From Melioribacteraceae bacterium (GTDB taxonomy: Bacteria; Bacteroidota; Ignavibacteria; Ignavibacteriales; Melioribacteraceae): DNA of 64,000 nt. The position numbers and the translations under genes were made by a program. Numbering within the stretch: position 1 is the first letter of the stretch; each line of letters begins with the position of its first letter. The notes beneath the pieces were generated by a model. It saw only the letters and a program-made list of their open reading frames with translations, was not told the DNA's origin and made no database searches. Below, in pieces: positions 1 to 64,000 of this stretch. The stretch lies in assembly GCA_030584085.1 (NCBI GenBank), contig CP129490.1:2327511-2391510 (forward strand). Reading direction: 5' to 3'.

Positions 1-847
1 GAAGCGATAATTCAGGATAATATTCGGTATGAAAACCGATTTGTTCTCGCTTGATGTTTAATTGTGATTCAAGTCTTCTATTATAAGCACCGGTTGCAAA
101 GGCTGCTTCAACCGCACTTAAAATATGGTTTGTTACAATTCCAATAACCGCCCATTTTGCAACGTTATAATAATCGTTAGCAAGACCGCGTTGTTCGGAA
201 TAATAGAGAAAATTATTGGTTAGAGGATCACCATAATCATACGGGTCATTTGGATCTTCTGTAAAATCAACCCAGCCGGCATTGAACTGTTGATATTTCC
301 CAATCATTTCGTAATACTGCTGATCACCTTGTCTCGGTAAACGATGTGAGTACCATTTACCGATTGCACTTTCTAAACGATTTAATTCAGACCAAATAAG
401 ATTTCCTTGATTATCGAAGAGATTAAACTCGGTTGGATCAACTAATGAATTAATTCTATTAGCATTATCCAAAGTCCATTGTGCATATTGTTTCACGTCC
501 CAATTTTGATCGGCATAATTTTCATAAAAATCCGTTTGGTCATCACCTTTTCCGTCATAGATAACACCCAATGTAATTGCTGCTGCTTCCACGGCTAGAA
601 ATATTGCAGACTTCCAATAGTCACCATTATAAAATTGACCGGAACCGGGTAATGCAATTGACATCAGTGCTGATAGGAAAGCAGATTTCTTATGCTGATT
701 ATAAACTTCTTCTTGATCTAATTCAGGCTGTTGTTGAGAATAAATATTTTTTGAATCAATTCTTATATCGCCTGTGAATAAAAATTCGTTTTCGACTTGA
801 GCAAAAATTGCTGAACTAATTAATATTATTAACAAGATTTTTTTCAT
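1..847 (-). CDS. Partial envelope protein with signal peptide (DUF5683-like), C-terminus cut by the window edge
   Basis: The minus strand is open from an ATG at 847 to the window edge, giving 282 codons. Residues 1-17 are a signal peptide ending in IFAQ. Around residue 55 comes a hydrophobic stretch, LMSIALPGSGQFYNGDYWKS, followed by a second hydrophobic stretch. This 'PGsGQfYng.ywK' signature is common in Bacteroidota and Ignavibacteria proteins annotated as DUF5683-type. Their function is unknown. A third hydrophobic patch follows near residue 240. The stop codon is outside the window. The next gene upstream ends 16 bp before this start, so the two are probably co-transcribed. I see no catalytic motif. 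The gene call is firm; the family name is tentative. Confidence 0.8.
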   Translation of the reverse strand, partial: MKKILLIILISSAIFAQVENEFLFTGDIRIDSKNIYSQQQPELDQEEVYNQHKKSAFLSALMSIALPGSGQFYNGDYWKSAIFLAVEAAAITLGVIYDGKGDDQTDFYENYADQNWDVKQYAQWTLDNANRINSLVDPTEFNLFDNQGNLIWSELNRLESAIGKWYSHRLPRQGDQQYYEMIGKYQQFNAGWVDFTEDPNDPYDYGDPLTNNFLYYSEQRGLANDYYNVAKWAVIGIVTNHILSAVEAAFATGAYNRRLESQLNIKREQIGFHTEYYPELSL

Positions 848-863
848 TTTCAAATTTACTCCT

Positions 864-3800
864 TTATATACTGAAGTCGAATAATAGTCCGCCGTAAAAT
901 TGCCATTCTTTACCATATGAAATATCTTCGTTCAAAATACGAGTAGTAAATTGATCAAAAGAATAAGCTGCGTTAAAAAAGATACTTGTCGGGAAAAGAT
1001 AGAATGAATTCATTTTAATTCTTACCTCAAAGCCGGCACCCTTCTTAAATGTATCGAACGAAGGTATATCACCGTTCCAAGCATTTCCAATATCACCATG
1101 AACCGCCAAGTAAATTTTATCGATGTAAAGATGCCCTATTCTCGTATCAATATTTCTGAATAATGGAAATCTGTAAGTTACGTTTAACCAAGCAACTTCA
1201 TTTCCGCTAAGAGCATAAAAGGGATATGCACGCATACCGGTTAACCCACCTAAATAAAAATCGAAGAAATCCGGAACGGCCGGACCGACTATAGTACCGG
1301 TTCTCAATCTAGCTGATAATGTATGATTTTTAAATGTTTCGATATGTTCTCTATAATTTAATTCGAGTCTATGAAACGTGTAATCATTATAAAGCGGTTT
1401 TAAAACTCCGTCATCGATTTCATATTGTCCTTCATCATTGTAGCGATTCATTTCATAGTTATATTGAATATCCACTTCTCTTCCGACAGGATTAATATCA
1501 TTATCGATCGTAGGAATCTTTGAATCAAAACGAAGCTTAAATTGGAAATTACTTCCAATGAAATATTTGTCATTTGTTGTCGGGTATAGGATTGACGTGT
1601 TGGGAAAAATGAAACTACCAAGTGTCGCGGTATATTGACTAAAGATATATCTGAATTCAAAATCATTTATACTTTTAAATATTTTATGCTTAACAACAAA
1701 ATCAACCTCAAAGAGATTGTAAGTTACATCGGTTGCTACTGTATTATTAGCAGCATCCAGGGAATCGAAAACAAGATCAACATTTGCTTCTCTGCTTATA
1801 GAATAAAGTTCAACTGAAAGCTCAGGCTTTAATCCTAGATTATATATTAACGGAAGTTTATCTCTGTAATCAAAAATTAAAAACAAATCGCGTTCTAATC
1901 TTTTATTAATCGAGCCGCCGGCAAAGAAACCGAAACGGTTTAAAATATCATTAGACGAAATGTAAACACCCGGTTTAATTCTATCTGTCAAATCATTCGA
2001 TGTATTATAGTTATCATAACGAATAAAAGGATAGAATGACAAATTAGTAAAAGATCCCGTGTAACTTTTAGAATCATATTTTTTTATATCATAATCGTTA
2101 AAGTTCTTTAATCGATCAATATTGGTAATTATTGCTGATTCATCAGGTTTCGAAATATCGAGCGGCGGGTTGCCTATCCAACTATACTGTTTTGATTCAT
2201 CAACTTTAGTTTGTTCATCTTTACCTAGATAAAATATTTTATAACCGGAAGAATTGTAACCTGAATAAACAATATCCCCATCCGGATTAACCGAAGGCAT
2301 AAAAGCGCCACCGGTAACATTTGAGATTCTTTTTCGTTCACCGGAGACTTTATCAAGTTTGTATAGATTGAAAATTCCGGTCTCATCAGAAGCATAAATC
2401 AAATTATTATCTAAATCATATACCGCGTTGCGTTCATCTTTTTCGGTTTGAACAAGAAACTCGAAGTCGGTACCGTCAATATTAACTTTAGCTATATCTC
2501 TCCCGTGATGATAAGAATAATCAAAAATGATATGAGAGTTATCGTTTGAGAATTTTGGATTATAAACTTGCTCACCATTTTTGAAGTTTGTTAATCTCAG
2601 GTAATTTTTACCATCAATGTCGCAGATTGCAAGATTAGTCGTTCCGTCACGCTGAATTAGAAATGCAATCTTTTTGCCGTCATTAGATACTGATGGATTG
2701 TTAGCACGCCATCCATATGTTAGTCTTTTTTCATCTTCTTCATCAATGTCGTAAATATAAAGATCGTGCACTTCCACGGAGTTATCATTATCATCATCCA
2801 ACTTTGCGTAAACAATTTTATTGCTTCCGGGTATTAGACCTATTGTGGAACGAATTCCCGATTCAATTAATTTTTCTTCTTTTGTCTCAAGATTATATTC
2901 AAATATCGATGAAAGAGAAAAATAGTCGGCGTTCTTATTTGATATATAAATTATTCGTTTTCCATCTTCAGTGAATATTGGATAAAAATTTCCGAAACCT
3001 TCATCACGAATTATATCTCCGGTAACCAAATTTGATTTAACTTCACTAGTTCTATTTTCGTAATCTTCTGTTATATAAGATGACCACTCATTATAGATTT
3101 CGTTACCATCTTTTCCTAAAACATCTTCAAAAGCAGCATCAATAGTAAAGTTGAATGTTTTACCAAGCGTGTTAGATATTTCTCTAAGTTTATCTTCACC
3201 ATATTTCTGTGAGATATATCTTGTCAAAGCAAAACCGGAATTATAAACCGATTCATTACCTAAACTTGTTTTGTTGAATACACCCATTTGATTCCAGGTG
3301 AGCATTTTTCCATCAAGTGCATAGGAACGAAGGATCATATCCCGATGAGTATCCCAATTATCGTAATCAAATTCGGTACGCATATATTGCGCTGTACCTT
3401 CTGCAAACCATGCCGGGATATTTATTGTTGGAATTGGATAGGAGGCAATGAAGTTTGGATAGCCATAAAGTATATCGGGTCGACGTTTATCTTCATAATT
3501 TAGAAATTGTAAATAAACAGCAGGCAAATTTCTGGTTAGTTTCATCGATGCTTGGATTTGAACTAAATGAGTAAACTCATGAGAAATAACGTTTCGCAGC
3601 CAATTGTGTGTTCCGCGTAAATCGAAGTCTAATGATGAAGCCCAAATTTCAATTTTGTTATCAAAAAAATATGTAGCACCGTTTGCGTAATCATCTATAT
3701 CTTTTATTACAAAATGAACTCTATCAGGTTCATATCTGTAGAGTTTACAAATCGGATCCCAAACATCTTCCATAATTTGAGTTACAACTCTTGCTGTTCG

Positions 3801-3944
3801 TTCAGCTTCGGGATGATAATGTACCGATATATTTTCGGTCTCAATAGTTAACCATTCGTAATCAGGTTCGTATTCGTTGTATTGTGCATTCAATGTTATT
3901 GCGGCAATTATCAAAGGCAAAATAATTCTGGAAATTTTCTTCAT
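864..3944 (-). CDS. Surface metallopeptidase / beta-propeller / BamA-like barrel fusion
   Basis: The protein has 1026 residues and a signal peptide ending NAQ at about residue 20. Residues 25-300 look like a gluzincin (peptidase MA-like) domain: HEFTH at about 120-124 is the HExxH zinc motif, and WFAEGTAQY near 180 offers the third ligand Glu. Residues 310-620 hold repeated TolB/PD40-type blades (for example NPSVSNDGKKIAFLIQRDG). Residues 660-1026 are beta-rich, alternate aromatic residues, and end in GLLFDFSI, as in Omp85/BamA-family barrels. It is probably an outer-membrane protein displaying a propeller and a protease. The gene follows porU, porV and the M6-like gene in the same direction. 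The three-part architecture is seen in the sequence; substrate and activity are unknown. Confidence 0.8.
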   Translation of the reverse strand: MKKISRIILPLIIAAITLNAQYNEYEPDYEWLTIETENISVHYHPEAERTARVVTQIMEDVWDPICKLYRYEPDRVHFVIKDIDDYANGATYFFDNKIEIWASSLDFDLRGTHNWLRNVISHEFTHLVQIQASMKLTRNLPAVYLQFLNYEDKRRPDILYGYPNFIASYPIPTINIPAWFAEGTAQYMRTEFDYDNWDTHRDMILRSYALDGKMLTWNQMGVFNKTSLGNESVYNSGFALTRYISQKYGEDKLREISNTLGKTFNFTIDAAFEDVLGKDGNEIYNEWSSYITEDYENRTSEVKSNLVTGDIIRDEGFGNFYPIFTEDGKRIIYISNKNADYFSLSSIFEYNLETKEEKLIESGIRSTIGLIPGSNKIVYAKLDDDNDNSVEVHDLYIYDIDEEDEKRLTYGWRANNPSVSNDGKKIAFLIQRDGTTNLAICDIDGKNYLRLTNFKNGEQVYNPKFSNDNSHIIFDYSYHHGRDIAKVNIDGTDFEFLVQTEKDERNAVYDLDNNLIYASDETGIFNLYKLDKVSGERKRISNVTGGAFMPSVNPDGDIVYSGYNSSGYKIFYLGKDEQTKVDESKQYSWIGNPPLDISKPDESAIITNIDRLKNFNDYDIKKYDSKSYTGSFTNLSFYPFIRYDNYNTSNDLTDRIKPGVYISSNDILNRFGFFAGGSINKRLERDLFLIFDYRDKLPLIYNLGLKPELSVELYSISREANVDLVFDSLDAANNTVATDVTYNLFEVDFVVKHKIFKSINDFEFRYIFSQYTATLGSFIFPNTSILYPTTNDKYFIGSNFQFKLRFDSKIPTIDNDINPVGREVDIQYNYEMNRYNDEGQYEIDDGVLKPLYNDYTFHRLELNYREHIETFKNHTLSARLRTGTIVGPAVPDFFDFYLGGLTGMRAYPFYALSGNEVAWLNVTYRFPLFRNIDTRIGHLYIDKIYLAVHGDIGNAWNGDIPSFDTFKKGAGFEVRIKMNSFYLFPTSIFFNAAYSFDQFTTRILNEDISYGKEWQFYGGLLFDFSI

Positions 3945-3985
3945 TAATTTAATGTATCCTACAGTTTGAAAATATGAATGTAAGT

Positions 3986-6900
3986 TTACTTTATAACAGC
4001 AATCTTAATAAGTTTGTTATCCGATTTTCCAAAAACACTCTCTACATTGAGATGAGCAAGGTAAACACCGCTTTGAATATTTTGAACATTCCAAGTTAAT
4101 TCGTTGTCCATTCCACCTGTTGCATTTCCGTTTAATTCAGCAACAAAGTCACCTGCTAAATCAAATATTTTAACAACTACGCTGGAGTTTTCTTTAACAA
4201 AGAATCTAATTTTAGTCTCATCTCCATACACCGGATTAGGCCAGTTGTATGCTTTGTCTTTCGGGAAAAATTCGTCAATAACATTTCCTTGACTTGAAGC
4301 TTCCATAAAAGCGTTATTGTATTTATTTGCATATTTACTTGTCCATCCATTGACTTCAGAAATATTTTCAATTCCCCAAACGATTAATTCCTTATCCTCA
4401 TTAATCAATGTTAAACGAGCACCGTTGCTGTTAAAAATAACCGGATGAACTATACTTCTTGAACCGGAAGAAACCGGGAATCCGGTAATAACATTTCCCT
4501 TTTCGCCATCGACTGCATAAATCAATCCGTTTTCATCAAAGCTTATCACATCATAAAATTCATTATTATTTAATTTTATTGAGAGATTATGATCACCGAA
4601 GAGAATTTCATTTCTGTTATTTACTTCTGTTGGGAAGTAATCAGCATTATATCCACTAAGGTTTCTTGCATCAATTAAGTTCCCATGAGAGAAAGCAAAA
4701 TATAGTTGTCTGTCATTTTTTAAATCAGTTAATAAAAAGTCATTAATTGATTCAGTACTTTTAACTTCAATATTGGTTGCACTTGCACTTAACGGAAGAA
4801 TCGAAAAGTTGTTCGACTCATCCATTAACACTACTTTACTGGAAACAATATCATCAGCAACATATTGAGATGCAGAAAGTTTCTTAAGTGGATTACTAAA
4901 TATTTTTGCTTGATTTTCTACCGAGTTCCAATATTGATTACCAGCTATTGCAAAGACTACTTGTTGGTGAGGATTATAAACTATTTGAGTAACAGCAACA
5001 TTGTTGAACACATTGTATGCCCCAACTGGGGTAAATTTCACTCTTGCCCTTTCATTGAAATTATACTTAAAGATATTACCATTCTCACCACCGAGGTACA
5101 CATCAAAAGTAGCTCCGTTTTCAGCGACAACAATTGGTGAGGTGATATTTTCCGAAATTGTTGTTTCATATAGAGAATGTGCGATAACATTTTGTCCGGT
5201 AAATGAAATGATGTTTAATGTACTATTGAATGAACCAACAATATAGGTCCGACCATCTTTATTAAAAACCGATGGCATTACATCACTTATTCCGGATATT
5301 GTATGAAGCAATTCAATTTCACTATCATATATGTGTAAATCATTCCCGGCTTGAACTGCGAGTACTTCGTTTAATCCAAATACATTTTTGATTTCTGCAT
5401 CAATGTTTAATTTTTTCTGCGCTAGTTTAGATAAAGCACTATTCTTGAAACTCACTTTGAATGACATTTCATTTCCAATGGTAGAGATATCGCTTATATC
5501 AACAAGTGAATTTGCTCCTAGATTAGAAACTGCAGCCGGTTTTGTATTTGCATTAAATTTATTATCGTAAAACTCGGAAGGATTTCCGCTATACCAAGTA
5601 TCTTGTTTAGTACCTTCGCCTATAACAGTCTCACCAAAAATATTTAAAAACTCTTCACCGATATCAAATATACCATCTGCTTCAACAACTCTTACACCTA
5701 ATCTATCTCTATTATTATTTATGGTATTTGATTCAAGGTTCTCTCTTATTACTTGTTCATCAATATGCCAAATGATAAAGCCGATATCTTCAAAGGGATC
5801 ATCGAAAGTTTGAGTTTCTACAAAACCCGGGACAGCCCAATCAAATTCATCAACATCGGTTATAACACCAATCAAAGTATCAGCGCCAAACGGAGAAAAA
5901 CTAATTTCATCTTTTGAAAATGTTATTGTGTTGATTGAGTTACCGACTTTGTAAGTGATTATTGCACCGTCCTTGTTTGCATCACGTTTTCTGTTTTCGA
6001 TCAAATAATATTCATTCGAATTGATTGGTATTTTCAAAATCGTATTATCTCCGGGGTTTGCAACTTGAGGAGCAACTAAGCTGATAGTTTGATCATTTAA
6101 AGAAATTTCGGTTGGTTCTGCCCAGCCAAGGTAGATTTTTTCCCAAGCTGATGGCTCGGGTGGAAATAATCCGCTATAAGCGAATAATGCCTGACCATCC
6201 ATTAATCCAAATCTTCCAATTGCACTAGTACCGGTTTCGGTGTTGAATAAATCCGGTAATCCCAAATATGAAGCAACAGTTCCCACAATCAAACCGTTTA
6301 TCGAAAACTCTTGCAGATAAACTTCACCGAAACTTTCAATCTCTCTACTTTCCGTTGAAGGAAGAATTGCTGTATTGTTAATTAAAAAATTACCGTTGTT
6401 TACAGAGAATCCTTCAAAAGTAGAGCCGTAAATTTCTTTAAGAGATTTTTCACTCAAATAAACCGAAGGTAAATCTCGTTCCAAACCAATACTTCCAGGA
6501 GTAGGGATTTCTCTTCCGACACCCGCGTGAAATATTGTAAATAGATCATATTCACTAAAATCAATTTGAAAAGATTGATCAGCGATCGCCCAAACCTCTT
6601 CTGCGAATGACCCAAGAGGAGTTAAATCATTAGTTCTGGGAAGAGGTGAATATTCCCTCATTATTTTAGAAACAGTTACAATATTCGGCAATACAGTGAA
6701 ATCTAATTTTAATCTTTCATCTGACACTTTCGTAAAATAATTTCTTGCAAATTCTAAATGACTACTAAAGTAATTTGCATCATGAGGAAGCGGATCTAAT
6801 ATTGTATTACCATAATCCTTCGAATAAATTGAACCAAACTTCCCGTTTCCAAATGTGTTTCCATCATTATCCTGTTGGAATTCAACCATCACTGCAAGAA

Positions 6901-7033
6901 TCTTAAGTGTATCTTGCGAATTCAATTTTAAAGGTTCGCTTCTTGGATTTGGATTTAGCTTAAAATTAATTTGGGCACTTAACATGCCCAAACCAAACAA
7001 ACTTAACAGAAAAAGAGAGAGAATATTTTTCAT
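3986..7033 (-). CDS. M6-like T9SS cargo protein with degenerate zinc motif (probable pseudoprotease)
   Basis: The protein has 1015 residues and a signal peptide ending LSAQ at about residue 21. The N-terminal 550 residues resemble M6 (immune-inhibitor-A-like) peptidases. The LGLPDLF segment at about 252-258 and the later GRFGLMDG match the family. The HExGH that should precede LGLPDL reads GTVAS, so both zinc histidines and the catalytic glutamate are missing. The middle is beta-rich and propeller-like. The last 80 residues (YNWPNPV ... LIKIAVIK) are a type A T9SS C-terminal sorting domain. It lies 7 bp downstream of porV, so it is probably co-expressed with its own export machinery. A binding or structural role is more likely than proteolysis; that is inference. 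Confidence 0.8.
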   Translation of the reverse strand: MKNILSLFLLSLFGLGMLSAQINFKLNPNPRSEPLKLNSQDTLKILAVMVEFQQDNDGNTFGNGKFGSIYSKDYGNTILDPLPHDANYFSSHLEFARNYFTKVSDERLKLDFTVLPNIVTVSKIMREYSPLPRTNDLTPLGSFAEEVWAIADQSFQIDFSEYDLFTIFHAGVGREIPTPGSIGLERDLPSVYLSEKSLKEIYGSTFEGFSVNNGNFLINNTAILPSTESREIESFGEVYLQEFSINGLIVGTVASYLGLPDLFNTETGTSAIGRFGLMDGQALFAYSGLFPPEPSAWEKIYLGWAEPTEISLNDQTISLVAPQVANPGDNTILKIPINSNEYYLIENRKRDANKDGAIITYKVGNSINTITFSKDEISFSPFGADTLIGVITDVDEFDWAVPGFVETQTFDDPFEDIGFIIWHIDEQVIRENLESNTINNNRDRLGVRVVEADGIFDIGEEFLNIFGETVIGEGTKQDTWYSGNPSEFYDNKFNANTKPAAVSNLGANSLVDISDISTIGNEMSFKVSFKNSALSKLAQKKLNIDAEIKNVFGLNEVLAVQAGNDLHIYDSEIELLHTISGISDVMPSVFNKDGRTYIVGSFNSTLNIISFTGQNVIAHSLYETTISENITSPIVVAENGATFDVYLGGENGNIFKYNFNERARVKFTPVGAYNVFNNVAVTQIVYNPHQQVVFAIAGNQYWNSVENQAKIFSNPLKKLSASQYVADDIVSSKVVLMDESNNFSILPLSASATNIEVKSTESINDFLLTDLKNDRQLYFAFSHGNLIDARNLSGYNADYFPTEVNNRNEILFGDHNLSIKLNNNEFYDVISFDENGLIYAVDGEKGNVITGFPVSSGSRSIVHPVIFNSNGARLTLINEDKELIVWGIENISEVNGWTSKYANKYNNAFMEASSQGNVIDEFFPKDKAYNWPNPVYGDETKIRFFVKENSSVVVKIFDLAGDFVAELNGNATGGMDNELTWNVQNIQSGVYLAHLNVESVFGKSDNKLIKIAVIK

Positions 7034-7039
7034 AATTTA

Positions 7040-8200
7040 TTATATCCCGCGAGGAAATCCTTTTGTTTGTGAAGGAGTTGAACCCCAGCCTATGAGAAGT
7101 GTAAATCTAAGCGTATCTGATAATGGATGGTTTTCACCATCTTGGAACATGTCTGTTGTTATATAACTGAAATCAAAACCGTACATATCATAACGGATAC
7201 CGGCACCGAGAGTGACAAATTTTCTATTACCGTAAGAAGGGTCTTCATAGAAGAAACCGGCTCGTAGCGCAAACATGAAATCTTCAGGTTTACCATACCA
7301 ATATTCTAATCCCATGGAAGTTACAATATCTCTTAATTCTTCACTCAACGGTTGATCAGCCCAAGCTGTAAAAACTGCTTCGTAGAATTCGGCTTTTGTC
7401 TCACCGCTATCTACTCTATTTACTAAAAGTTTGCTAAAATCTAATGTGTAGGTCAATGAGTTATAATCATCTTCAAAAATACGAACAGCAAAACCAAGTC
7501 TAAAGTTTGTTGGAATAGGATCAGATTGAGCTTGATCGATATAAGTAATTTTTGGTCCAAGGTTACTTAAATTGGCACCAATTGAGAGCCTATTACTCAT
7601 GTCACCAATCAAAGGAATATCTAATTCGGAAGGTCGCCACATTGCGGCTAAGTCAAAACTGACAGAAGTTGCAACACCGCTCCCCTGTTCATTTTCGGTC
7701 GGTTGATCGGAAAGTCTACTATGAATGATTCTGAAGTTAAAACCAACACCCCAATCTTGACTCAATTTTGTCGCATAACCGAGTGTTAATGCAGCATCAA
7801 ATGATCGGAAAGTGCCAATAGGATCAGGTGAACTTGATGATGTTCGAACGAATTCACCAAAGTTCATGTAGGTGATACTGGCAGTAACACTACCGCCTAT
7901 ATCTTCAATAAATTGTCTGTAAGTTAAGTAATCATAAAATAGATCTAAATTGAATTGCGGCAGCCAATTACTGTGTGTAATACTAACTTCTGAACCGGTT
8001 AGAAATGCTATACCTGCCGGATTCCAGAATATGGCTGCTGAGTTATCCGCCAAACCGGAACCGGATTCACCAATACCGCCTGCTCTTGAATCAGGAGCTA
8101 GTAATAAAAACGGAACTGCTGCTTCACCTTGAGCATACGATCTATTCATTACTCCGAAAAATGTCATCATTATTATAAATGTTAACAAGATCTTTTTCAT
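7040..8200 (-). CDS. porV: Type IX secretion outer-membrane protein PorV
   Basis: The protein has 386 residues with a signal peptide ending SYAQ near residue 24. The motif AVPFLLLAPDSRAGGIGES, then NSAAIFWNPAGIAFL, is characteristic of the PorV/PorQ family of FadL-like 14-strand barrels. The rest is amphipathic beta structure. In Porphyromonas and Flavobacterium, PorV takes CTD cargo from the translocon and delivers it to the PorU sortase. Here it sits directly downstream of porU (35 bp) and upstream of a CTD-bearing protein. An AGGTATAT-type Shine-Dalgarno precedes the ATG. PorV rather than PorQ is favoured by the porU linkage. Confidence 0.88.
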   Translation of the reverse strand: MKKILLTFIIMMTFFGVMNRSYAQGEAAVPFLLLAPDSRAGGIGESGSGLADNSAAIFWNPAGIAFLTGSEVSITHSNWLPQFNLDLFYDYLTYRQFIEDIGGSVTASITYMNFGEFVRTSSSSPDPIGTFRSFDAALTLGYATKLSQDWGVGFNFRIIHSRLSDQPTENEQGSGVATSVSFDLAAMWRPSELDIPLIGDMSNRLSIGANLSNLGPKITYIDQAQSDPIPTNFRLGFAVRIFEDDYNSLTYTLDFSKLLVNRVDSGETKAEFYEAVFTAWADQPLSEELRDIVTSMGLEYWYGKPEDFMFALRAGFFYEDPSYGNRKFVTLGAGIRYDMYGFDFSYITTDMFQDGENHPLSDTLRFTLLIGWGSTPSQTKGFPRGI

Positions 8201-8235
8201 CTTGATATACCTCCAATAAGGGTTATTAAAAAATT

Positions 8236-11200
8236 CTATCTGATTACTGCTAATTTACCTAAAACGGTTTCTCTAAATTCACCCTCGGTTGATTCTACAA
8301 TTAATTTGTACAAATATGTTCCGTTTGCAAGTTCATCCCCGTCTTGATCTCTTCCATCCCAAGGAATTCTTACAAACTTGTCGAGTATGCTGAATTGTTC
8401 AATTTCTCTTATTAATCTTCCTGCAATTGTATAAACTTTTATTTTTACGTTCAATGCTTTGTTCAAGTTTTGCTGGAAGGTAAATGTTGTATTCGAAGCA
8501 AATGGATTTGGATAATTAACAACTTCACGCAAAGTAAGATTATTACTATTTACAACCGAGAAATATGTTTCTTCCGAAGATAAATTATTAAAAACATCCC
8601 ATGCTTTGATTCTTATCTTATAATCGCCTTCCTCAAAATTAGAAAATTTGTAATTGACAATACCGGATTTACCACCGGCATCCAAATCACCGACAAAGCT
8701 GGTAGTCAAATCAATCGGGTTGTCATCATCATCATTTAGTATTGCTTCCAGATTATGACCAACACCGGAACCGGTTGTATTGATTCCCGTTTCATCTTCC
8801 AATTTTGCCAGTAGCGTAAAATTGGAGTTAACCAAATAAGAGCTTTCAAATGCAAGATCATCAAAGTAAATCTCTATAGCAGGTCCTTTCCCATCATTCA
8901 CAGAAGATGTATCCGTACCACCAACAATAACACTATCGGTGTAACCAACACCGTCGCTATTATTATTAAAGGCATAAGCAACTACTTTCCCATTTGCGTT
9001 TTGGTATGAAATATCTTTGGGGACAGTAAAATTTGCATCAAATGAACCGTTTGAAACTGTAACTCGCCCTCTAAATAAGAGACCGCCTTGCTGAGTTATG
9101 GTATAGTTCATTTCTTTTAATTCCATAGTTCTATTTGCATCGAAAACGGATATAATTGCTTCACCGTTAAAATTGCTTTTACTGCCGTCGAGGTTTAAAA
9201 ATGATCCATTTACATTAACATTACCAAGTGCACTTATTTGAACTGCAACACTTAAATCCGAATCATTAATTTTATCAATACTAATTGGATTTTCTGGTTG
9301 GTTTAATCTGAGTGCAGGATCGGCAAATAACAAATATTTTTCATCATTAGCTTTATCCGCTGAACCTGTAATCTTAGTATACATATAAGAGTAACCTAGT
9401 CTTCTCGGTAATCCGCCGGAATCTTTAACACCTAATAAGTTTGAGAAAAAGATGTTATTCAAAGCTGCGTTTAGACTAGAATAAACAGGTCGACTTGCAG
9501 TAAAAGCACCAATAATACCACTTTTTTCTTTTAGCAACATTAATTCTGTCGCACTAGGATCATCCGGCTCATCATACTTACCAAAATCGCATGTAGCCGC
9601 AGTTAAGAAGAAATAATTTTCATTTTGTAGTTGGGGTATAGTAATATCTTTTAGGAAAACATTTTCGTGTGTCCAAACATCAGGATTACCGTGCCCAATG
9701 AAATTGATAAGTAATGTACCGTTATTAGCCGCATCAATAATCGCTTGATTCACTGCAGGTTTTCTTCTACCGGCACCTGTTACAACTGTCGGGTATGCGG
9801 CTAAATAAATTTTCTTTTGATCAAATGATTTGGGTATATAAACTCGTGATAAATCTTCAGATTGTCTTGTATGAATTGCTCCATCATTACCTTGCGAAGT
9901 TGGACCATCATCGGCTACTAAAGTCAATGTATTTCTCCAGAGTGATCTATCCGAAGATGCTTCATATTCAATAATTTTATCTACAACAATATCTGCTTCC
10001 TTTGTATTATTTACATTTATTCGCCCAACCCCAATGTCAGCTAACTTATCATCACCGGAAACTCTAGAATAAAAATCATCGTATGGATAAGAACTCAATT
10101 CCTGCAATGATTCAGGTGTTTGAAAAGTAGGAATAAAGTTCTGATTCTTCCCTTCCACGTTTAAATAATCGTAATCCCCATCACCAAATAGTAACACAAG
10201 TCCAGGACGAATTTGCCAGTTATCGTAAGCATATTTTATAAAATCACGAATAGCGGTTGGATCTAAAGCACCACAAGAAAACTCGTTATAAATTTGATCG
10301 ATAAATACTAATGTTGTGCTTATTGGATGAAGTGCTTCCCCAGAACGATAGTTAGCAAGTCTCTGAGCTTGAGATGAAAAATCTCTATGCGAAATAATTA
10401 TATATTCAGAACCTTGTTCGATTCCACGAATATTAGAATTGGGTACGGCTACAGCATTCGATATTGATCGAAACTTTGAATTTGTTAAAGCAATATATTT
10501 ATTTCTTTGAGTCTGTGTTCCTTGAACAATAAATTGGAAATCCCCTCCGCTCAGTACCAATGGATTGATCTTTTTTACATTTCTATGATCTGTAACATCA
10601 TAAACAGCTATTAAAGAATTTGTGAAATTAGATAAATTAAAACGAATAAAATCATTTGTTAGATCTGAATAAAAAGTAAATTCATCATCAACTGCCCGAA
10701 GACTTCTTTTGTATTGAATTTCGAAATAGTCGATATGAGCTTGCGAATTTGAAGTAGGATTGTTTATTGCGAATTTCAACGCGCTTCTATTGTTTGGTAA
10801 AGTTCCCGTAAAAGTTGCTTTATCTACAAGTTGTCTTCCGAAAACATAAGAGGTATTACCCCAACCGGTTATCGTTCCGGAGTAAACGTTTACACCATTT
10901 TCTTCAATGAGAAGATTTATTGGATTTGAAAATCCGGTACTTGTTGTATTTGCGACTCTAAAATTATAATTGATTACCGAACTTGGGATCATCTCATTTA
11001 AAGTGTTTATAAAAGTTACGCTGCTTGTCGATGAGTTAAGAACTTCACCCCAGTAATCTCTTCCGCTCTTGCCAATATTTATTAAATTCTCTTCATGTGA
11101 CAAATACGAATCAGTCTCAGTTTGTAAAACCGCAGTAGGAGAATTGAGCGATTCTTGAAGTGTCATTCTTTTTCCGTTCCCACCACCGGAAGTAATGAAA

Positions 11201-12219
11201 TAATAATTACTTTTTGAGAATGCGTGTTTGAATCTTTTTATTGTGTTTGAATTCTGATCGTACTCAAAGAAATCAACTCCCCTACCATATAATAATATGT
11301 AATCATTTTGATCAAATCGACCATCTTCTTCGCCGATAACCTGAATTGCATTTTCAAGTAAGTCAACAGTCTTAGATGAAGTAACTTGTTCATTTAATTG
11401 ATAACCGCCGTTATTGTAAATCTTTATTGTTCTCGGATCAACGGTTGCGGCATCAATTCCTAGGCTAGCTAATTGTGATCTATCTATTCTATATATTCCT
11501 TCTTCAGGAGCTTCAAAACGATACCACGTTCCGTTTGCTAATACCGAATTTTGAATATTGGCTTGCACCTTGTTCAACTTACTTTGTTGACCCCAACTTT
11601 TAGCCGTTTCAAAGTTGATTACTATATCACTTAAATCATCTTGAATTGCTTTCGTTTGTTGTGCCGGGCGACCAAAATTTATTCTAAATCTTATCTTTGA
11701 ATATTTTTTAATATTTCTGCTTGCAGCATCATAGAAAACAGGATTAATTAAAATTTTCTGAACCGGCAAATCTCTTGCCAACCCGTATTCACCGAAGGTT
11801 ACTAATTCTTCATTTTTGAAAGAATTGTATTCCGGAGTTACTTTATAAGAAAATTTTATTTCTCCATTTTCTTTTTCAGAAATTGGAGCGGGCACAATGG
11901 TCTCATTAATAACTTCATATTGAGCATCTAAAACCTGAATTGTATTTCCGAATTCAGAAGGTACACCAATATTTAGACTTCTTAACGGAATAGTAGGAAT
12001 ACCTTTTCCTTCATCGGGATGAAAAACTCCATTTAATATATCAATTGAATAATACTTAACACCATCCAGAGTTATATGAGAAGTGTTTGTATAAACGGGA
12101 GAATATTCAATTAAAATGGAATTAGTATTCGATGAGATTATTTTTATATCTTGCTGAGTTTGGGCACTCAGAAAAAGACATAAAAAAAGGAAATACAATA
12201 TTGAGAATTTTCTTAGCAT
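8236..12219 (-). CDS. porU: T9SS C-terminal signal peptidase / sortase PorU
   Basis: This is a C25 (gingipain-family) cysteine peptidase that removes T9SS C-terminal signals and attaches cargo to the surface. The open frame extends to 12375, but I place the start at 12219. The protein then begins MLRKFSILYF with a signal peptide ending LSAQ and an AAGGTCAGG-type ribosome site upstream. The extension also runs over a terminator. It has 1327 residues: a beta-rich propeptide region to about 550, then the C25 domain with the catalytic histidine in FIGHGNPD (about 843) and the cysteine in ATCDFGKY (about 877). A C-terminal FlgD/CTD-like Ig domain contains NYPNPFASNTTF and ends GKLAVIR. PorV follows at 35 bp. 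The length fits PorU of Bacteroidota. Confidence 0.9.
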   Translation of the reverse strand: MLRKFSILYFLFLCLFLSAQTQQDIKIISSNTNSILIEYSPVYTNTSHITLDGVKYYSIDILNGVFHPDEGKGIPTIPLRSLNIGVPSEFGNTIQVLDAQYEVINETIVPAPISEKENGEIKFSYKVTPEYNSFKNEELVTFGEYGLARDLPVQKILINPVFYDAASRNIKKYSKIRFRINFGRPAQQTKAIQDDLSDIVINFETAKSWGQQSKLNKVQANIQNSVLANGTWYRFEAPEEGIYRIDRSQLASLGIDAATVDPRTIKIYNNGGYQLNEQVTSSKTVDLLENAIQVIGEEDGRFDQNDYILLYGRGVDFFEYDQNSNTIKRFKHAFSKSNYYFITSGGGNGKRMTLQESLNSPTAVLQTETDSYLSHEENLINIGKSGRDYWGEVLNSSTSSVTFINTLNEMIPSSVINYNFRVANTTSTGFSNPINLLIEENGVNVYSGTITGWGNTSYVFGRQLVDKATFTGTLPNNRSALKFAINNPTSNSQAHIDYFEIQYKRSLRAVDDEFTFYSDLTNDFIRFNLSNFTNSLIAVYDVTDHRNVKKINPLVLSGGDFQFIVQGTQTQRNKYIALTNSKFRSISNAVAVPNSNIRGIEQGSEYIIISHRDFSSQAQRLANYRSGEALHPISTTLVFIDQIYNEFSCGALDPTAIRDFIKYAYDNWQIRPGLVLLFGDGDYDYLNVEGKNQNFIPTFQTPESLQELSSYPYDDFYSRVSGDDKLADIGVGRINVNNTKEADIVVDKIIEYEASSDRSLWRNTLTLVADDGPTSQGNDGAIHTRQSEDLSRVYIPKSFDQKKIYLAAYPTVVTGAGRRKPAVNQAIIDAANNGTLLINFIGHGNPDVWTHENVFLKDITIPQLQNENYFFLTAATCDFGKYDEPDDPSATELMLLKEKSGIIGAFTASRPVYSSLNAALNNIFFSNLLGVKDSGGLPRRLGYSYMYTKITGSADKANDEKYLLFADPALRLNQPENPISIDKINDSDLSVAVQISALGNVNVNGSFLNLDGSKSNFNGEAIISVFDANRTMELKEMNYTITQQGGLLFRGRVTVSNGSFDANFTVPKDISYQNANGKVVAYAFNNNSDGVGYTDSVIVGGTDTSSVNDGKGPAIEIYFDDLAFESSYLVNSNFTLLAKLEDETGINTTGSGVGHNLEAILNDDDDNPIDLTTSFVGDLDAGGKSGIVNYKFSNFEEGDYKIRIKAWDVFNNLSSEETYFSVVNSNNLTLREVVNYPNPFASNTTFTFQQNLNKALNVKIKVYTIAGRLIREIEQFSILDKFVRIPWDGRDQDGDELANGTYLYKLIVESTEGEFRETVLGKLAVIR

Positions 12220-12341
12220 AAACCTGACCTTGTTTAATTGGTATAATTTCAGTATCTGAAACAAACAATATGAGTTTGAAAAATCAATACCAAAAAATCG
12301 TAGAAAATTCTCGCGATATACTTCCTTGTTAATTTTGAACT

Positions 12342-12370
12342 GTAAAAAATACCCAGAAAATTGGGTATTT
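12342..12370 (-). terminator. Rho-independent terminator upstream of porU
   Basis: The arms AAATACCCA (12347-12355) and TGGGTATTT (12362-12370) form a 9-bp stem with a 6-nt loop. On the minus strand the stem is followed by a T-run. It would end transcripts coming from the HD-domain gene before porU starts, which makes porU the first gene of its own operon. Confidence 0.75.
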
Positions 12371-12463
12371 GTCAAGTCATTTAGGTGTAATTATTCAGTT
12401 TTAGAATTTAAGCAAATTAGTCGATTTTTAGTCAAATGAGTATTTTCATTTTACTAATATTAG

Positions 12464-13030
12464 TCACAAACCTAAACTTTCTTTGGCACTTCGCATTGCA
12501 TTTATACAAAATTGTATATGCTCATCTAACGGAACACCGAGATCCTCCGCACCTTTTATAATATCTTCCCTACTGACTGCTCTTGCAAATGCTTTGTCCT
12601 TCATTTTCTTTTTCACGGATTTCACTTCGACTTCGTTTATGTCTTTATTCGGACGAACGTATGTAACTGCAGTTATAAACCCGGCAAGTTCATCGCATGC
12701 AAATAGAACTTTTTTAAGAAGCGTGTCACGCGGTTCTCCGGTATAATCGGCATGGGATAGAATTGTTCTTCTAAATTCCTCGTCGAATCCTTTTTCTTTT
12801 AAGATTTCTGAACCTTTAAATGGATGTTCCTCGGCAGTCGGAAATTGCTCATAATCAAAATCATGAAGCAGGGCAACATTACTCCAATACAGCACATCCT
12901 CACCAAATTTTGCCGCGTAAGCTTTAACGCAAGCTTCAACTGCATACGCATGCTTTAGTAAACTGTCGCTTTGAGTGTATTCTTTTAGAAGTGATAAACA
13001 ATAATCTCTATTTCGCATTATTTCTGACAT
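12464..13030 (-). CDS. HD-domain phosphohydrolase-like protein
   Basis: The protein has 188 residues with a strong AGGAGATAAT ribosome site before the ATG. It contains HD-superfamily residues: LLKHAYAVEAC near residue 22, ALLHDFDYEQFPTAEEHP near 51-68, and ILSHADYTGEP near 92. These supply the H...HD...H/D metal ligands. Small stand-alone HD proteins of this type hydrolyse phosphate esters or nucleotides, but the substrate cannot be told. It ends a short run (ferredoxin-like, nth, HD), starting 8 bp after the nth stop, and is followed by a terminator. Confidence 0.8.
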   Translation of the reverse strand: MSEIMRNRDYCLSLLKEYTQSDSLLKHAYAVEACVKAYAAKFGEDVLYWSNVALLHDFDYEQFPTAEEHPFKGSEILKEKGFDEEFRRTILSHADYTGEPRDTLLKKVLFACDELAGFITAVTYVRPNKDINEVEVKSVKKKMKDKAFARAVSREDIIKGAEDLGVPLDEHIQFCINAMRSAKESLGL

Positions 13031-13038
13031 ATTATCTC

Positions 13039-13683
13039 CTATTTTTTTGCATTCGGATTAAATGATGGACAAAAATTTGCGATAACACATTCAAAACATT
13101 TGGGTCTTCTTGCAATACAAACTTTTCTACCATGCGTTGCAAGCCAGTGAGATGTTCTCACCCAATATTTTTGAGGAATTAGTTTTTTCAGTTCTTCCTC
13201 AATTCTATCAGGGTTTTGAGATTTTACTAATCCCAACAAATTTGATAATCTTTTTACGTGTGTATCAACAGCAATCGCGGGAATACCAAAGGCGTTGCCA
13301 GCAACAACGGAAGCAGTTTTTCTTCCCACACCGGAAAGCGAATTAAGTTTTTCAAAATCAGCAGGAACTTCGCCATTATGTTTTTCAATCAGTTCATTGC
13401 AGCAGTTAACTATGCTCTTTGCTTTTTGATTATAAAAACCCGTAGAGAAAATATCTTTCTTAAGTTGATCAATATCAGCGCTAACAAAATCCTTAGGCGA
13501 TTTGTATTTTTTAAATAGTTCTTTAGTAACAATGTTCACTCTTTCATCTGTGCATTGAGCCGAAAGAATTGTAGCAATTAGAAGTTGGAACGGAGTTTTA
13601 TATTCTAACGCTGGTTTGGGAGTTGGATATTCGAGCTTTAATAGCTCAACTATCTTCAATGCTCTTTCCTTTTTATCCGGCAT
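13039..13683 (-). CDS. nth: Endonuclease III (DNA glycosylase / AP lyase)
   Basis: The 214 residues match the usual length of bacterial Nth, which excises oxidised pyrimidines and cleaves the abasic site. The helix-hairpin-helix GVGRKTASVVAGNAFG carries the catalytic lysine (K122). AVDTHVKRLSN carries the catalytic aspartate (D140). The C-terminus has the four-cysteine [4Fe-4S] loop (C-I-A-R-R-P-K-C-F-E-C ... C). The start overlaps the end of the upstream [2Fe-2S] protein by 11 bp, indicating translational coupling. Confidence 0.95.
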   Translation of the reverse strand: MPDKKERALKIVELLKLEYPTPKPALEYKTPFQLLIATILSAQCTDERVNIVTKELFKKYKSPKDFVSADIDQLKKDIFSTGFYNQKAKSIVNCCNELIEKHNGEVPADFEKLNSLSGVGRKTASVVAGNAFGIPAIAVDTHVKRLSNLLGLVKSQNPDRIEEELKKLIPQKYWVRTSHWLATHGRKVCIARRPKCFECVIANFCPSFNPNAKK

Positions 13684-14011
13684 CTCTATTAAACCTTTTG
13701 TCTTGAATCTTCAACCTATCAACCGGTACATCGTTAATTAAATGTGATTGTATAATTTCTTCAACATCATTTTCACTCACACCACCGTACCATATTTGCT
13801 CGGGATAAACAACTATAGAAGGACCGAATTCGCAAGCGTCTAAACATCCTGAGCTATTAGTTCTTATTTGAGAATTAAGTCCTAGTTCTTTAAGTCTAGT
13901 TTTAAGCTTCTCTCTTATAGCTGCAGAATTTTTGTCTTTACAGCATCCGCGAGGATGATCTGCCGGGCGTTGATTTTCACAAACGAATATGTGCTTTTCA
14001 AATCTTTTCAT
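13673..14011 (-). CDS. Thioredoxin-like [2Fe-2S] ferredoxin
   Basis: The protein has 112 residues. HIFVCENQRPADHPRGCC near the N-terminus and SSGCLDACEFGPSIVVYP in the middle give the C-x(n)-C ... C-x3-C pattern of thioredoxin-fold [2Fe-2S] proteins. These are related to NuoE and the cobalamin-region (2Fe-2S) ferredoxins. The end QIWYGGVSENDVEEII is also typical of the family. It is a small cytoplasmic electron carrier whose partner is not evident. It overlaps nth, itself an iron-sulfur enzyme, by 11 bp. Confidence 0.88.
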   Translation of the reverse strand: MKRFEKHIFVCENQRPADHPRGCCKDKNSAAIREKLKTRLKELGLNSQIRTNSSGCLDACEFGPSIVVYPEQIWYGGVSENDVEEIIQSHLINDVPVDRLKIQDKRFNRDAG

Positions 14012-14053
14012 AATTTGTGAACGAGGGTTAAATTATTTTTGGAGAAAATTTTG

Positions 14054-14127
14054 TAGCGCATACGGGATTCGAACCCGTGATCTCCGCCTTGAGAGGGCGG
14101 CGTCCTAAGCCACTAGACGAATGCGCC
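14054..14127 (-). tRNA. tRNA-Glu (anticodon CTC)
   Basis: A cloverleaf reads on the minus strand: the acceptor GGCGCAT pairs with ATGCGCT (one G-U), and the D-arm has TCGTCTAGTGGC. The anticodon stem CCGCC/GGCGG encloses CTCTCAA (anticodon CTC), and the T-arm is ACGGGTTCGAATCCCGT. The discriminator is A and CCA is not encoded. Confidence 0.95.
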
Positions 14128-14177
14128 ATTATTCAAAAATACTAAAACTACCCTACTTAGAGAAATTATCTGATCTT

Positions 14178-15632
14178 TCAAATAACAGTTCTAAAAAACA
14201 TTATAGTAAATGTTGTACCTTTGTTTTTTATAGTATCAATTTTTATTTCGGCTTTATTTATTTCGCAGTATTTTTTTACCAACGCAAGTCCAAGTCCCGT
14301 ACCTTCAAATTTTCTAGAATAACCTTTATCTTCTTGTAAAAATGGTTCATAAATAAACGGTAGAAATTCATCTGCAATTCCGATACCAGTATCAATGACA
14401 TCGACAAAAACATTAGTTTTGTTTTTTCCGACTACAATTTTTACTGTCCCTTCTTTTGTATATTTTATCGCATTGTCAATAAGATTAGAGAAGAGTTGAG
14501 TTATACTATATTTATCTCCTCTTACAATTATATCTTTTTCACTTTCTTCTGATATTAATTCAAGATTCTTTTCTTTAGCAGAAATTTCAAATTCTGATTT
14601 GAGTGGTAGGATAATTTCTTTATATAAATTGATTTCCTCAAAAAGTGCTTTATAATTACCGGTCTGAATTTCTGCCATGTTTAAGATCAGGTCAATAGTT
14701 CTAATGAGTCTATTGCTACTCTGTTCAATTATATCGAATGATTCTTTAACTTCTCCGTATAATTTATATTCAAATTCGCTTTTCAGTAGTCGCGTAAAAT
14801 TTACAATTGCATTAATAGGAGTTCTAATTTCATGAGACATCTGAGCCAGGAACTCTGTTTTAAGTTTATCCGACGCTTCGGCATTTTCCTTGGCAGAAAT
14901 CATTTCATCACGGGATAGTTTTACTTCCTCAACCATTTTGTTAAAAGATTCGGAAAGTGCCTCGAGCTCATCTCGTGTATCAACAATTATTTTAAGATCA
15001 TAATTTCCTGAGGCAACCTGAAGGGTTCCGGCGGTAAGTTCCTTAATAGGATTAACAATTTTCTTGACGAAAAACAAAACCAGCAGAAATCCGACAATAA
15101 ATATGACACTGCCAAATTTTAAGTTGTTCAGCAGTACAGATAATTCCGCCACTCTTAATTCTTGAAGAGAATAAACCATTTTGATCGATCCCAAATGTAT
15201 GTTTGGCAACTCAACCGGAACGAACAAATGTAATGTGCTTCCTCTATATTCCCAACTTATCTTCTTCTCGTTTATTGAAGCATCTAGAAGTGGGTCATCA
15301 ATTATAAAAACTTCTTCCTCGCTTATTCTTTCTCCATTGGTTATAACTTTATTCTTTGTATCGATAATTAGAATCTCAACAACAGCACTATCTCTTTTCA
15401 CAAAACTAATAGTTTGACGGAGTTGATATATATTGGATGCATAAATATCTTCTGCGGTTGATACCTTTAATATTGTCAACAAACTTTTTGCTTGTTTGAG
15501 ATGCTGCTCACGTAAATTTTCATTTTGGTAATTGGTGTTAATAATGGTGAAAGTGATAATAATCCCGAGTAAGCCGATTACGCCTACCGCGAGATACTTT
15601 TTTGTTAATGTAAGATTAATTTTGTCTGCCAT
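14178..15632 (-). CDS. Membrane sensor histidine kinase
   Basis: The protein has 484 residues. A first membrane helix (about 13-30) is followed by a 130-residue extracytoplasmic sensor domain and a second helix (about 172-190). A HAMP linker begins KKIVNPIKELT. HisKA carries FLAQMSHEIRTPIN, with the phospho-accepting histidine at about 267. The HATPase domain has LIDNAIKYTKEG (N box), DTGIGI (G1) and GTGLGLALVKKY (G2). It is a classical hybrid-free kinase. No response regulator gene is adjacent, so its partner is elsewhere. It starts 6 bp after the sialidase-like gene stops, so the two may share a transcript. Confidence 0.93.
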   Translation of the reverse strand: MADKINLTLTKKYLAVGVIGLLGIIITFTIINTNYQNENLREQHLKQAKSLLTILKVSTAEDIYASNIYQLRQTISFVKRDSAVVEILIIDTKNKVITNGERISEEEVFIIDDPLLDASINEKKISWEYRGSTLHLFVPVELPNIHLGSIKMVYSLQELRVAELSVLLNNLKFGSVIFIVGFLLVLFFVKKIVNPIKELTAGTLQVASGNYDLKIIVDTRDELEALSESFNKMVEEVKLSRDEMISAKENAEASDKLKTEFLAQMSHEIRTPINAIVNFTRLLKSEFEYKLYGEVKESFDIIEQSSNRLIRTIDLILNMAEIQTGNYKALFEEINLYKEIILPLKSEFEISAKEKNLELISEESEKDIIVRGDKYSITQLFSNLIDNAIKYTKEGTVKIVVGKNKTNVFVDVIDTGIGIADEFLPFIYEPFLQEDKGYSRKFEGTGLGLALVKKYCEINKAEIKIDTIKNKGTTFTIMFFRTVI

Positions 15633-15638
15633 ATAAAT

Positions 15639-16790
15639 TTACTTGGCTAATAATAATCTAAAATTCTCAATACGATGAAAAGTTAAGTAGTTCGCATCAT
15701 GTTGAGATGAAGCTAAACCATCCTTTTCGAAATACGAAGTACGAGAGAGAAATACGATATCATCTCCATCAAATTGGAAATCCACATACTGAAATCCAAC
15801 ATTCGAAACACTTGGGTCTTCGAGGATAATTTTATTTACTGGCCAATCAACCAAATTATCAGATGAAATTAATGCTAATGTATTCCTAGTTCTTTCCGGA
15901 TTATTTTGACTAAATCTTTGAGGAATATAATTTGTTAATGAAATATATCTTTTCGTTAACTCATCAAATCTGACTGTAAACTTAACACTGCCTCCCGGGA
16001 AATTAATAAATCCGGTTTCCGGATCAAAGGTAACAACTTTCCCAGTTAAACCAACTTTAATTATAGCAGCTCTGTTCCCTTCATCTGTATGATTTCTTAA
16101 AATGCACCACAGATAATTTTGCGGAGTAATAACTACATTACCTTCCAACCAAGCAGAACCTGGCCAAGATTGATCATAACTCAATCTATTTGTTGATTCC
16201 CAGCTTGTAGCATCCAAAAGATCTGCATCAACAGGGACTGACATTACGAATGCTCTAAAGTATTTTCCCCAATCGGTTGGCGGATTTCGATCTTCCATAG
16301 ATCTCCAAATTCTTCCGTTGTGAATTACCATCGGAACAGGAGCTGTGTGATACTCACCGTCATCTAATATAAGACCGTTCTTTTTATCCGTCGGAGTTGT
16401 CCATGTAACTCCACCATCAATAGATTTCCGAATGACAACATAACCATATTCTTTTGTAGTGCCCATAATGTATAGACTACCATTATGATAAAACAAGTTC
16501 GACCAAAATTGGTTTTTAATGTTAGATATCAATCGCCATGTTAATCCTTTATCGGTCGATTTGTAAATAAAAGTTTCGGCTATTGAAATTCCGGGCCCAA
16601 AATAGTCATGAGACGCTAAGAAATCTCCGTTCGGTAAAATCACTAAACTTGGTGATCCAATGAATTTTTTGCTCTTTATCGGTGAATGGGAAACAATGAC
16701 ACCAGGGGGTGTCGTTCCAGGCAAAGCTTCATCTTGAGCATACAAGAAGAGAGCAAAAAGAAGAATTATAAGGAAGATTTTTTTTATCAA
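15639..16790 (-). CDS. Secreted sialidase-like BNR-repeat protein
   Basis: The protein has 383 residues and a signal peptide ending LYAQ at about residue 18. Asp-box motifs STDKGLTW and SIDGGVTW mark beta-propeller blades of the sialidase/BNR superfamily. The start of the mature region also resembles exo-sialidase-like proteins (GSPSLVILPNGDFLASHD). The arginine triad of true sialidases cannot be confirmed by eye, so glycoside specificity is open. It precedes the histidine kinase gene by 6 bp and is separated from manA upstream by 108 bp. Confidence 0.72.
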   Translation of the reverse strand: MIKKIFLIILLFALFLYAQDEALPGTTPPGVIVSHSPIKSKKFIGSPSLVILPNGDFLASHDYFGPGISIAETFIYKSTDKGLTWRLISNIKNQFWSNLFYHNGSLYIMGTTKEYGYVVIRKSIDGGVTWTTPTDKKNGLILDDGEYHTAPVPMVIHNGRIWRSMEDRNPPTDWGKYFRAFVMSVPVDADLLDATSWESTNRLSYDQSWPGSAWLEGNVVITPQNYLWCILRNHTDEGNRAAIIKVGLTGKVVTFDPETGFINFPGGSVKFTVRFDELTKRYISLTNYIPQRFSQNNPERTRNTLALISSDNLVDWPVNKIILEDPSVSNVGFQYVDFQFDGDDIVFLSRTSYFEKDGLASSQHDANYLTFHRIENFRLLLAK

Positions 16791-16898
16791 TTTTTTTCAG
16801 AATTAATGTTGTATTAAAGTATAAAAATGTAGAAAAAAGTTGAAAGTAGCTATAGAAAATTTGTATAAAGTAATTCAAGACTAATCAAAAATTTTCCC

Positions 16899-18086
16899 TT
16901 ATTGAGTAGAAGAACTCGGAATTGTCACAAAAACTAGTTTAGACTTTATACTGGATTTCAATTCAATTTTCTCAATGAGTGCCGGTATGATAAAACTTTC
17001 ACCTTTTTTAAATTTATCAATTCCAGATTCACAATTGATTTGTAAGTTGCCTTCCAATAAAAGTCCGGTTACTAATCCAATATCTTCGAAATGCTTAGTC
17101 TCTCCTGCTTCTAACTCAATAATAGAGATTTCAAATTCGTCTATAGGGATCGAATAGTTTCTTTCTCCATTATTTTTTTGTCCGGAAAGTATAGTAACTT
17201 TACCACCTTCAAATTTCATCATATCCAATAGTGTATCCACATCTTTAAACTTAGGAGTTAATCCGGCTCGAACAACGTTGTCGGAATTTGCCATACACTC
17301 AATAATATTTCCTTTAATATATGCGTGGGGAATACCGGCATCAGTAAAAATAGCTTCTCCACTTTTAAGTTGGACATAGTTGAATAATAAAATAGAAATC
17401 AGTCCGACATCGTATCCAAACTTTTCGAATTGCTCAATGAAAACTAATTCTTCATCTGACTTCTGTTTAGTGTTCTTAATTTGGTTAAGTAACTGATCAA
17501 TAATTTTTACTAATTCAGTTTGTGATAAATTTATTATAATCGAATAATATTCTTTTATTATTCCTTCTTTATTCGATTTACAACTTTCAAGCAAACTTGA
17601 AAGTGAATTATAATTCTTGCAAGTTTTTATAAACTCATCAACTGGCTTAAAACCTACTATGGCATTTAAGTAATCAACGGCAATTGCTATTTCGGGTTTA
17701 TGATTATCATCAGGGTAATTAATTGGATCTTTTTTATGAAGTTTTTTCGCTAACTCTTTATTGGGATGCGCTTGAATTGAAAGTGCTTGGCTACTTGATA
17801 ATATCTTCAGTAAATATGGGAGTTTGTTGTTGAACTTTCTGGTAACTTGCTTACCCAAAATTTGATCGGGATATTTTTCGATCAATTCAATCAGACTAAT
17901 TTTTTGTTCATTAATAAAAAGATAAGATGGTGCTTTCGGATGAGCACCAATCCATAATTCCGCATAAGGCTTATCTCTTTCAATTTCTAGATCAAGCAAT
18001 TTGGGGATGAAAGCATTCTCATTTTTTGTACCCCAATCATAATACTGGATTTGGTTTATTAACTTGTATGCTTTCTTTTCTATCAT
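16899..18086 (-). CDS. manA: Mannose-6-phosphate isomerase, class I
   Basis: This enzyme interconverts fructose-6-phosphate and mannose-6-phosphate for mannose use or GDP-mannose supply. The protein has 395 residues and starts with the family motif QYYDWGTKN. LSIQAHPNK at about 103-110 and NHKPEIAIA near 128-136 hold zinc ligands. GIPHAYIKGNIIECMANSDN supplies another ligand and the active-site region, followed by RAGLTPK. The C-terminal cupin is intact. The region downstream contains no sugar-nucleotide genes, so the pathway is not fixed by context. Confidence 0.94.
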   Translation of the reverse strand: MIEKKAYKLINQIQYYDWGTKNENAFIPKLLDLEIERDKPYAELWIGAHPKAPSYLFINEQKISLIELIEKYPDQILGKQVTRKFNNKLPYLLKILSSSQALSIQAHPNKELAKKLHKKDPINYPDDNHKPEIAIAVDYLNAIVGFKPVDEFIKTCKNYNSLSSLLESCKSNKEGIIKEYYSIIINLSQTELVKIIDQLLNQIKNTKQKSDEELVFIEQFEKFGYDVGLISILLFNYVQLKSGEAIFTDAGIPHAYIKGNIIECMANSDNVVRAGLTPKFKDVDTLLDMMKFEGGKVTILSGQKNNGERNYSIPIDEFEISIIELEAGETKHFEDIGLVTGLLLEGNLQINCESGIDKFKKGESFIIPALIEKIELKSSIKSKLVFVTIPSSSTQ

Positions 18087-18149
18087 GTAAGAAGTTCTCG
18101 ATTATGATTATTTAAAAATAGTAAATCTTTATTACTAAGTATTCTCTTA

Positions 18150-18296
18150 CTAAATAACTTTGGATAAAACGGTATAGATTATTGCCATCAGAAAGAATAT
18201 TGCAATCACTGCAAATACTATTGAGGCATAAAACTCCCACCTCTTAACGCCATTTTTATTGGGTTCTTCTTTTAGGTATGCAATTAATTTTTTCAT
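18150..18296 (-). CDS. Small single-span membrane protein, 48 residues
   Basis: An ATG at 18296 opens a 48-codon frame: an N-terminal charged part (MKKLIAYLKEEPNKNGVKRW) and one clear membrane helix (about 23-43), ending in SKVI. The helix with positive residues before it is typical of a genuine membrane peptide. The ribosome site is weak (AAAAGAAT). It lies between manA and tRNA-Gln. I do not recognise a family. Confidence 0.55.
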   Translation of the reverse strand: MKKLIAYLKEEPNKNGVKRWEFYASIVFAVIAIFFLMAIIYTVLSKVI

Positions 18297-18323
18297 TAAT
18301 CTATTCTTTTAATCGCATCAATA

Positions 18324-18359
18324 TAAAAAAACCTTGATTATAAATTACAATCAAGGTTT
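18324..18359 (-). terminator. Terminator after tRNA-Gln
   Basis: The arms AAACCTTGATT (18329-18339) and AATCAAGGTTT (18349-18359) form an 11-bp stem. On the minus strand it is followed by a T-run, about 5 nt beyond the tRNA 3' end. It probably ends the lipoprotein/tRNA-Gln transcript. Confidence 0.8.
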
Positions 18360-18364
18360 ATAAG

Positions 18365-18437
18365 TTGTCCCGTCAGGGGTCGAACCTGAACTCTTCTGAT
18401 CCAGAGTCAGACGTGTTGCCAATTACACCACGGGACA
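18365..18437 (-). tRNA. tRNA-Gln (anticodon CTG)
   Basis: The minus strand folds as a tRNA: acceptor TGTCCCG/CGGGACA, D-arm GTGGTGTAATTGGCAACAC, anticodon stem TCTGA/TCAGA enclosing CTCTGGA (anticodon CTG), and T-arm with GGTTCGACC. The discriminator is A; CCA is not encoded. It lies 15 bp after the lipoprotein gene. Confidence 0.93.
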
Positions 18438-18452
18438 ATTGATCGATCAAAA

Positions 18453-21400
18453 TTATTTGTTATTTCTATTTCTACCAACTGCTTCATTATTTGGTTTCAA
18501 TCCGGTTGCGCTTGAACCTTCACATATACCTAAATTAAATATTTCACTTACATCACTAATTGTCGGATCAGCTGGTGGAACGTAAGGAACTCCGTTCGGA
18601 GTGACATCAGTGATTCTAATTCTCGCCAAGGTTGTAGGATGATCGGCTACAAAAACTAATGTACTGTCTTCATCATAGAAAAATTGACCTACTAAGTTAG
18701 CCGGGATTCCATAAGCACCGCTCGATTCATAGAATGGATCAAGAACTTCCCAAGTTGCTCCATTATTGTAAGAGTATTCAATTTTAACATGTGAAATTCC
18801 AGCTGATGTCCAAGTGACTAATGTTAGCATCGGATCATCATCCGGACAGAAGAAATATTCTCCTCCAAATGGCTGCTCAACCCGCAATAGTTTAACTTGT
18901 GGGTGAATCGTAAAGAAACCATCGGTATCATCAAATAAATTTTCGTTATTTGATTCCCGTATTCTGATTTTTGCGAGATCAGTTCTGAACTGAATAGATT
19001 CAGGAACTCTCCAATTATATAATCCGTTGCTTGGTACACCGGTCGTAATATTCGTCCATGTAGCACCACCATTTAGCGAATATTGTATATCAACTTGTTC
19101 TATGTTGGTTGATTCCCAACGGATTTCATGATAGTTAGGATTGTTTGGATCTTTGCTTGTTAACCAATTTTCGCCACCATTAGGTCGTGTAACAGTTATA
19201 GTCTTTGTAAGTTTCGGTAAAATAGTAAATGTATTATCCGATGCATCAACCGGTGAACCCGTAGCTGCGTCACGAACACGAACTTTATATTCTGTGGAAG
19301 GGATAGCAAACTCGGTTTCATAAGTACCGGTATTTAATATAGAAACCGCAACTGTATCCCAGCTTAATCCGTTGTTTGATGTTTTCTCTATATGAACCCG
19401 CTCAATGCCTATTGAAGTCCAAGTTATATCAAATGACTCTCCGGCGACAAATTCTTCACCACCATTCGGACTTAATAAAGTAATTGATGGAATTGGCTTA
19501 ATGGTAAATGTACCGTTACTTTCATCAATTGGTTTACCATCGGCCGCATCACTTATTCTTATTTTTGAAGATCTCTTAAAATCATCTACAATTGGAATTG
19601 GATTCCAAGTAAATGCGTCAGCATTTTCAATTGATTCTTCAATGACTGTCCAAGTTGTGCCATTGTTCAGTGAATATTCAATTTTAACAGAATCAACTCC
19701 ACTTGATTGCCATGTTATAAGTTCGGATACACCCGACTGCCAAACCTCACCACCATTAGGAGATATTACGGTAAGTGTTTGAACAACTTGATTAGTTATA
19801 GTAAAATTACCATCAGAAACATCACTCGGAATTCCATCAATCGCATCACTAACTTTAACACGGCATTGTTGTGAACTTATATCAGGTATTCCATCCCAGA
19901 CAAAGAAACCGATACTAGGTGTACTTTCCGTGATAGTAGTCCAAGTAGCTCCGTTGTTAGTTGTGAATTGTATTTTTACATTTTCAACATTGGTTGAAGT
20001 CCACCTAATATTAGCGGAACTTCCTGCTTGAAGTTGTTCACCGCCATTCGGCTCAATAACTTCTATTTGTGATTCTTGAGATATTGTAAATGTACCATCA
20101 CTTTCATCTTTTGGATTGTCATCTGCAGCGTCACTAATTCTAACTTTAGCTAAAGATGAAGGTGTATTTGGAATTCCCTTCCAAACATAAGTTCCGGTAT
20201 TTGCAACACTGTTCGCAATTGTGCTCCATGATTGACCGTTGTTAGTTGTATAGTCAATTCGAAGACTCGTTACGCCATGCGCAAACCATTTAATTTCTTG
20301 ATCCGTACCAATTTCCCAGCTCTCCCCTCCATTTGGAGTATAGACTTCAAGTATATCTTCTCCTGTATAAATTGTAAACGGATTATCCATGATATTGACA
20401 GGTCTTCCATCGCTGGCGTCGGAAATTCGAATATTGCATAAGGACGAATTTAATGTAGGGATTGGATTCCATTCAAATGATCCGTCACTGAGAGTACTGT
20501 TAGAAATTACATTCCATTCAGCACCGTTATTTGTTGAGTATTCAATTTTGACATTCGCAACATTCTTAGAATTCCATTGAATAAATTCGCTTGTTCCAGA
20601 TTTCCATTTTGACTCGGAAGTCGGGCTTAAGATTGTAATGCTTGCTTCCGGTAAAATTGAAAATGTAGTATCGCTTTCATCTACATTAGCCGGGTTATCT
20701 ACGTCTGTAATTTTCAATTTTGATAGACTTGATGGTGTTGATGGAACCGGATTCCACAAATACACACCGGTGTTGGTTAAGTTATTTACAATTGTATTCC
20801 AATTAAGACCATTGTTAATTGAGTATTCAATTTTAACCGAAGCAATATCTTTACTGTACCATTTAATTTCGTAATCCAACCCACCCTCAATTTCTTCACC
20901 GCCATTTGGTGTAAGTATCTTAAGATTGACATCAATGATTATTGAAAAAGTGGAATTCATAATCGCACTTACAGTCGGTGACGCAGCATCTGTAATTCTT
21001 ATTAAACAATTTGATGAATTAATTGCGGGAACATTTTCCCAAGTATATTTAGCTTTTGTTGCATCAAAATTATTTACTATCGGCTGCCATGTATTTCCGT
21101 TATTCGAAGAGAACTCAATATTTACCGTCTGAACTTTGCTTGAGATCCAGGTAATATCCAAAGATGTCCCTTGAGGAACAATTTCACCGCCGGAAGGTGA
21201 AGTGAGAAATAAAACTTTGTTAATATTTTCAATGATACTCCAAGTCGAATCACTTTGATCGGAATGCGAACCATTCGCAGTTCTGATTCTCATCAGGCAA
21301 CGAGTCGATCGTCTATCCGGAACGGGTCCCCAAGTAAATGAACCTGTATTAGAAACGCTATCGGAAATTGAAGTCCAGGTTGACCCATTATCAGTGGAAA

Positions 21401-21608
21401 ACTCAAGAACTAAAGAGGTTTGCAATTTGCTTTCCCACAATATATCGTAATCAGATCCAACCATAAGAGAATCATTCCCGTTTGGGAAAAGTATGGTAAG
21501 TTCTTCTTCTTGATCGTCATCATCTCCCGGATCAACAACTTCTTCTTTTAATTTACAGGAGACTAAGGCGAGCATTAATATGATTAGGGCTATTAAAATT
21601 CTTTGCAT
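18453..21608 (-). CDS. Lipoprotein with ten tandem Ig-like (Kre9/KNH-type) repeats
   Basis: The protein has 1051 residues. The N-terminus has a lipobox (LALVSC), followed by an acidic linker DPGDDDDQEEE, so it should be a surface or periplasmic lipoprotein. Ten repeats of about 90-100 residues follow. Each starts like ITLLSPNGGEEFVAGESFDI, continues with a V-x-IEYS-NNG-TW strand, and ends with KIRISDAAD ... TFTI. This pattern matches the Ser-Thr-rich/Kre9-KNH-like Ig-fold domain common in secreted Bacteroidota and Ignavibacteria proteins. There is no catalytic domain, so an adhesin or stalk role is likely but inferred. The repeats diverge at nucleotide level. Confidence 0.82.
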   Translation of the reverse strand: MQRILIALIILMLALVSCKLKEEVVDPGDDDDQEEELTILFPNGNDSLMVGSDYDILWESKLQTSLVLEFSTDNGSTWTSISDSVSNTGSFTWGPVPDRRSTRCLMRIRTANGSHSDQSDSTWSIIENINKVLFLTSPSGGEIVPQGTSLDITWISSKVQTVNIEFSSNNGNTWQPIVNNFDATKAKYTWENVPAINSSNCLIRITDAASPTVSAIMNSTFSIIIDVNLKILTPNGGEEIEGGLDYEIKWYSKDIASVKIEYSINNGLNWNTIVNNLTNTGVYLWNPVPSTPSSLSKLKITDVDNPANVDESDTTFSILPEASITILSPTSESKWKSGTSEFIQWNSKNVANVKIEYSTNNGAEWNVISNSTLSDGSFEWNPIPTLNSSLCNIRISDASDGRPVNIMDNPFTIYTGEDILEVYTPNGGESWEIGTDQEIKWFAHGVTSLRIDYTTNNGQSWSTIANSVANTGTYVWKGIPNTPSSLAKVRISDAADDNPKDESDGTFTISQESQIEVIEPNGGEQLQAGSSANIRWTSTNVENVKIQFTTNNGATWTTITESTPSIGFFVWDGIPDISSQQCRVKVSDAIDGIPSDVSDGNFTITNQVVQTLTVISPNGGEVWQSGVSELITWQSSGVDSVKIEYSLNNGTTWTVIEESIENADAFTWNPIPIVDDFKRSSKIRISDAADGKPIDESNGTFTIKPIPSITLLSPNGGEEFVAGESFDITWTSIGIERVHIEKTSNNGLSWDTVAVSILNTGTYETEFAIPSTEYKVRVRDAATGSPVDASDNTFTILPKLTKTITVTRPNGGENWLTSKDPNNPNYHEIRWESTNIEQVDIQYSLNGGATWTNITTGVPSNGLYNWRVPESIQFRTDLAKIRIRESNNENLFDDTDGFFTIHPQVKLLRVEQPFGGEYFFCPDDDPMLTLVTWTSAGISHVKIEYSYNNGATWEVLDPFYESSGAYGIPANLVGQFFYDEDSTLVFVADHPTTLARIRITDVTPNGVPYVPPADPTISDVSEIFNLGICEGSSATGLKPNNEAVGRNRNNK

Positions 21609-21820
21609 ATGATCCTCAAAACATTCTTAGTTTTTTAAGATAGTTTTATATCGTATAAATATAACAAAATAATTGATTTTAAGATATTTCTTTAATCAAC
21701 CGAGCTAATTGATTGTATCGTCAAAAATTATGCTAAAAATATACCCCTATTTTTGTAAATTCTTATATCGTATTTTTCCAATCGGTAAAAATGACATGTA
21801 TATTTGTCCGGAATAAGTTT

Positions 21821-22663
21821 ATGAAAGAAAAATTGATTATTGGAGCAATTTTATTAACAAGTATGGTTTTCAGTCAACAATTAGTATTGGATTACCAAAT
21901 TGGAAATTTTTCTAAAGCAGAATCATTTTCTTTAGCACAGAATCAATTTATTTATGTAACGGATTCTGAGACAAATGAAATCTACAAACTTGATCTTACC
22001 GGTAATGTGCTTAAGTCGTTAGGCGGATACGGATGGAGTGAATCAGCATTTGATTCGCCCGTTGATATTTTCGCTTCTACTTTAAATGTCTATGTGACAG
22101 ACAAAAATAATGATCGCGTTCAATTTTTTGATAAAGATCTGAATTACATTTCTCAATTTGGTTCAGACAGAATCGATAATTATCAATATGAATTCAGGTA
22201 CCCGACAAGTGCGGTAATTTCTCCTTTAGGAGATTTGTTTATTCTAGATTCGGATAATTCCAGAATTCTGAAATTTGATTTGAACGGAAATTTTTCTCTG
22301 GAAGTTGGAAATTATGATGCCGGGAATTTTTCTTTAAGTAATCCAATTAAATTTGATATCTCTTCCGATCTTCGACTATTTGTGCTTGATGAAGGTGAAA
22401 TTAAAATATTCGATCAATTTGGCGGAGGTTTGACCAAAATTAAAATTGAAGAGGGAGCTAAAAATATTCAGCTTTCAATGAATGCGGCAACAATTAGTTA
22501 TGAAAAGAAAATTCTGCTTCTTGATCCTCAAAAGAGTCTAACCCATTTTGAGAAATATAAATTGGATGAAGATTCTCCCATTATGGATAGTTTTGTTTTT
22601 CGGAATCAATTGTTTGTGTTAACGGAGAATTATATATCGGTCTATAAATTACCTAAAGAATAA
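21821..22663 (+). CDS. Secreted NHL/6-bladed beta-propeller protein
   Basis: The protein has 280 residues. The frame opens at 21791, but I start at 21821 (MKEKLIIGAILL) because this gives a clean signal peptide ending VFSQ and a GGAATAA ribosome site. NHL-type blades follow: FIYVTDSETNEIYKLDLTG, LNVYVTDKNNDRVQFFDKD and GDLFILDSDNSRILKFDLNG. Such propellers usually bind proteins or sugars; no active site is visible. It begins a plus-strand operon diverging from the Ig-like lipoprotein. Confidence 0.8.
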   Translation: MKEKLIIGAILLTSMVFSQQLVLDYQIGNFSKAESFSLAQNQFIYVTDSETNEIYKLDLTGNVLKSLGGYGWSESAFDSPVDIFASTLNVYVTDKNNDRVQFFDKDLNYISQFGSDRIDNYQYEFRYPTSAVISPLGDLFILDSDNSRILKFDLNGNFSLEVGNYDAGNFSLSNPIKFDISSDLRLFVLDEGEIKIFDQFGGGLTKIKIEEGAKNIQLSMNAATISYEKKILLLDPQKSLTHFEKYKLDEDSPIMDSFVFRNQLFVLTENYISVYKLPKE

Positions 22664-22664
22664 T

Positions 22665-23123
22665 TTGAGAACTGTTTACAAAGTTTTATTAACTGTGATT
22701 GCACTCCTTTGGTTAACAGGAAGTTTATTACCTTTATTTCCTTTCACACAAAATATTTTTATTGAGTATGTACCATTCCTTTATATCTTATATTCGCCTG
22801 TTTGTCATCAGAATGTTGATAAGTTAATTTGTGTAGATATTTCATGCTCGTTACTTTGCGCAAGGTGTGTTGGTATTTATTTAGGTGTATTTATTACATC
22901 GTTCGCATTACTATTTATTGAACCGAAGAATGTAATTCCAATTAAATATTTGTTTATACTCTCAATTCCTCTATTACTTGATGTTATTTTTATTTCCTTA
23001 GGTGTTTATAGCTATTTAAAATTAATTGCATTATTAACCGGATTTATTTTCGGATCGGCTGCATTTTATTATTTTTACAATGGAATTGAAATATTTTTGT
23101 ACGAGAAAAGGATAAATAAATGA
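22665..23123 (+). CDS. DUF2085 membrane protein
   Basis: The protein has 152 residues and starts at a TTG one base after the upstream stop. The Cys-rich signature YSPVCHQNVDKLICVD then LLCARCVGIYLGVF is diagnostic of DUF2085. There are four to five membrane helices. The conserved CHQ and CxRCxGIYxG suggest a metal or redox site, but no function is established. The stop overlaps the next start by 4 bp (ATGA). Confidence 0.85.
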   Translation: MRTVYKVLLTVIALLWLTGSLLPLFPFTQNIFIEYVPFLYILYSPVCHQNVDKLICVDISCSLLCARCVGIYLGVFITSFALLFIEPKNVIPIKYLFILSIPLLLDVIFISLGVYSYLKLIALLTGFIFGSAAFYYFYNGIEIFLYEKRINK

Positions 23124-23623
23124 AGAAGTATCTTCCGTCGCTTGTCGCTGGTTTTGGAGCCGGTGTTTTATCGGTAGTCCCGGTATTAAAAAGTTTTGCA
23201 TGCTGCCTGATAGTTCCAGCGGCAGCCTATTTATCTATAGTTCTTTATCAACGCGCAAATAATTTGGATGAAAGAATTGAAACAGGCAAAGCAATTTTTT
23301 TAGGTTTGTTTACAGGATTATTTGCCGCTTTATTTACAACTTCCTTTGAGATTATTATAACACTTTTTACTAAACAAAATGATTTGATTGAAGCTTTTGG
23401 AAATTTGCAAGGAATGATCAACTCTTTCCCGATTGATGATGCAATTAAACAGCAAGTAATTGATATGATGAACGATGTTGTAGTTGACCTTCGAACTAAG
23501 GGCTTTTCATTTCTTTACTCTATAACACTGCTGTTTAATAATCTCTTAGTAGATATAATTTTTGGTATTGTCGGTGGTGTAATTGGTTTACAAGTAACAA
23601 ATGCAAAATATAAAAACAGATGA
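23120..23623 (+). CDS. Four-helix membrane protein (DUF4199-like)
   Basis: The protein has 167 residues. It starts with a glycine-rich helix (LVAGFGAGVLSVVPVLKSF) containing a CC pair in SFACCLIVPAAAY, and further helices follow at about 58-80 and 130-160. The layout resembles DUF4199-type proteins of Bacteroidota. It is translationally coupled on both sides by ATGA overlaps. The function is unknown. Confidence 0.7.
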   Translation: MKKYLPSLVAGFGAGVLSVVPVLKSFACCLIVPAAAYLSIVLYQRANNLDERIETGKAIFLGLFTGLFAALFTTSFEIIITLFTKQNDLIEAFGNLQGMINSFPIDDAIKQQVIDMMNDVVVDLRTKGFSFLYSITLLFNNLLVDIIFGIVGGVIGLQVTNAKYKNR

Positions 23624-23916
23624 TAAGCGCATTAATATTTGCCGGACACTTATTTTTCATTCTATACATTTTTACCAAAAAATGGCAGGAGGATTCACTT
23701 CAATCCGCATTTATTAATGCCGGTTTAATTGTTCTTCTGTTTTCGGTAGGCTGGTCAATTTCTACGATGGTTCTAAAAGTTTTTGTCGAGCAAGCAGGCT
23801 TTGGGATTTATTTCGACAGGGATGCCATGAGTCTTACTCTTTTAACAATAGCCGAATATTTCTTCTATAAATTTTATTATGGTGAGATAATTACTGAAGC
23901 CGGTAAGGAAAGGTGA
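23620..23916 (+). CDS. Small three-helix membrane protein
   Basis: The protein has 98 residues with three hydrophobic segments (about 1-18, 30-50 and 62-80) and a charged C-terminus. The ATG overlaps the preceding stop by 4 bp, so it belongs to the same operon. Its last 26 bp overlap the end of tonB tail to tail. I recognise no family motif. Confidence 0.7.
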   Translation: MISALIFAGHLFFILYIFTKKWQEDSLQSAFINAGLIVLLFSVGWSISTMVLKVFVEQAGFGIYFDRDAMSLTLLTIAEYFFYKFYYGEIITEAGKER

Positions 23917-24583
23917 TCACAGCAGTTTGTTCCAATTGTTTTTGATTTGAGGATAACGGTTCGAATCTCCACTGCCGTAATGAATTTATTGCCGCAGATT
24001 CTAATCTACCATCCGCTTTAATCAAGGGAATAATTCTACCGACTGTACCGTCTGGTAAAATTGTGAATCTCAGTTTCACATCAATTTCTTTAGAAACACC
24101 CTCCGGGTATGCCGGAAGTGAATAGCTGTAAATTTTTCTTTGTCCTTTTCCTCCGAAATCAATATCAAACCCGAAGGTTCCCTCACCGGAACCATCAAAC
24201 TCCTTGCCTTTTTTATCAGATTCAGTTTCTTTAATTGGTTCAACTTTTTGTGGCGGAGCTTCTACGGTTTCTTTTTTCTTATCGGCTGCAATAATTTTAT
24301 TTTCATCATCGGTGTTCACAACTTGAGGAAGTTCGACTTTTTTATTTTCTACTTCCGATTGTTGCTTTTGCTTTTCAACTTCTGCAACATTTTTTTTCTC
24401 GGTTACTTCTTTACCGATTGCACCTGAAGAACCTGTTCTTCCAATTGCACCAAAACCAATTGTCACATAATCTTCGGTATTGAATTCGACATTAAAATTA
24501 ACAAAGAAAAAAATCAATAAAAGGAATGCATGCAATCCGAACGAAAACACATATGAGCTATTTTTAGAATTGTTGTACTTCAT
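23891..24583 (-). CDS. tonB: TonB-family energy transducer
   Basis: The protein has 230 residues. One N-terminal membrane helix (about 12-29) is followed by a long Glu/Lys/Val-rich linker. The C-terminal TonB domain (about 150-230) contains SLPAYPEGVSKEIDVKLRF, the TVGRIIPLIKADG turn and LRQWRFEPL, and ends in a beta strand VITFPYRLQ. It transmits proton-motive energy from ExbB/ExbD to outer-membrane proteins. It overlaps exbD by one base and is the last gene of a seven-gene operon. Confidence 0.9.
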   Translation of the reverse strand: MKYNNSKNSSYVFSFGLHAFLLLIFFFVNFNVEFNTEDYVTIGFGAIGRTGSSGAIGKEVTEKKNVAEVEKQKQQSEVENKKVELPQVVNTDDENKIIAADKKKETVEAPPQKVEPIKETESDKKGKEFDGSGEGTFGFDIDFGGKGQRKIYSYSLPAYPEGVSKEIDVKLRFTILPDGTVGRIIPLIKADGRLESAAINSLRQWRFEPLSSNQKQLEQTAVITFPYRLQ

Positions 24584-24987
24584 TATATAATTTCTTTTTC
24601 GGTCTCAATTGTAAACTTGTCAATACCGACACCTTTCGCCGCATCAATGACTTGTATAACATAGTCAATCTGAACATTTTTATCGGCACGAATGATTAAA
24701 TTTTTCTCGGGTGCTTTATCCAAAGCTTGAGTAAGTTTACCCGGTAATTCTTGAATTGTTGTTTCATCCTGTCCGAAATAAAACTTCTCGCTTGATGTTA
24801 TAGTGACAATCAATCTTGAGGGAGTAGATTGTTCATTAAATTTTGAACCTGGTAATTGCACTTTAACTCCCGTCTGTACAACAAACTGAGAAGTGAGCAA
24901 GAAGAAAATTAAAAGTAGAAGAACAATATCCGTCAGAGATGAAAAATTGAATATGGATAAAGGTTTATTTGCCATTTGAAATTTCAT
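24583..24987 (-). CDS. exbD: ExbD/TolR biopolymer transport protein
   Basis: The protein has 134 residues. The short cytoplasmic N-terminus and the single helix SSLTDIVLLLLIFFLLTSQF carry the conserved membrane aspartate (about residue 19) that couples to proton flow. The periplasmic domain has the usual IIRADKNVQIDYVIQVIDAA. It sits between exbB (8 bp) and tonB (1-bp overlap). Confidence 0.93.
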   Translation of the reverse strand: MKFQMANKPLSIFNFSSLTDIVLLLLIFFLLTSQFVVQTGVKVQLPGSKFNEQSTPSRLIVTITSSEKFYFGQDETTIQELPGKLTQALDKAPEKNLIIRADKNVQIDYVIQVIDAAKGVGIDKFTIETEKEII

Positions 24988-24995
24988 ATTCTCAC

Positions 24996-25658
24996 CTACC
25001 TATCCAACTCTATAATATCATTATCATCTTTTATTGATGTACCAGTTCTCACTTCTTCTAAAATATCAATAACGTCGTTTGAAATTACTTCCATATCAAG
25101 AACAAGTTTATTTATAGCTGCGACCAAATAATTATATGCAGTAAATGCTATAATACCGACAGCAAGACCGAATGCCGTTGTTAATAATGCTTCCCAAATA
25201 CCGCCGGCTAAATCGGATGGATTTGCCGCGCCTTGAAGGCTTTCAATATTCATGAACGCAGAAATCATACCGGTTACGGTTCCAAGAAAACCAAGCAATG
25301 GAGCAACACCGGAAATTGTTGCTAAAACTGATAGTCCTTTTTCCAACTTATTAATTTCTTGTTTACCAGCATTATCGATTGCTTCGGTTACACGTTCGTG
25401 CCCCAAATTATGTTTCTTTAAACCTTTCCGAATAATATTAGCAGCAGGAGATTTTTCTTCCATACAATATTTTACAGCACCATTTATATCATTTCTTTTT
25501 AGCAAACTCCTAATTTTGACTAAAAAAGCCGGTGCATTTAAACGGGATTTTCTGAGAACAATATATCTGTCAATTATGATTGCAACTGCTATTATGGATG
25601 CAATAAAAATCGGCAGCATCAACCATCCGCCTTTAAATAAAACAGAAAGTAAATTCAT
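24996..25658 (-). CDS. exbB: ExbB/TolQ/MotA-family proton channel
   Basis: The protein has 220 residues and three membrane helices. The first is about 12-30. The second and third include LATISGVAPLLGFLGTVTGM and GGIWEALLTTAFGLAVGII, the family signatures that form the proton path with ExbD. It is followed directly by exbD and tonB, which favours the ExbB name over TolQ. Confidence 0.93.
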   Translation of the reverse strand: MNLLSVLFKGGWLMLPIFIASIIAVAIIIDRYIVLRKSRLNAPAFLVKIRSLLKRNDINGAVKYCMEEKSPAANIIRKGLKKHNLGHERVTEAIDNAGKQEINKLEKGLSVLATISGVAPLLGFLGTVTGMISAFMNIESLQGAANPSDLAGGIWEALLTTAFGLAVGIIAFTAYNYLVAAINKLVLDMEVISNDVIDILEEVRTGTSIKDDNDIIELDR

Positions 25659-25682
25659 AGTATATCCGTAATTAATTTTTGA

Positions 25683-27524
25683 TTATAGTTGGGTATTGTT
25701 AAGAAAGTTCCTGGCTTCCGACTCGGATTTAAATCCACCGATTCTTACTCTGTGCCAGGTTCCGCTTTTGCTGGGCAAATATGCTTGAACAATGAATGCA
25801 TTATACCCCCGGGCTTTCAATCGTTTCATCTCTTCTTCCGCTTTTATCGGACTTCGCCATGATGAAACTTGTACGTTATATTCATTTCCTCTTCTAAATA
25901 TTAAGTTCGAAATTCTTATTTCTTCAACCTGCGATGTATTATCTCTTGCTGCTGCTGTTCTCTGTTGATCAGTTGGTTGAACAGGTTTTTCCTCCTGCGA
26001 AGTGACTGTTTGCCTTGGTTCACTTGTTACAACATCAGTCTCTCTTTCAGAATTTATTATATTGTTTTGTGTTGGGGTCAAAACTTCCTTAGTCGGTGCA
26101 TCACCCATTGAAAAGGCAAAATAAATAATTGCAGCTAATATGACTACAATACCTCCGATGACAAACATATTTGCAGTTGAATTTCGATCCCGAAAACTTC
26201 TATAACTTTTAGTGGAAACTTTTGTTTTTTCTGTCGTCTTTTTAGAAAGAGTTTCCTCTTGGGGAGAATTGTATTCTTCGAGCGGACTAGTTAGTCTAGT
26301 AAATCTTGTCTTGACTTTAGTTGGAGGAACCGGGCGTGGTTTACTTAAATTTGTAATTCTATATTCATCATCTCTCATTTTCCCATAATCAATATCGTCA
26401 GTAAGTTCACCGGTTAATTTCTTGAATTCCGGATCAAGCTGGAGAGTTTGTTCTAATGTTCCGAATGGATCGTTATCAATTTCACTCGATTCTTGAGTCG
26501 ATTTACTAATCGGTTCTACTTCTTTAGTTGTAACTTTTTTACTTTTTATTTCTGCAGGTTCAGAATTCGTCTCCTCAAAATCGGGAATATCCTTTTTTAG
26601 TTCATCACCCCAGTTCCAATCAAATTTTTTCGAATCATCCGATTCACTGAAAATTGCTCTATCTAAGTCAAACACATCATCTTTATTCAATTTAATTTCG
26701 GATGCGTCATCATCACTAAATGATGATTGATTACCTTCAGATTGAATATCTTGATCAACTTCGTCATCACTAATTCCAACTTCAGAAATAGTTTCATCGA
26801 ATATCTCTTGTGTGGATATACTTTCTTGAGCTTCAAGATTTTTAAATGTTTCTAAATCGTCAAATAATTCATCTATTTCGGTTTCTTGTTCAGCAGAATC
26901 TGTTGGGAAAGAATAAAGTTCTGATTCACTGACAAAAGCTTCAAGCAATGATTCATCATCACTCTTTGATTCAGGTTCTTCATCCGGTTGTGTTAATTCA
27001 TTGAGAACAGATTCACTACTTTCTTCTGTCGATTTTGACTCCTTTTTATCACTTGTTGTTTTTAGGTAATCATCCCATAGATTAAAATCATTGAGTATCT
27101 CACTTTGTTGAAGAATTTCAGAAACTCTTTCCTCAATTTTCTTCCGGATAAAAATAAATGAAGTTTCCGAATCACTTCCGGATTGATATGAAGAATTAAT
27201 TGGTACAACCGGTTTACCAACACTCAAACTGAAAACATCTTCCAAGGAAGTTTCAGAATAATCTGTTTTTTTTACAGGTAATCGGATAAATAATGTCTTT
27301 GAATTTGGTTTATTTGAAATTTGAGAAAAGATTAACTCGGCAGTTTTAGTTTCCGGATTCTCTTTATATTGGAAAACTCCTAATTCATCAATGCGAATTG
27401 CTTCGCCGTCTTTATGTATTACTTCTAAAATTTTTTGTTGTAAGACTTCAAAGGCAAGTTCTTTCTCACTCGAAGATACTCCGATCAAATTCGAACAAGC
27501 TTTTTGTAATTCTTCTTTATTCAT
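25683..27524 (-). CDS. HU-like N-terminus + transmembrane + SPOR domain protein
   Basis: The protein has 613 residues. Residues 1-90 resemble the HU/CCDC81-like fold found on Bacteroidota SPOR proteins (start MNKEELQKACSNLIGV, then IDELGVFQYKE). A long acidic, Ser/Glu-rich disordered region follows (about 130-430). Next are a basic stretch and one membrane helix (about 453-470, NMFVIGGIVVILAAIIYFAF). The C-terminal SPOR domain (about 540-613, YNVQVSSWRSPIKAEEEMK ... RVRIGGFKS) binds peptidoglycan stripped of stem peptides. This suggests a cell-wall or division-site role in the same operon as the TonB machinery. DNA binding by the HU-like part is not implied. Confidence 0.82.
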   Translation of the reverse strand: MNKEELQKACSNLIGVSSSEKELAFEVLQQKILEVIHKDGEAIRIDELGVFQYKENPETKTAELIFSQISNKPNSKTLFIRLPVKKTDYSETSLEDVFSLSVGKPVVPINSSYQSGSDSETSFIFIRKKIEERVSEILQQSEILNDFNLWDDYLKTTSDKKESKSTEESSESVLNELTQPDEEPESKSDDESLLEAFVSESELYSFPTDSAEQETEIDELFDDLETFKNLEAQESISTQEIFDETISEVGISDDEVDQDIQSEGNQSSFSDDDASEIKLNKDDVFDLDRAIFSESDDSKKFDWNWGDELKKDIPDFEETNSEPAEIKSKKVTTKEVEPISKSTQESSEIDNDPFGTLEQTLQLDPEFKKLTGELTDDIDYGKMRDDEYRITNLSKPRPVPPTKVKTRFTRLTSPLEEYNSPQEETLSKKTTEKTKVSTKSYRSFRDRNSTANMFVIGGIVVILAAIIYFAFSMGDAPTKEVLTPTQNNIINSERETDVVTSEPRQTVTSQEEKPVQPTDQQRTAAARDNTSQVEEIRISNLIFRRGNEYNVQVSSWRSPIKAEEEMKRLKARGYNAFIVQAYLPSKSGTWHRVRIGGFKSESEARNFLNNTQL

Positions 27525-27540
27525 TATTTTATCTCAAGTG

Positions 27541-29232
27541 CTAAAATCTAAAATCAATACCGGCAGTTATATCAAAAGGTGATTCAACAAAACCCAACCA
27601 AAGATAATTATCTCTATTCAGTAAATTATTGAGATGAAGTGTAAAATCAAAGTCCTGTGTTAATGAATAACGCAACTTGGCACTAAGATTAATATAATCA
27701 TCCAGTAAAATTGTTTCTTCAACATCAGCATAAGTTTCTTTATGATACTGAATTTTTATTTCTGCAGAAATACCGAAATTAAATTTATATCCATATAAAG
27801 CAGAAACTGAGAACGCCGGTTTATATGGGATCGATTTTGCAGAACGGTACATATAATCAACATTAAAAATCTGATATTTAGCATCCCCATAAAACCAGCC
27901 AAACGGACCAAGATGATAAAGAGCGTTTCCATAAATCGAAAAGGATGTTACATTATTAAGTCTATTAATTGAAAATTGGCTAATATGTTGAGGCCAATCA
28001 AAACTGAAGTTAGAATCGAAGTAAGGGTACATATCTGCTTGGAAATACTCTGCACCGATTGTCAATTCGTAATATTTTTTGTAACCATAATTGAGAGCTA
28101 CATTAATTTTATGATTATGAATTGCCGTACCGTTATCATACACAGATTTCCAATCATTTGGTTGAGTTACTATTATGTATGGATTCAATCGCAGGAAATC
28201 GCTATAAGTTGAGAATTCAATTTCGGGTTTATATGAGGCAGTAAAAGTCAGAGCATTATTGAAGGCAAACTCAAATTCTCCCCAAGGTGCAATTAAATTT
28301 TCCGATGTATAGAATCTAGGATTCCATTGATCACGCCATTCTTTTAAATTTGTGAAATAGTATGATGCGCCTGCTCTAAAAATCATATTTCGTGAGGGTT
28401 TGTATTCCACTCCTCCGATAACTTTATAAAAATTATAGTTGTCATCTGCCCCAATCTTCGAAACATTTTGACGTTGATACTTTCCATTTAGAAGGAAGCC
28501 AAAGTCCCCGAAATTTACTTTTATATTTGCATCGAAATAGTAATTCAACTCTGTAGCACTTGCATCCTTGATGTCAATATAATCTGTCCCAAGACTCATT
28601 CTATATTTTACCACATCACTCAAATAATTTTCAAGAGAAATGGTACCAATAATGTTTTGTGTTTCTCTTTGAGTCGGAGTTAAATTAGAAGCTCTGTAAA
28701 TCCCGTAAAAATTATATTCTTTCCTTACAAACTTTCCATCAACATTTATAATAGCTCCGGGTAAAAATGGAGATTCTCTATTTACATAAAATTCACTACC
28801 GAGATTTATACTGGATTTATTAAAATCAGCGTAGTCCACATAATCTCGTCTATTAATTCCGGCAAGTGCAGAATAAAATTTACCCGAGCTAAATTTTTGA
28901 GTGAAATAAAATTCTCCGGCTGGCAATGTATATTGTCCCGCACCCAAAATTAATTGACCATTATAATTTTTCTGTTGAGGCAGAATTACAGGTAATAGTT
29001 GTTCAGGTTTAGCTACTGTTGCTAGCGAAAACTGCTCCGGCGTAAAAGTAGGAAAGAAAAATTCATTAGATAAAAGCGAAATTGGTTCTGCTTTCGATTT
29101 TTTCATAACCGGCAAATCAATACGCTGCTTACCAGTTATTACAAAGTCGGGTAATTCTATGCTTTGACTTTGATTATCACTCTGACCAAATAGTTGTAAC
29201 GATATAAATAATATTAAAATTATTCTTTTCAT
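27541..29232 (-). CDS. Outer-membrane beta-barrel with TonB-box-like N-terminus, no plug
   Basis: The protein has 563 residues with a signal peptide ending LFGQ. Right after it comes SIELPDFVITGKQRIDLP, which resembles the TonB box and start of TonB-dependent receptors. The plug domain (about 130 residues in the family) is absent. From residue 90 on there are about 16-20 amphipathic beta strands, and the protein ends in an aromatic strand (GIDFRF). It overlaps the TPR gene by 4 bp and lies upstream of exbBD-tonB. Being driven by that TonB complex is inference. Confidence 0.78.
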   Translation of the reverse strand: MKRIILILFISLQLFGQSDNQSQSIELPDFVITGKQRIDLPVMKKSKAEPISLLSNEFFFPTFTPEQFSLATVAKPEQLLPVILPQQKNYNGQLILGAGQYTLPAGEFYFTQKFSSGKFYSALAGINRRDYVDYADFNKSSINLGSEFYVNRESPFLPGAIINVDGKFVRKEYNFYGIYRASNLTPTQRETQNIIGTISLENYLSDVVKYRMSLGTDYIDIKDASATELNYYFDANIKVNFGDFGFLLNGKYQRQNVSKIGADDNYNFYKVIGGVEYKPSRNMIFRAGASYYFTNLKEWRDQWNPRFYTSENLIAPWGEFEFAFNNALTFTASYKPEIEFSTYSDFLRLNPYIIVTQPNDWKSVYDNGTAIHNHKINVALNYGYKKYYELTIGAEYFQADMYPYFDSNFSFDWPQHISQFSINRLNNVTSFSIYGNALYHLGPFGWFYGDAKYQIFNVDYMYRSAKSIPYKPAFSVSALYGYKFNFGISAEIKIQYHKETYADVEETILLDDYINLSAKLRYSLTQDFDFTLHLNNLLNRDNYLWLGFVESPFDITAGIDFRF

Positions 29233-32210
29233 AGGCTGTTCAATTTATTTCTGGCTTCTCTTCCCCATTCGTCATTGCTATGCTTTTGCAAAACCGCGCG
29301 ATACATATCCCTTGCATTATTTTTATCGTTAAGTTTTACATAAATATCACCGAGTTTCAATAATGACTTTGTTAACCATTCATCATAGGTTCCAAACACA
29401 GAACGTACTCTAACAAATGCAGAAATAGCTTGATTAAGTTTTTCTTGCTCAAGCAGAGTAAGTCCGTAATGATATTGCGCTTTAGCACCGATATCATCTG
29501 TTCTCTTTGCTCCAAGTTCACTGAATAATAATTCAGCGTTTTGATATCCCCCGCGTTTCAATTCAAGTACGCCGAGTTCCACTTTTGCTTTATCAGCGAA
29601 CAATGTTCCATCGTAATAATTAATTATATAATCTAAAGTTTCGTAAGCATCGGCAACGTTATCCTCTTCTAAAAGTAAATCTGCTTTTTCAAATAAAATT
29701 TCCGGAATGCGCGAATTATTTCCTATCTTATCTAATGCCGAATCATACATAAGTAAAGCTTCTTTATTCATTTTCAATCTTTGATAGGTTTTACCCAATT
29801 CAATTACCGCATCTACTCCTACCTCAGATTTTACGAATCTATCGATAATCAATTTAAAATTTGTTATGGCATCGAGATCTTGATTTAATAATTCGGAACA
29901 TTTCCCAATCCAATAGTAACCATTTGGGACGAGTGAGCTATTAGGGAATTGGTTTACAAATTCAGTATATACTTTCCTTGCTTTTTCGTATTCACCGAGG
30001 CTGTAATGAACATCAGCTTGCTTAAATTTTACTTGATCGCTAATGCTGCTATTGGGATTAAGTAAAACATACCTTTGTAAATATTCAACTGCATATTCTG
30101 GTTGATCTTTTGCAATGAAAGAATATTGAATTCCGTTGATCGCGTCTAGTACAAATTCCGAGTTTTTGAATCTGTCAATCATTGTATTGTAGTAAGCGAT
30201 TGAGCTATCATACTCCGCAAGATTGAAATATGAATCACCTATAGAATATAACGCAATTGGAACAACCGGCGAATTTGGATATTTACCTAACATTATTTTG
30301 TATTCATTTACAGCACTTTTGAAATTCCCTTCTCGGAATTGAATCCAGCCGATTAAATACTGAGATTCATCCGTGTAACGGGACTTTGGAAATTTTTGCT
30401 GCAATTCCCGAAATTTAGCTATCGCATCTGACGGACGTTCGGCATAGAACAAAGCCTGTCCATATTGATAAAGTGCATAATCATTATTTAATGCATTTTT
30501 ATATTTTGAGAAGACTTCATCATAAATTTGGCTTGATCTCACAAAATTTTTAGTACCGTAAAAACTATCTGCCAATCGTAAATTTGCTTCAACAATTTTG
30601 TTTGGATCTCTTGACTTACTGATGTATTCGTTGAAATAAAATATTGCGTTCGCATAATCTTTCGAGTTGTAATACGCGTATGCTTTTCCAAAAATTGTTT
30701 GAAGTCCAACTTGCGAATCATCTGTATTCACACGGTTGAAGTATGTAATTGATCGCTGAAACTCACCTGCAGCAAAGTTTGCCTCGGCTAAATAAAAATT
30801 AGCTTTACTGCGTTCAAAGTTTGGAGCCGTTTCAATTAATCTTCCAAGTGATTTTATTGATTCATTAAAATCTTCCAAGTAATAATCAGAAACACCTTTT
30901 CCTAATAATGCTTGATAATATTCGTTATTGAATCCTTCCCCGATATTGACTGCCGATCTATAATACTCATTCGATTCTTCATATTTTTTTCTGTTAAAAT
31001 TGATTTCACCAAGTAGATTTAGAGTTCTTATTTTAATATTCGGATTTTGTGAATTACTTAATGGCAATAAAAACTTTTCCGCTTCTAGTTCTCTTTTCTC
31101 TTGATAATAAATGGAAGCTAGATTGAAGGATACTTGTTCAGCAAGTTTTTGATTGGGAAAGTTTTCCAAAAATCTTTCATAAAGCTCGGCAGCTTGGTTT
31201 GTTTGTCCGGAATATCTTTTTGATTCAGCAGCCCAGTATACTGAATTTGCGACAACCGAATCTACATCAGAGGTAACTAATTCGATAAAAGTATCATAAG
31301 CATCATCATAATTTCCACTTTGGAAATTTATTTTTGCCAGCGAAAATTTTATTTGCTCTTCGTTAGATAACTCGGGATTCTTTTCAATTAATTCATTAAA
31401 AATATCCTGCGCATTTTTATATTCTTTTAATTTGAAAAAGGAATTTGCTAACAGCATCAATGCTTCGGTTTCTTTTTGAGAATTTAATCGCTTAATCTTG
31501 GGATCTGAAAGTTCGATGACGGCATTATCATACTTTTTCAAGTTATAATATGTTGCACCGATTCGAAGCTGAGCTAATGATTCAAGTTCACTATCTCTAT
31601 AATAGGATAATATTTCATCATATTGTTCAACAGCTTTGGTATAGTCGCCGAGATGTTCATATGCGTTACCGAGTGAATAAATTGTATTTGCCTCAAAAGA
31701 ATTTGTACTAGCATAATTGATCGCAAGTCTAAAATTTTCAGCGGCTTCCTTATATCTTCGTTGTGCTGAATATGATTCTCCTATTAGATAATAGGCTGAG
31801 CCAAGAAATTCACTAGCAAAATAAAATTGAACTAATTCATTTAATTTTGTTCTGGCTTTTTCAAATTCTTTATCATTAACGTAAATAGTTCCTAATCTAT
31901 ATAATGCTCTATCTTTAAGAGATGAGAATGGAAATTTACTTATGAATCCTTCGAATGTTGAGGCTGCCGCGTTATATTCACTCAGACTAAAATGACATTC
32001 ACCTTTGTAATAAAAAGCTGTTGATTTTAAATCTGCTTCAATATTAGGATCACTCAAAATAACTTCAAACAATTTTTGTGCTTTTGAATATTCATGTTGG
32101 TTAAAGGCAAGCAATGCATCATTGTAAATATCACCCGGCTGTGAGTTCCGGGCAATAATCACCGAGGAAATTATGATTGATATGATTATATATGATCTCA
32201 ATTTGAGCAT
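29229..32210 (-). CDS. Large periplasmic TPR-repeat protein
   Basis: The protein has 993 residues. The N-terminal hydrophobic segment (about 5-20) is a signal peptide. More than twenty tetratricopeptide-type repeats then run to the end, for example ALLAFNQHEYSKAQKLFEVI, AAENFRLAINYASTNSFEAN and ALYRLGTIYVNDKEFEKART. They resemble the outer-membrane lipoprotein/CpoB-YbgF type. It has no lipobox. It probably scaffolds envelope complexes. It is second in the operon, 11 bp after the DUF92 gene, with a 4-bp overlap into the barrel gene. Confidence 0.85.
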   Translation of the reverse strand: MLKLRSYIIISIIISSVIIARNSQPGDIYNDALLAFNQHEYSKAQKLFEVILSDPNIEADLKSTAFYYKGECHFSLSEYNAAASTFEGFISKFPFSSLKDRALYRLGTIYVNDKEFEKARTKLNELVQFYFASEFLGSAYYLIGESYSAQRRYKEAAENFRLAINYASTNSFEANTIYSLGNAYEHLGDYTKAVEQYDEILSYYRDSELESLAQLRIGATYYNLKKYDNAVIELSDPKIKRLNSQKETEALMLLANSFFKLKEYKNAQDIFNELIEKNPELSNEEQIKFSLAKINFQSGNYDDAYDTFIELVTSDVDSVVANSVYWAAESKRYSGQTNQAAELYERFLENFPNQKLAEQVSFNLASIYYQEKRELEAEKFLLPLSNSQNPNIKIRTLNLLGEINFNRKKYEESNEYYRSAVNIGEGFNNEYYQALLGKGVSDYYLEDFNESIKSLGRLIETAPNFERSKANFYLAEANFAAGEFQRSITYFNRVNTDDSQVGLQTIFGKAYAYYNSKDYANAIFYFNEYISKSRDPNKIVEANLRLADSFYGTKNFVRSSQIYDEVFSKYKNALNNDYALYQYGQALFYAERPSDAIAKFRELQQKFPKSRYTDESQYLIGWIQFREGNFKSAVNEYKIMLGKYPNSPVVPIALYSIGDSYFNLAEYDSSIAYYNTMIDRFKNSEFVLDAINGIQYSFIAKDQPEYAVEYLQRYVLLNPNSSISDQVKFKQADVHYSLGEYEKARKVYTEFVNQFPNSSLVPNGYYWIGKCSELLNQDLDAITNFKLIIDRFVKSEVGVDAVIELGKTYQRLKMNKEALLMYDSALDKIGNNSRIPEILFEKADLLLEEDNVADAYETLDYIINYYDGTLFADKAKVELGVLELKRGGYQNAELLFSELGAKRTDDIGAKAQYHYGLTLLEQEKLNQAISAFVRVRSVFGTYDEWLTKSLLKLGDIYVKLNDKNNARDMYRAVLQKHSNDEWGREARNKLNSL

Positions 32211-32221
32211 AGGTTATAAAG

Positions 32222-33757
32222 TTAGAAATAAAAAATAAGTATTAAAAATAAAGCAGACGCGATACCTGATAAAAAGTTCACTGCATCATTATTTAACCAT
32301 TTAAAACCACGGTAGTAGTTTGTGGTTTCACCACAATGAATTTCTCTCTCGGTAATTTTTTCACAGACCTCGCATTTGCTTTGTAATTGAATAGTCGCCC
32401 CTAAGATACTGTCAAAAAAACTGCCTATCAATCCCGTTCCAATTATAAGCACTAGATAATAAACCCAGTATAACTCAATCCACAAAATTCCTGAAAGAGC
32501 AATAACAAAACTGCCGAGCATGGCACCTAAAGCTCCTACAACCGAAATTCCACCGGAAACACCTTGTTCAATTTTTTTGAAGTTAAGTACATTATACGTG
32601 GGACGTTTACGTAATGTTCCTATCTCAGTCGCCCATGTATCGGCACATACTGCCGCCATTGCAGCAAGGTAAATAAAATAATTTAATTCATTCGGATTAA
32701 TTTGATTATAAATAACAAGTATTCCTCCAATCCCGCCATTGGCTAAAACTTGCAGATAATCTCTTGTCCCGGTTTTTTCAAAATAAGTTTCAACTCTTTC
32801 ATTCTCTCTCTTTCTAATTTTTGAAAGAAGGCTAGAAAGTATGAAAAATGTCATTATCGGTAAACTCCATTTCCAACCGCCAAGACCAAATATAAAAGAA
32901 GCAAGAATAAAAGTAGCGGCACTTCCATTTGCGGTCAGAAATTTAAATTTGATCGAAACTAGAGCAACAACTGCGGCTAAAAAAACACCTAATGCAAACT
33001 GATTTATTAACAGGAAATTATTTCCAAGAGAAAAAACGTAAAAAATTATCGACGTGAAAATTGGTATAGTGAAGTTATCAAATCCTCTGGAGGACATTGC
33101 TTCTACAACTGTTAAAAGTATAGTTGTAACTACAGCAAACAATAGAATATCGGCAAGACTAAAAAAGAAATCTGGGATTTTATCAACATTAACAACGCCG
33201 GCAAAAAAGAGTATAAAGATCACAATAGAAGTGACGAAGAATGCGAACGAACCAATAAAAGATTTTTTATCAGAGGTAAGATAGAAATAACTGTCTGAAA
33301 AAAACGAGCCGAATAATGCCGCCGAAGCATCGGCTACTCCAAGCAATAGCATTGATAAAAAAATTATTTCTTTATTGATCGGGAATAGGAATAAGACTAG
33401 AACAGTAAAAGAGAGAGGTAAAAAGAACAGTCCCCAATTTTTTGTTTTTGATCTTTTTAGTAATTTAAGAAAATCGAACTTAATGAGCAGTAAACTTATA
33501 AGAATTGAAGCTGCACCAAATAATAATAAAATCTCTTGAGTCTCAACTAATAGAACAGAAAATGCAGCACAAATACTTGCAGTAAAGTGAAATAATTTTC
33601 TAGCGACTTCAATATCAAGGATCCTATCTCTTCCTAATAATTCGGAAATGACAGCCGATACACCTACAATTGAGAAAAGGATTAATGCTGTTATCAATTT
33701 ATGAATCGCATTTTTTTGGTTTGTTGGGTCAAATATACTGAAATGTAATTTTAACAT
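32222..33757 (-). CDS. Fused CTP-dependent isoprenol kinase-like and DUF92 (VTE6-like) membrane protein
   Basis: The protein has 511 residues and about 13 membrane helices. The N-terminal half (about 1-245) carries dolichol/phytol-kinase-type motifs: EVARKLFHF, LLGVADASAALFGS, KKSFIGSFAFF and the SSRGFDNFTIP loop. The C-terminal half (about 255-511) is DUF92/TMEM19: GTRDYLQVLANGGIGG, ADTWATEIGTL, GGISVVGALGAMLGS, SFFDSILGATIQ and NNDAVNFLSG. In plants and cyanobacteria, VTE5 and VTE6 phosphorylate phytol in two steps. A single chain carrying both folds could turn an isoprenol into its diphosphate. The substrate here is unknown. It is the first gene of the TPR-barrel-SPOR-ExbBD-TonB operon. 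Confidence 0.85.
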   Translation of the reverse strand: MLKLHFSIFDPTNQKNAIHKLITALILFSIVGVSAVISELLGRDRILDIEVARKLFHFTASICAAFSVLLVETQEILLLFGAASILISLLLIKFDFLKLLKRSKTKNWGLFFLPLSFTVLVLFLFPINKEIIFLSMLLLGVADASAALFGSFFSDSYFYLTSDKKSFIGSFAFFVTSIVIFILFFAGVVNVDKIPDFFFSLADILLFAVVTTILLTVVEAMSSRGFDNFTIPIFTSIIFYVFSLGNNFLLINQFALGVFLAAVVALVSIKFKFLTANGSAATFILASFIFGLGGWKWSLPIMTFFILSSLLSKIRKRENERVETYFEKTGTRDYLQVLANGGIGGILVIYNQINPNELNYFIYLAAMAAVCADTWATEIGTLRKRPTYNVLNFKKIEQGVSGGISVVGALGAMLGSFVIALSGILWIELYWVYYLVLIIGTGLIGSFFDSILGATIQLQSKCEVCEKITEREIHCGETTNYYRGFKWLNNDAVNFLSGIASALFLILIFYF

Positions 33758-33839
33758 AAAGATGCAATTAGCATGTATTATCGATGAAATATTTTTATTA
33801 AATTGAATTTACAAAACAACTCTACATTGAGGAGGATTC

Positions 33840-34463
33840 ATGAAAAAAGCATTAACTCTAATTACCATTCTTTTTGTTTTTGTCGGTATATCAAACGCTC
33901 AAGGTATTTCATTTGGTGCCACCGGCGGTTTAACGATGGTTTCCGGTCCAGATGCGTTAACAAATGATATAAGCGACGGTGGAGCGGGTTTTTCAAGTGC
34001 ACCACATTTTGGTGTTAAGGGCAGATTTAGTTTACCACTAATTCCTTTAGCGATAACCGGGCAAGTCTTGTACACAAAATTTACAGGTGAAGGTAATACA
34101 ACTGTTATGGGAATTAACGCTGCCGTAGAAACAGAATCATCGCTACTAATTTTTGGTGTAGGTGCTGAATATAATTTTGTTCCCGGACCAATCTCTCCAT
34201 ATGCAGCCTTTGATATTTTTTATGCAAATTCCGGTGACTTCAAGTACACAGCTACCGCAATGGGAACAACCAGCGAACAAACCTTTGACGGTGAAAATAG
34301 AACAGGTATTGGTCTTGGTGCCGGATTAAAGATCGGGATTATTCCATTAATTGATATTGATGTTTCTGCAAAATATAATATCAACAATTTAATCGGGAAA
34401 GAGGATGGTGAGGATACATTTTCAACAATAAATCTTTCTGCTTCTGTATTTTTTGGATTTTAA
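33840..34463 (+). CDS. Outer-membrane beta-barrel protein (OmpX/OmpA-barrel type)
   Basis: The protein has 207 residues, with a GAGGAGG ribosome site before the ATG and a signal peptide ending SNAQ. The mature part is glycine-rich with alternating strands (GISFGATGGLTMVSGPDA, LLIFGVGAEYNFVPGPISPY, GIGLGAGLKIGIIPLIDI) and ends in a terminal phenylalanine (ASVFFGF). This fits a small eight-strand barrel. It is transcribed alone and followed by a strong hairpin. Confidence 0.8.
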   Translation: MKKALTLITILFVFVGISNAQGISFGATGGLTMVSGPDALTNDISDGGAGFSSAPHFGVKGRFSLPLIPLAITGQVLYTKFTGEGNTTVMGINAAVETESSLLIFGVGAEYNFVPGPISPYAAFDIFYANSGDFKYTATAMGTTSEQTFDGENRTGIGLGAGLKIGIIPLIDIDVSAKYNINNLIGKEDGEDTFSTINLSASVFFGF

Positions 34464-34467
34464 AATT

Positions 34468-34505
34468 AAAAAACCCCGTTCCATATTTTATATAACGGGG
34501 TTTTT
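34468..34505. terminator. Bidirectional terminator
   Basis: The arms AAAAACCCCGTT and AACGGGGTTTTT flank a 13-nt loop, so both strands read a stem followed by T residues. It separates the plus-strand barrel gene from the convergent TPR gene. Confidence 0.9.
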
Positions 34506-34526
34506 CCTTAATACACTTCCTAATTC

Positions 34527-35294
34527 TTACTGTTGCATTTGTTTCAAGTAATGATTGCTTAATTCTCTGTACTGTGAATCTTGTGCGGAGAGTTTATAAT
34601 TCTCAATGGCTTTGGTAATATCACCCAAACCTTGGAAAGCTCTTCCCTTATAATAGTAGGGAGCTCCTTTAGAAATTTTATCTCTATGATTAACTGCTTT
34701 GTCGGCTGCCTCCAAAGCTTTCTCAAATTGGGCATTATCAACATAAATTTCAGCAAGAGCTAAATAAGCAGCATCATAATTATAATTTTCTACTGCTTGA
34801 AGCAAATAAGATTCAGACTGTTTAAAATTGCCATTTTGTTTTGCTTCAACACCAAGTTTTGTGTAAGATAATGAAATGTACTTATCAGCCATTTCTTTCT
34901 GTTTTTTATTGTCGGTTGATTCTTTGAATTTCTTAAAATTATCTGCTGCTTCAATAAATTTACCTTGAGCATAATAAATCCCGCCAAGACCGTTGTAAGA
35001 AGCCCCAAATTTTGAATTAGCTTTTAACGCGGCTTTATATGCTTCAATAGCTTCATCATACTTTCTGAGATTCTTGAGACCAACACCTTTTTGATAAAAG
35101 ATTCTGTAATCTTTGGATGTTTGCAATGCAGTATCGTATTGTTTGACAGCACCGGTATAATCACCGGCTTTAAGCAGTTTATTTCCTTCGTTATAGGCTT
35201 TAGCTGCTTCGGCATCCATTTCAGAATCTTGTGCCGTTATATTAAGTGTGATTAAAAATAAAGCGATCCCAAGAAGAGATAAGAGTTTTTTCAT
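34527..35294 (-). CDS. Secreted TPR-repeat protein
   Basis: The open frame runs up to 35375 but overlaps tRNA-Leu there. The start at 35294 (MKKLLSLLGIALFLI) gives a signal peptide ending ITAQ. The mature protein (255 residues in total) consists of about six TPRs: YNEGNKLLKAGDYTGAVKQY, YQKGVGLKNLRKYDEAIEAY, YNGLGGIYYAQGKFIEAADN, and others. It is likely a periplasmic scaffold. It may be transcribed through from tRNA-Leu, 38 bp upstream. Confidence 0.82.
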   Translation of the reverse strand: MKKLLSLLGIALFLITLNITAQDSEMDAEAAKAYNEGNKLLKAGDYTGAVKQYDTALQTSKDYRIFYQKGVGLKNLRKYDEAIEAYKAALKANSKFGASYNGLGGIYYAQGKFIEAADNFKKFKESTDNKKQKEMADKYISLSYTKLGVEAKQNGNFKQSESYLLQAVENYNYDAAYLALAEIYVDNAQFEKALEAADKAVNHRDKISKGAPYYYKGRAFQGLGDITKAIENYKLSAQDSQYRELSNHYLKQMQQ

Positions 35295-35331
35295 TTTTTG
35301 ACCCGATTTTGTTTGTAAAGCTAATGATTTG

Positions 35332-35418
35332 TGGTGCGGAAAGCGGGACTTGAACCCGCACGCCGCGAACGGCACTACCCCCTCAAGATAGCGTGTCTAC
35401 CAATTCCACCACTTCCGC
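35332..35418 (-). tRNA. tRNA-Leu (anticodon GAG), CCA encoded
   Basis: The 87-nt class II tRNA reads on the minus strand: acceptor GCGGAAG/TTTCCGC, D-arm with GGAATTGGTAGAC, and anticodon stem CTATC/GGTAG around TTGAGGG (anticodon GAG). It has a long variable arm (TGCCGTTCGCGGCG) and T-arm GCGGGTTCAAGTCCCGC. CCA follows at 35332-35334. Confidence 0.95.
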
Positions 35419-35546
35419 AAAAAACAGAACCGAAAATAGTTGAAACCAAAGTTAAATGCAACCTTGAGTAAGTCCTAACCACATTTCTCTAATTTGTGTG
35501 TTAAGATAGGGAATGCTAAACAAAAGATAAAAGGTAAAATTTTATC

Positions 35547-36011
35547 CTATTGCCCTTTTCTCCTCATTCTTAAGGCTTCACGTAATTCCTGCTTAAATTT
35601 TGATTCAAAAACGATAAGCTTTGCAATTTGTTCCACAGTTAGAATATCCGATAGCGATTTAATAAATTCTTCACGATGAGTGCATAAACTATTTTCCATT
35701 TCGGAAAGATTATTAACCGCTTTTCCGTAATTATATTCATCAACATTTTTTCCCTTTTGGAGTGCTGTCTCCATTTCTATTAAGACTGCATCTCTTTGAT
35801 CCATAATTTCACGCTGAGAATCTCTAAACTCTTTTTGTCTCACTAAAAATCGCCCTGCTATTTCCTCACTCAATTGTAAGGTTTCTAGGAGTTTGATTTT
35901 TTCCAATTCTTCGAGCCGCTCTTTGGGACCTCTTTGATGCTTCATCATCGGTTGAGCAAAAACCGAAATCGACAAGATCAAAAAAAGCGAAAATATAATT
36001 CTAGATTTCAT
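35547..36011 (-). CDS. Spy/CpxP-like periplasmic protein
   Basis: The protein has 154 residues with a signal peptide ending VFAQ. It is helical and highly charged with an LTVEQIAKL motif near residue 126, the LTxxQ-type signature of Spy/CpxP/metal-sensor-like chaperones. MMKHQRGPKERLEEL near the mature N-terminus is Met/His/Arg-rich. It is the third gene of the sigma/anti-sigma operon, 8 bp after the anti-sigma gene, and is likely a periplasmic component of that stress response. Confidence 0.75.
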   Translation of the reverse strand: MKSRIIFSLFLILSISVFAQPMMKHQRGPKERLEELEKIKLLETLQLSEEIAGRFLVRQKEFRDSQREIMDQRDAVLIEMETALQKGKNVDEYNYGKAVNNLSEMENSLCTHREEFIKSLSDILTVEQIAKLIVFESKFKQELREALRMRRKGQ

Positions 36012-36019
36012 ATTTATAC

Positions 36020-36631
36020 CTATAATATTTTTTTATTTATCAAAGTTTCGTAAACGTAGGCTACATCTTCCGTGCTGTAATCTTCATAATTTGAGAGTGA
36101 ATAAATCTCTCCGGTGTAACTTAAGTCATCTACATCTTCAATCTCACTAAAAATTTCACTATTAATAAACTCATTCAAGTTTTCGGCTGAAAATTCATAA
36201 CTATAGTAATCAGATTGATCAATCATTCCGGTTTCAAAAAAGTCTTCGGATTCTGAGAGATCGATATTCTCAAATATGTTTGATAAGCTATTATTGTTTG
36301 ATGTGAAGTTTTCTTGAAGAGAATAATTATTGGGAATTTGTAATATGATTATCAATATTACAGCAATAATAAATGAGAATACAGGTGCAAATCTAAGTGA
36401 ACGAGTTTGTGCTCTATTTTGAATTTTTTGTCTAACTCTAGGAGTAATATTAATGAAATACTTTTCCTCTACTTCGATATCTGAAGTCTTATTAAAAGTA
36501 TCGAGTGATAATTTTATTTTTTCAAATTCTTCCGAGAAAGCTAAATCATTTTTAATCTTTTCATTAAAAGTTTCTACTTCACGTTCATCCAACAAACCGG
36601 ATAAATATTTTAGAATTAATTCGCTATCCAT
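36020..36631 (-). CDS. Single-span anti-sigma-factor-like protein without zinc motif
   Basis: The protein has 203 residues. The cytoplasmic N-terminus MDSELILKYLSGLLDERE resembles anti-sigma domains of the zf-HC2/RskA type, but it has no Cys or His ligands. One membrane helix follows (about 83-101). The roughly 100-residue periplasmic part is very acidic and rich in Ser, Tyr, Glu and Asp (for example EIFSEIEDVDDLSYTGEIYS). It overlaps the sigma gene by 8 bp. The anti-sigma role rests on topology and position. Confidence 0.75.
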   Translation of the reverse strand: MDSELILKYLSGLLDEREVETFNEKIKNDLAFSEEFEKIKLSLDTFNKTSDIEVEEKYFINITPRVRQKIQNRAQTRSLRFAPVFSFIIAVILIIILQIPNNYSLQENFTSNNNSLSNIFENIDLSESEDFFETGMIDQSDYYSYEFSAENLNEFINSEIFSEIEDVDDLSYTGEIYSLSNYEDYSTEDVAYVYETLINKKIL

Positions 36632-37169
36632 TGTTCATCATCTCCGTAACTTTTTTAATTGCGTGGAAATAATTTGCTTTAAGTGTTCCAATGCTTTTGT
36701 TTTTTATCTCGGCAATTTCTTCGTACGATAATTGATCAAATTGGCGCATGATAAATATTTCTCTTTGTTTAGCCGGTAATTTTTGAAGAACATTATTTAA
36801 TTTATCTAATTTTTCTTTGTCTTCTATATTTTGCATAATATCATTGTTCGAAGCTAAATCTGTTGTATCAGAATCATCAAGCATCAAAAACTTTTTAATA
36901 CTTTTCTTTTTAATAAAATTCAAACTTCTAGTTGAAGTAATTCTGTATATCCAAGTAAATAGAGAAGATTGAAAATTGAAAGTATGTAATTTCTCGTAAA
37001 GTACAATCAACACCTCCTGCGTAACTTCATCAGCATCAAGATGATTTCCCAACATTCTTCGTGCATGCCAATAAATCTTCTTCTGATAATTAGCTGCCAA
37101 TTTATTAAAAGCAGATTCATCACCTATTAGGAATTTTTTAACTAATTCAAAATCTGTATCTACCGGCAT
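36624..37169 (-). CDS. ECF-type RNA polymerase sigma factor
   Basis: The protein has 181 residues. The frame opens at a GTG at 37199, but an ATG at 37169 (MPVDTDFELVKK) has a good AGGAAATT ribosome site and the expected ECF N-terminus. Region 2 is visible as LDADEVTQEVLIVLYEKLHTF with FTWIYRITSTRSLNFIKKK. Region 4 is LPAKQREIFIMRQFDQLSYE, followed by the helix-turn-helix IKNKSIGTLKANYFHAIKK. It is co-transcribed with the anti-sigma and Spy-like genes, and a second Spy-like gene diverges 173 bp away. Confidence 0.92.
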   Translation of the reverse strand: MPVDTDFELVKKFLIGDESAFNKLAANYQKKIYWHARRMLGNHLDADEVTQEVLIVLYEKLHTFNFQSSLFTWIYRITSTRSLNFIKKKSIKKFLMLDDSDTTDLASNNDIMQNIEDKEKLDKLNNVLQKLPAKQREIFIMRQFDQLSYEEIAEIKNKSIGTLKANYFHAIKKVTEMMNNG

Positions 37170-37341
37170 AATTTCCTGCTGTTTCGAAAATTTAGACACT
37201 TCAACCGCCGAAATGGTTTAATTCTCTTATATAGTTTATAATCTATCATTCAGGAGAAATTTCTAACGAATTTAAACCTAAGGCTACTCATGTGTGTCCA
37301 ATATTCAAATAAAACCAAATATAAAGCATGGAGGTGTTAAA

Positions 37342-37845
37342 ATGAAGAAGTTATCAGTCATATTATTTGTTATAAGTATCGCAGTTCTTTTTACAGGCTC
37401 TACCTTTGCACAAAAACGAATGGCGAACGGATTTGGTCAAGGCAGAATGTTCACACAACTCGATTTATCCGATTCACAAAAAAGTGAGATCGAAAAGTTG
37501 AGATATGAGCATCAAATGAAGGCTATCGATCTGCGCGCCGAATTAAAAAAGAACAAAATTGAAATTGAGAATTTATTAAATGCTGAGAAAGTTGATGAGA
37601 ATGCTGTCATGAATTTAGTTGAAAAGAATAATGAAATTCATAACTCACTTTCAAAAATGAGAATGGAAATGAGAATTAAAGTAGGTTCTCTCCTTACAAC
37701 TGAACAGAAAGAATTACTTGATGATTTCCCGGGATTCAGCAGAGGATTTAGACATGGGATGAGTGATGAACCCGGAAGTTTTAGAGGCAGAGGAATGCAA
37801 CGCGGTAATTGTGGTGAACCAAAATTCAGATGTAATTTCTTCTAA
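37342..37845 (+). CDS. Spy/CpxP-like periplasmic protein (divergent)
   Basis: I start at 37342, behind a strong GGAGGTG site. This gives a 167-residue protein with signal peptide ending TFAQ. An earlier ATG at 37294 lacks a signal sequence. The mature part has FTQLDLSDSQKSEIEKLRYE and, about 70 residues later, LLTTEQKELLDDF, the paired LTxxQ motifs of the Spy family. The tail is Arg/Gly/Met-rich and ends with two cysteines (RGNC ... FRCNFF). It diverges from the sigma operon and is a likely sigma target; that is inference. Confidence 0.8.
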   Translation: MKKLSVILFVISIAVLFTGSTFAQKRMANGFGQGRMFTQLDLSDSQKSEIEKLRYEHQMKAIDLRAELKKNKIEIENLLNAEKVDENAVMNLVEKNNEIHNSLSKMRMEMRIKVGSLLTTEQKELLDDFPGFSRGFRHGMSDEPGSFRGRGMQRGNCGEPKFRCNFF

Positions 37846-37861
37846 ATAATAATAAACCGGT

Positions 37862-37910
37862 TTGCCTCAATAAATTATTCAATAAAATTTGATATATCTT
37901 ATTGAGGCAA
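37862..37910. terminator. Hairpin between convergent genes
   Basis: The perfect 12-bp arms TTGCCTCAATAA and TTATTGAGGCAA enclose a 25-nt AT-rich loop. No T-run follows on the plus strand, so the terminator function is weaker than for the other hairpins. The position between the converging spy-like and ompA-like genes supports it. Confidence 0.5.
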
Positions 37911-37917
37911 CCCCTTC

Positions 37918-39096
37918 CTATTTAATTTTTGTTACTTCAACTCTTCGATTCTTTTCTCTTCCTTTTGGATCGTCGTTACTGGCAAGCGGATTTTCCTCAC
38001 CTTTAACGTCAACTTCAAAACGTTCTCTTTCAATGCCCTTTGACATAAAATAACGCAATACAAAATATGCTCTTTGAATTGCTACACTTTGATGGACTTG
38101 AACAGGTTCTAAATTATCCGTATATCCTGTAATTCTCCAGCGAGTTGTATTATCTTCTGCGATTAAATTATAGAGTCGATCCAATTCAACATATTCCATA
38201 CGATCTAATTCAGTTTTACCGTAATCAAAAAATACTCGTCCCAAATCCAGTTTATATGAAAGCTCCTCAACAATGTTGGATTTCACAGGGCCAACATCTG
38301 CATTTTCTTTTAAAATAATTTCTTCGTTGGATTTTAGTTCTTTAGTTTCTAGCTTAACATCCGCTACTTCTTTTTCTAAGATTGTTTCTTCGATTTTATT
38401 CTCTTCAACCATATCTTTTTCGTTTTCCATACCGGAAGGTAAATCATCGCTAATCTTTTTTTGATCTGAAACCCAAGGGGCGTCAAAAGCATACATCAAT
38501 CCAAAGTTTAATGTGACGACAAAATCCTTGGCCGAACCACTGGCTCTGTCATCTATGTAATCGTTCGATAAACTGAAAGGAATCAAACTACCGTAACCAT
38601 AGAGATCATTATTTATATTGAAACGAATTCCGAATTCTAGCGCAAGATTCACAACATTTCTATCATATTCATTTGCCGCATTATTAGGAAGTGTATTTCC
38701 ATCCTTATCTTTAGGATTAAATCGCAAATATCTTAAACCAAGAAATGCATAAGGAGCGACTGATTTAGATACTTGTAAAGAATAAATTCCCCCGGCAGCT
38801 AATGTATAAAGTTGAGTACTAAAACCATCGGGATCAAACCTTTTATCAGAGCCGGTACTAACTCCATAACCTCCAAATGCACGCAGACCAATTTTGTGGG
38901 ACTCGTTTTCAAATAGATAATACTCACCAACTCCGCGAATAAGCAAACCTACTCCCACATTTTTGTAATCGCTGGATGTGAAAGTAAAACCAAAATCACC
39001 GCCGAGTAAAATCTTATCCGCTAGCTTATTAAAATTTTCTTGTGAGTAAAGTGTGATAGATGTTGCTAGTAGAAGAAATAAAAATATTCTTTTCAT
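37918..39096 (-). CDS. OmpA-family outer-membrane protein
   Basis: The protein has 392 residues with a signal peptide ending LYSQ. Residues 25-205 are beta-barrel-like (FGFTFTSSDYKNVGVGLLIR and others). A coiled, Glu/Lys-rich linker runs to about 270. The C-terminal OmpA domain has LGRVFFDYGKTELDRMEY, WRITGYTDNLEPVQVHQ and DDPKGREKNRRVEVTKIK, which bind peptidoglycan diaminopimelate through conserved Asp and Arg. It anchors the outer membrane to the wall and is transcribed alone. Confidence 0.9.
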   Translation of the reverse strand: MKRIFLFLLLATSITLYSQENFNKLADKILLGGDFGFTFTSSDYKNVGVGLLIRGVGEYYLFENESHKIGLRAFGGYGVSTGSDKRFDPDGFSTQLYTLAAGGIYSLQVSKSVAPYAFLGLRYLRFNPKDKDGNTLPNNAANEYDRNVVNLALEFGIRFNINNDLYGYGSLIPFSLSNDYIDDRASGSAKDFVVTLNFGLMYAFDAPWVSDQKKISDDLPSGMENEKDMVEENKIEETILEKEVADVKLETKELKSNEEIILKENADVGPVKSNIVEELSYKLDLGRVFFDYGKTELDRMEYVELDRLYNLIAEDNTTRWRITGYTDNLEPVQVHQSVAIQRAYFVLRYFMSKGIERERFEVDVKGEENPLASNDDPKGREKNRRVEVTKIK

Positions 39097-39197
39097 CTTG
39101 GTTACAATTTCCTTACTAATTTATTCGAAAGATAAGGTTTAGTAAGGAATGCATCAAGCATCAATTAATTTGAATAAATATAAATGACTTGAAGAAA

Positions 39198-39908
39198 CTA
39201 CAAATCCCCTTTAATTGGTCTAATTGTAACTTCTTCCGGTACTAAGTTGGATTTAATACTATAAATACTGTAAATAAATTTAGCTAATTCAGATGGCGAC
39301 ATCATTCTTTCACTATGTTTTTCCAAAACATTATTCGGCCAAATTGGGGTTCTAGTCGCACCAGGAAGGATATTGACAATTTTTATATTGGAATTACGCA
39401 ATTCTTCACGTAAAACTTTAGTATAAGTTTGCAAACCTGCTTTTGATGCAGCATAAACACTGCTTTTAGTAAGAACCTTTTCAGCTGCTACCGAAATAAT
39501 GTTAATAATCATCCCTTCTTTTTTTTCTAACATTTTGGGAAGTACAGATTTGATTGCGTAAATGGCACCGTTCAAATTTGTTTTTAGGATTTCATCAATC
39601 TCCGTTAATGAATTATCAACAGCTAGTTTAAAAGTTGTCGATCCGGCATTATTTATCAAACAATTAATGTTATAATTTTGGGAAATTTTTTCAACGGTTT
39701 CTAAAACTTGATTTGGGTCTTTGATATCAAGTGGAAATGTTTCAATCAAACTTTTATCGCCAGCTTCCTTTTTTAATCTCTTCAAAGCTTCATTATTTCT
39801 GGATGAAGCCGCAACAACATTTCCGTTTGAAGCGAATTCTAGAGCAATTGATTTTCCTATTCCTGAACTTGCTCCGGTTATCCAAACTGCAGAATTTGAT
39901 TGTGCCAT
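39198..39908 (-). CDS. SDR-family oxidoreductase, possible sepiapterin reductase
   Basis: The protein has 236 residues. The Rossmann motif TGASSGIGKS lies at 11-20, INNAG near 85, the catalytic Ser at 139, and Tyr/Lys in SVYAASKAG (Y152, K156). SSRNNEAL after the second strand, with two Arg/Asn residues, suggests NADPH. It is coupled to folE (TAATG overlap) behind a PTPS-type gene. This makes a sepiapterin-reductase-like last step of tetrahydrobiopterin synthesis likely. SDR assignment is firm; substrate is inferred. Confidence 0.87.
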   Translation of the reverse strand: MAQSNSAVWITGASSGIGKSIALEFASNGNVVAASSRNNEALKRLKKEAGDKSLIETFPLDIKDPNQVLETVEKISQNYNINCLINNAGSTTFKLAVDNSLTEIDEILKTNLNGAIYAIKSVLPKMLEKKEGMIINIISVAAEKVLTKSSVYAASKAGLQTYTKVLREELRNSNIKIVNILPGATRTPIWPNNVLEKHSERMMSPSELAKFIYSIYSIKSNLVPEEVTIRPIKGDL

Positions 39909-40474
39909 TATATTTTCTTTGTGTTTATTAGATTTAAAAATTCAGATCTGGTTCTTGCATCATCCTTAAATAAACCATGAACCGCGCTAGTTGTCGTAAT
40001 GGAATTTTGTTTTTCAACACCACGCATCATCATACACATATGATAACCTTCCGCAACTACCGCTACACCTTTTGGCTTGAGAATTTCATCAAGAGTATCG
40101 GCAATCTCTTGCGTTAAACGTTCTTGTACTTGCAATCTGCGTGCGAATACATCAACGATTCGCGGTAGCTTACTCAATCCAACAATCTTTCCATCCGGAA
40201 CATATGCTATATGAACTTTGCCGTAAAACGGTAGTAAATGATGCTCACACATGCTGTAGAAATCTATGTCTTTTACAATCACCATTTCATCATATTTTTC
40301 TTCGAAGATTGCACCGTTTACAACTTTTTTCACATCTTTATGATAACCTTGTGTAAGAAATTCATAAGCTTTTGCAACTCGTTGAGGAGTTCTTAATAAA
40401 CCATCTCGGTTAATGTCCTCGCCTATTTCTTCCAGCAAAACCTTTACATGTGATTCTACTTTTTCTAAGTCCAA
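39908..40474 (-). CDS. folE: GTP cyclohydrolase I
   Basis: This enzyme converts GTP to dihydroneopterin triphosphate. The protein has 188 residues: [17 protein letters not shown], zinc ligands in [18 protein letters not shown] (C76, H79) and [12 protein letters not shown] (about C147), plus the active-site [20 protein letters not shown]. It starts 2 bp after the PTPS stop and overlaps the SDR start. It could feed folate or biopterin; the neighbours argue for biopterin. Confidence 0.96.
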
Positions 40475-40476
40475 TT

Positions 40477-40884
40477 TTATTCTCCTTTATATTCGGCATA
40501 ATTATTTTCTGTTTCATAAACTTTAACAGAATACAATTTGCCGGTAGGAATTCTATTTACTAACTCTCCCCAAATACCTATCGCAATATTTTCAGCGGTT
40601 GGTATAAAACCTTTCATAAATTCAACATCCAAATTAAGATGTTTATGATCAACTTTTTTAATTACATTTTCTTTTATAATTTTTTTGAGATCTTTAAGAT
40701 CGATTACATAACCGGTCTTGGGATCTACTTCGCCGGCAACAATGACTTCGAGAACATAATTGTGTCCATGTCCGTTTGGATTATTACACTTTCCAAAAAT
40801 TTTATTGTTATCCTCTTCGGAAAATTCCGGGTTGTAAAGTCGGTGTGATGAGCTGAATGTTTCTCTGCGCGTTACGTAAACCAT
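40477..40884 (-). CDS. 6-pyruvoyl-tetrahydropterin synthase-type enzyme (QueD family)
   Basis: The protein has 135 residues. Zinc histidines are in FSSSHRLYN (H14) and NPNGHGHNY (H39, H41). The catalytic cysteine (C33) is in [14 protein letters not shown]. This motif, [11 protein letters not shown] and the end [16 protein letters not shown] closely resemble animal PTPS, more than QueD of the queuosine pathway. The enzyme would turn dihydroneopterin triphosphate into 6-pyruvoyl-tetrahydropterin. It is flanked by folE and SDR. A queuosine role remains possible. Confidence 0.88.
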
Positions 40885-41342
40885 TAGTTTTTCAATTCTT
40901 TCAATACTTCTTCAATATGTCCGTTAACTTTTACTTTTGGGAATATCTTTTGGATTTTACCATCTTCATTTATTACTACCGTGGTTCTTTCGATTCCCAT
41001 ATATTTTTTCCCATACATACTTTTTTCTTTCCAGACGCCGTATTTTTCTAAAACTTTTTTATCTTCGTCGCTCAAAAGAGTAAAGGGAAGATCATACTTA
41101 TCAGAAAATTTCTGATGTGAAGCTGATGAATCTGCACTTACACCAAGAACAACAGCATTTAGTTTTTTGAAATTTGGATGAGCATCTCTAAAATCACATG
41201 CTTCCTGAGTGCAACCTGAAGTCATATCTTTAGGATAAAAATACAGTACAACTTTCTTACCTAAGTAATCTTTTAGTGAAACCTTGTTTCCTTTGCTATC
41301 AGGTAAAGTAAACTGCGGAGCTTTATTTCCCTCTTTTATCAT
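40884..41342 (-). CDS. bcp: Thioredoxin-dependent peroxiredoxin Bcp (PrxQ)
   Basis: The protein has 152 residues. The peroxidatic and resolving cysteines are C44 and C49 in MTSGCTQEACDFRD, five residues apart as in E. coli Bcp. FYPKDMTSG and the later RTTVVINEDGKI are also typical. It reduces hydroperoxides using thioredoxin. It is the first gene of the bcp-PTPS-folE-SDR operon (overlapping the next start by one base). Confidence 0.95.
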   Translation of the reverse strand: MIKEGNKAPQFTLPDSKGNKVSLKDYLGKKVVLYFYPKDMTSGCTQEACDFRDAHPNFKKLNAVVLGVSADSSASHQKFSDKYDLPFTLLSDEDKKVLEKYGVWKEKSMYGKKYMGIERTTVVINEDGKIQKIFPKVKVNGHIEEVLKELKN

Positions 41343-41430
41343 GCTTTCTCCTATTAGTTATTTGCGAAACAGATATTTAACTAATATTAGTTCCGTAAAG
41401 ATAACAATAATATTTATCATGTATAATTAC

Positions 41431-41465
41431 AAAAGAAAAACCGTTACAATATATGTTTGTAACGG
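41431..41465 (-). terminator. Terminator of the second peroxiredoxin gene
   Basis: The arms CCGTTACAA (41441-41449) and TTGTAACGG (41457-41465) form a 9-bp stem, followed on the minus strand by TTTTTCTTTT. It ends the dodecin/peroxiredoxin transcript before bcp. Confidence 0.85.
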
Positions 41466-41490
41466 CTTAAATTATAGGTGTTAATAGCTG

Positions 41491-41967
41491 CTATAAATTT
41501 TTCAGTGATTCTTTGATCGCATTATAATTCGGTTCATCACCGGCGTTTTCAAGTACTTCAGCGTATCTTATTTTACCTTCTTTATCTATTACAAACGCAG
41601 AACGTTTCGATACTCCGTTGAGATCAAATTTGCCCGGGACAAAAACATCATAAAATGAATCATAACTTTGAGAAACATTTTTATTAAAATCACTCAGCAG
41701 ATTAAAATTAAATCTATGTTTTTCATTCCAAAGCTTGAGTGCAAAGGGACTATCAACACTAATTGCAAGAACTTCGGCATCAAGATCTTCGTATTGAGCC
41801 ATGCTATCTCTAGTTGAGCAAAGTTCTTTTTCACAAACACTTGTGTTAACCAACGGAAAAAATAAAACTACAACATTTTTCTTTCCTTTAAATGAATCCA
41901 AAGTTACTTCTTCTAAATTCTGATTTTTAAGTGTAAAGTTCGGAGCTGAATCACCAATATTTAACAA
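41491..41967 (-). CDS. AhpE-like peroxiredoxin
   Basis: The protein has 158 residues, with a peroxidatic cysteine C45 in PLVNTSVCEKELCSTRDSM and a second cysteine C50. FNLLSDFNKNVSQSYDSFYD and SAFVIDKEGKIRYAEVLE are typical of the AhpE/redoxin branch. It reduces peroxides. It starts 22 bp after dodecin and may share its promoter region, opposite Fur. Confidence 0.92.
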   Translation of the reverse strand: MLNIGDSAPNFTLKNQNLEEVTLDSFKGKKNVVVLFFPLVNTSVCEKELCSTRDSMAQYEDLDAEVLAISVDSPFALKLWNEKHRFNFNLLSDFNKNVSQSYDSFYDVFVPGKFDLNGVSKRSAFVIDKEGKIRYAEVLENAGDEPNYNAIKESLKNL

Positions 41968-41989
41968 AGCTATTTACTCCTTAAATTGT

Positions 41990-42187
41990 TCATAATTTTC
42001 TACCTATTTTTATTTTTACTTGGAACTCAATTTTACCATCTTGAGTAACTCTGCCTCTTTCTTCAACAACTTCAAACCAAGAAACCGGCTTTGTTTTATT
42101 TGCTTCTAAAACGATAGATTTTACCGCTTCTGAAGCACTATCATTAGATGTGCCTACTAATTCCAAGACTTCAAAACTTGTTGACAT
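41990..42187 (-). CDS. Dodecin family protein
   Basis: The start is the ATG at 42187 behind AAAGGAGTTAAT; an in-frame extension to 42250 has no site of its own. The 65-residue product (FEVLELVGTSNDSASEAVKS, then TKPVSWFEVVEERGRV and FQVKIKIGR) fits dodecin, a dodecameric flavin-binding storage protein. It begins a short operon with the peroxiredoxin. Confidence 0.92.
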   Translation of the reverse strand: MSTSFEVLELVGTSNDSASEAVKSIVLEANKTKPVSWFEVVEERGRVTQDGKIEFQVKIKIGRKL

Positions 42188-42309
42188 ATTAACTCCTTTT
42201 TTGATTGATAAGTTCAATTTTACTAAAAGATACCGGCGAAAATAAAACATTGAGTCCTAATTGCAAAAACTGTATAAAAAATTAAATCGGACATGTAAAT
42301 ATATTTTGC

Positions 42310-42356
42310 TTATTTCTAGATTTAAACATATTTTTATATAGACTAAATCTAAATAA
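42310..42356. promoter_or_regulatory. Inverted repeat upstream of fur, candidate operator
   Basis: TAGATTTA (42317-42324) and TAAATCTA (42344-42351) are perfect 8-bp inverted repeats. Outer extensions TTATTTC and AATAA broaden this to 42310-42356. It ends 7 bp before the fur start and lies in the dodecin-fur divergent region. It is not the classic contiguous Fur box, so the binding protein is unknown. Confidence 0.35.
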
Positions 42357-42363
42357 AGAGAAA

Positions 42364-42822
42364 ATGCCAGTACAAAAAGACGCACATAAAAAATTTAAGG
42401 ATTACCTGAAAACCGGTAAACACCGAGTTACACCGGAAAGATTTGAAGTACTTGATGCCGCTTTAGATCAAAACGGTCATTTTGGGGCAGATGATCTTTA
42501 TGTGACCATGAAAACAAACAAATCTAATATTTCCAGAGCTACAGTTTACAATACTCTTGAACTTTTAGAACAATGTGGAATTTTAGCACGAAGAAATTTT
42601 GGTGATAATATTTCACGGTTTGAAGCTAGTATCAACAGAAAAAACCACGATCACCTAATCTGTACAAACTGCGGTGAAATTAAAGAATTCTCCTCCCCAA
42701 AAATTCAAAACATTGTTAACGAAATCAGCAAAGAACTCGGTTTTGATTCAACCGGTTATTCGTTTAATATTTTTGGGAAATGTACGAGCAAAAACTGTAA
42801 ACATAAGATAAACAATGACTGA
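42364..42822 (+). CDS. fur: Fur-family transcriptional regulator
   Basis: The protein has 152 residues. The winged-helix part has KHRVTPERFEVLDAAL and ISRATVYNTLELLEQCGIL. The C-terminal metal part has NRKNHDHLICTNCGEIKEF (H-x-H-x2-C-x2-C) and GKCTSKNCKHK, giving two structural cysteine pairs. It is the first gene of an operon with feoA (8-bp overlap) and feoB. This makes ferrous-iron-dependent control of Feo likely. A PerR-type peroxide role is possible because two peroxiredoxins lie nearby. Confidence 0.9.
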   Translation: MPVQKDAHKKFKDYLKTGKHRVTPERFEVLDAALDQNGHFGADDLYVTMKTNKSNISRATVYNTLELLEQCGILARRNFGDNISRFEASINRKNHDHLICTNCGEIKEFSSPKIQNIVNEISKELGFDSTGYSFNIFGKCTSKNCKHKINND

Positions 42823-43042
42823 TTCTACTCTTAACAATACAAAAAAAGGTAATTCGATAATTGTTATCAACTTGCCTGAAGGCGAACTAAAATCGCAATT
42901 TATAAGACTCGGGATAACTGAGGGTTCTATCGTACGTGTTTATGAACGGCTTCCGGGAGGAACTGTTGTATTACAAAAGAACAGACAAGAAATTGCGGTT
43001 GGTTCAGATTTAGCAAAAAAAATTAAAGTTATTGTGCAATAA
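42815..43042 (+). CDS. feoA: Ferrous iron transport protein FeoA
   Basis: The protein has 75 residues, an SH3-like FeoA domain: LKSQFIRLGITEGSIVRVYE, then GGTVVLQKNRQEIAVGSDLA. It is a small cytoplasmic partner of FeoB. It overlaps the fur stop and precedes feoB by 9 bp. Confidence 0.93.
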   Translation: MTDSTLNNTKKGNSIIVINLPEGELKSQFIRLGITEGSIVRVYERLPGGTVVLQKNRQEIAVGSDLAKKIKVIVQ

Positions 43043-43051
43043 GGGAATTTT

Positions 43052-45085
43052 ATGAAATCCGATAGTATTCTCAATCTCAACAAAAATCAAACACTAAGTA
43101 ACGTTGATCTTAAAAAGATAACCGATGTTAAAGAGAAAGTTGTTCTTGTTGGAAATCCCAATGTAGGCAAATCACTTTTCTTCAATTACTTGAGCGGCAT
43201 GTACGTTGATGTCTCCAATTTTCCGGGGACAACAGTTGCATTAGCTAAAAGTAATTATAAAAATTTTGAAATTATCGATACGCCCGGCATTTATGGAGTC
43301 TCCTCTTTTAACGAAGAAGAAACAGTTGCACGTGATGTAATTCTTGAAGCGGATAGAATCTTAAATGTTGTCAATTCGCTTCATTTGGAGAGAGATTTAT
43401 TTTTGACACTTCAATTGATTGACATGGGCAAAAAAGTTTCTGTAATGCTAAACTTTGCCGATGAAGTTTCAAAAAGAAAAATTAAAATCGATGCCGACAA
43501 GTTAAGTGAAATATTAGGCGTGGAGGTTTATCAAACTTCTGCGGTGAAGGAAACCGGATTTGATAAACTTGATGAAGCAATCCAAAATGCGAGAGTCGGT
43601 AAGCAAGAATTAGACCTCCACTTTATGATTCAGCAAGTTATGCAAAAGAACATTGCACAACCGGAAGCTGTTTTAATTTTAGAAGGCGACGCTTCAATTG
43701 CAGAAAAAAATAAAGTTGAAACCGGAACCGCAGATGAAAGAGAAAAAATTTATATAGGAAGACGAAACCGGGTAAATGAACTTGTCGATCAAATTGAACA
43801 CGAAGATTCGAAAAAAGGTGAGATTTTTAATTTGATTGGAAGGTTGTCGTTAAATCCTCTAACAGGTATTCCAATTTTAGCGGTTGTTCTTGTTATTTTA
43901 TATTTCTTCATTGGTGATGTTGTTTCTCAGAGAGTTGTTGGATTCACCGAAGATACGGTAGGTAAAGGAATTTTTGAATATCATCTCAAGTCATTCATTT
44001 CTAATTATACTCCTTCGGAAATGGAAGTTAGTATTATAAATGACGCGGAAGAAGTTGTAGATAGCAAATCGTTTATTTTCCCGGATGGCAAATCATCAAA
44101 TCCAGAATTAGCTAGTGAGTTTGACGAGGTTTCTGCACTGCCCAACGCAGAAACCGAATTCGAGTTTTCGAGTCCGGTTATGAAACTCTTATTTGGTGAG
44201 TTTGGCGTTATCACAATGACTACTACTTATCTAATATTTTTATTACTTCCACTTGTTTTGGCATTTTACTTTGTAATGGCATTGTTAGAAGACAGCGGTT
44301 ACTTACCTAGACTAGCAACAATGCTCGATAGATCATTTACAAAAATTGGTTTAAATGGCAGAGCTGTAATTCCAATAATGCTTGGTTTTGGATGCGTTAC
44401 GATGGCAAACATTACAACACGTATTTTAGGCAGCAATAGAGAGAAAACGATCGTCACAGCTATATTACAATTTGCAATTCCATGCTCAGCTCAATTAGCT
44501 GTGATTGCAGTTCTTTTAAGCGGTGCCGGTGTTGTTCCGTTGTTAATTTATGGAACTGTCATTTTTACTGTGTTCATTAGTCTTTCTACAGTACTTAATA
44601 AAATGCTTCCGGGCGAAAGTTCACCTTTGTTAATTGATTTACCAGCTATTCAAATACCAAGATTAAAAAATGTATGGAGAAAGACAGCGTTTAGAACAAT
44701 TGGTTTTATGAAAGAAGCAGCTTTCTGGTTTTTTGTCGGTGCTCTAGGTGTAGGATTAATGCAGATTTCAGGCATACTTAGTATTTGGCAAGATATACTT
44801 GCTCCTATTGTAACCGGTTGGTTACAACTTCCTAAAGAAGCCGCAACAGCTTTTGTCATGGGATTAGTTAGAAGAGATTTCGGTGCTGCCGGATTGTTCG
44901 ACATGGAATTGACCATAATGCAGATAACTGTAGCAATTATAACAATAACATTATTTGTCCCTTGCATCGCATCATTTGTTGTTATGCTTAAAGAACGTGG
45001 AGTTAAAGAAGGTTTATCAATATGGTTCGGAACTTGGATTGTAGCCTTTTTAATTGGTGGAATTGTTTCACAGATTTTAATCTAA
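43052..45085 (+). CDS. feoB: Ferrous iron transporter FeoB
   Basis: The protein has 677 residues. The N-terminal GTPase has GNPNVGKS (G1, about 34-41), the switch NFPGTTV, DTPG (G3, about 75) and NFAD (G4). The membrane part begins at about residue 270 with IGRLSLNPLTGIPILAVV. It carries the two gate motifs FGCVTMANITT and the second Gate domain (AAFWFFVGALGVG). Between the first two transporter helices is an unusually long extracytoplasmic segment of about 90 residues (roughly 300-390), rich in Ser, Glu and Asp. It imports Fe2+ together with FeoA under Fur. Confidence 0.95.
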   Translation: MKSDSILNLNKNQTLSNVDLKKITDVKEKVVLVGNPNVGKSLFFNYLSGMYVDVSNFPGTTVALAKSNYKNFEIIDTPGIYGVSSFNEEETVARDVILEADRILNVVNSLHLERDLFLTLQLIDMGKKVSVMLNFADEVSKRKIKIDADKLSEILGVEVYQTSAVKETGFDKLDEAIQNARVGKQELDLHFMIQQVMQKNIAQPEAVLILEGDASIAEKNKVETGTADEREKIYIGRRNRVNELVDQIEHEDSKKGEIFNLIGRLSLNPLTGIPILAVVLVILYFFIGDVVSQRVVGFTEDTVGKGIFEYHLKSFISNYTPSEMEVSIINDAEEVVDSKSFIFPDGKSSNPELASEFDEVSALPNAETEFEFSSPVMKLLFGEFGVITMTTTYLIFLLLPLVLAFYFVMALLEDSGYLPRLATMLDRSFTKIGLNGRAVIPIMLGFGCVTMANITTRILGSNREKTIVTAILQFAIPCSAQLAVIAVLLSGAGVVPLLIYGTVIFTVFISLSTVLNKMLPGESSPLLIDLPAIQIPRLKNVWRKTAFRTIGFMKEAAFWFFVGALGVGLMQISGILSIWQDILAPIVTGWLQLPKEAATAFVMGLVRRDFGAAGLFDMELTIMQITVAIITITLFVPCIASFVVMLKERGVKEGLSIWFGTWIVAFLIGGIVSQILI

Positions 45086-45102
45086 TTGATTAAGCGAATA
45101 AG

Positions 45103-45825
45103 ATGACAAAAAAGAAATTACCAAAATATCCTCTCATCTGGCAGAAAGATGATTTCTTTATAAAAATATATTGTTCCATTCCGAATATTGCTACAGGAAT
45201 AATTATTACAACCAACAAAGCCAAATTTGTTGTTGATCCAGGAGATGGAATTTTACGAGATCTGAACAAAGACTATAGCAAAAAAGAAATCTTGGAAGTT
45301 TCAGATATCTTTATAAGTCATGGTCATCATGATCATTTAGGAGGACTTTGGTCGCTTCTTACTTATCTCTCCGTTATGAAAAGAAAGCAACCACTTAATA
45401 TCTACTATCCAAAAGGATGTTTGGAGATTCAAAGTATTTATAATGCGTTTAACTCGGTTTACTCAAAAGAAATTGAGTATCCCATTAATTTAATTAGTAT
45501 CTCGGATCAAAAAGCTTTTGCGTTGGATTCGATTCAAGTAACTCCTTTTAAAGTAAATCATCGAGAGCCGAATGATGATGGTATTGCTATTGAGGTTCCA
45601 TCTCTTGGATATAGGTTTGATTATGACGGAAAATCTATTTGTTATGGTGGTGATACAGCTTACAGTGAAAATTTAGTGAGAATGGCTAAGGGAACCGATT
45701 TAGCTATTATTGAAGCCGGTGCATTAAGTGAAGAAGAAGCCGAACTTCATATGACAATTGAACAAGCATCATTAATTGGAGAAACTGCCGAAGAGTATTT
45801 CCTTGTCCACGTTCCAGAAAACTAA
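45103..45825 (+). CDS. MBL-fold metallo-hydrolase (RNase Z-like)
   Basis: The protein has 240 residues. ISHGHHDHLGGL (HxHxDH) lies at about 74-80; a further histidine is in VNHREPND, and GGDTAYSENLV holds the bridging aspartate. The layout fits small RNase Z/ElaC-like or arylsulfatase-like MBL hydrolases. It starts 17 bp after feoB, so it may be the last gene of the fur-feoAB transcript. Its substrate is unknown. Confidence 0.85.
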   Translation: MTKKKLPKYPLIWQKDDFFIKIYCSIPNIATGIIITTNKAKFVVDPGDGILRDLNKDYSKKEILEVSDIFISHGHHDHLGGLWSLLTYLSVMKRKQPLNIYYPKGCLEIQSIYNAFNSVYSKEIEYPINLISISDQKAFALDSIQVTPFKVNHREPNDDGIAIEVPSLGYRFDYDGKSICYGGDTAYSENLVRMAKGTDLAIIEAGALSEEEAELHMTIEQASLIGETAEEYFLVHVPEN

Positions 45826-45902
45826 TTTTTATTGAACCCACTCTATAATATTTTTCATTTAATTTTAATATTTTGTACCACTTCTAAAAATTTGAGGATC
45901 TA

Positions 45903-47690
45903 ATGAAGAAATTATTTCTTTTTCTTTTGGCATTCGCAATTGTAAGCATTGCACAAGATACATCTACTAATCCTGATATAACTATAGATGAACTTAGAGA
46001 TCATCTGAAGTATTTAGCATCAGATGAGCTGGAAGGCAGATTAGCCGGTTCGGAAGGCGGTAAACTCGCTGCCGAATATATCAAACAGCAATTTGAATAT
46101 GCCGGATTACTTCCCTTTTATGATGGCAGCTTTTTTCAAAATTTCGAATTCGTTCAAAACATAGAATTAGGTAGCAACAATTCCGCAAGTATTTCCTTCA
46201 GTGAAAATAAACTCGAATTAAGAATTGACGAAAATTTTACAGTTGCACCGTTTTCCGGTAATAATACCATCGAAGCAAAATTAGCCTTTACAGGTTACGG
46301 AATTTCTTCATCTAAATTAGAGTATGACGATTTTGCAGGTTTAGATTTAACAGGCAGAATTGCAATTATTATGAGATATAATCCTGATAACGATAGCGCG
46401 ATGAGCGAGTTTGATAGGTTTTCATCTCTTCGTGTGAAAGCTTCCGCTGCACGAGATGCCGGAGCTCTCGGAGTAATATTTGTAAATGGATATAAGCCGA
46501 ATGAAGACGATGACCTGATTGAATTCAAATATGATCGTGGTCCGGCAATGAATGACTTTCCAATCATTCATGTTAGAAGAACCATTATTGATGATTTGCT
46601 GAAGTCCGAAGGATATGATCTCAATGAATTACAAAAACAAATTGATGAAACAAAAAAACCGAATTCATTTTTACTTAATAATTCGACAGCATCAATTTCT
46701 ACAGATGTAAAGGAAATTATAGTTAATGGTGACAATGTTGCCGGCTATCTTGAAGGCAATGATCCAAATCTAAAAGATGAGTACATTGTAATAGGTGCGC
46801 ATTTCGATCATCTCGGCTGGGGTGTTGACGGATCGATGTACAGAGGTGATGAACCCATGATTCATAACGGTGCAGATGATAATGCGTCCGGAACTTCCGG
46901 TCTTTTAGAAATTGCTGAAAAGCTTGCCGCTAATAAAGAAAATTTGAAAAGAAGTATAGTATTTATGGGATTTAATGCAGAGGAACTTGGCTTACTTGGT
47001 TCTGCACATACTGTAAACAATTTTCCTGTTGATCTTCAGAATACTGTTGCAATGTTAAACATGGATATGATAGGCAGATTAAGTGATGACAAAGCCCTCA
47101 CAATTATTGGAACCGGAACTTCATCCGTTTGGAAAGAAATGCTTGAAACTAACAACACTATGGAATTTCAATTAAAATTTAATGACGACGGCTGGGGCGG
47201 AAGTGATCATCAATCATTTACATTAAAGGAAATTCCGGTATTATTTTTCTTTACCGGAATTCATGAAGATTACCATAAACCTTCCGATGATTGGGATAAG
47301 ATAAACTTAGAAGGACAAAAGAATGTTGCTGATTATGTGTATACAGTAACAACAAAAATAGATGAGTTGGATGAACGTCCGGATTTTATTAAAGTTGAGA
47401 GAACTGCTCCAAAAGGAGGAGGTGCAACTAAAGTTTACGTCGGTACAATACCTGAATTCGGTTGGAACGGTGAAGGATTCAAATTAGGTGGTGTTAGTGA
47501 AGGCGGTCCCGCACAAAAAGCCGGTTTACAAGGCGGTGATATAATGATTCAATTTGGTGAAAAGAAAGTCGTTAACATTTATGATTTTATGTATGCGATG
47601 AACGAGCACAAACCCGGCGATGTAGTTAAAGTAATAGTTTTACGTGGCGGAGAGGAAAAAGAATTTGATGTGACTCTTGAGAGTAAATAA
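45903..47690 (+). CDS. Secreted M28 aminopeptidase with PA and PDZ domains
   Basis: The protein has 595 residues with a signal peptide ending SIAQ. A PA-type insert (about 100-270, DFAGLDLTGRIAIIMRYNPD) precedes the catalytic M28 core. Zinc ligands are in GAHFDHLGWG, NGADDNASGTSG, FNAEELGLLGS and MLNMDMIGRL, plus a late histidine in HEDYHKPSDDWDKI. A C-terminal PDZ domain (about 510-595) has KLGGVSEGGPAQKAGLQGGD. It likely degrades peptides in the periplasm or outside. It is transcribed alone and followed by a strong terminator. Confidence 0.92.
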   Translation: MKKLFLFLLAFAIVSIAQDTSTNPDITIDELRDHLKYLASDELEGRLAGSEGGKLAAEYIKQQFEYAGLLPFYDGSFFQNFEFVQNIELGSNNSASISFSENKLELRIDENFTVAPFSGNNTIEAKLAFTGYGISSSKLEYDDFAGLDLTGRIAIIMRYNPDNDSAMSEFDRFSSLRVKASAARDAGALGVIFVNGYKPNEDDDLIEFKYDRGPAMNDFPIIHVRRTIIDDLLKSEGYDLNELQKQIDETKKPNSFLLNNSTASISTDVKEIIVNGDNVAGYLEGNDPNLKDEYIVIGAHFDHLGWGVDGSMYRGDEPMIHNGADDNASGTSGLLEIAEKLAANKENLKRSIVFMGFNAEELGLLGSAHTVNNFPVDLQNTVAMLNMDMIGRLSDDKALTIIGTGTSSVWKEMLETNNTMEFQLKFNDDGWGGSDHQSFTLKEIPVLFFFTGIHEDYHKPSDDWDKINLEGQKNVADYVYTVTTKIDELDERPDFIKVERTAPKGGGATKVYVGTIPEFGWNGEGFKLGGVSEGGPAQKAGLQGGDIMIQFGEKKVVNIYDFMYAMNEHKPGDVVKVIVLRGGEEKEFDVTLESK

Positions 47691-47718
47691 TATTTGAGTT
47701 GGAGTTTGTGAGAATAAT

Positions 47719-47744
47719 GGGGAGTCAATTGGCTCCCCTTTTTT
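47719..47744 (+). terminator. Rho-independent terminator after the M28 gene
   Basis: GGGGAG and CTCCCC form a stem with an 8-nt loop, followed by six T residues. It begins 29 bp after the stop codon. Confidence 0.92.
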
Positions 47745-47765
47745 ATGTCAAAGCTGCATAAATGT

Positions 47766-47988
47766 TTGAGTATAAGTTGATCGAAGGTTGAGCGGAAGTT
47801 AATCGAAAGTAGAACCTACCTATATTCTACGCCACTTTGTCACACTCTTCTAATTAATTCAGAAAATTCGGCCATTGGACGGCACTGCTTCGAGACTAGA
47901 ACGGCACTGCTACGGCGCTGTGACGGCAACGCCTCGAGAACTATTCGAGAGTCACTCGAGAACTCTTCGAGAATCATTCGAGAAATGG
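47766..47988. repeat. Intergenic tract with 11-bp periodicity (two blocks)
   Basis: Block one (47766-47809) has four 11-mers: TTGAGTATAAG, TTGATCGAAGG, TTGAGCGGAAG, TTAATCGAAAG. Block two (47868-47988) has eleven. They are mostly of two kinds, ACGGCACTGCT-like (47879, 47901, 47912, 47923) and TCGAGAACTAT-like (47890, 47934, 47945, 47956, 47967, 47978), and every unit has CG at positions 2-3. The rest of 47745-48145 shows no gene. An open frame crosses block two, but it lacks a start and ribosome site. Confidence 0.75.
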
Positions 47989-48145
47989 GTATGAACCGGA
48001 TGGCAATTAGGTGTAGATAAATCTGAATAATTATGTATTATTTTGAGAATTTTGAACGTAATTGCTTACCGTTCACAAATAGTTGTTATCCAAATCTTTT
48101 GGAGTAATTTTATATAAATATTCTTATGTTTTTTTAAGCGAATTA

Positions 48146-48412
48146 TTATTCCATAGAACGCAATTCACCTTTATTATATTTGTGTATAATGCTGGCAATT
48201 AATGTTTGATATGGAATACCTTCCTCTATTGCTTTTACTTGAATATCATTGTAATCTTTCGAAGTCAAACGAATGTTTATCCTTTTGTTTTTGGCCAAAC
48301 TCTCTTTTGCGGCTTGTTCAAACTTCTTTTTATCTTTTCTTTTTACCGATTTCCATTCACCTTTTTTATAGGATTCCATTAATTCTTTTTCTTCTTTATC
48401 TAAATATTTCAT
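48146..48412 (-). CDS. brnA: BrnA-like/CopG-family antitoxin
   Basis: The protein has 88 residues. A charged N-terminal helix (LMESYKKGEWKSVKRKDKKK) precedes a ribbon-helix-helix part: KNKRINIRLTSKDYNDIQVK then EGIPYQTLIASIIHKYNKG. This is the usual BrnA/CopG design: a DNA-binding, toxin-neutralising protein that represses its own operon. It overlaps brnT by 4 bp, in the toxin-first order typical of BrnTA. Confidence 0.85.
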   Translation of the reverse strand: MKYLDKEEKELMESYKKGEWKSVKRKDKKKFEQAAKESLAKNKRINIRLTSKDYNDIQVKAIEEGIPYQTLIASIIHKYNKGELRSME

Positions 48413-48693
48413 CTGTCTTCTCCTTCATTTAAATATTGTTTTGTTGCTTCTCTGCTCGGATAAATTGTTTTCATAAAATATTTTTTATCATCTTCAACAA
48501 ACGGAACAACATACGCATAATTTCCAACTTCTATAATGAACATTTTTTGATTTGGATACTTTTCTTTATCAGGGTGGTCTAAGATGTCCAAAATCTTTCC
48601 ATTAGAGATTGCTAATACGATTTCTTCAAAAGATATATTTCGTGTTTCTTTTAAAATATTATTCTTTTCTTCATTCCAATCGTAATATTTCAT
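48409..48693 (-). CDS. brnT: BrnT-like ribonuclease toxin
   Basis: The start is the ATG at 48693 (MKYYDWNEEKNNILKETRN), with AAGGGA upstream; a TTG one codon earlier is possible. The 94 residues match BrnT (RelE-like fold): DWNEEKN, ISFEEIVLAIS, then FIIEVGNYAYVVPFVEDDKK and the C-terminal TIYPSREATKQYL. It would be an mRNA-cleaving toxin. It lies about 120 bp from the distal end of the CRISPR array. Confidence 0.85.
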   Translation of the reverse strand: MKYYDWNEEKNNILKETRNISFEEIVLAISNGKILDILDHPDKEKYPNQKMFIIEVGNYAYVVPFVEDDKKYFMKTIYPSREATKQYLNEGEDR

Positions 48694-48812
48694 CAATCAT
48701 TTTTCCCTTGAATTAGCCGTGTGCCTTATCGGCGACAATAAATTATGAATTCATTTTAAATAAATCAAGAGATTCTTTTCATCCTTTTCTGCGGTATAAC
48801 TACTACTTGATC

Positions 48813-52226
<3,414 letters not shown>

Positions 52227-52400
52227 AGTTACTACCCTAACTGTATAAAATATACTGTGTTAACTTAAGGTTTTTGCTAACAAAGTAAAGAACAAGAAAA
52301 AAAATCTACACTGTTACTTAAAACAGCATTTATGGCTCATTTTTAAACAGCTAACCTACTAGGGTTTTTGTGTATGCTTCACTTAGCAAAAATCAAAATT
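52227..52400 (-). promoter_or_regulatory. CRISPR leader
   Basis: This 174-bp AT-rich stretch lies between cas2 and the first leader-proximal repeat. It has A-runs and TA-rich segments and no open frame. Its position and the array orientation make it the leader, with the array promoter and the site where new spacers enter. Confidence 0.7.
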
Positions 52401-52691
52401 TTATAAAATAAATGTGTCATCAAAACTCAGATTTTTGTCTTTACCATAGCGTTCCAATCTTCGCTGCCAATTAGCGCCAAGGTGGTAAAACCTTAGACTG
52501 TCTTCCTTTTCATCGTAAATTGATAAAAGCTCATTTTTAAACATTTCCCATTGGGAAGGATCTACAACACATTCAAACACAGAATTTTGTGCTCTTATAC
52601 CATAGTTTAAACAAGTGTCAGCGACTTTTTTTAATCTCTTTTTTCCACTGATCTTTTTCGTTGAAACGTCATAACTAATTACAACCATCAT
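52401..52691 (-). CDS. cas2: CRISPR-associated endonuclease Cas2
   Basis: The protein has 96 residues, a ferredoxin-like fold: MVVISYDVSTKK with the conserved first-strand aspartate, then RAQNSVFECVVDPSQWEMF and LRFYHLGANW. It is part of the Cas1-Cas2 spacer-integration complex. It starts 6 bp after cas1, next to the leader. Confidence 0.96.
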   Translation of the reverse strand: MMVVISYDVSTKKISGKKRLKKVADTCLNYGIRAQNSVFECVVDPSQWEMFKNELLSIYDEKEDSLRFYHLGANWQRRLERYGKDKNLSFDDTFIL

Positions 52692-52697
52692 AATAAT

Positions 52698-53726
52698 TTA
52701 CCTCAAATAAAATGGTGGATAGTCTTCTATATCGCCTCTAATATAACGTGCAAGTAGTTGGGCTTGTATGTGAGGCAATAATCCGATTGTCATTTTTTCA
52801 CCAAGAAACGGATGGGTTATTTCTTCCTGTTTTCTTTTTTGATAAGCAGTTAATAGTGCTTTTCTTGCATCATCAGACATTCTAACTTCGCCCGATTCTC
52901 TTATCTCGAAATCTTTTTTTGATACTTGTTTTAAGTTGATTAGATTCAACATAATTCTATCCCCCATATAGGCTCTGAATTCTTCCATTACATCAAGAGC
53001 GAGACTTGGTCTTCCTGATCTTAGTTGATGTAAAAATCCAACTTGAGGATCAAGACCGACTGTTTCTAAAGCTGATCGAACATCGTTAACTAAGATTGCA
53101 TATGTAAATGATAACAATGCATTTGCGGGATCGAGAGGCGGTCGTTTTGATCTTTGTGTAAAAGTAAAATCATCTTTTTGAGACGTTATTAAGTTTGAAA
53201 GTACGCTGAAATATATATTTGCACATTCCCCTTCATAACCTCTTAGCTCATCTAATGATCGGGTTTCTTCAATTTTCTTCAATCTTTTAGCCATCACATC
53301 AACTACTAATTCGATTTCTTCAGGAGATAAGTCGGGATGATTTCTTTGATGTCTCAAAAGTATATAGCGGTAATTTGAAACCTTTGCAGCAATAATTGGT
53401 CTTGCAAGTTTAAGCGAGAGAAATTCGTCATCGGATATTGCATACTGGGCTTTACGCAATAAAACATTTCCTTTTTGAGCACCGTAAACCCGAGCAAGAA
53501 ATTTCCCATTCATAGAAAGATAGCTTATACCAATATTGATTTCTGCACAGTACGCCATAAGCGCTGGCGTTAATGCTCTGAAACCGAAACAAACAATATT
53601 TTCGATCGAATGAGTTGGAGCCTGGAAAACTTTTTCGTCATTTATTTTTACAACAAATGTCTCTCGTTCTTTATGAACAAATGCATCTTCCGAGGTAATG
53701 TAAAGTGTGTTAAGATGTTTTTTCAT
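52698..53726 (-). CDS. cas1: CRISPR-associated integrase Cas1 (type I-C)
   Basis: The protein has 342 residues. The N-terminal beta domain (MKKHLNTLYITSEDAFVHKE) precedes the helical catalytic domain with metal ligands: Glu in YEGECANIYFSVL, His in LGLDPQVGFLHQLRSGRPSLALD (preceded by the segment LSFTYAILVND), and Asp/Glu in DVMEEFR. It inserts spacers with Cas2 and Cas4. It overlaps cas4 by 4 bp. Confidence 0.97.
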   Translation of the reverse strand: MKKHLNTLYITSEDAFVHKERETFVVKINDEKVFQAPTHSIENIVCFGFRALTPALMAYCAEINIGISYLSMNGKFLARVYGAQKGNVLLRKAQYAISDDEFLSLKLARPIIAAKVSNYRYILLRHQRNHPDLSPEEIELVVDVMAKRLKKIEETRSLDELRGYEGECANIYFSVLSNLITSQKDDFTFTQRSKRPPLDPANALLSFTYAILVNDVRSALETVGLDPQVGFLHQLRSGRPSLALDVMEEFRAYMGDRIMLNLINLKQVSKKDFEIRESGEVRMSDDARKALLTAYQKRKQEEITHPFLGEKMTIGLLPHIQAQLLARYIRGDIEDYPPFYLR

Positions 53727-54346
53727 AATGTATATAATCCTTTAATGTAATTTTTTAACTTACGGCTGTTCATCGCTTTTGGTTGACAAATTGGTTGCAA
53801 CGAACAATTTTTACATTTTGCAGCATACTCTGCTTTAGGAATTTTTTTACTTGTTACGATATCCCTCACAGAAATGATAATGTTTTCCGTTTGGGAGCGA
53901 AGTTCATCATTAATTTCAACAACATCCCGCCTTCTAATTTTTCCGTAAAAGAATGCTCCTTGTGTAATTATTGTATTAAGCATTTCTTCAAGACAAAGAA
54001 CTTGTGCACAGAGCTGTACCTTGTCGCTTAAATCATCTTTTGGTTTTCCGGATTTAAATTCCACCGGCAAAATAAATTTCCCTTTTTGATTTTCATGGAA
54101 TTCAACTACATCACAACGCCCAACAATTCCGTACTTAAATGAATGAATTCGTAATCCGCGAACAGTTTTAACATCGCCGCGTGTTTCGTATGTGTCGGTA
54201 TCAACTTTTTCATGAAGAATATTACCTCGGGTGGTAAATAGATTTTCCTGCCAAACATCATCTACATGTATTAGTCCGCATTGTCTAGGACAATAGACGT
54301 AATGTTGTAAGGCGCTTATCATTATGAATTGTTCTTCTGTGTACAT
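53723..54346 (-). CDS. cas4: CRISPR-associated exonuclease Cas4
   Basis: The protein has 207 residues. Iron-sulfur cysteines are in YVYCPRQCGLIHVDD and the C-terminal CKNCSLQPICQPK. The nuclease core has GRCDVVEF and LPVEFKSGKPK (PD-(D/E)xK). In type I-C systems Cas4 trims prespacers and sets PAM and orientation. Its start lies 8 bp from a palindromic repeat that separates it from the interference genes, so transcription from cas3 may be reduced here. Confidence 0.96.
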   Translation of the reverse strand: MYTEEQFIMISALQHYVYCPRQCGLIHVDDVWQENLFTTRGNILHEKVDTDTYETRGDVKTVRGLRIHSFKYGIVGRCDVVEFHENQKGKFILPVEFKSGKPKDDLSDKVQLCAQVLCLEEMLNTIITQGAFFYGKIRRRDVVEINDELRSQTENIIISVRDIVTSKKIPKAEYAAKCKNCSLQPICQPKAMNSRKLKNYIKGLYTL

Positions 54347-54354
54347 TTTCCTGA

Positions 54355-54411
54355 CTCATCCCCATACCCCTTCTCCCCGCAAGCGGGATCTTCGACTTCA
54401 AAGAGAAGGGG
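54355..54411. repeat. Palindromic repeat, left copy, with inserted hairpin
   Basis: The copy starts CTCATCCCCATACCCCTTCTC and closes with TTCAAAGAGAAGGGG, the same elements as the right copy at 54818. The loop is expanded by about 21 bp (54376-54396) that contain its own small hairpin CCCGC-AA-GCGGG. It separates the DUF559 stop from cas4. Confidence 0.8.
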
Positions 54412-54415
54412 AGTA

Positions 54416-54802
54416 TTATTTTTGATATTCTCTTTTGATCTCATTTAATACTTTACTTAAATCAGTTTCGATTTCTTTATTTGTGAACCTAATAACTGTT
54501 ACTCCGAGATTTTTAATATCTTCCGTTCTTAGCATGTCGAACTCTTTCTGCTTTATGTGGTAACCGCCGTCAATTTCAATAACTAACTTTAATTCATGAC
54601 AATAAAAATCAGCTATATAAAATGATTCCTTTCCTCCCAAATTATAGAATAACGGAAATTGCCTATTGAACTTTTTACCCATAAATTTTCTGTTGCGTAC
54701 AGCTTCCCAGAAAATTATTTCTGCTTTTGTAGAGTTTTTTCTTAACTCTCTACAAAGCTTTATTGCAACTGGATTTAAATTAGATTTTGAGTTCAGACTC
54801 AT
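54416..54802 (-). CDS. DUF559 (Vsr-like) endonuclease-domain protein inside the cas operon
   Basis: The protein has 128 residues. DUF559 motifs are clear: ELRKNSTKAEIIFWEAVRNR, KKFNRQFPLF, then FYIADFYCHELKLVIEIDGG, which supplies the D...ExD core of the Vsr/restriction-endonuclease fold. The end is TEDIKNLGVTVIRFTNKEI. I start at the ATG (MSLNSKSNLNP); a TTG at 54817 would add five residues and touch the repeat. It lies between cas7 and cas4, where I-C operons normally have no gene, and is flanked by related palindromic repeats. It is probably a small mobile unit rather than a Cas protein. Confidence 0.88.
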   Translation of the reverse strand: MSLNSKSNLNPVAIKLCRELRKNSTKAEIIFWEAVRNRKFMGKKFNRQFPLFYNLGGKESFYIADFYCHELKLVIEIDGGYHIKQKEFDMLRTEDIKNLGVTVIRFTNKEIETDLSKVLNEIKREYQK

Positions 54803-54817
54803 TAAATACTTCTTCAA

Positions 54818-54895
54818 CTCATCCCCAACCCCTTCTCTTCAAAGAGAAGGGGCTTTTAAAAGTCCCTCTCTCTGGAGAGAGGGACTTAGGGTGAG
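54818..54895. repeat. Composite palindromic repeat, right copy
   Basis: Two hairpins are joined by CTTTTAAAAG: CCCCTTCTC-TTCAAA-GAGAAGGGG, then GTCCCTCTC-TCTG-GAGAGAGGGAC. The outer ends CTCATCCCCAA and TTAGGGTGAG are nearly complementary, so the whole 78 bp can fold on itself, like paired REP elements. The first hairpin matches the left copy. Confidence 0.85.
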
Positions 54896-54963
54896 TGGGC
54901 TTTAAAGGATGATAAAAATTAATTTCCTTATCTCTCAGTCAATTGCAATAACATATTTATTAT

Positions 54964-55815
54964 TTACTTAACCTCAACAACCTTAAATATCTCTGTGAAT
55001 TTTTCACCGTCAAGAAGTATTTCGTAATCGGAGTAATCTCTAGCGGGTCCATCTGTTAATTTTTTATGAGTTACACGGTCAAACAATTCGTGAGCAAGTT
55101 GGTTGCCCAATGCTGTTTGATGTTTGAATACAATCAACTTTCTTGTATTCATCATTCCACGTGCTGCTGAATGGTCGTGTTCGAACATATTTTGCATTGC
55201 TTCCCAGAATAAACTCAAATCTTCTTCATTGAAACCCGTTTGGTTTGCTAAGTGTGCAGATATAAAGCCGTGGGCTCTGTATAATCCATAAGGTACAGTA
55301 TATTTTCTTCCCATTTCTGAGCCGCCGGTTTCTGATCTTGCTTCTGTAGTTTTCGCTACTCGTGTAATGCTATGTTCAAGTGCAACTATTGGATCAGTTG
55401 AACGCGCAAAGGTTATTTGAATTGGTCCACGAACTTGGCCGGCATTTTTACCTGTAGACATAACCGCACCAAAAGTTCTAACATCATAATAATTTTTGCA
55501 CATCCACATTCTAGCTGATTCAGTTTTGTCTTTATCTTTTTCCTTTTTACTTACCTCGTCATCTTCGTGTGCCTCATCGATTAAATTATTAAGTACAGCC
55601 CTTTCTTTTATAAAGATATTATAAGGTGTTTTTTCTTCTTTGGTCAACTGTACGTAGTTCCGCACTTTTCTTTTAATACAAACATCTGTTACTAAACCGT
55701 TCGCTGTTTCTGCATCAATCCTTGGTAAGTTACCCGCATCGGGATCACCATTTGGATTACCGTCTTTTACATCAAAATAAAAAACAAAGTCATAACGATT
55801 TTTAATTGTTTCCAT
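54964..55815 (-). CDS. cas7: Type I-C Cascade backbone protein Cas7 (Csd2)
   Basis: The protein has 283 residues, the family's usual size. It opens with a ferredoxin-like strand ([20 protein letters not shown]). Family motifs [20 protein letters not shown] and [14 protein letters not shown] follow. Several copies coat the crRNA. It starts 19 bp after cas8; what follows downstream is the inserted DUF559 unit, not cas4. Confidence 0.96.
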
Positions 55816-55834
55816 TTTTATTCTCCTTTATTCA

Positions 55835-57583
55835 TCAATTTTTGTTTGTTTCATTTTCCAAAACTTCTTTCTCTGATTTCCTTGTAAAAAACTCTTGTCT
55901 TTGGTGATAATAGCCAACTGCAAAATGAGCTTGATCATTAAGTGCAAGGTTAGTGGGAAAAGATGATATTTCAGTAACCACATCCCCGATCATCTTTTCA
56001 AAATATATTTTTCTTCCGGCGTTCAGTTTTTTTAGGTGCGAGTTTTTTAAACCCAATAAACGTGGGAAAACAGTAATTGGGCTACTTGAGGCAGCACCAT
56101 AATATCTATCCCTAATAGTCGCATTAATTCCTGGATTAGCTTCTTCCTGAATTTTTTCCAATACCGCAAAAAGTCTCCCAATGCGATAAGCAGCATTGGT
56201 GTTGTTTGGATCGAGTCCCATTTTAATCTCCTTTTCATTCTTATTATGAATTTTATTAAACCTATTTAAGTATGCTTTAAGAATTGCAGCTCTGGTGCGG
56301 TTAACAGTTTGTTCAGCTCTTATTCTTCGAACACATTGCTGCATTAAAGTTCTAGGGTAAGGTGTACCATCAATAATGCTCTCAATAACAGCACCGGCAA
56401 GATTTGGCGGAACGTTATCCATTTTATAGGAAAGGGCGGTTGAGGATAATATCTGATAGAGAGAAAGATATTTATGATCTTTCGGTCCATGAACTATTTC
56501 AAAATCATCGAAATGTTTTTTTATATTTTTTCCGAAATCTTCAACAGATGGGGCTTTCCAAAAACGGACAGATATTCGTGCGGCGTTGGGGGCAAGTCCC
56601 AAAACATAAAAATGATTGGTTTTTTCTGATGAAAGTTTACCTGTAAATACAGAATTAATAAATGATTCAATTACTTGTACACCTTTATCGGGATTATCTT
56701 CATCCGGTTTTTGTGCAACAAGAAAGGAAAACATTTCTTCAGGATTCACTTCCTCTGTTTTCTTTTCCGTCCAAAAAAGTATTGTAGTATCTGCAATAGA
56801 AATTTTATTTTTTGAATCCTTGCCAAGCAAGAGATTTAAGGCTGTTGTATAAGCAAATGAACCACTCTCACTAATGGGTGAATTATAATTTTGCTTTTTT
56901 CCATAAGAGTTGAAGGCTGGCAAATTAAAAGAAATTAGAGCACCTCCTTGTGTCTGCCCACCACGGACACCTTTAATTTTTTGGTGAAGGCGGGCAACTT
57001 TTGTTTTTGTTTCACCTGTTATCAGACAAATTTCGTTCCCTTCATTCTGCACTGACCGTTTTAATTTTCCCCTTAAGTCATCACAAATGCAGTTATTTAA
57101 TGCTCCATCTATTCTAAATACAATGAATGGATTTTCATCAAGCATTTTTTGCCATAATTCGGTGTACCCTGAATTTTCAATTTTCTCAACCGGATCATTT
57201 TCAAGATATTTTAACAAAGAATTTATCGAATGGATGTTTTCGGGCTCTATTTCTTTTTTTATTCTTTCAATAAATAAATTAAACCTTTCATTGATGTCCT
57301 CACGATTTCTTGGATTTGCTCCAAGCGCATATTCAATATTATCCCACAGTAAATTTGATTTTTTCCCAACAGTTCTATTTACAGATTGAGGGACGAGAAA
57401 TTTTTTTGATCTTTTAAGTCTTCCTTCGCCTTCACGCGTATCTTCAATACTAATAAAAGCACCATCTTCATTAATTAATATTACATAAGGGATTTCTTTC
57501 CACTCCCATCCTTCTGGTGCAATATGACTGCCGGGATCAGCAGCTTTCCTCTGATAATAATCATACAAAGCTTGTAGTATCAT
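55835..57583 (-). CDS. cas8c: Type I-C large subunit Cas8c (Csd1)
   Basis: The protein has 582 residues, in the Csd1 range. It starts MILQALYDYYQRKAADPGSH and later has ICLITGETKTKVARLHQKIK and the GAALISFN-like GGALISFNLPAFNSYGK. It recognises the PAM and recruits Cas3. In I-C an internal start often also makes the small subunit Cas11; that is known of the family and not resolvable here. It overlaps cas5 by 4 bp. Confidence 0.95.
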   Translation of the reverse strand: MILQALYDYYQRKAADPGSHIAPEGWEWKEIPYVILINEDGAFISIEDTREGEGRLKRSKKFLVPQSVNRTVGKKSNLLWDNIEYALGANPRNREDINERFNLFIERIKKEIEPENIHSINSLLKYLENDPVEKIENSGYTELWQKMLDENPFIVFRIDGALNNCICDDLRGKLKRSVQNEGNEICLITGETKTKVARLHQKIKGVRGGQTQGGALISFNLPAFNSYGKKQNYNSPISESGSFAYTTALNLLLGKDSKNKISIADTTILFWTEKKTEEVNPEEMFSFLVAQKPDEDNPDKGVQVIESFINSVFTGKLSSEKTNHFYVLGLAPNAARISVRFWKAPSVEDFGKNIKKHFDDFEIVHGPKDHKYLSLYQILSSTALSYKMDNVPPNLAGAVIESIIDGTPYPRTLMQQCVRRIRAEQTVNRTRAAILKAYLNRFNKIHNKNEKEIKMGLDPNNTNAAYRIGRLFAVLEKIQEEANPGINATIRDRYYGAASSSPITVFPRLLGLKNSHLKKLNAGRKIYFEKMIGDVVTEISSFPTNLALNDQAHFAVGYYHQRQEFFTRKSEKEVLENETNKN

Positions 57584-58338
57584 TTTCTTATCTCCTCACT
57601 TGTATAGTGTGGAATATTGACGACACCGTTTTCAATTCTTGCCGGAAAGAACATTGGCTTTGGATCTTCTAAATCGGAAAAATCCATATCGTAAAGCATA
57701 AATCCGAGATTGCGGGTTTCATCTATTGTAATTGCCGGATTAGTTTCAAAATCTTTAATCAATTTGAAATTGCAGCTAAATTCTCTTGTCCCCAGATACG
57801 GTTGGTTAAAGCATTGTCCTTTAGAAGCCCGGCGTTCAAAGATTGCAAGATATTTTCCGGGATTTTCATCTTTACGGTAAACATCTTTTTGTTCTTCCCA
57901 ATTTTTAATTTCTTCAAGCATAAATTCTCTTTCATCCGGATCCCAAAGAAATTCCGGTAAATTTGTATGCTGATTATTTTTCCTTTCAGCTATCGGAATA
58001 AATTCAAGCACAGCATAAAATCTATATTTAACATCCCGAAGAAAATATCCGGCGCGTTGCTGTCGGTTTTCTTCGATTATTATTCCGGTTTTATTTGAAG
58101 CAATTGTACCTACTTCGTTTCTTCTTACTGACATCCATTTAATGGGATTAATAATTTCAATTTTTGTTGGATGCCACCGGATTGCGGGTTTCCAAAAAAT
58201 GGATTCGAAAACAGCTCGGACTGCAGAAGGTGTGGGTACATCGTAACTCACTCGTTCTACTTTCATTTCAGGTCGTGTGAAACAAGCATAATCTCCCCAA
58301 ACCTCCAAACAAAATGGTTTGTGGTTAAGATTGTTCAT
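57580..58338 (-). CDS. cas5c: Type I-C crRNA endonuclease Cas5c (Cas5d)
   Basis: The protein has 252 residues with the Cas5 N-terminal RAMP fold: CLEVWGDYACFTRPEMKVER, then PTPSAVRAVFESIFWKP. In I-C systems lacking Cas6, as here, Cas5c cuts pre-crRNA at the repeat. It starts 50 bp after cas3 and overlaps cas8. Confidence 0.95.
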   Translation of the reverse strand: MNNLNHKPFCLEVWGDYACFTRPEMKVERVSYDVPTPSAVRAVFESIFWKPAIRWHPTKIEIINPIKWMSVRRNEVGTIASNKTGIIIEENRQQRAGYFLRDVKYRFYAVLEFIPIAERKNNQHTNLPEFLWDPDEREFMLEEIKNWEEQKDVYRKDENPGKYLAIFERRASKGQCFNQPYLGTREFSCNFKLIKDFETNPAITIDETRNLGFMLYDMDFSDLEDPKPMFFPARIENGVVNIPHYTSEEIRK

Positions 58339-58388
58339 ACATATTTCCTCCTTTGTATTTTGTAATTATCTTTGTCAATTAATGATTT

Positions 58389-60689
58389 TCATACAACTCC
58401 ATCACCAATAATCCAATCAGATTCATTACCTAATAATCCCAAACCTGGTTTATACAAATTCTCATCACACTGTACCCAATAACCATTTATATCTTCAACG
58501 TAATTAGCATTTTTAATGTTATTAAAAATGTATATCGGGACATTCACGACGTATCGCTGGAGTTTTCTTAATAATTCTTTTGTTGGATTGTATCTTAATT
58601 GCTTTATTAAATCTCGACTATCTATTTTTGATTTCTTGCTTTCATACCAAACAATTATACTGTATTGCTTTGTTGAATCAATCATATTGAATTTTTGAGC
58701 AAAGGTTTTGAATGAGAAATGAAAATCAGAAGTATCATTTAAAATATAATGTTGAAAGTCAGCTTTATCGAAAGTAATTAGATTTGAATAAAGGTATTTA
58801 TAATATTCCGAATAAATGCTTGGTATTAATTCTAAATTTGTTTTATTTCTTATAACCGCTTTTCCTGCGTCTTCTGCTTTTCTTAAAAATCCTACCGGCG
58901 ATGGCTTAGGTGGATTAAAGACAGTTACTTTACCGCCATCTTTTATTTTATTTTCTCTGTTGCATCTTCCGGCAGCCTGCGCAATGGAATCAAGTCCTGA
59001 TAATGCTCGGTAAACAACCGGAAAATCAATATCAACTCCGGCTTCAACAATTTGTGTGCTAATTACGCGAATCGACTCATTATTTTTTAATTTACTTTTT
59101 ATATCGGAAATAACTTCACTTCTTTCCTCACCGCACATATACCCTGAAAGATGAATAGTTCCTTCTGGCATTTGCTTATGAATCTGCCTGCAATCATCTT
59201 TTCTATTTACAATGCAGAGTACTCGATGATAAGACTTTAATTGTTCTGCAATTTCTTCATAGCTTTGTCGCTCGGTTAGGTCTTTGGGGATCTCTACTTT
59301 TACTCTTTTAAATTCTAAGGCAAGAGAGTCTGGGTCATCAATTATTTCGGTTACTTTTTCAAGTCCGTCAATTACTGAAGTATCACTTCCAATTTTTCCT
59401 TTGAGCGCCGGTTGAGTCGCAGACATCAGTAAGACAGTTACACCGAAAAATTTAACTAATCCATTTAACACACTTATAATTGGTTTTAAATAATCTGTTG
59501 GAATCATTTGTGCTTCATCAAGAATAATTATGCTGTTTGCAATGTTGTGTAATTTTCTGCATGCCGAGGTTCTGTTTGCAAATAATGATTCAAAAAGCTG
59601 CACGTTTGTAGTTACAATAATTGGTGCGTCCCAATTTTCTTTTGCTAGTCGATTATTATGATTTTCATCTTCGGGATCCAGATTGCTGTGGTGTTCAACT
59701 ACCTGATCTTCTCCAAAAAGAAATTTACCTTCTGATTTAAATTTTTCTATTTCTTCATCTATATCACTTCCGTATTTAAATACTTTTGATGTCTGTTCAA
59801 TTATACTTGTGTATGGAATTGCTACTATTACTCTTTTCTTATCGTGTTTTATTGCGTGCTTAAGTGCAAAAGCCATTGAAGATAAAGTTTTTCCGCCACC
59901 AGTAGGGACTGTTAAAGAAAAGAAACCTGGCTCTAACTTTGCTTTATCAATACATTGTTTCAAAATTTTATTTCTTTTTTTATTGAGTTCGGATTCTGAT
60001 TGTTTCGAATATAAATAATCATCAAGTTTTTTCTGAAGTTCTGAAATTGGTAAATAATCCCCGCGCACCTTCTCTTCCATATATTTTTCTGTATCTAGAA
60101 AATCAGCATCAACAAGGCAAGAGAAAAGCATTCTGATCCAAAGATGATTTTGTTCTATTGCTTCTTTACTGTTTCCACATTTGTAGTTGGCAGGAATTGA
60201 AGTCGGAATTGGTGATTCAAGAAACGGTTTTGCTTCTTTAATAGGTTTTATCTTTTCCAAATCATCAATTATTAGATTTCCATTTTCATCAAACAATCTT
60301 TGATAAAGCTGTGGAGTCCAATCCGGCAAACCGGAATGATGGCCGCCAATTGCATAAGCTAAAGCATTAGCCATTTTAGATTTTTTGAATTTCTCAAAAA
60401 TGTAAACTGATCCAGCAGTACTATGATTTGGTCTGGTGCCTAAATTTTCAATATGAGCATCAGGATCAGGATAACCTGAATTTCTAAATAAATATTTTTG
60501 CCAATCAGGATTATACTTACCAAGATCATGAAGATAGCCCGCCAATTCGGCCCAATCTCTATTCTTGAATTCCTCAGCAAACTTACCGGCAAGATTTGCA
60601 ACATCTTTAAGGTGATCATTTAGATAATGTGGTTCTTTCCAGCTTCCATCTTCATTTTGTTTTACATGCGCAATAAAGTCTTTCTTCAT
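58389..60689 (-). CDS. cas3: CRISPR helicase-nuclease Cas3 (HD plus SF2)
   Basis: The protein has 766 residues from the ATG at 60689, which has AAGGAA at proper distance; an upstream in-frame ATG at 60704 is less likely. The HD nuclease domain has HDLGKYNPDWQ near residue 55 and GGHHSGLPDW. The SF2 helicase has LTVPTGGGKTLSS (Walker A), IILDEAQMIP (box II), LLMSATQPA (III) and IVEAGVDIDFP and QAAGRCNRENK (V, VI). It degrades targeted DNA. It is the first gene of the cas operon. Confidence 0.97.
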   Translation of the reverse strand: MKKDFIAHVKQNEDGSWKEPHYLNDHLKDVANLAGKFAEEFKNRDWAELAGYLHDLGKYNPDWQKYLFRNSGYPDPDAHIENLGTRPNHSTAGSVYIFEKFKKSKMANALAYAIGGHHSGLPDWTPQLYQRLFDENGNLIIDDLEKIKPIKEAKPFLESPIPTSIPANYKCGNSKEAIEQNHLWIRMLFSCLVDADFLDTEKYMEEKVRGDYLPISELQKKLDDYLYSKQSESELNKKRNKILKQCIDKAKLEPGFFSLTVPTGGGKTLSSMAFALKHAIKHDKKRVIVAIPYTSIIEQTSKVFKYGSDIDEEIEKFKSEGKFLFGEDQVVEHHSNLDPEDENHNNRLAKENWDAPIIVTTNVQLFESLFANRTSACRKLHNIANSIIILDEAQMIPTDYLKPIISVLNGLVKFFGVTVLLMSATQPALKGKIGSDTSVIDGLEKVTEIIDDPDSLALEFKRVKVEIPKDLTERQSYEEIAEQLKSYHRVLCIVNRKDDCRQIHKQMPEGTIHLSGYMCGEERSEVISDIKSKLKNNESIRVISTQIVEAGVDIDFPVVYRALSGLDSIAQAAGRCNRENKIKDGGKVTVFNPPKPSPVGFLRKAEDAGKAVIRNKTNLELIPSIYSEYYKYLYSNLITFDKADFQHYILNDTSDFHFSFKTFAQKFNMIDSTKQYSIIVWYESKKSKIDSRDLIKQLRYNPTKELLRKLQRYVVNVPIYIFNNIKNANYVEDINGYWVQCDENLYKPGLGLLGNESDWIIGDGVV

Positions 60690-60709
60690 ATTATTTCCTT
60701 GCATAAAAA

Positions 60710-61078
60710 TTATTTACGAATATTTAACTTTCTTTTCTTTGATAAAAAATCCAATCTTACGGACGGGTTTTCCGGGTAGAGTCAGTAATGCTTTTCGACT
60801 TCGGCTAGTCTGTTAAGATTTCTTAATGCTTGTCCCATTAATTAATGAAGCTACCAATCGTTTGAAAACTTATTCAATGCATTTTGGACGACTCTTTTGC
60901 TTTTATCGTATTTTTCATCACGAATTAAAGCGATACCTAATAGAAGATACGTCGCAGTATCATACGGAAATTCTTCGCGCATAAGCCTCAAAATATTTGC
61001 CACTTTCTTAATATTACCCTTCTTCTAACAAATTTAAAATAAGAGAATGTATCTCTTCGTTATTCTGCTTTTCATATA
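60710..61078 (-). pseudogene. Decayed TPR-repeat gene
   Basis: Conceptual translation gives a TPR chain broken by lesions. It begins YEKQNNEEIHSLILNLLEEG. One extra G at about 61017-61019 shifts the frame. It then continues NIKKVANILRLMREEFPYDT ... YLLLGIALIRDEKYDKSKRV. A stop follows at 60851-60853, and in the same frame MGQALRNLNRLAEVEKHY, stop, LYPENPSVRLDF. Nothing else is seen in the adjoining 61079-61361. The cas3 promoter must lie within this remnant. Confidence 0.65.
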
Positions 61079-61361
61079 ATTACCTTACCCCCTACAAATG
61101 TTTTTAATAGACCTACGGCAGGTGACTCACATAGTTAAATAATACACAGAACTGATTTCGTAATATTTTGGATAGTTATCAGTGCTGGTTATTTCAAAAT
61201 ACACACATCCCCTTTAAATTTCACTAATAATTATTCCATATTATTTGGATATGAAGACTTTTGAAAAAAAAGTATTTGGTATTGATTGCGATGAGATTAG
61301 ATAATAAAAAGAGTGATTACTTGAAAAGTTTTCGGTTAATACTGAATTCTATTAGAGGTAT

Positions 61362-62690
61362 TTATCTTTTAATTTTATCCAACGGAACTTTTGTCCCCCG
61401 CATAGAATGAACTTTGTTATGGATAGGTAAATCAACTTCCGGTTTAACATATTCTTCAAGTTCTTTCCTGAATCGTTGGATTGTAAATTTAACAGGCCAT
61501 GCTGCAGCATCACCTAATGCACAGATCGTATTACCCTCGATATTGTTTGCTACATCAATCAGTAAGTCTAAATCTTTTGAAGTAGCATTGCCCTCTATCA
61601 TTCTGTTTAAAGTCTTTAACATCCAACCTGTGCCTTCGCGGCAGGGTGTGCACTGTCCGCAACTTTCATGATAATAAAATTTTGTAATTCTGGCTAAAAC
61701 TTTGAGAATATCAGTATCTTCATCCATTACCATAACACCTGCCGTTCCAATCGCAGAACCGGCTTCTTTAAGAGATTCCGCATCCATACGAACACCTTCA
61801 ATTTGATCACCTCTTAATGGAGGCATAGATGAACCACCGGGTATAACCATTTTAATTTTTTTGTTTCCCGGAACTCCACCGGCTATATCATAAATTAGTT
61901 CGGTTAATAAAACTCCGGTCGGAAGTTCGTAAACTCCCGGTTTATTAACATGACCACTGATACCGATTAAAATTGTACCCGGATGTTTTGGGGCACCGAT
62001 ATTAGCAAACCATTCCCAACCATTTTCTATTATTTTTGGAACGTTTGCGATTGTTTCAACATTATTAATTGTAGTTGGATTTCCCCACAAACCATTTTGT
62101 GCAGGGAATGGAGGTTTAATTCTTGGATATCCTCTTTTACCTTCAATGGAATTCATCAACGAAGATTCTTCACCGCAGATATATGCACCTGCACCTTTGT
62201 GAATATGAATATCACAATAAAAATCAGTTCCGAAAGTTTGTTTCATTTGTTCGCCAACGTAACCCTTAGCATAGGCGTCATCTAATGCTTTTTGCATTAA
62301 CTTAATCCATTTATGGTATTCACCGCGAATATATATATAAGCTGTCTTTGCACCGATTGCATAACAAGCAATCAAAATACCTTCGATAAGCTGATGAGGA
62401 TTCTTTTCGAATACTTCTCTATCTTTAAACGAACCCGGTTCTGATTCATCGCCATTAACGCAGAGATATTTAGGTTTATCTGTAGTTTTTGGCATGAAAC
62501 TCCACTTGAGTCCGGTAGAAAACGCAGCACCGCCTCTGCCTCTTAATCCTGATTTCTTAACTTCGTCAATAATTTCATCCGGAGTTAAACTGAAAGCTTT
62601 CTTTGCGGAATTAAATCCACCGTTAGAAAGGTAGGTATCTAACACATGTAAATTTTCTATTCCGGGGAGAACTATTTTAACTTTTTCCAT
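61362..62690 (-). CDS. nuoF: NADH-quinone oxidoreductase subunit F
   Basis: The protein has 442 residues. FMN/NADH motifs GLRGRGGAAFSTGLKWSFMP and GAGAYICGEESSLMNSIEG are intact. The [4Fe-4S] (N3) cysteines are in YYHESCGQCTPCREGTG and the later GNTICALGDAAAWP. It oxidises NADH in complex I together with NuoE. It starts at the nuoE stop (1-bp overlap). No nuoG follows. Confidence 0.97.
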   Translation of the reverse strand: MEKVKIVLPGIENLHVLDTYLSNGGFNSAKKAFSLTPDEIIDEVKKSGLRGRGGAAFSTGLKWSFMPKTTDKPKYLCVNGDESEPGSFKDREVFEKNPHQLIEGILIACYAIGAKTAYIYIRGEYHKWIKLMQKALDDAYAKGYVGEQMKQTFGTDFYCDIHIHKGAGAYICGEESSLMNSIEGKRGYPRIKPPFPAQNGLWGNPTTINNVETIANVPKIIENGWEWFANIGAPKHPGTILIGISGHVNKPGVYELPTGVLLTELIYDIAGGVPGNKKIKMVIPGGSSMPPLRGDQIEGVRMDAESLKEAGSAIGTAGVMVMDEDTDILKVLARITKFYYHESCGQCTPCREGTGWMLKTLNRMIEGNATSKDLDLLIDVANNIEGNTICALGDAAAWPVKFTIQRFRKELEEYVKPEVDLPIHNKVHSMRGTKVPLDKIKR

Positions 62691-63163
62691 TACTTGAGTG
62701 TATCCAAAATTTCTTCAACTTTATCTTTCGTTAAATTTTCAAAATAATCTTCGTTGATTGCTATCATAGGAGCATAACCACAAGCGCCCATACATTCAAC
62801 TTCCTCAATTGAAACAAGACCGTCTTCAGTAACACCAAGATTATCAATGCCGTACTTTTCTTTAATTTGCTTCCAAATTTCATAACCACCGCGCAGCATA
62901 CAAGATACATTTGTACAGACTTGTATGTGATGTTTGCCCATGGGTTTTTTATGATACATTGTGTAAAATGTTGCAGCACTCAAGACCGATACATTATCTA
63001 TGCCTAGTACATTTGCAATTTCCTGCATAACTTCAGTGCTGATATAACCATTTTGTTCTTGCGCAATCCAGAGTGTATCCATTACAGCGGCTAAGGCGGT
63101 TGGATATTTCTTTCTGCTTTCTTCTATTTTCTTTAGACTTTCGTCTGTAAAATTAAATGACAT
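62690..63163 (-). CDS. nuoE: NADH-quinone oxidoreductase subunit E
   Basis: The protein has 157 residues. The thioredoxin-fold [2Fe-2S] (N1a) cysteines are in IQVCTNVSCMLRGG and EEVECMGACGYAPM. The N-terminal helical part (LWIAQEQNGYIS ... VLSAATFYTMYHKKP) is typical. It starts 44 bp after nuoD. Confidence 0.97.
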   Translation of the reverse strand: MSFNFTDESLKKIEESRKKYPTALAAVMDTLWIAQEQNGYISTEVMQEIANVLGIDNVSVLSAATFYTMYHKKPMGKHHIQVCTNVSCMLRGGYEIWKQIKEKYGIDNLGVTEDGLVSIEEVECMGACGYAPMIAINEDYFENLTKDKVEEILDTLK

Positions 63164-63207
63164 TTCAATTCTTTTTAGAATTTAGAAATTAGTGTTTAGA
63201 ATTTGTT

Positions 63208-64000
63208 TTACTTATCCGCTTCTCCCATTACAGGATCAATACTACCAATGATTGCAACAACATCGGAAATCATTTGACCTTCACACATTAATGGTAATGC
63301 TTGTATGTTACAAAAACTTGGTGATCGAATTTTTAATTTCCAAGGATGCCCGCTTCCGTTGCTAACAAAGTAGAAACCGAGCTCCCCTTTTGGATTTTCA
63401 ACCGAGAAATATGTATCGCCGACCGGAGGATTAATTCCAAAATTTACCAACATGAAATCATGAATTAGCTCTTCCATCTTTGTATAAATTTCATCTTTGT
63501 GCGGTAGAACTTTTTTAGGATCGTTTGCTAAAAATTTCCCCGGTTTAATCTTATCCAAACATTGGTAAATAATTTTTACGGATTCTTTTACTTCATCAAC
63601 ACGAACAAAATATCTAGCTAAACAATCGCCTTCATTGTAAACCGGTACTTTAAAGTCCGTCTGATCGTAGAACATATATGGTTTAGCGCGGCGGATATCA
63701 TACTCAACCCCGGAACCTCTTAAGTTCGGTCCGGTAATTCCCAAAGAGATTGCTCTGTCTTTAGGCAATAAACCTATACCGTCAAGACGTTCAACAAAAA
63801 TTCTGTTTGTATTAAGTAATCGTTCAAATTCGTCGAATGCATCTTTGAATCTATCTAGGAAATTCTTAATCATTCTTAACGCCTCATCACTTGCATCCGA
63901 AGCAACGCCTCCGAAACGTGTATAACTAGTTGTGAATCTGGCGCCAATAAGTAAGTCAAATATATTTTGTATGTATTCTCTTTCTCTGAAAGTCCACATA
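63208..64000 (-). CDS. nuoD: NADH-quinone oxidoreductase subunit D, C-terminal part
   Basis: The frame runs off the right edge of the window; the Met at 63999 corresponds to an internal YTFRERE-like segment of NuoD, not a start. Family motifs GARFTTSYTRFGGV, RTEGIG-like VERLDGIG, GITGPNLRGSG, and the ending GSIDPVMGEADK are present. The subunit contributes to the quinone site of complex I. Only about 263 codons are seen. Confidence 0.96.
   Translation of the reverse strand, partial: MWTFREREYIQNIFDLLIGARFTTSYTRFGGVASDASDEALRMIKNFLDRFKDAFDEFERLLNTNRIFVERLDGIGLLPKDRAISLGITGPNLRGSGVEYDIRRAKPYMFYDQTDFKVPVYNEGDCLARYFVRVDEVKESVKIIYQCLDKIKPGKFLANDPKKVLPHKDEIYTKMEELIHDFMLVNFGINPPVGDTYFSVENPKGELGFYFVSNGSGHPWKLKIRSPSFCNIQALPLMCEGQMISDVVAIIGSIDPVMGEADK

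Follow-up and report, generated by a model that had tools for sequence, protein, structure and literature searches.

A gene for a DUF559-family protein lies inside the type I-C CRISPR-cas operon of a Melioribacteraceae bacterium, in the window analyzed here (a stretch of 64,000 nucleotides of contig CP129490.1, assembly GCA_030584085.1), and its position raises the question of whether it serves that operon or belongs to a mobile unit that settled there. The operon reads cas3-cas5-cas8c-cas7-DUF559-cas4-cas1-cas2 on the minus strand, and adjoins a CRISPR array of at least 49 repeats. The feature is, in our judgment, probably a copy of a widespread autonomous mobile element that consists of a DUF559 gene of the Vsr/EDxHD fold and its cognate REP-like palindromes. 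The location of the gene between cas7 and cas4, noticed in a first-pass annotation, was confirmed by gene calls and Pfam, and the boundaries given there for the whole unit (54355-54895) were also right, since the ACTCA...TGAGT ends fit them (Table 1). The same annotation described the gene as bracketed by two similar repeats in the same orientation; the common strings that it named are indeed present, but the two copies are unequal, one being an inverted pair and the other a single hairpin. Both have the stem CCCCTTCTC/GAGAAGGGG and the tag ACTCA/TGAGT in common, and an arrangement resembling the upstream double palindrome was also found in relatives and beside a second DUF559 gene of the same genome (L001; hereafter, L numbers denote loci and G numbers the genomes of relatives, G000 being the genome of the window). 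Because the 24-bp core palindrome has no other occurrence in this 3.74-Mb genome at up to three mismatches, the window palindrome is not a product of chance.

Table 1. The DUF559 unit of the window, its palindromes and the adjoining cas genes.
Feature	Position in window	Strand	Remarks
DUF559 nuclease gene	54416..54817	-	133 aa from TTG; PF04480, 102.6 bits
cas7, host operon, transcription-wise upstream neighbor of DUF559	54964..55815	-	PF05107
cas4, host operon, transcription-wise downstream neighbor of DUF559	53723..54346	-	PF01930
Upstream REPIN-like double palindrome, ACTCATCCCC-hairpin-spacer-hairpin-GGGTGAGT	54817..54896		ends ACTCA...TGAGT, 80 bp
Hairpin A, CCCCTTCTCTTCAAAGAGAAGGGG	54829..54852		24-bp core; part of upstream double palindrome
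Hairpin B, AAGTCCCTCTCTC-TG-GAGAGAGGGACTT	54860..54887		inverted repeat, 100% complementary
Downstream single REP palindrome, tag ACTCATCCCC, beside cas4 start	54354..54411		arms CCCCTTCTC/GAGAAGGGG
Nested micro-palindrome CCCGCAAGCGGG within downstream REP loop	54376..54387		similar nested piece in L297

Nested micro-palindromes (e.g., CCCGCAAGCGGGATCTTCGAC or CCTGTCCCGA..TCGGGA) were seen in the loops of several REP hairpins, namely those of the window (54376-54399), of a palindrome-only cas1-cas2 gap (L297), and of the palindromes of L076, L080 and L096; it looks as if a still smaller element were inserting into REP hairpins. Elsewhere in the window, near the CRISPR array, two small adjoining ORFs occupy 48146-48696 of the minus strand, and this pair resembles a toxin-antitoxin module of the BrnT/BrnA type.

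The sole Pfam domain of the window protein is DUF559 (PF04480); the HUH Y1 transposase domain (PF01797) is absent. An in-frame ATG at 54802 gives a protein that begins MSLNSK..., resembling the start of several relatives, and this ATG, rather than the TTG, is likely the actual start codon. In an alignment of 36 sequences from several phyla, residues E33, D70, E81, D83, H87 and D94 were invariant, because of which the window protein is likely an active nuclease; the invariant E, D, H and D residues presumably constitute the EDxHD motif. An AlphaFold model of the protein (pLDDT 84, pTM 0.79) found its best match among solved structures in NGO0050 (3hrl) with an E-value of 1e-6, the sole match below 0.001, followed by weaker matches that included AbaSI and, in third place, the catalytic domain of I-Bth0305I (3r3p; E 0.02, probability 1.00). 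A known anti-phage defense protein was considered and rejected, since a PADLOC scan of five proteins gave partial, weak matches only.

The genome of the window is assembled as a single contig and contains five DUF559-family matches at four places. Two of these, the window itself and L001, where a gene of the window's DUF559 clade lies between a methylase and a ResIII gene, are intact stand-alone copies with ACTCA-tagged palindromes and CCCCTTCTC stems on both sides. The third is frameshifted (L003/L004, G000:C1:3558407-3558729) and has CCCCTCCTT palindromes with CCACCCC ends, again on both sides; the fourth, L005, is Vsr-like, and no such palindromes were seen in the stretch read around it. 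When the genome was searched with two strict REP patterns, three matches were obtained, each beside one of the three stand-alone DUF559 genes, and no solitary REP was found by these patterns.

Among 116 order-level genomes, DUF559-family matches were found in 77, often several per genome, a few of them weak and Vsr-like; the genomes of the relatives are mostly drafts, and the loci fetched from them represent the higher-scoring part of the matches. Of 53 entries for stand-alone DUF559 genes with full flanks, 52 had a pyrimidine-arm palindrome within 250 bp; it lay upstream of the gene in 44 and downstream in 40, and 32 had palindromes on both flanks. The 53 entries correspond to 52 distinct loci, L035 being inside L072, with 31 two-sided cases among the distinct ones; the set omits the window copy (L002), the frameshifted L003/L004 and the Vsr-like L005, and two loci with short flanks are uncounted. 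As controls, 282 ORFs were taken from 15 of these genomes, in 20 randomly placed stretches of 20 kb; a single ORF had such a palindrome upstream, and none had it downstream or on both sides (p=6e-31 for both sides). An absence of association between the palindromes and DUF559, raised at first pass as a point to check, is thus contradicted by the ratio of 52 in 53 against 1 in 282. A common form of the element is a palindrome pair (REPIN), then DUF559, then a palindrome or palindrome pair.

The same linkage was observed in other phyla. The genome_contigs set comprised the best 80 of 548 loci, from Bacteroidota, Cyanobacteria, Cloacimonadota, Spirochaetes, Omnitrophota, Patescibacteria and others, including four titled Ignavibacteriales or Melioribacter, of which three were scored; 10 of the 80 were unscored. 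The 70 scored stand-alone loci had palindromes on both sides in 26 cases and on at least one side in 56, and the 67 that lie outside the Ignavibacteriales accounted for 23 and 53 of these, respectively. For the other ORFs of the same loci (n=125), the counts were only 1 and 8 (p=1.5e-12 for the 70). Phage cargo was rejected as an identity for the unit, as a scan of viral_contigs gave 2 relatives. It is to be noted that cyanobacterial copies from Planktothrix, Calothrix, Nostoc and strain CCP2 (L179, L186, L224, L228) have like polypyrimidine palindromes, with a tag near CCCTCACCCC in L186, L224 and L228.

A direct repeat spanning the DUF559 gene was detected in 57 of 142 loci (two of which were entered twice, as L105/L157 and L158/L333), with a length of 27-382 bp, 38 of them being at least 60 bp; in the other 85, none was detected across the gene at E 1e-6. 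A detected palindrome was contained in 37 of the 57 repeats, and two or more in 11. Such spanning repeats were found for 4 of 266 control ORFs and for 9 of 23 RAYT genes. A search within genomes for nearly identical units at different loci, which would indicate recent moves, found none: the copies compared were 67-78% alike over at least 150 bp when the tandem duplication in G104 is excluded. No consistent short target duplication was seen. Several individual loci are also worth recording. In L167 (Chitinophagaceae), L198 and L192 (both Bacteroidales) and L187 (Salinivirgaceae), blocks of two palindromes that have private spacers in common flank the gene, and these blocks are direct repeats of 160-266 bp with 86-95% identity. 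In L092 (G110), the 144-bp 3' end of the upstream host gene (1263-1406) is repeated with 88% identity at 1895-2038, past the far palindrome, and the whole unit thus sits within a long duplication of host DNA. In L035/L072 (G104), two DUF559 units lie in tandem (833 bp, 94% identity).

If nuclease and palindrome belong together, the type of one should follow that of the other. The order of 55 copies in the protein tree largely sorted the palindromes by tag and stem, the groups being ACCCACCCC/CCCCTCC, ACACACCCC/CCCCTCTC, ACTCATCCCC/CCCCTTCTC (the window's clade), GACCACCCC/CCCCTCCT, and ACCTCACCC/CCCTCTCC; the terminal tags overall are ACTCA, ACCCA, ACACA, GACCA, ACCTCA and similar. Protein identity and palindrome similarity between genomes were correlated (Mantel r=0.456, p=0.0005) over the 53 of these 55 loci that had a palindrome to compare. 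When palindromes were shuffled within the same genome only (28 loci, 12 genomes), the observed value of 0.205 still exceeded the shuffled mean of 0.153 (p=0.0002). In 19 of the 28 loci, the palindromes resembled those of the closest nuclease from a different genome more than those of the own-genome mate, whereas the remaining nine spoke against the rule, their palindromes being more like the mate's. As judged from these comparisons, nuclease clade is a predictor of palindrome type, on average even among copies that reside in one genome.

The two strict REP patterns gave 594 matches in the 116 genomes, ranging from 0 to 54 per genome (the 54 being in G066), and the reversed-pattern control gave zero matches in all 116. 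Dispersed solitary REPs were seen in relatives but not in the window's own genome; such solitary palindromes would be the non-autonomous form of the element. With DUF559 presence defined by a best E-value below 1e-8 (the unlisted DUF559 places of G069, G082 and G083 being unused), REPs were found in 59 of 69 genomes that have DUF559, compared to 14 of 47 that do not (p=1e-9). Because those 14 genomes possess REPs, in up to 23 copies, with no DUF559 found, a strict dependence of REPs on DUF559 is disfavored; the repeats may outlive the gene or be maintained by something else. The REPs of six single-contig genomes number 34; of these, 12 were within 1 kb of a listed DUF559 gene, where 0.05 were expected, and 22 were elsewhere.

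The gap that the unit occupies in the window was then compared across cas operons. Only two of nine I-C cas7-cas4 junctions, the window included, held DUF559 and palindromes (the own genome and G004), so that DUF559 is not constant at this position and the idea of a mobile unit, for which such constancy had been named as a test, stands. In G033, and in G069, where the stretch ended short of cas4, the junction contained a RAYT gene accompanied by other repeats; G107, G086, G001 and G073 had genes of Bro-N or RhuM type there (labeled by Pfam for L037, L041 and L043, the remaining Bro-N by likeness), and G089 had repeats only; none of the nine was plainly empty, and an exact empty site for the window unit was not found among them. 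The cas4 of G001, a member of the same genus, is 85% identical to that of the window and has no DUF559 next to it, whereas in G004, of another genus, cas4 is 72% identical and DUF559 is present. Among 21 type II cas1-cas2 junctions, six held DUF559 with palindromes, one held palindromes only (in G032, whose genus mate G046 holds the full unit), three held RAYT-like genes with AACCGTTTTAACGGTT-type repeats (one confirmed by a Y1 transposase search and two by motif only), one held such repeats with no recognized gene, and ten were short (2-205 bp) and without palindromes. By the contents of these junctions, the gaps used by DUF559 units are also used by RAYT units, the two kinds having different repeats of their own. 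The cas7-cas4 (L036-L043, L057) and cas1-cas2 (L288-L308) gaps appear as insertion hot spots for DUF559-REP, RAYT, Bro-N and RhuM-type genes alike.

Copies were also found in frame within host genes. Among the DUF559 loci fetched first, 16 lie in long ORFs (376-1466 aa), and these comprised, by host motifs, nine metH and five hsdR genes; the palindromes are translated on one or both sides of the nuclease, and one lies within 250 bp downstream in 14 of the 16. A helicase fusion was rejected for these ORFs, as they proved to be host genes with in-frame inserts. In a MetH example examined by Pfam, DUF559 is placed between the cap (B12-binding_2) and B12-binding domains, and in an HsdR example between HSDR_N and the SNF2 helicase. 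One example each was seen by Pfam of inserts in TatD (Patescibacteria) and HsdM (Omnitrophota), and of DUF559 at the start of an M50-protease ORF and of a HisF ORF; it is also contained in cyanobacterial DUF1156 and Eco57I-type proteins and, in the relative G043, in a type ISP protein. The examples scanned were without an intein domain, the reading frame is continuous through the insert in metH and hsdR, and no Rfam family matched the window stretch or eight loci; an intron or intein host was therefore rejected.

The metH site was found in several states. Of 50 linkers read, 38 were empty with a constant length of 36-38 aa, eight held palindrome-DUF559-palindrome, and four were palindrome-only or remnant (clear in G110, partial in G069 and G037, weak in G104); because the linkers were selected, as the 30 best matches to an occupied gene and 20 more picked mainly for longer ORFs, these shares are not frequencies. 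Full and empty species occur together in six genera, counting G089 and G097 as full. The MetH tree follows taxonomy with the occupied states scattered over it, and the metH DUF559s form one clade (10/10, support 0.998), as do those of hsdR (5/5, support 0.907). The identity of DUF559 was unrelated to that of MetH (r=0.05, 36 pairs); this departure of the DUF559 tree from MetH would favor horizontal spread, the alternative being an old presence with many losses. The flanks of full metH sites were no more alike than others (G104 taken as empty) and thus gave no sign of co-conversion, which old events would have lost. The metH and hsdR DUF559s behave like site-specific homing lineages.

Comparison among genomes demonstrates the linkage of nuclease and palindromes, their co-specificity, and sites that are empty, palindrome-only or full, both between genes and in frame. 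The palindrome linkage, the clade matching and the several site states together support the idea, put forward at first pass, that the unit is mobile. The accompanying suggestion that the nuclease mobilizes its own REP-like DNA in the manner of RAYT/REP pairs gained strength as an analogy, through covariation and the empty, palindrome-only and full states, but that DUF559 cuts the palindromes and does the mobilizing is something that we only infer. In the mechanism that we propose, DUF559 would recognize its cognate palindrome or tag, either as a double strand or as an extruded single-strand hairpin, and would cut or nick there; the element would be copied into the break by repair, at times duplicating the palindrome unit on both sides, and solitary palindromes would spread in trans. 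The window unit would have entered the gap from cas7 to cas4 in the orientation of the operon, and it may do little harm there.

Three other explanations compete over the palindromes and the genomic position. That the palindromes are ordinary terminators or RNA-stability hairpins, flanking a small cargo gene by chance, would agree with hairpins that are strong and mostly intergenic; nonetheless, palindromes also lie inside the reading frames of metH, hsdR and others, control genes lack them, the terminal tags follow the nuclease clade, and the Rfam search was negative as described, all of which makes this reading exceedingly improbable. Movement of the palindromes by RAYT transposases, with DUF559 as a passenger, draws on the abundance of Y1 transposase genes, which were found in 53 of 58 relatives searched and number five in the own genome, and on G024 and G086, which have Y1 matches and REPs (15 and 5, respectively) with no DUF559 found. 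Yet a pyrimidine-arm palindrome was near only 2 of 30 RAYT loci and never on both sides (the RAYT counts being from 30 of the Y1 matches for palindromes and 23 for direct repeats), and RAYTs at the same cas gaps have other repeats; moreover, G007 (81% complete) and G008 have DUF559 and REPs but no Y1 match, while G010 has three Y1 matches but neither DUF559 nor such a REP. We therefore regard it as very unlikely. The remaining explanation, offered as the alternative at first pass, is that CRISPR-Cas took up DUF559 as a functional accessory nuclease, e.g., in spacer acquisition, and retained it for that reason. In favor of it, the window's clade lies between two cas genes in 6 of 10 loci, compared to 0 of 45 for other clades (p=7e-6, in a post hoc test for which the limits of the clade were set by eye on the order of the tree): twice at I-C cas7-cas4, three times at type II cas1-cas2 and once at cas6-cas1, co-oriented with cas in all six. 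We read this excess as a site preference, the alternative being a link to CRISPR. A fixed CRISPR accessory was rejected, since only 2 of 9 I-C and 6 of 21 type II junctions are occupied; this occupancy is patchy, and the gene takes different positions in different systems. RAYT, Bro-N and RhuM genes occur in these gaps as well, the window's clade is also found at L001 and beside genes that are repair-type by likeness, and palindromes of the same class occur at non-cas sites. Recruitment is thus unsupported as a general role and, on the whole, unlikely, and we take the window unit to be a passenger in the I-C operon that has no working role in its machinery.

Homing into REPs that were already in place is the strongest rival. 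In this view, the palindromes are older, independent repeats that serve as cut sites, and DUF559, as a free-standing homing gene, inserts copies of itself into these repeats and does not spread them. The fold of DUF559 matches an EDxHD homing endonuclease, and one publication places a DUF559 gene in that family (PMC9403480). The metH and hsdR inserts, each a single clade at one fixed site and, for metH, with a DUF559 identity independent of that of the host protein, are also what homing would produce, as are the palindrome-only sites. On the other hand, REPs follow the presence of DUF559 by genome and by clade, and insertion into a REP should split it, yet at least 11 loci repeat two or more palindromes as a block on both sides. 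We consider homing alone a possible but doubtful account, and homing and REP spreading may both operate, in different lineages.

With mobility of nuclease and palindromes together as the preferred reading, the unit works like RAYT/REPINs and like homing endonuclease genes, and fails one defining feature of each. As in the RAYT/REP systems (REPtrons, REPINs), a small nuclease gene lies between palindromic repeats, the hairpins are paired with terminal tags, repeats match the clade of the enzyme, and solitary non-autonomous copies occur; here, the same cas gaps are used as well. The enzyme, however, is DUF559 and not an HUH Y1 transposase, its tags are ACTCA, ACCCA and the like rather than the GTAG or CGTC given for RAYT REPs in PMC3733652, and copies are also in frame inside genes. 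The EDxHD homing endonucleases, exemplified by I-Bth0305I, resemble it in fold and in the invariant E, D, H and D, and in having lineages that keep to one site and have unoccupied alleles (seen for metH, and for hsdR from the clade only); they differ in that no intron or intein was found around DUF559, which carries its own palindromes and has many copies at unrelated sites instead of being tied to one. Free-standing homing genes do exist, and absence of an intron or intein alone leaves membership in the wider class possible. Rickettsia palindromic elements are likewise palindromic DNA in frame within protein genes, and they are not known to carry a nuclease gene; here, in contrast, palindrome-only and nuclease-bearing forms occur at the same site. 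The Vsr mismatch endonuclease and VsrA of Caulobacter have a related domain, that of VsrA bearing a DUF559 annotation (PMC12907096), whereas the Vsr-like L005 of the own genome was without such palindromes in the stretch read. Our literature searches, which mostly did not extend to subscription journals, found no report linking DUF559 to palindromic repeats. DUF559-REP may even constitute a separate class of mobile DNA, its enzyme and mechanism unrelated to those of RAYT/REPINs, in which a PD-(D/E)XK-like nuclease would recognize its own palindrome, extruded or double-stranded, and spread both its gene and solitary palindromes, with in-frame site-specific lineages in metH and hsdR; this would explain many otherwise unexplained polypyrimidine palindromes in bacterial genomes, and we give it slightly less than an even chance of being correct.

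DUF559 is a widespread family of unknown function, and linking it to cognate palindromes gives it a testable role and points to a likely driver of a set of REP-like repeats not carried by the RAYTs of this study. A small nuclease combined with palindromes suggests a second origin of this solution, with an enzyme unrelated to the HUH transposases. In metH and hsdR, the in-frame copies naturally document how conserved genes gain such units, lose them and retain scars. For annotation, a DUF559 gene beside cas or restriction-modification genes, or inside a host protein, need not belong to that system. What emerges has the appearance of a family of selfish DNA that has so far been overlooked and that, in many bacteria, pairs a nuclease with REP-like repeats.
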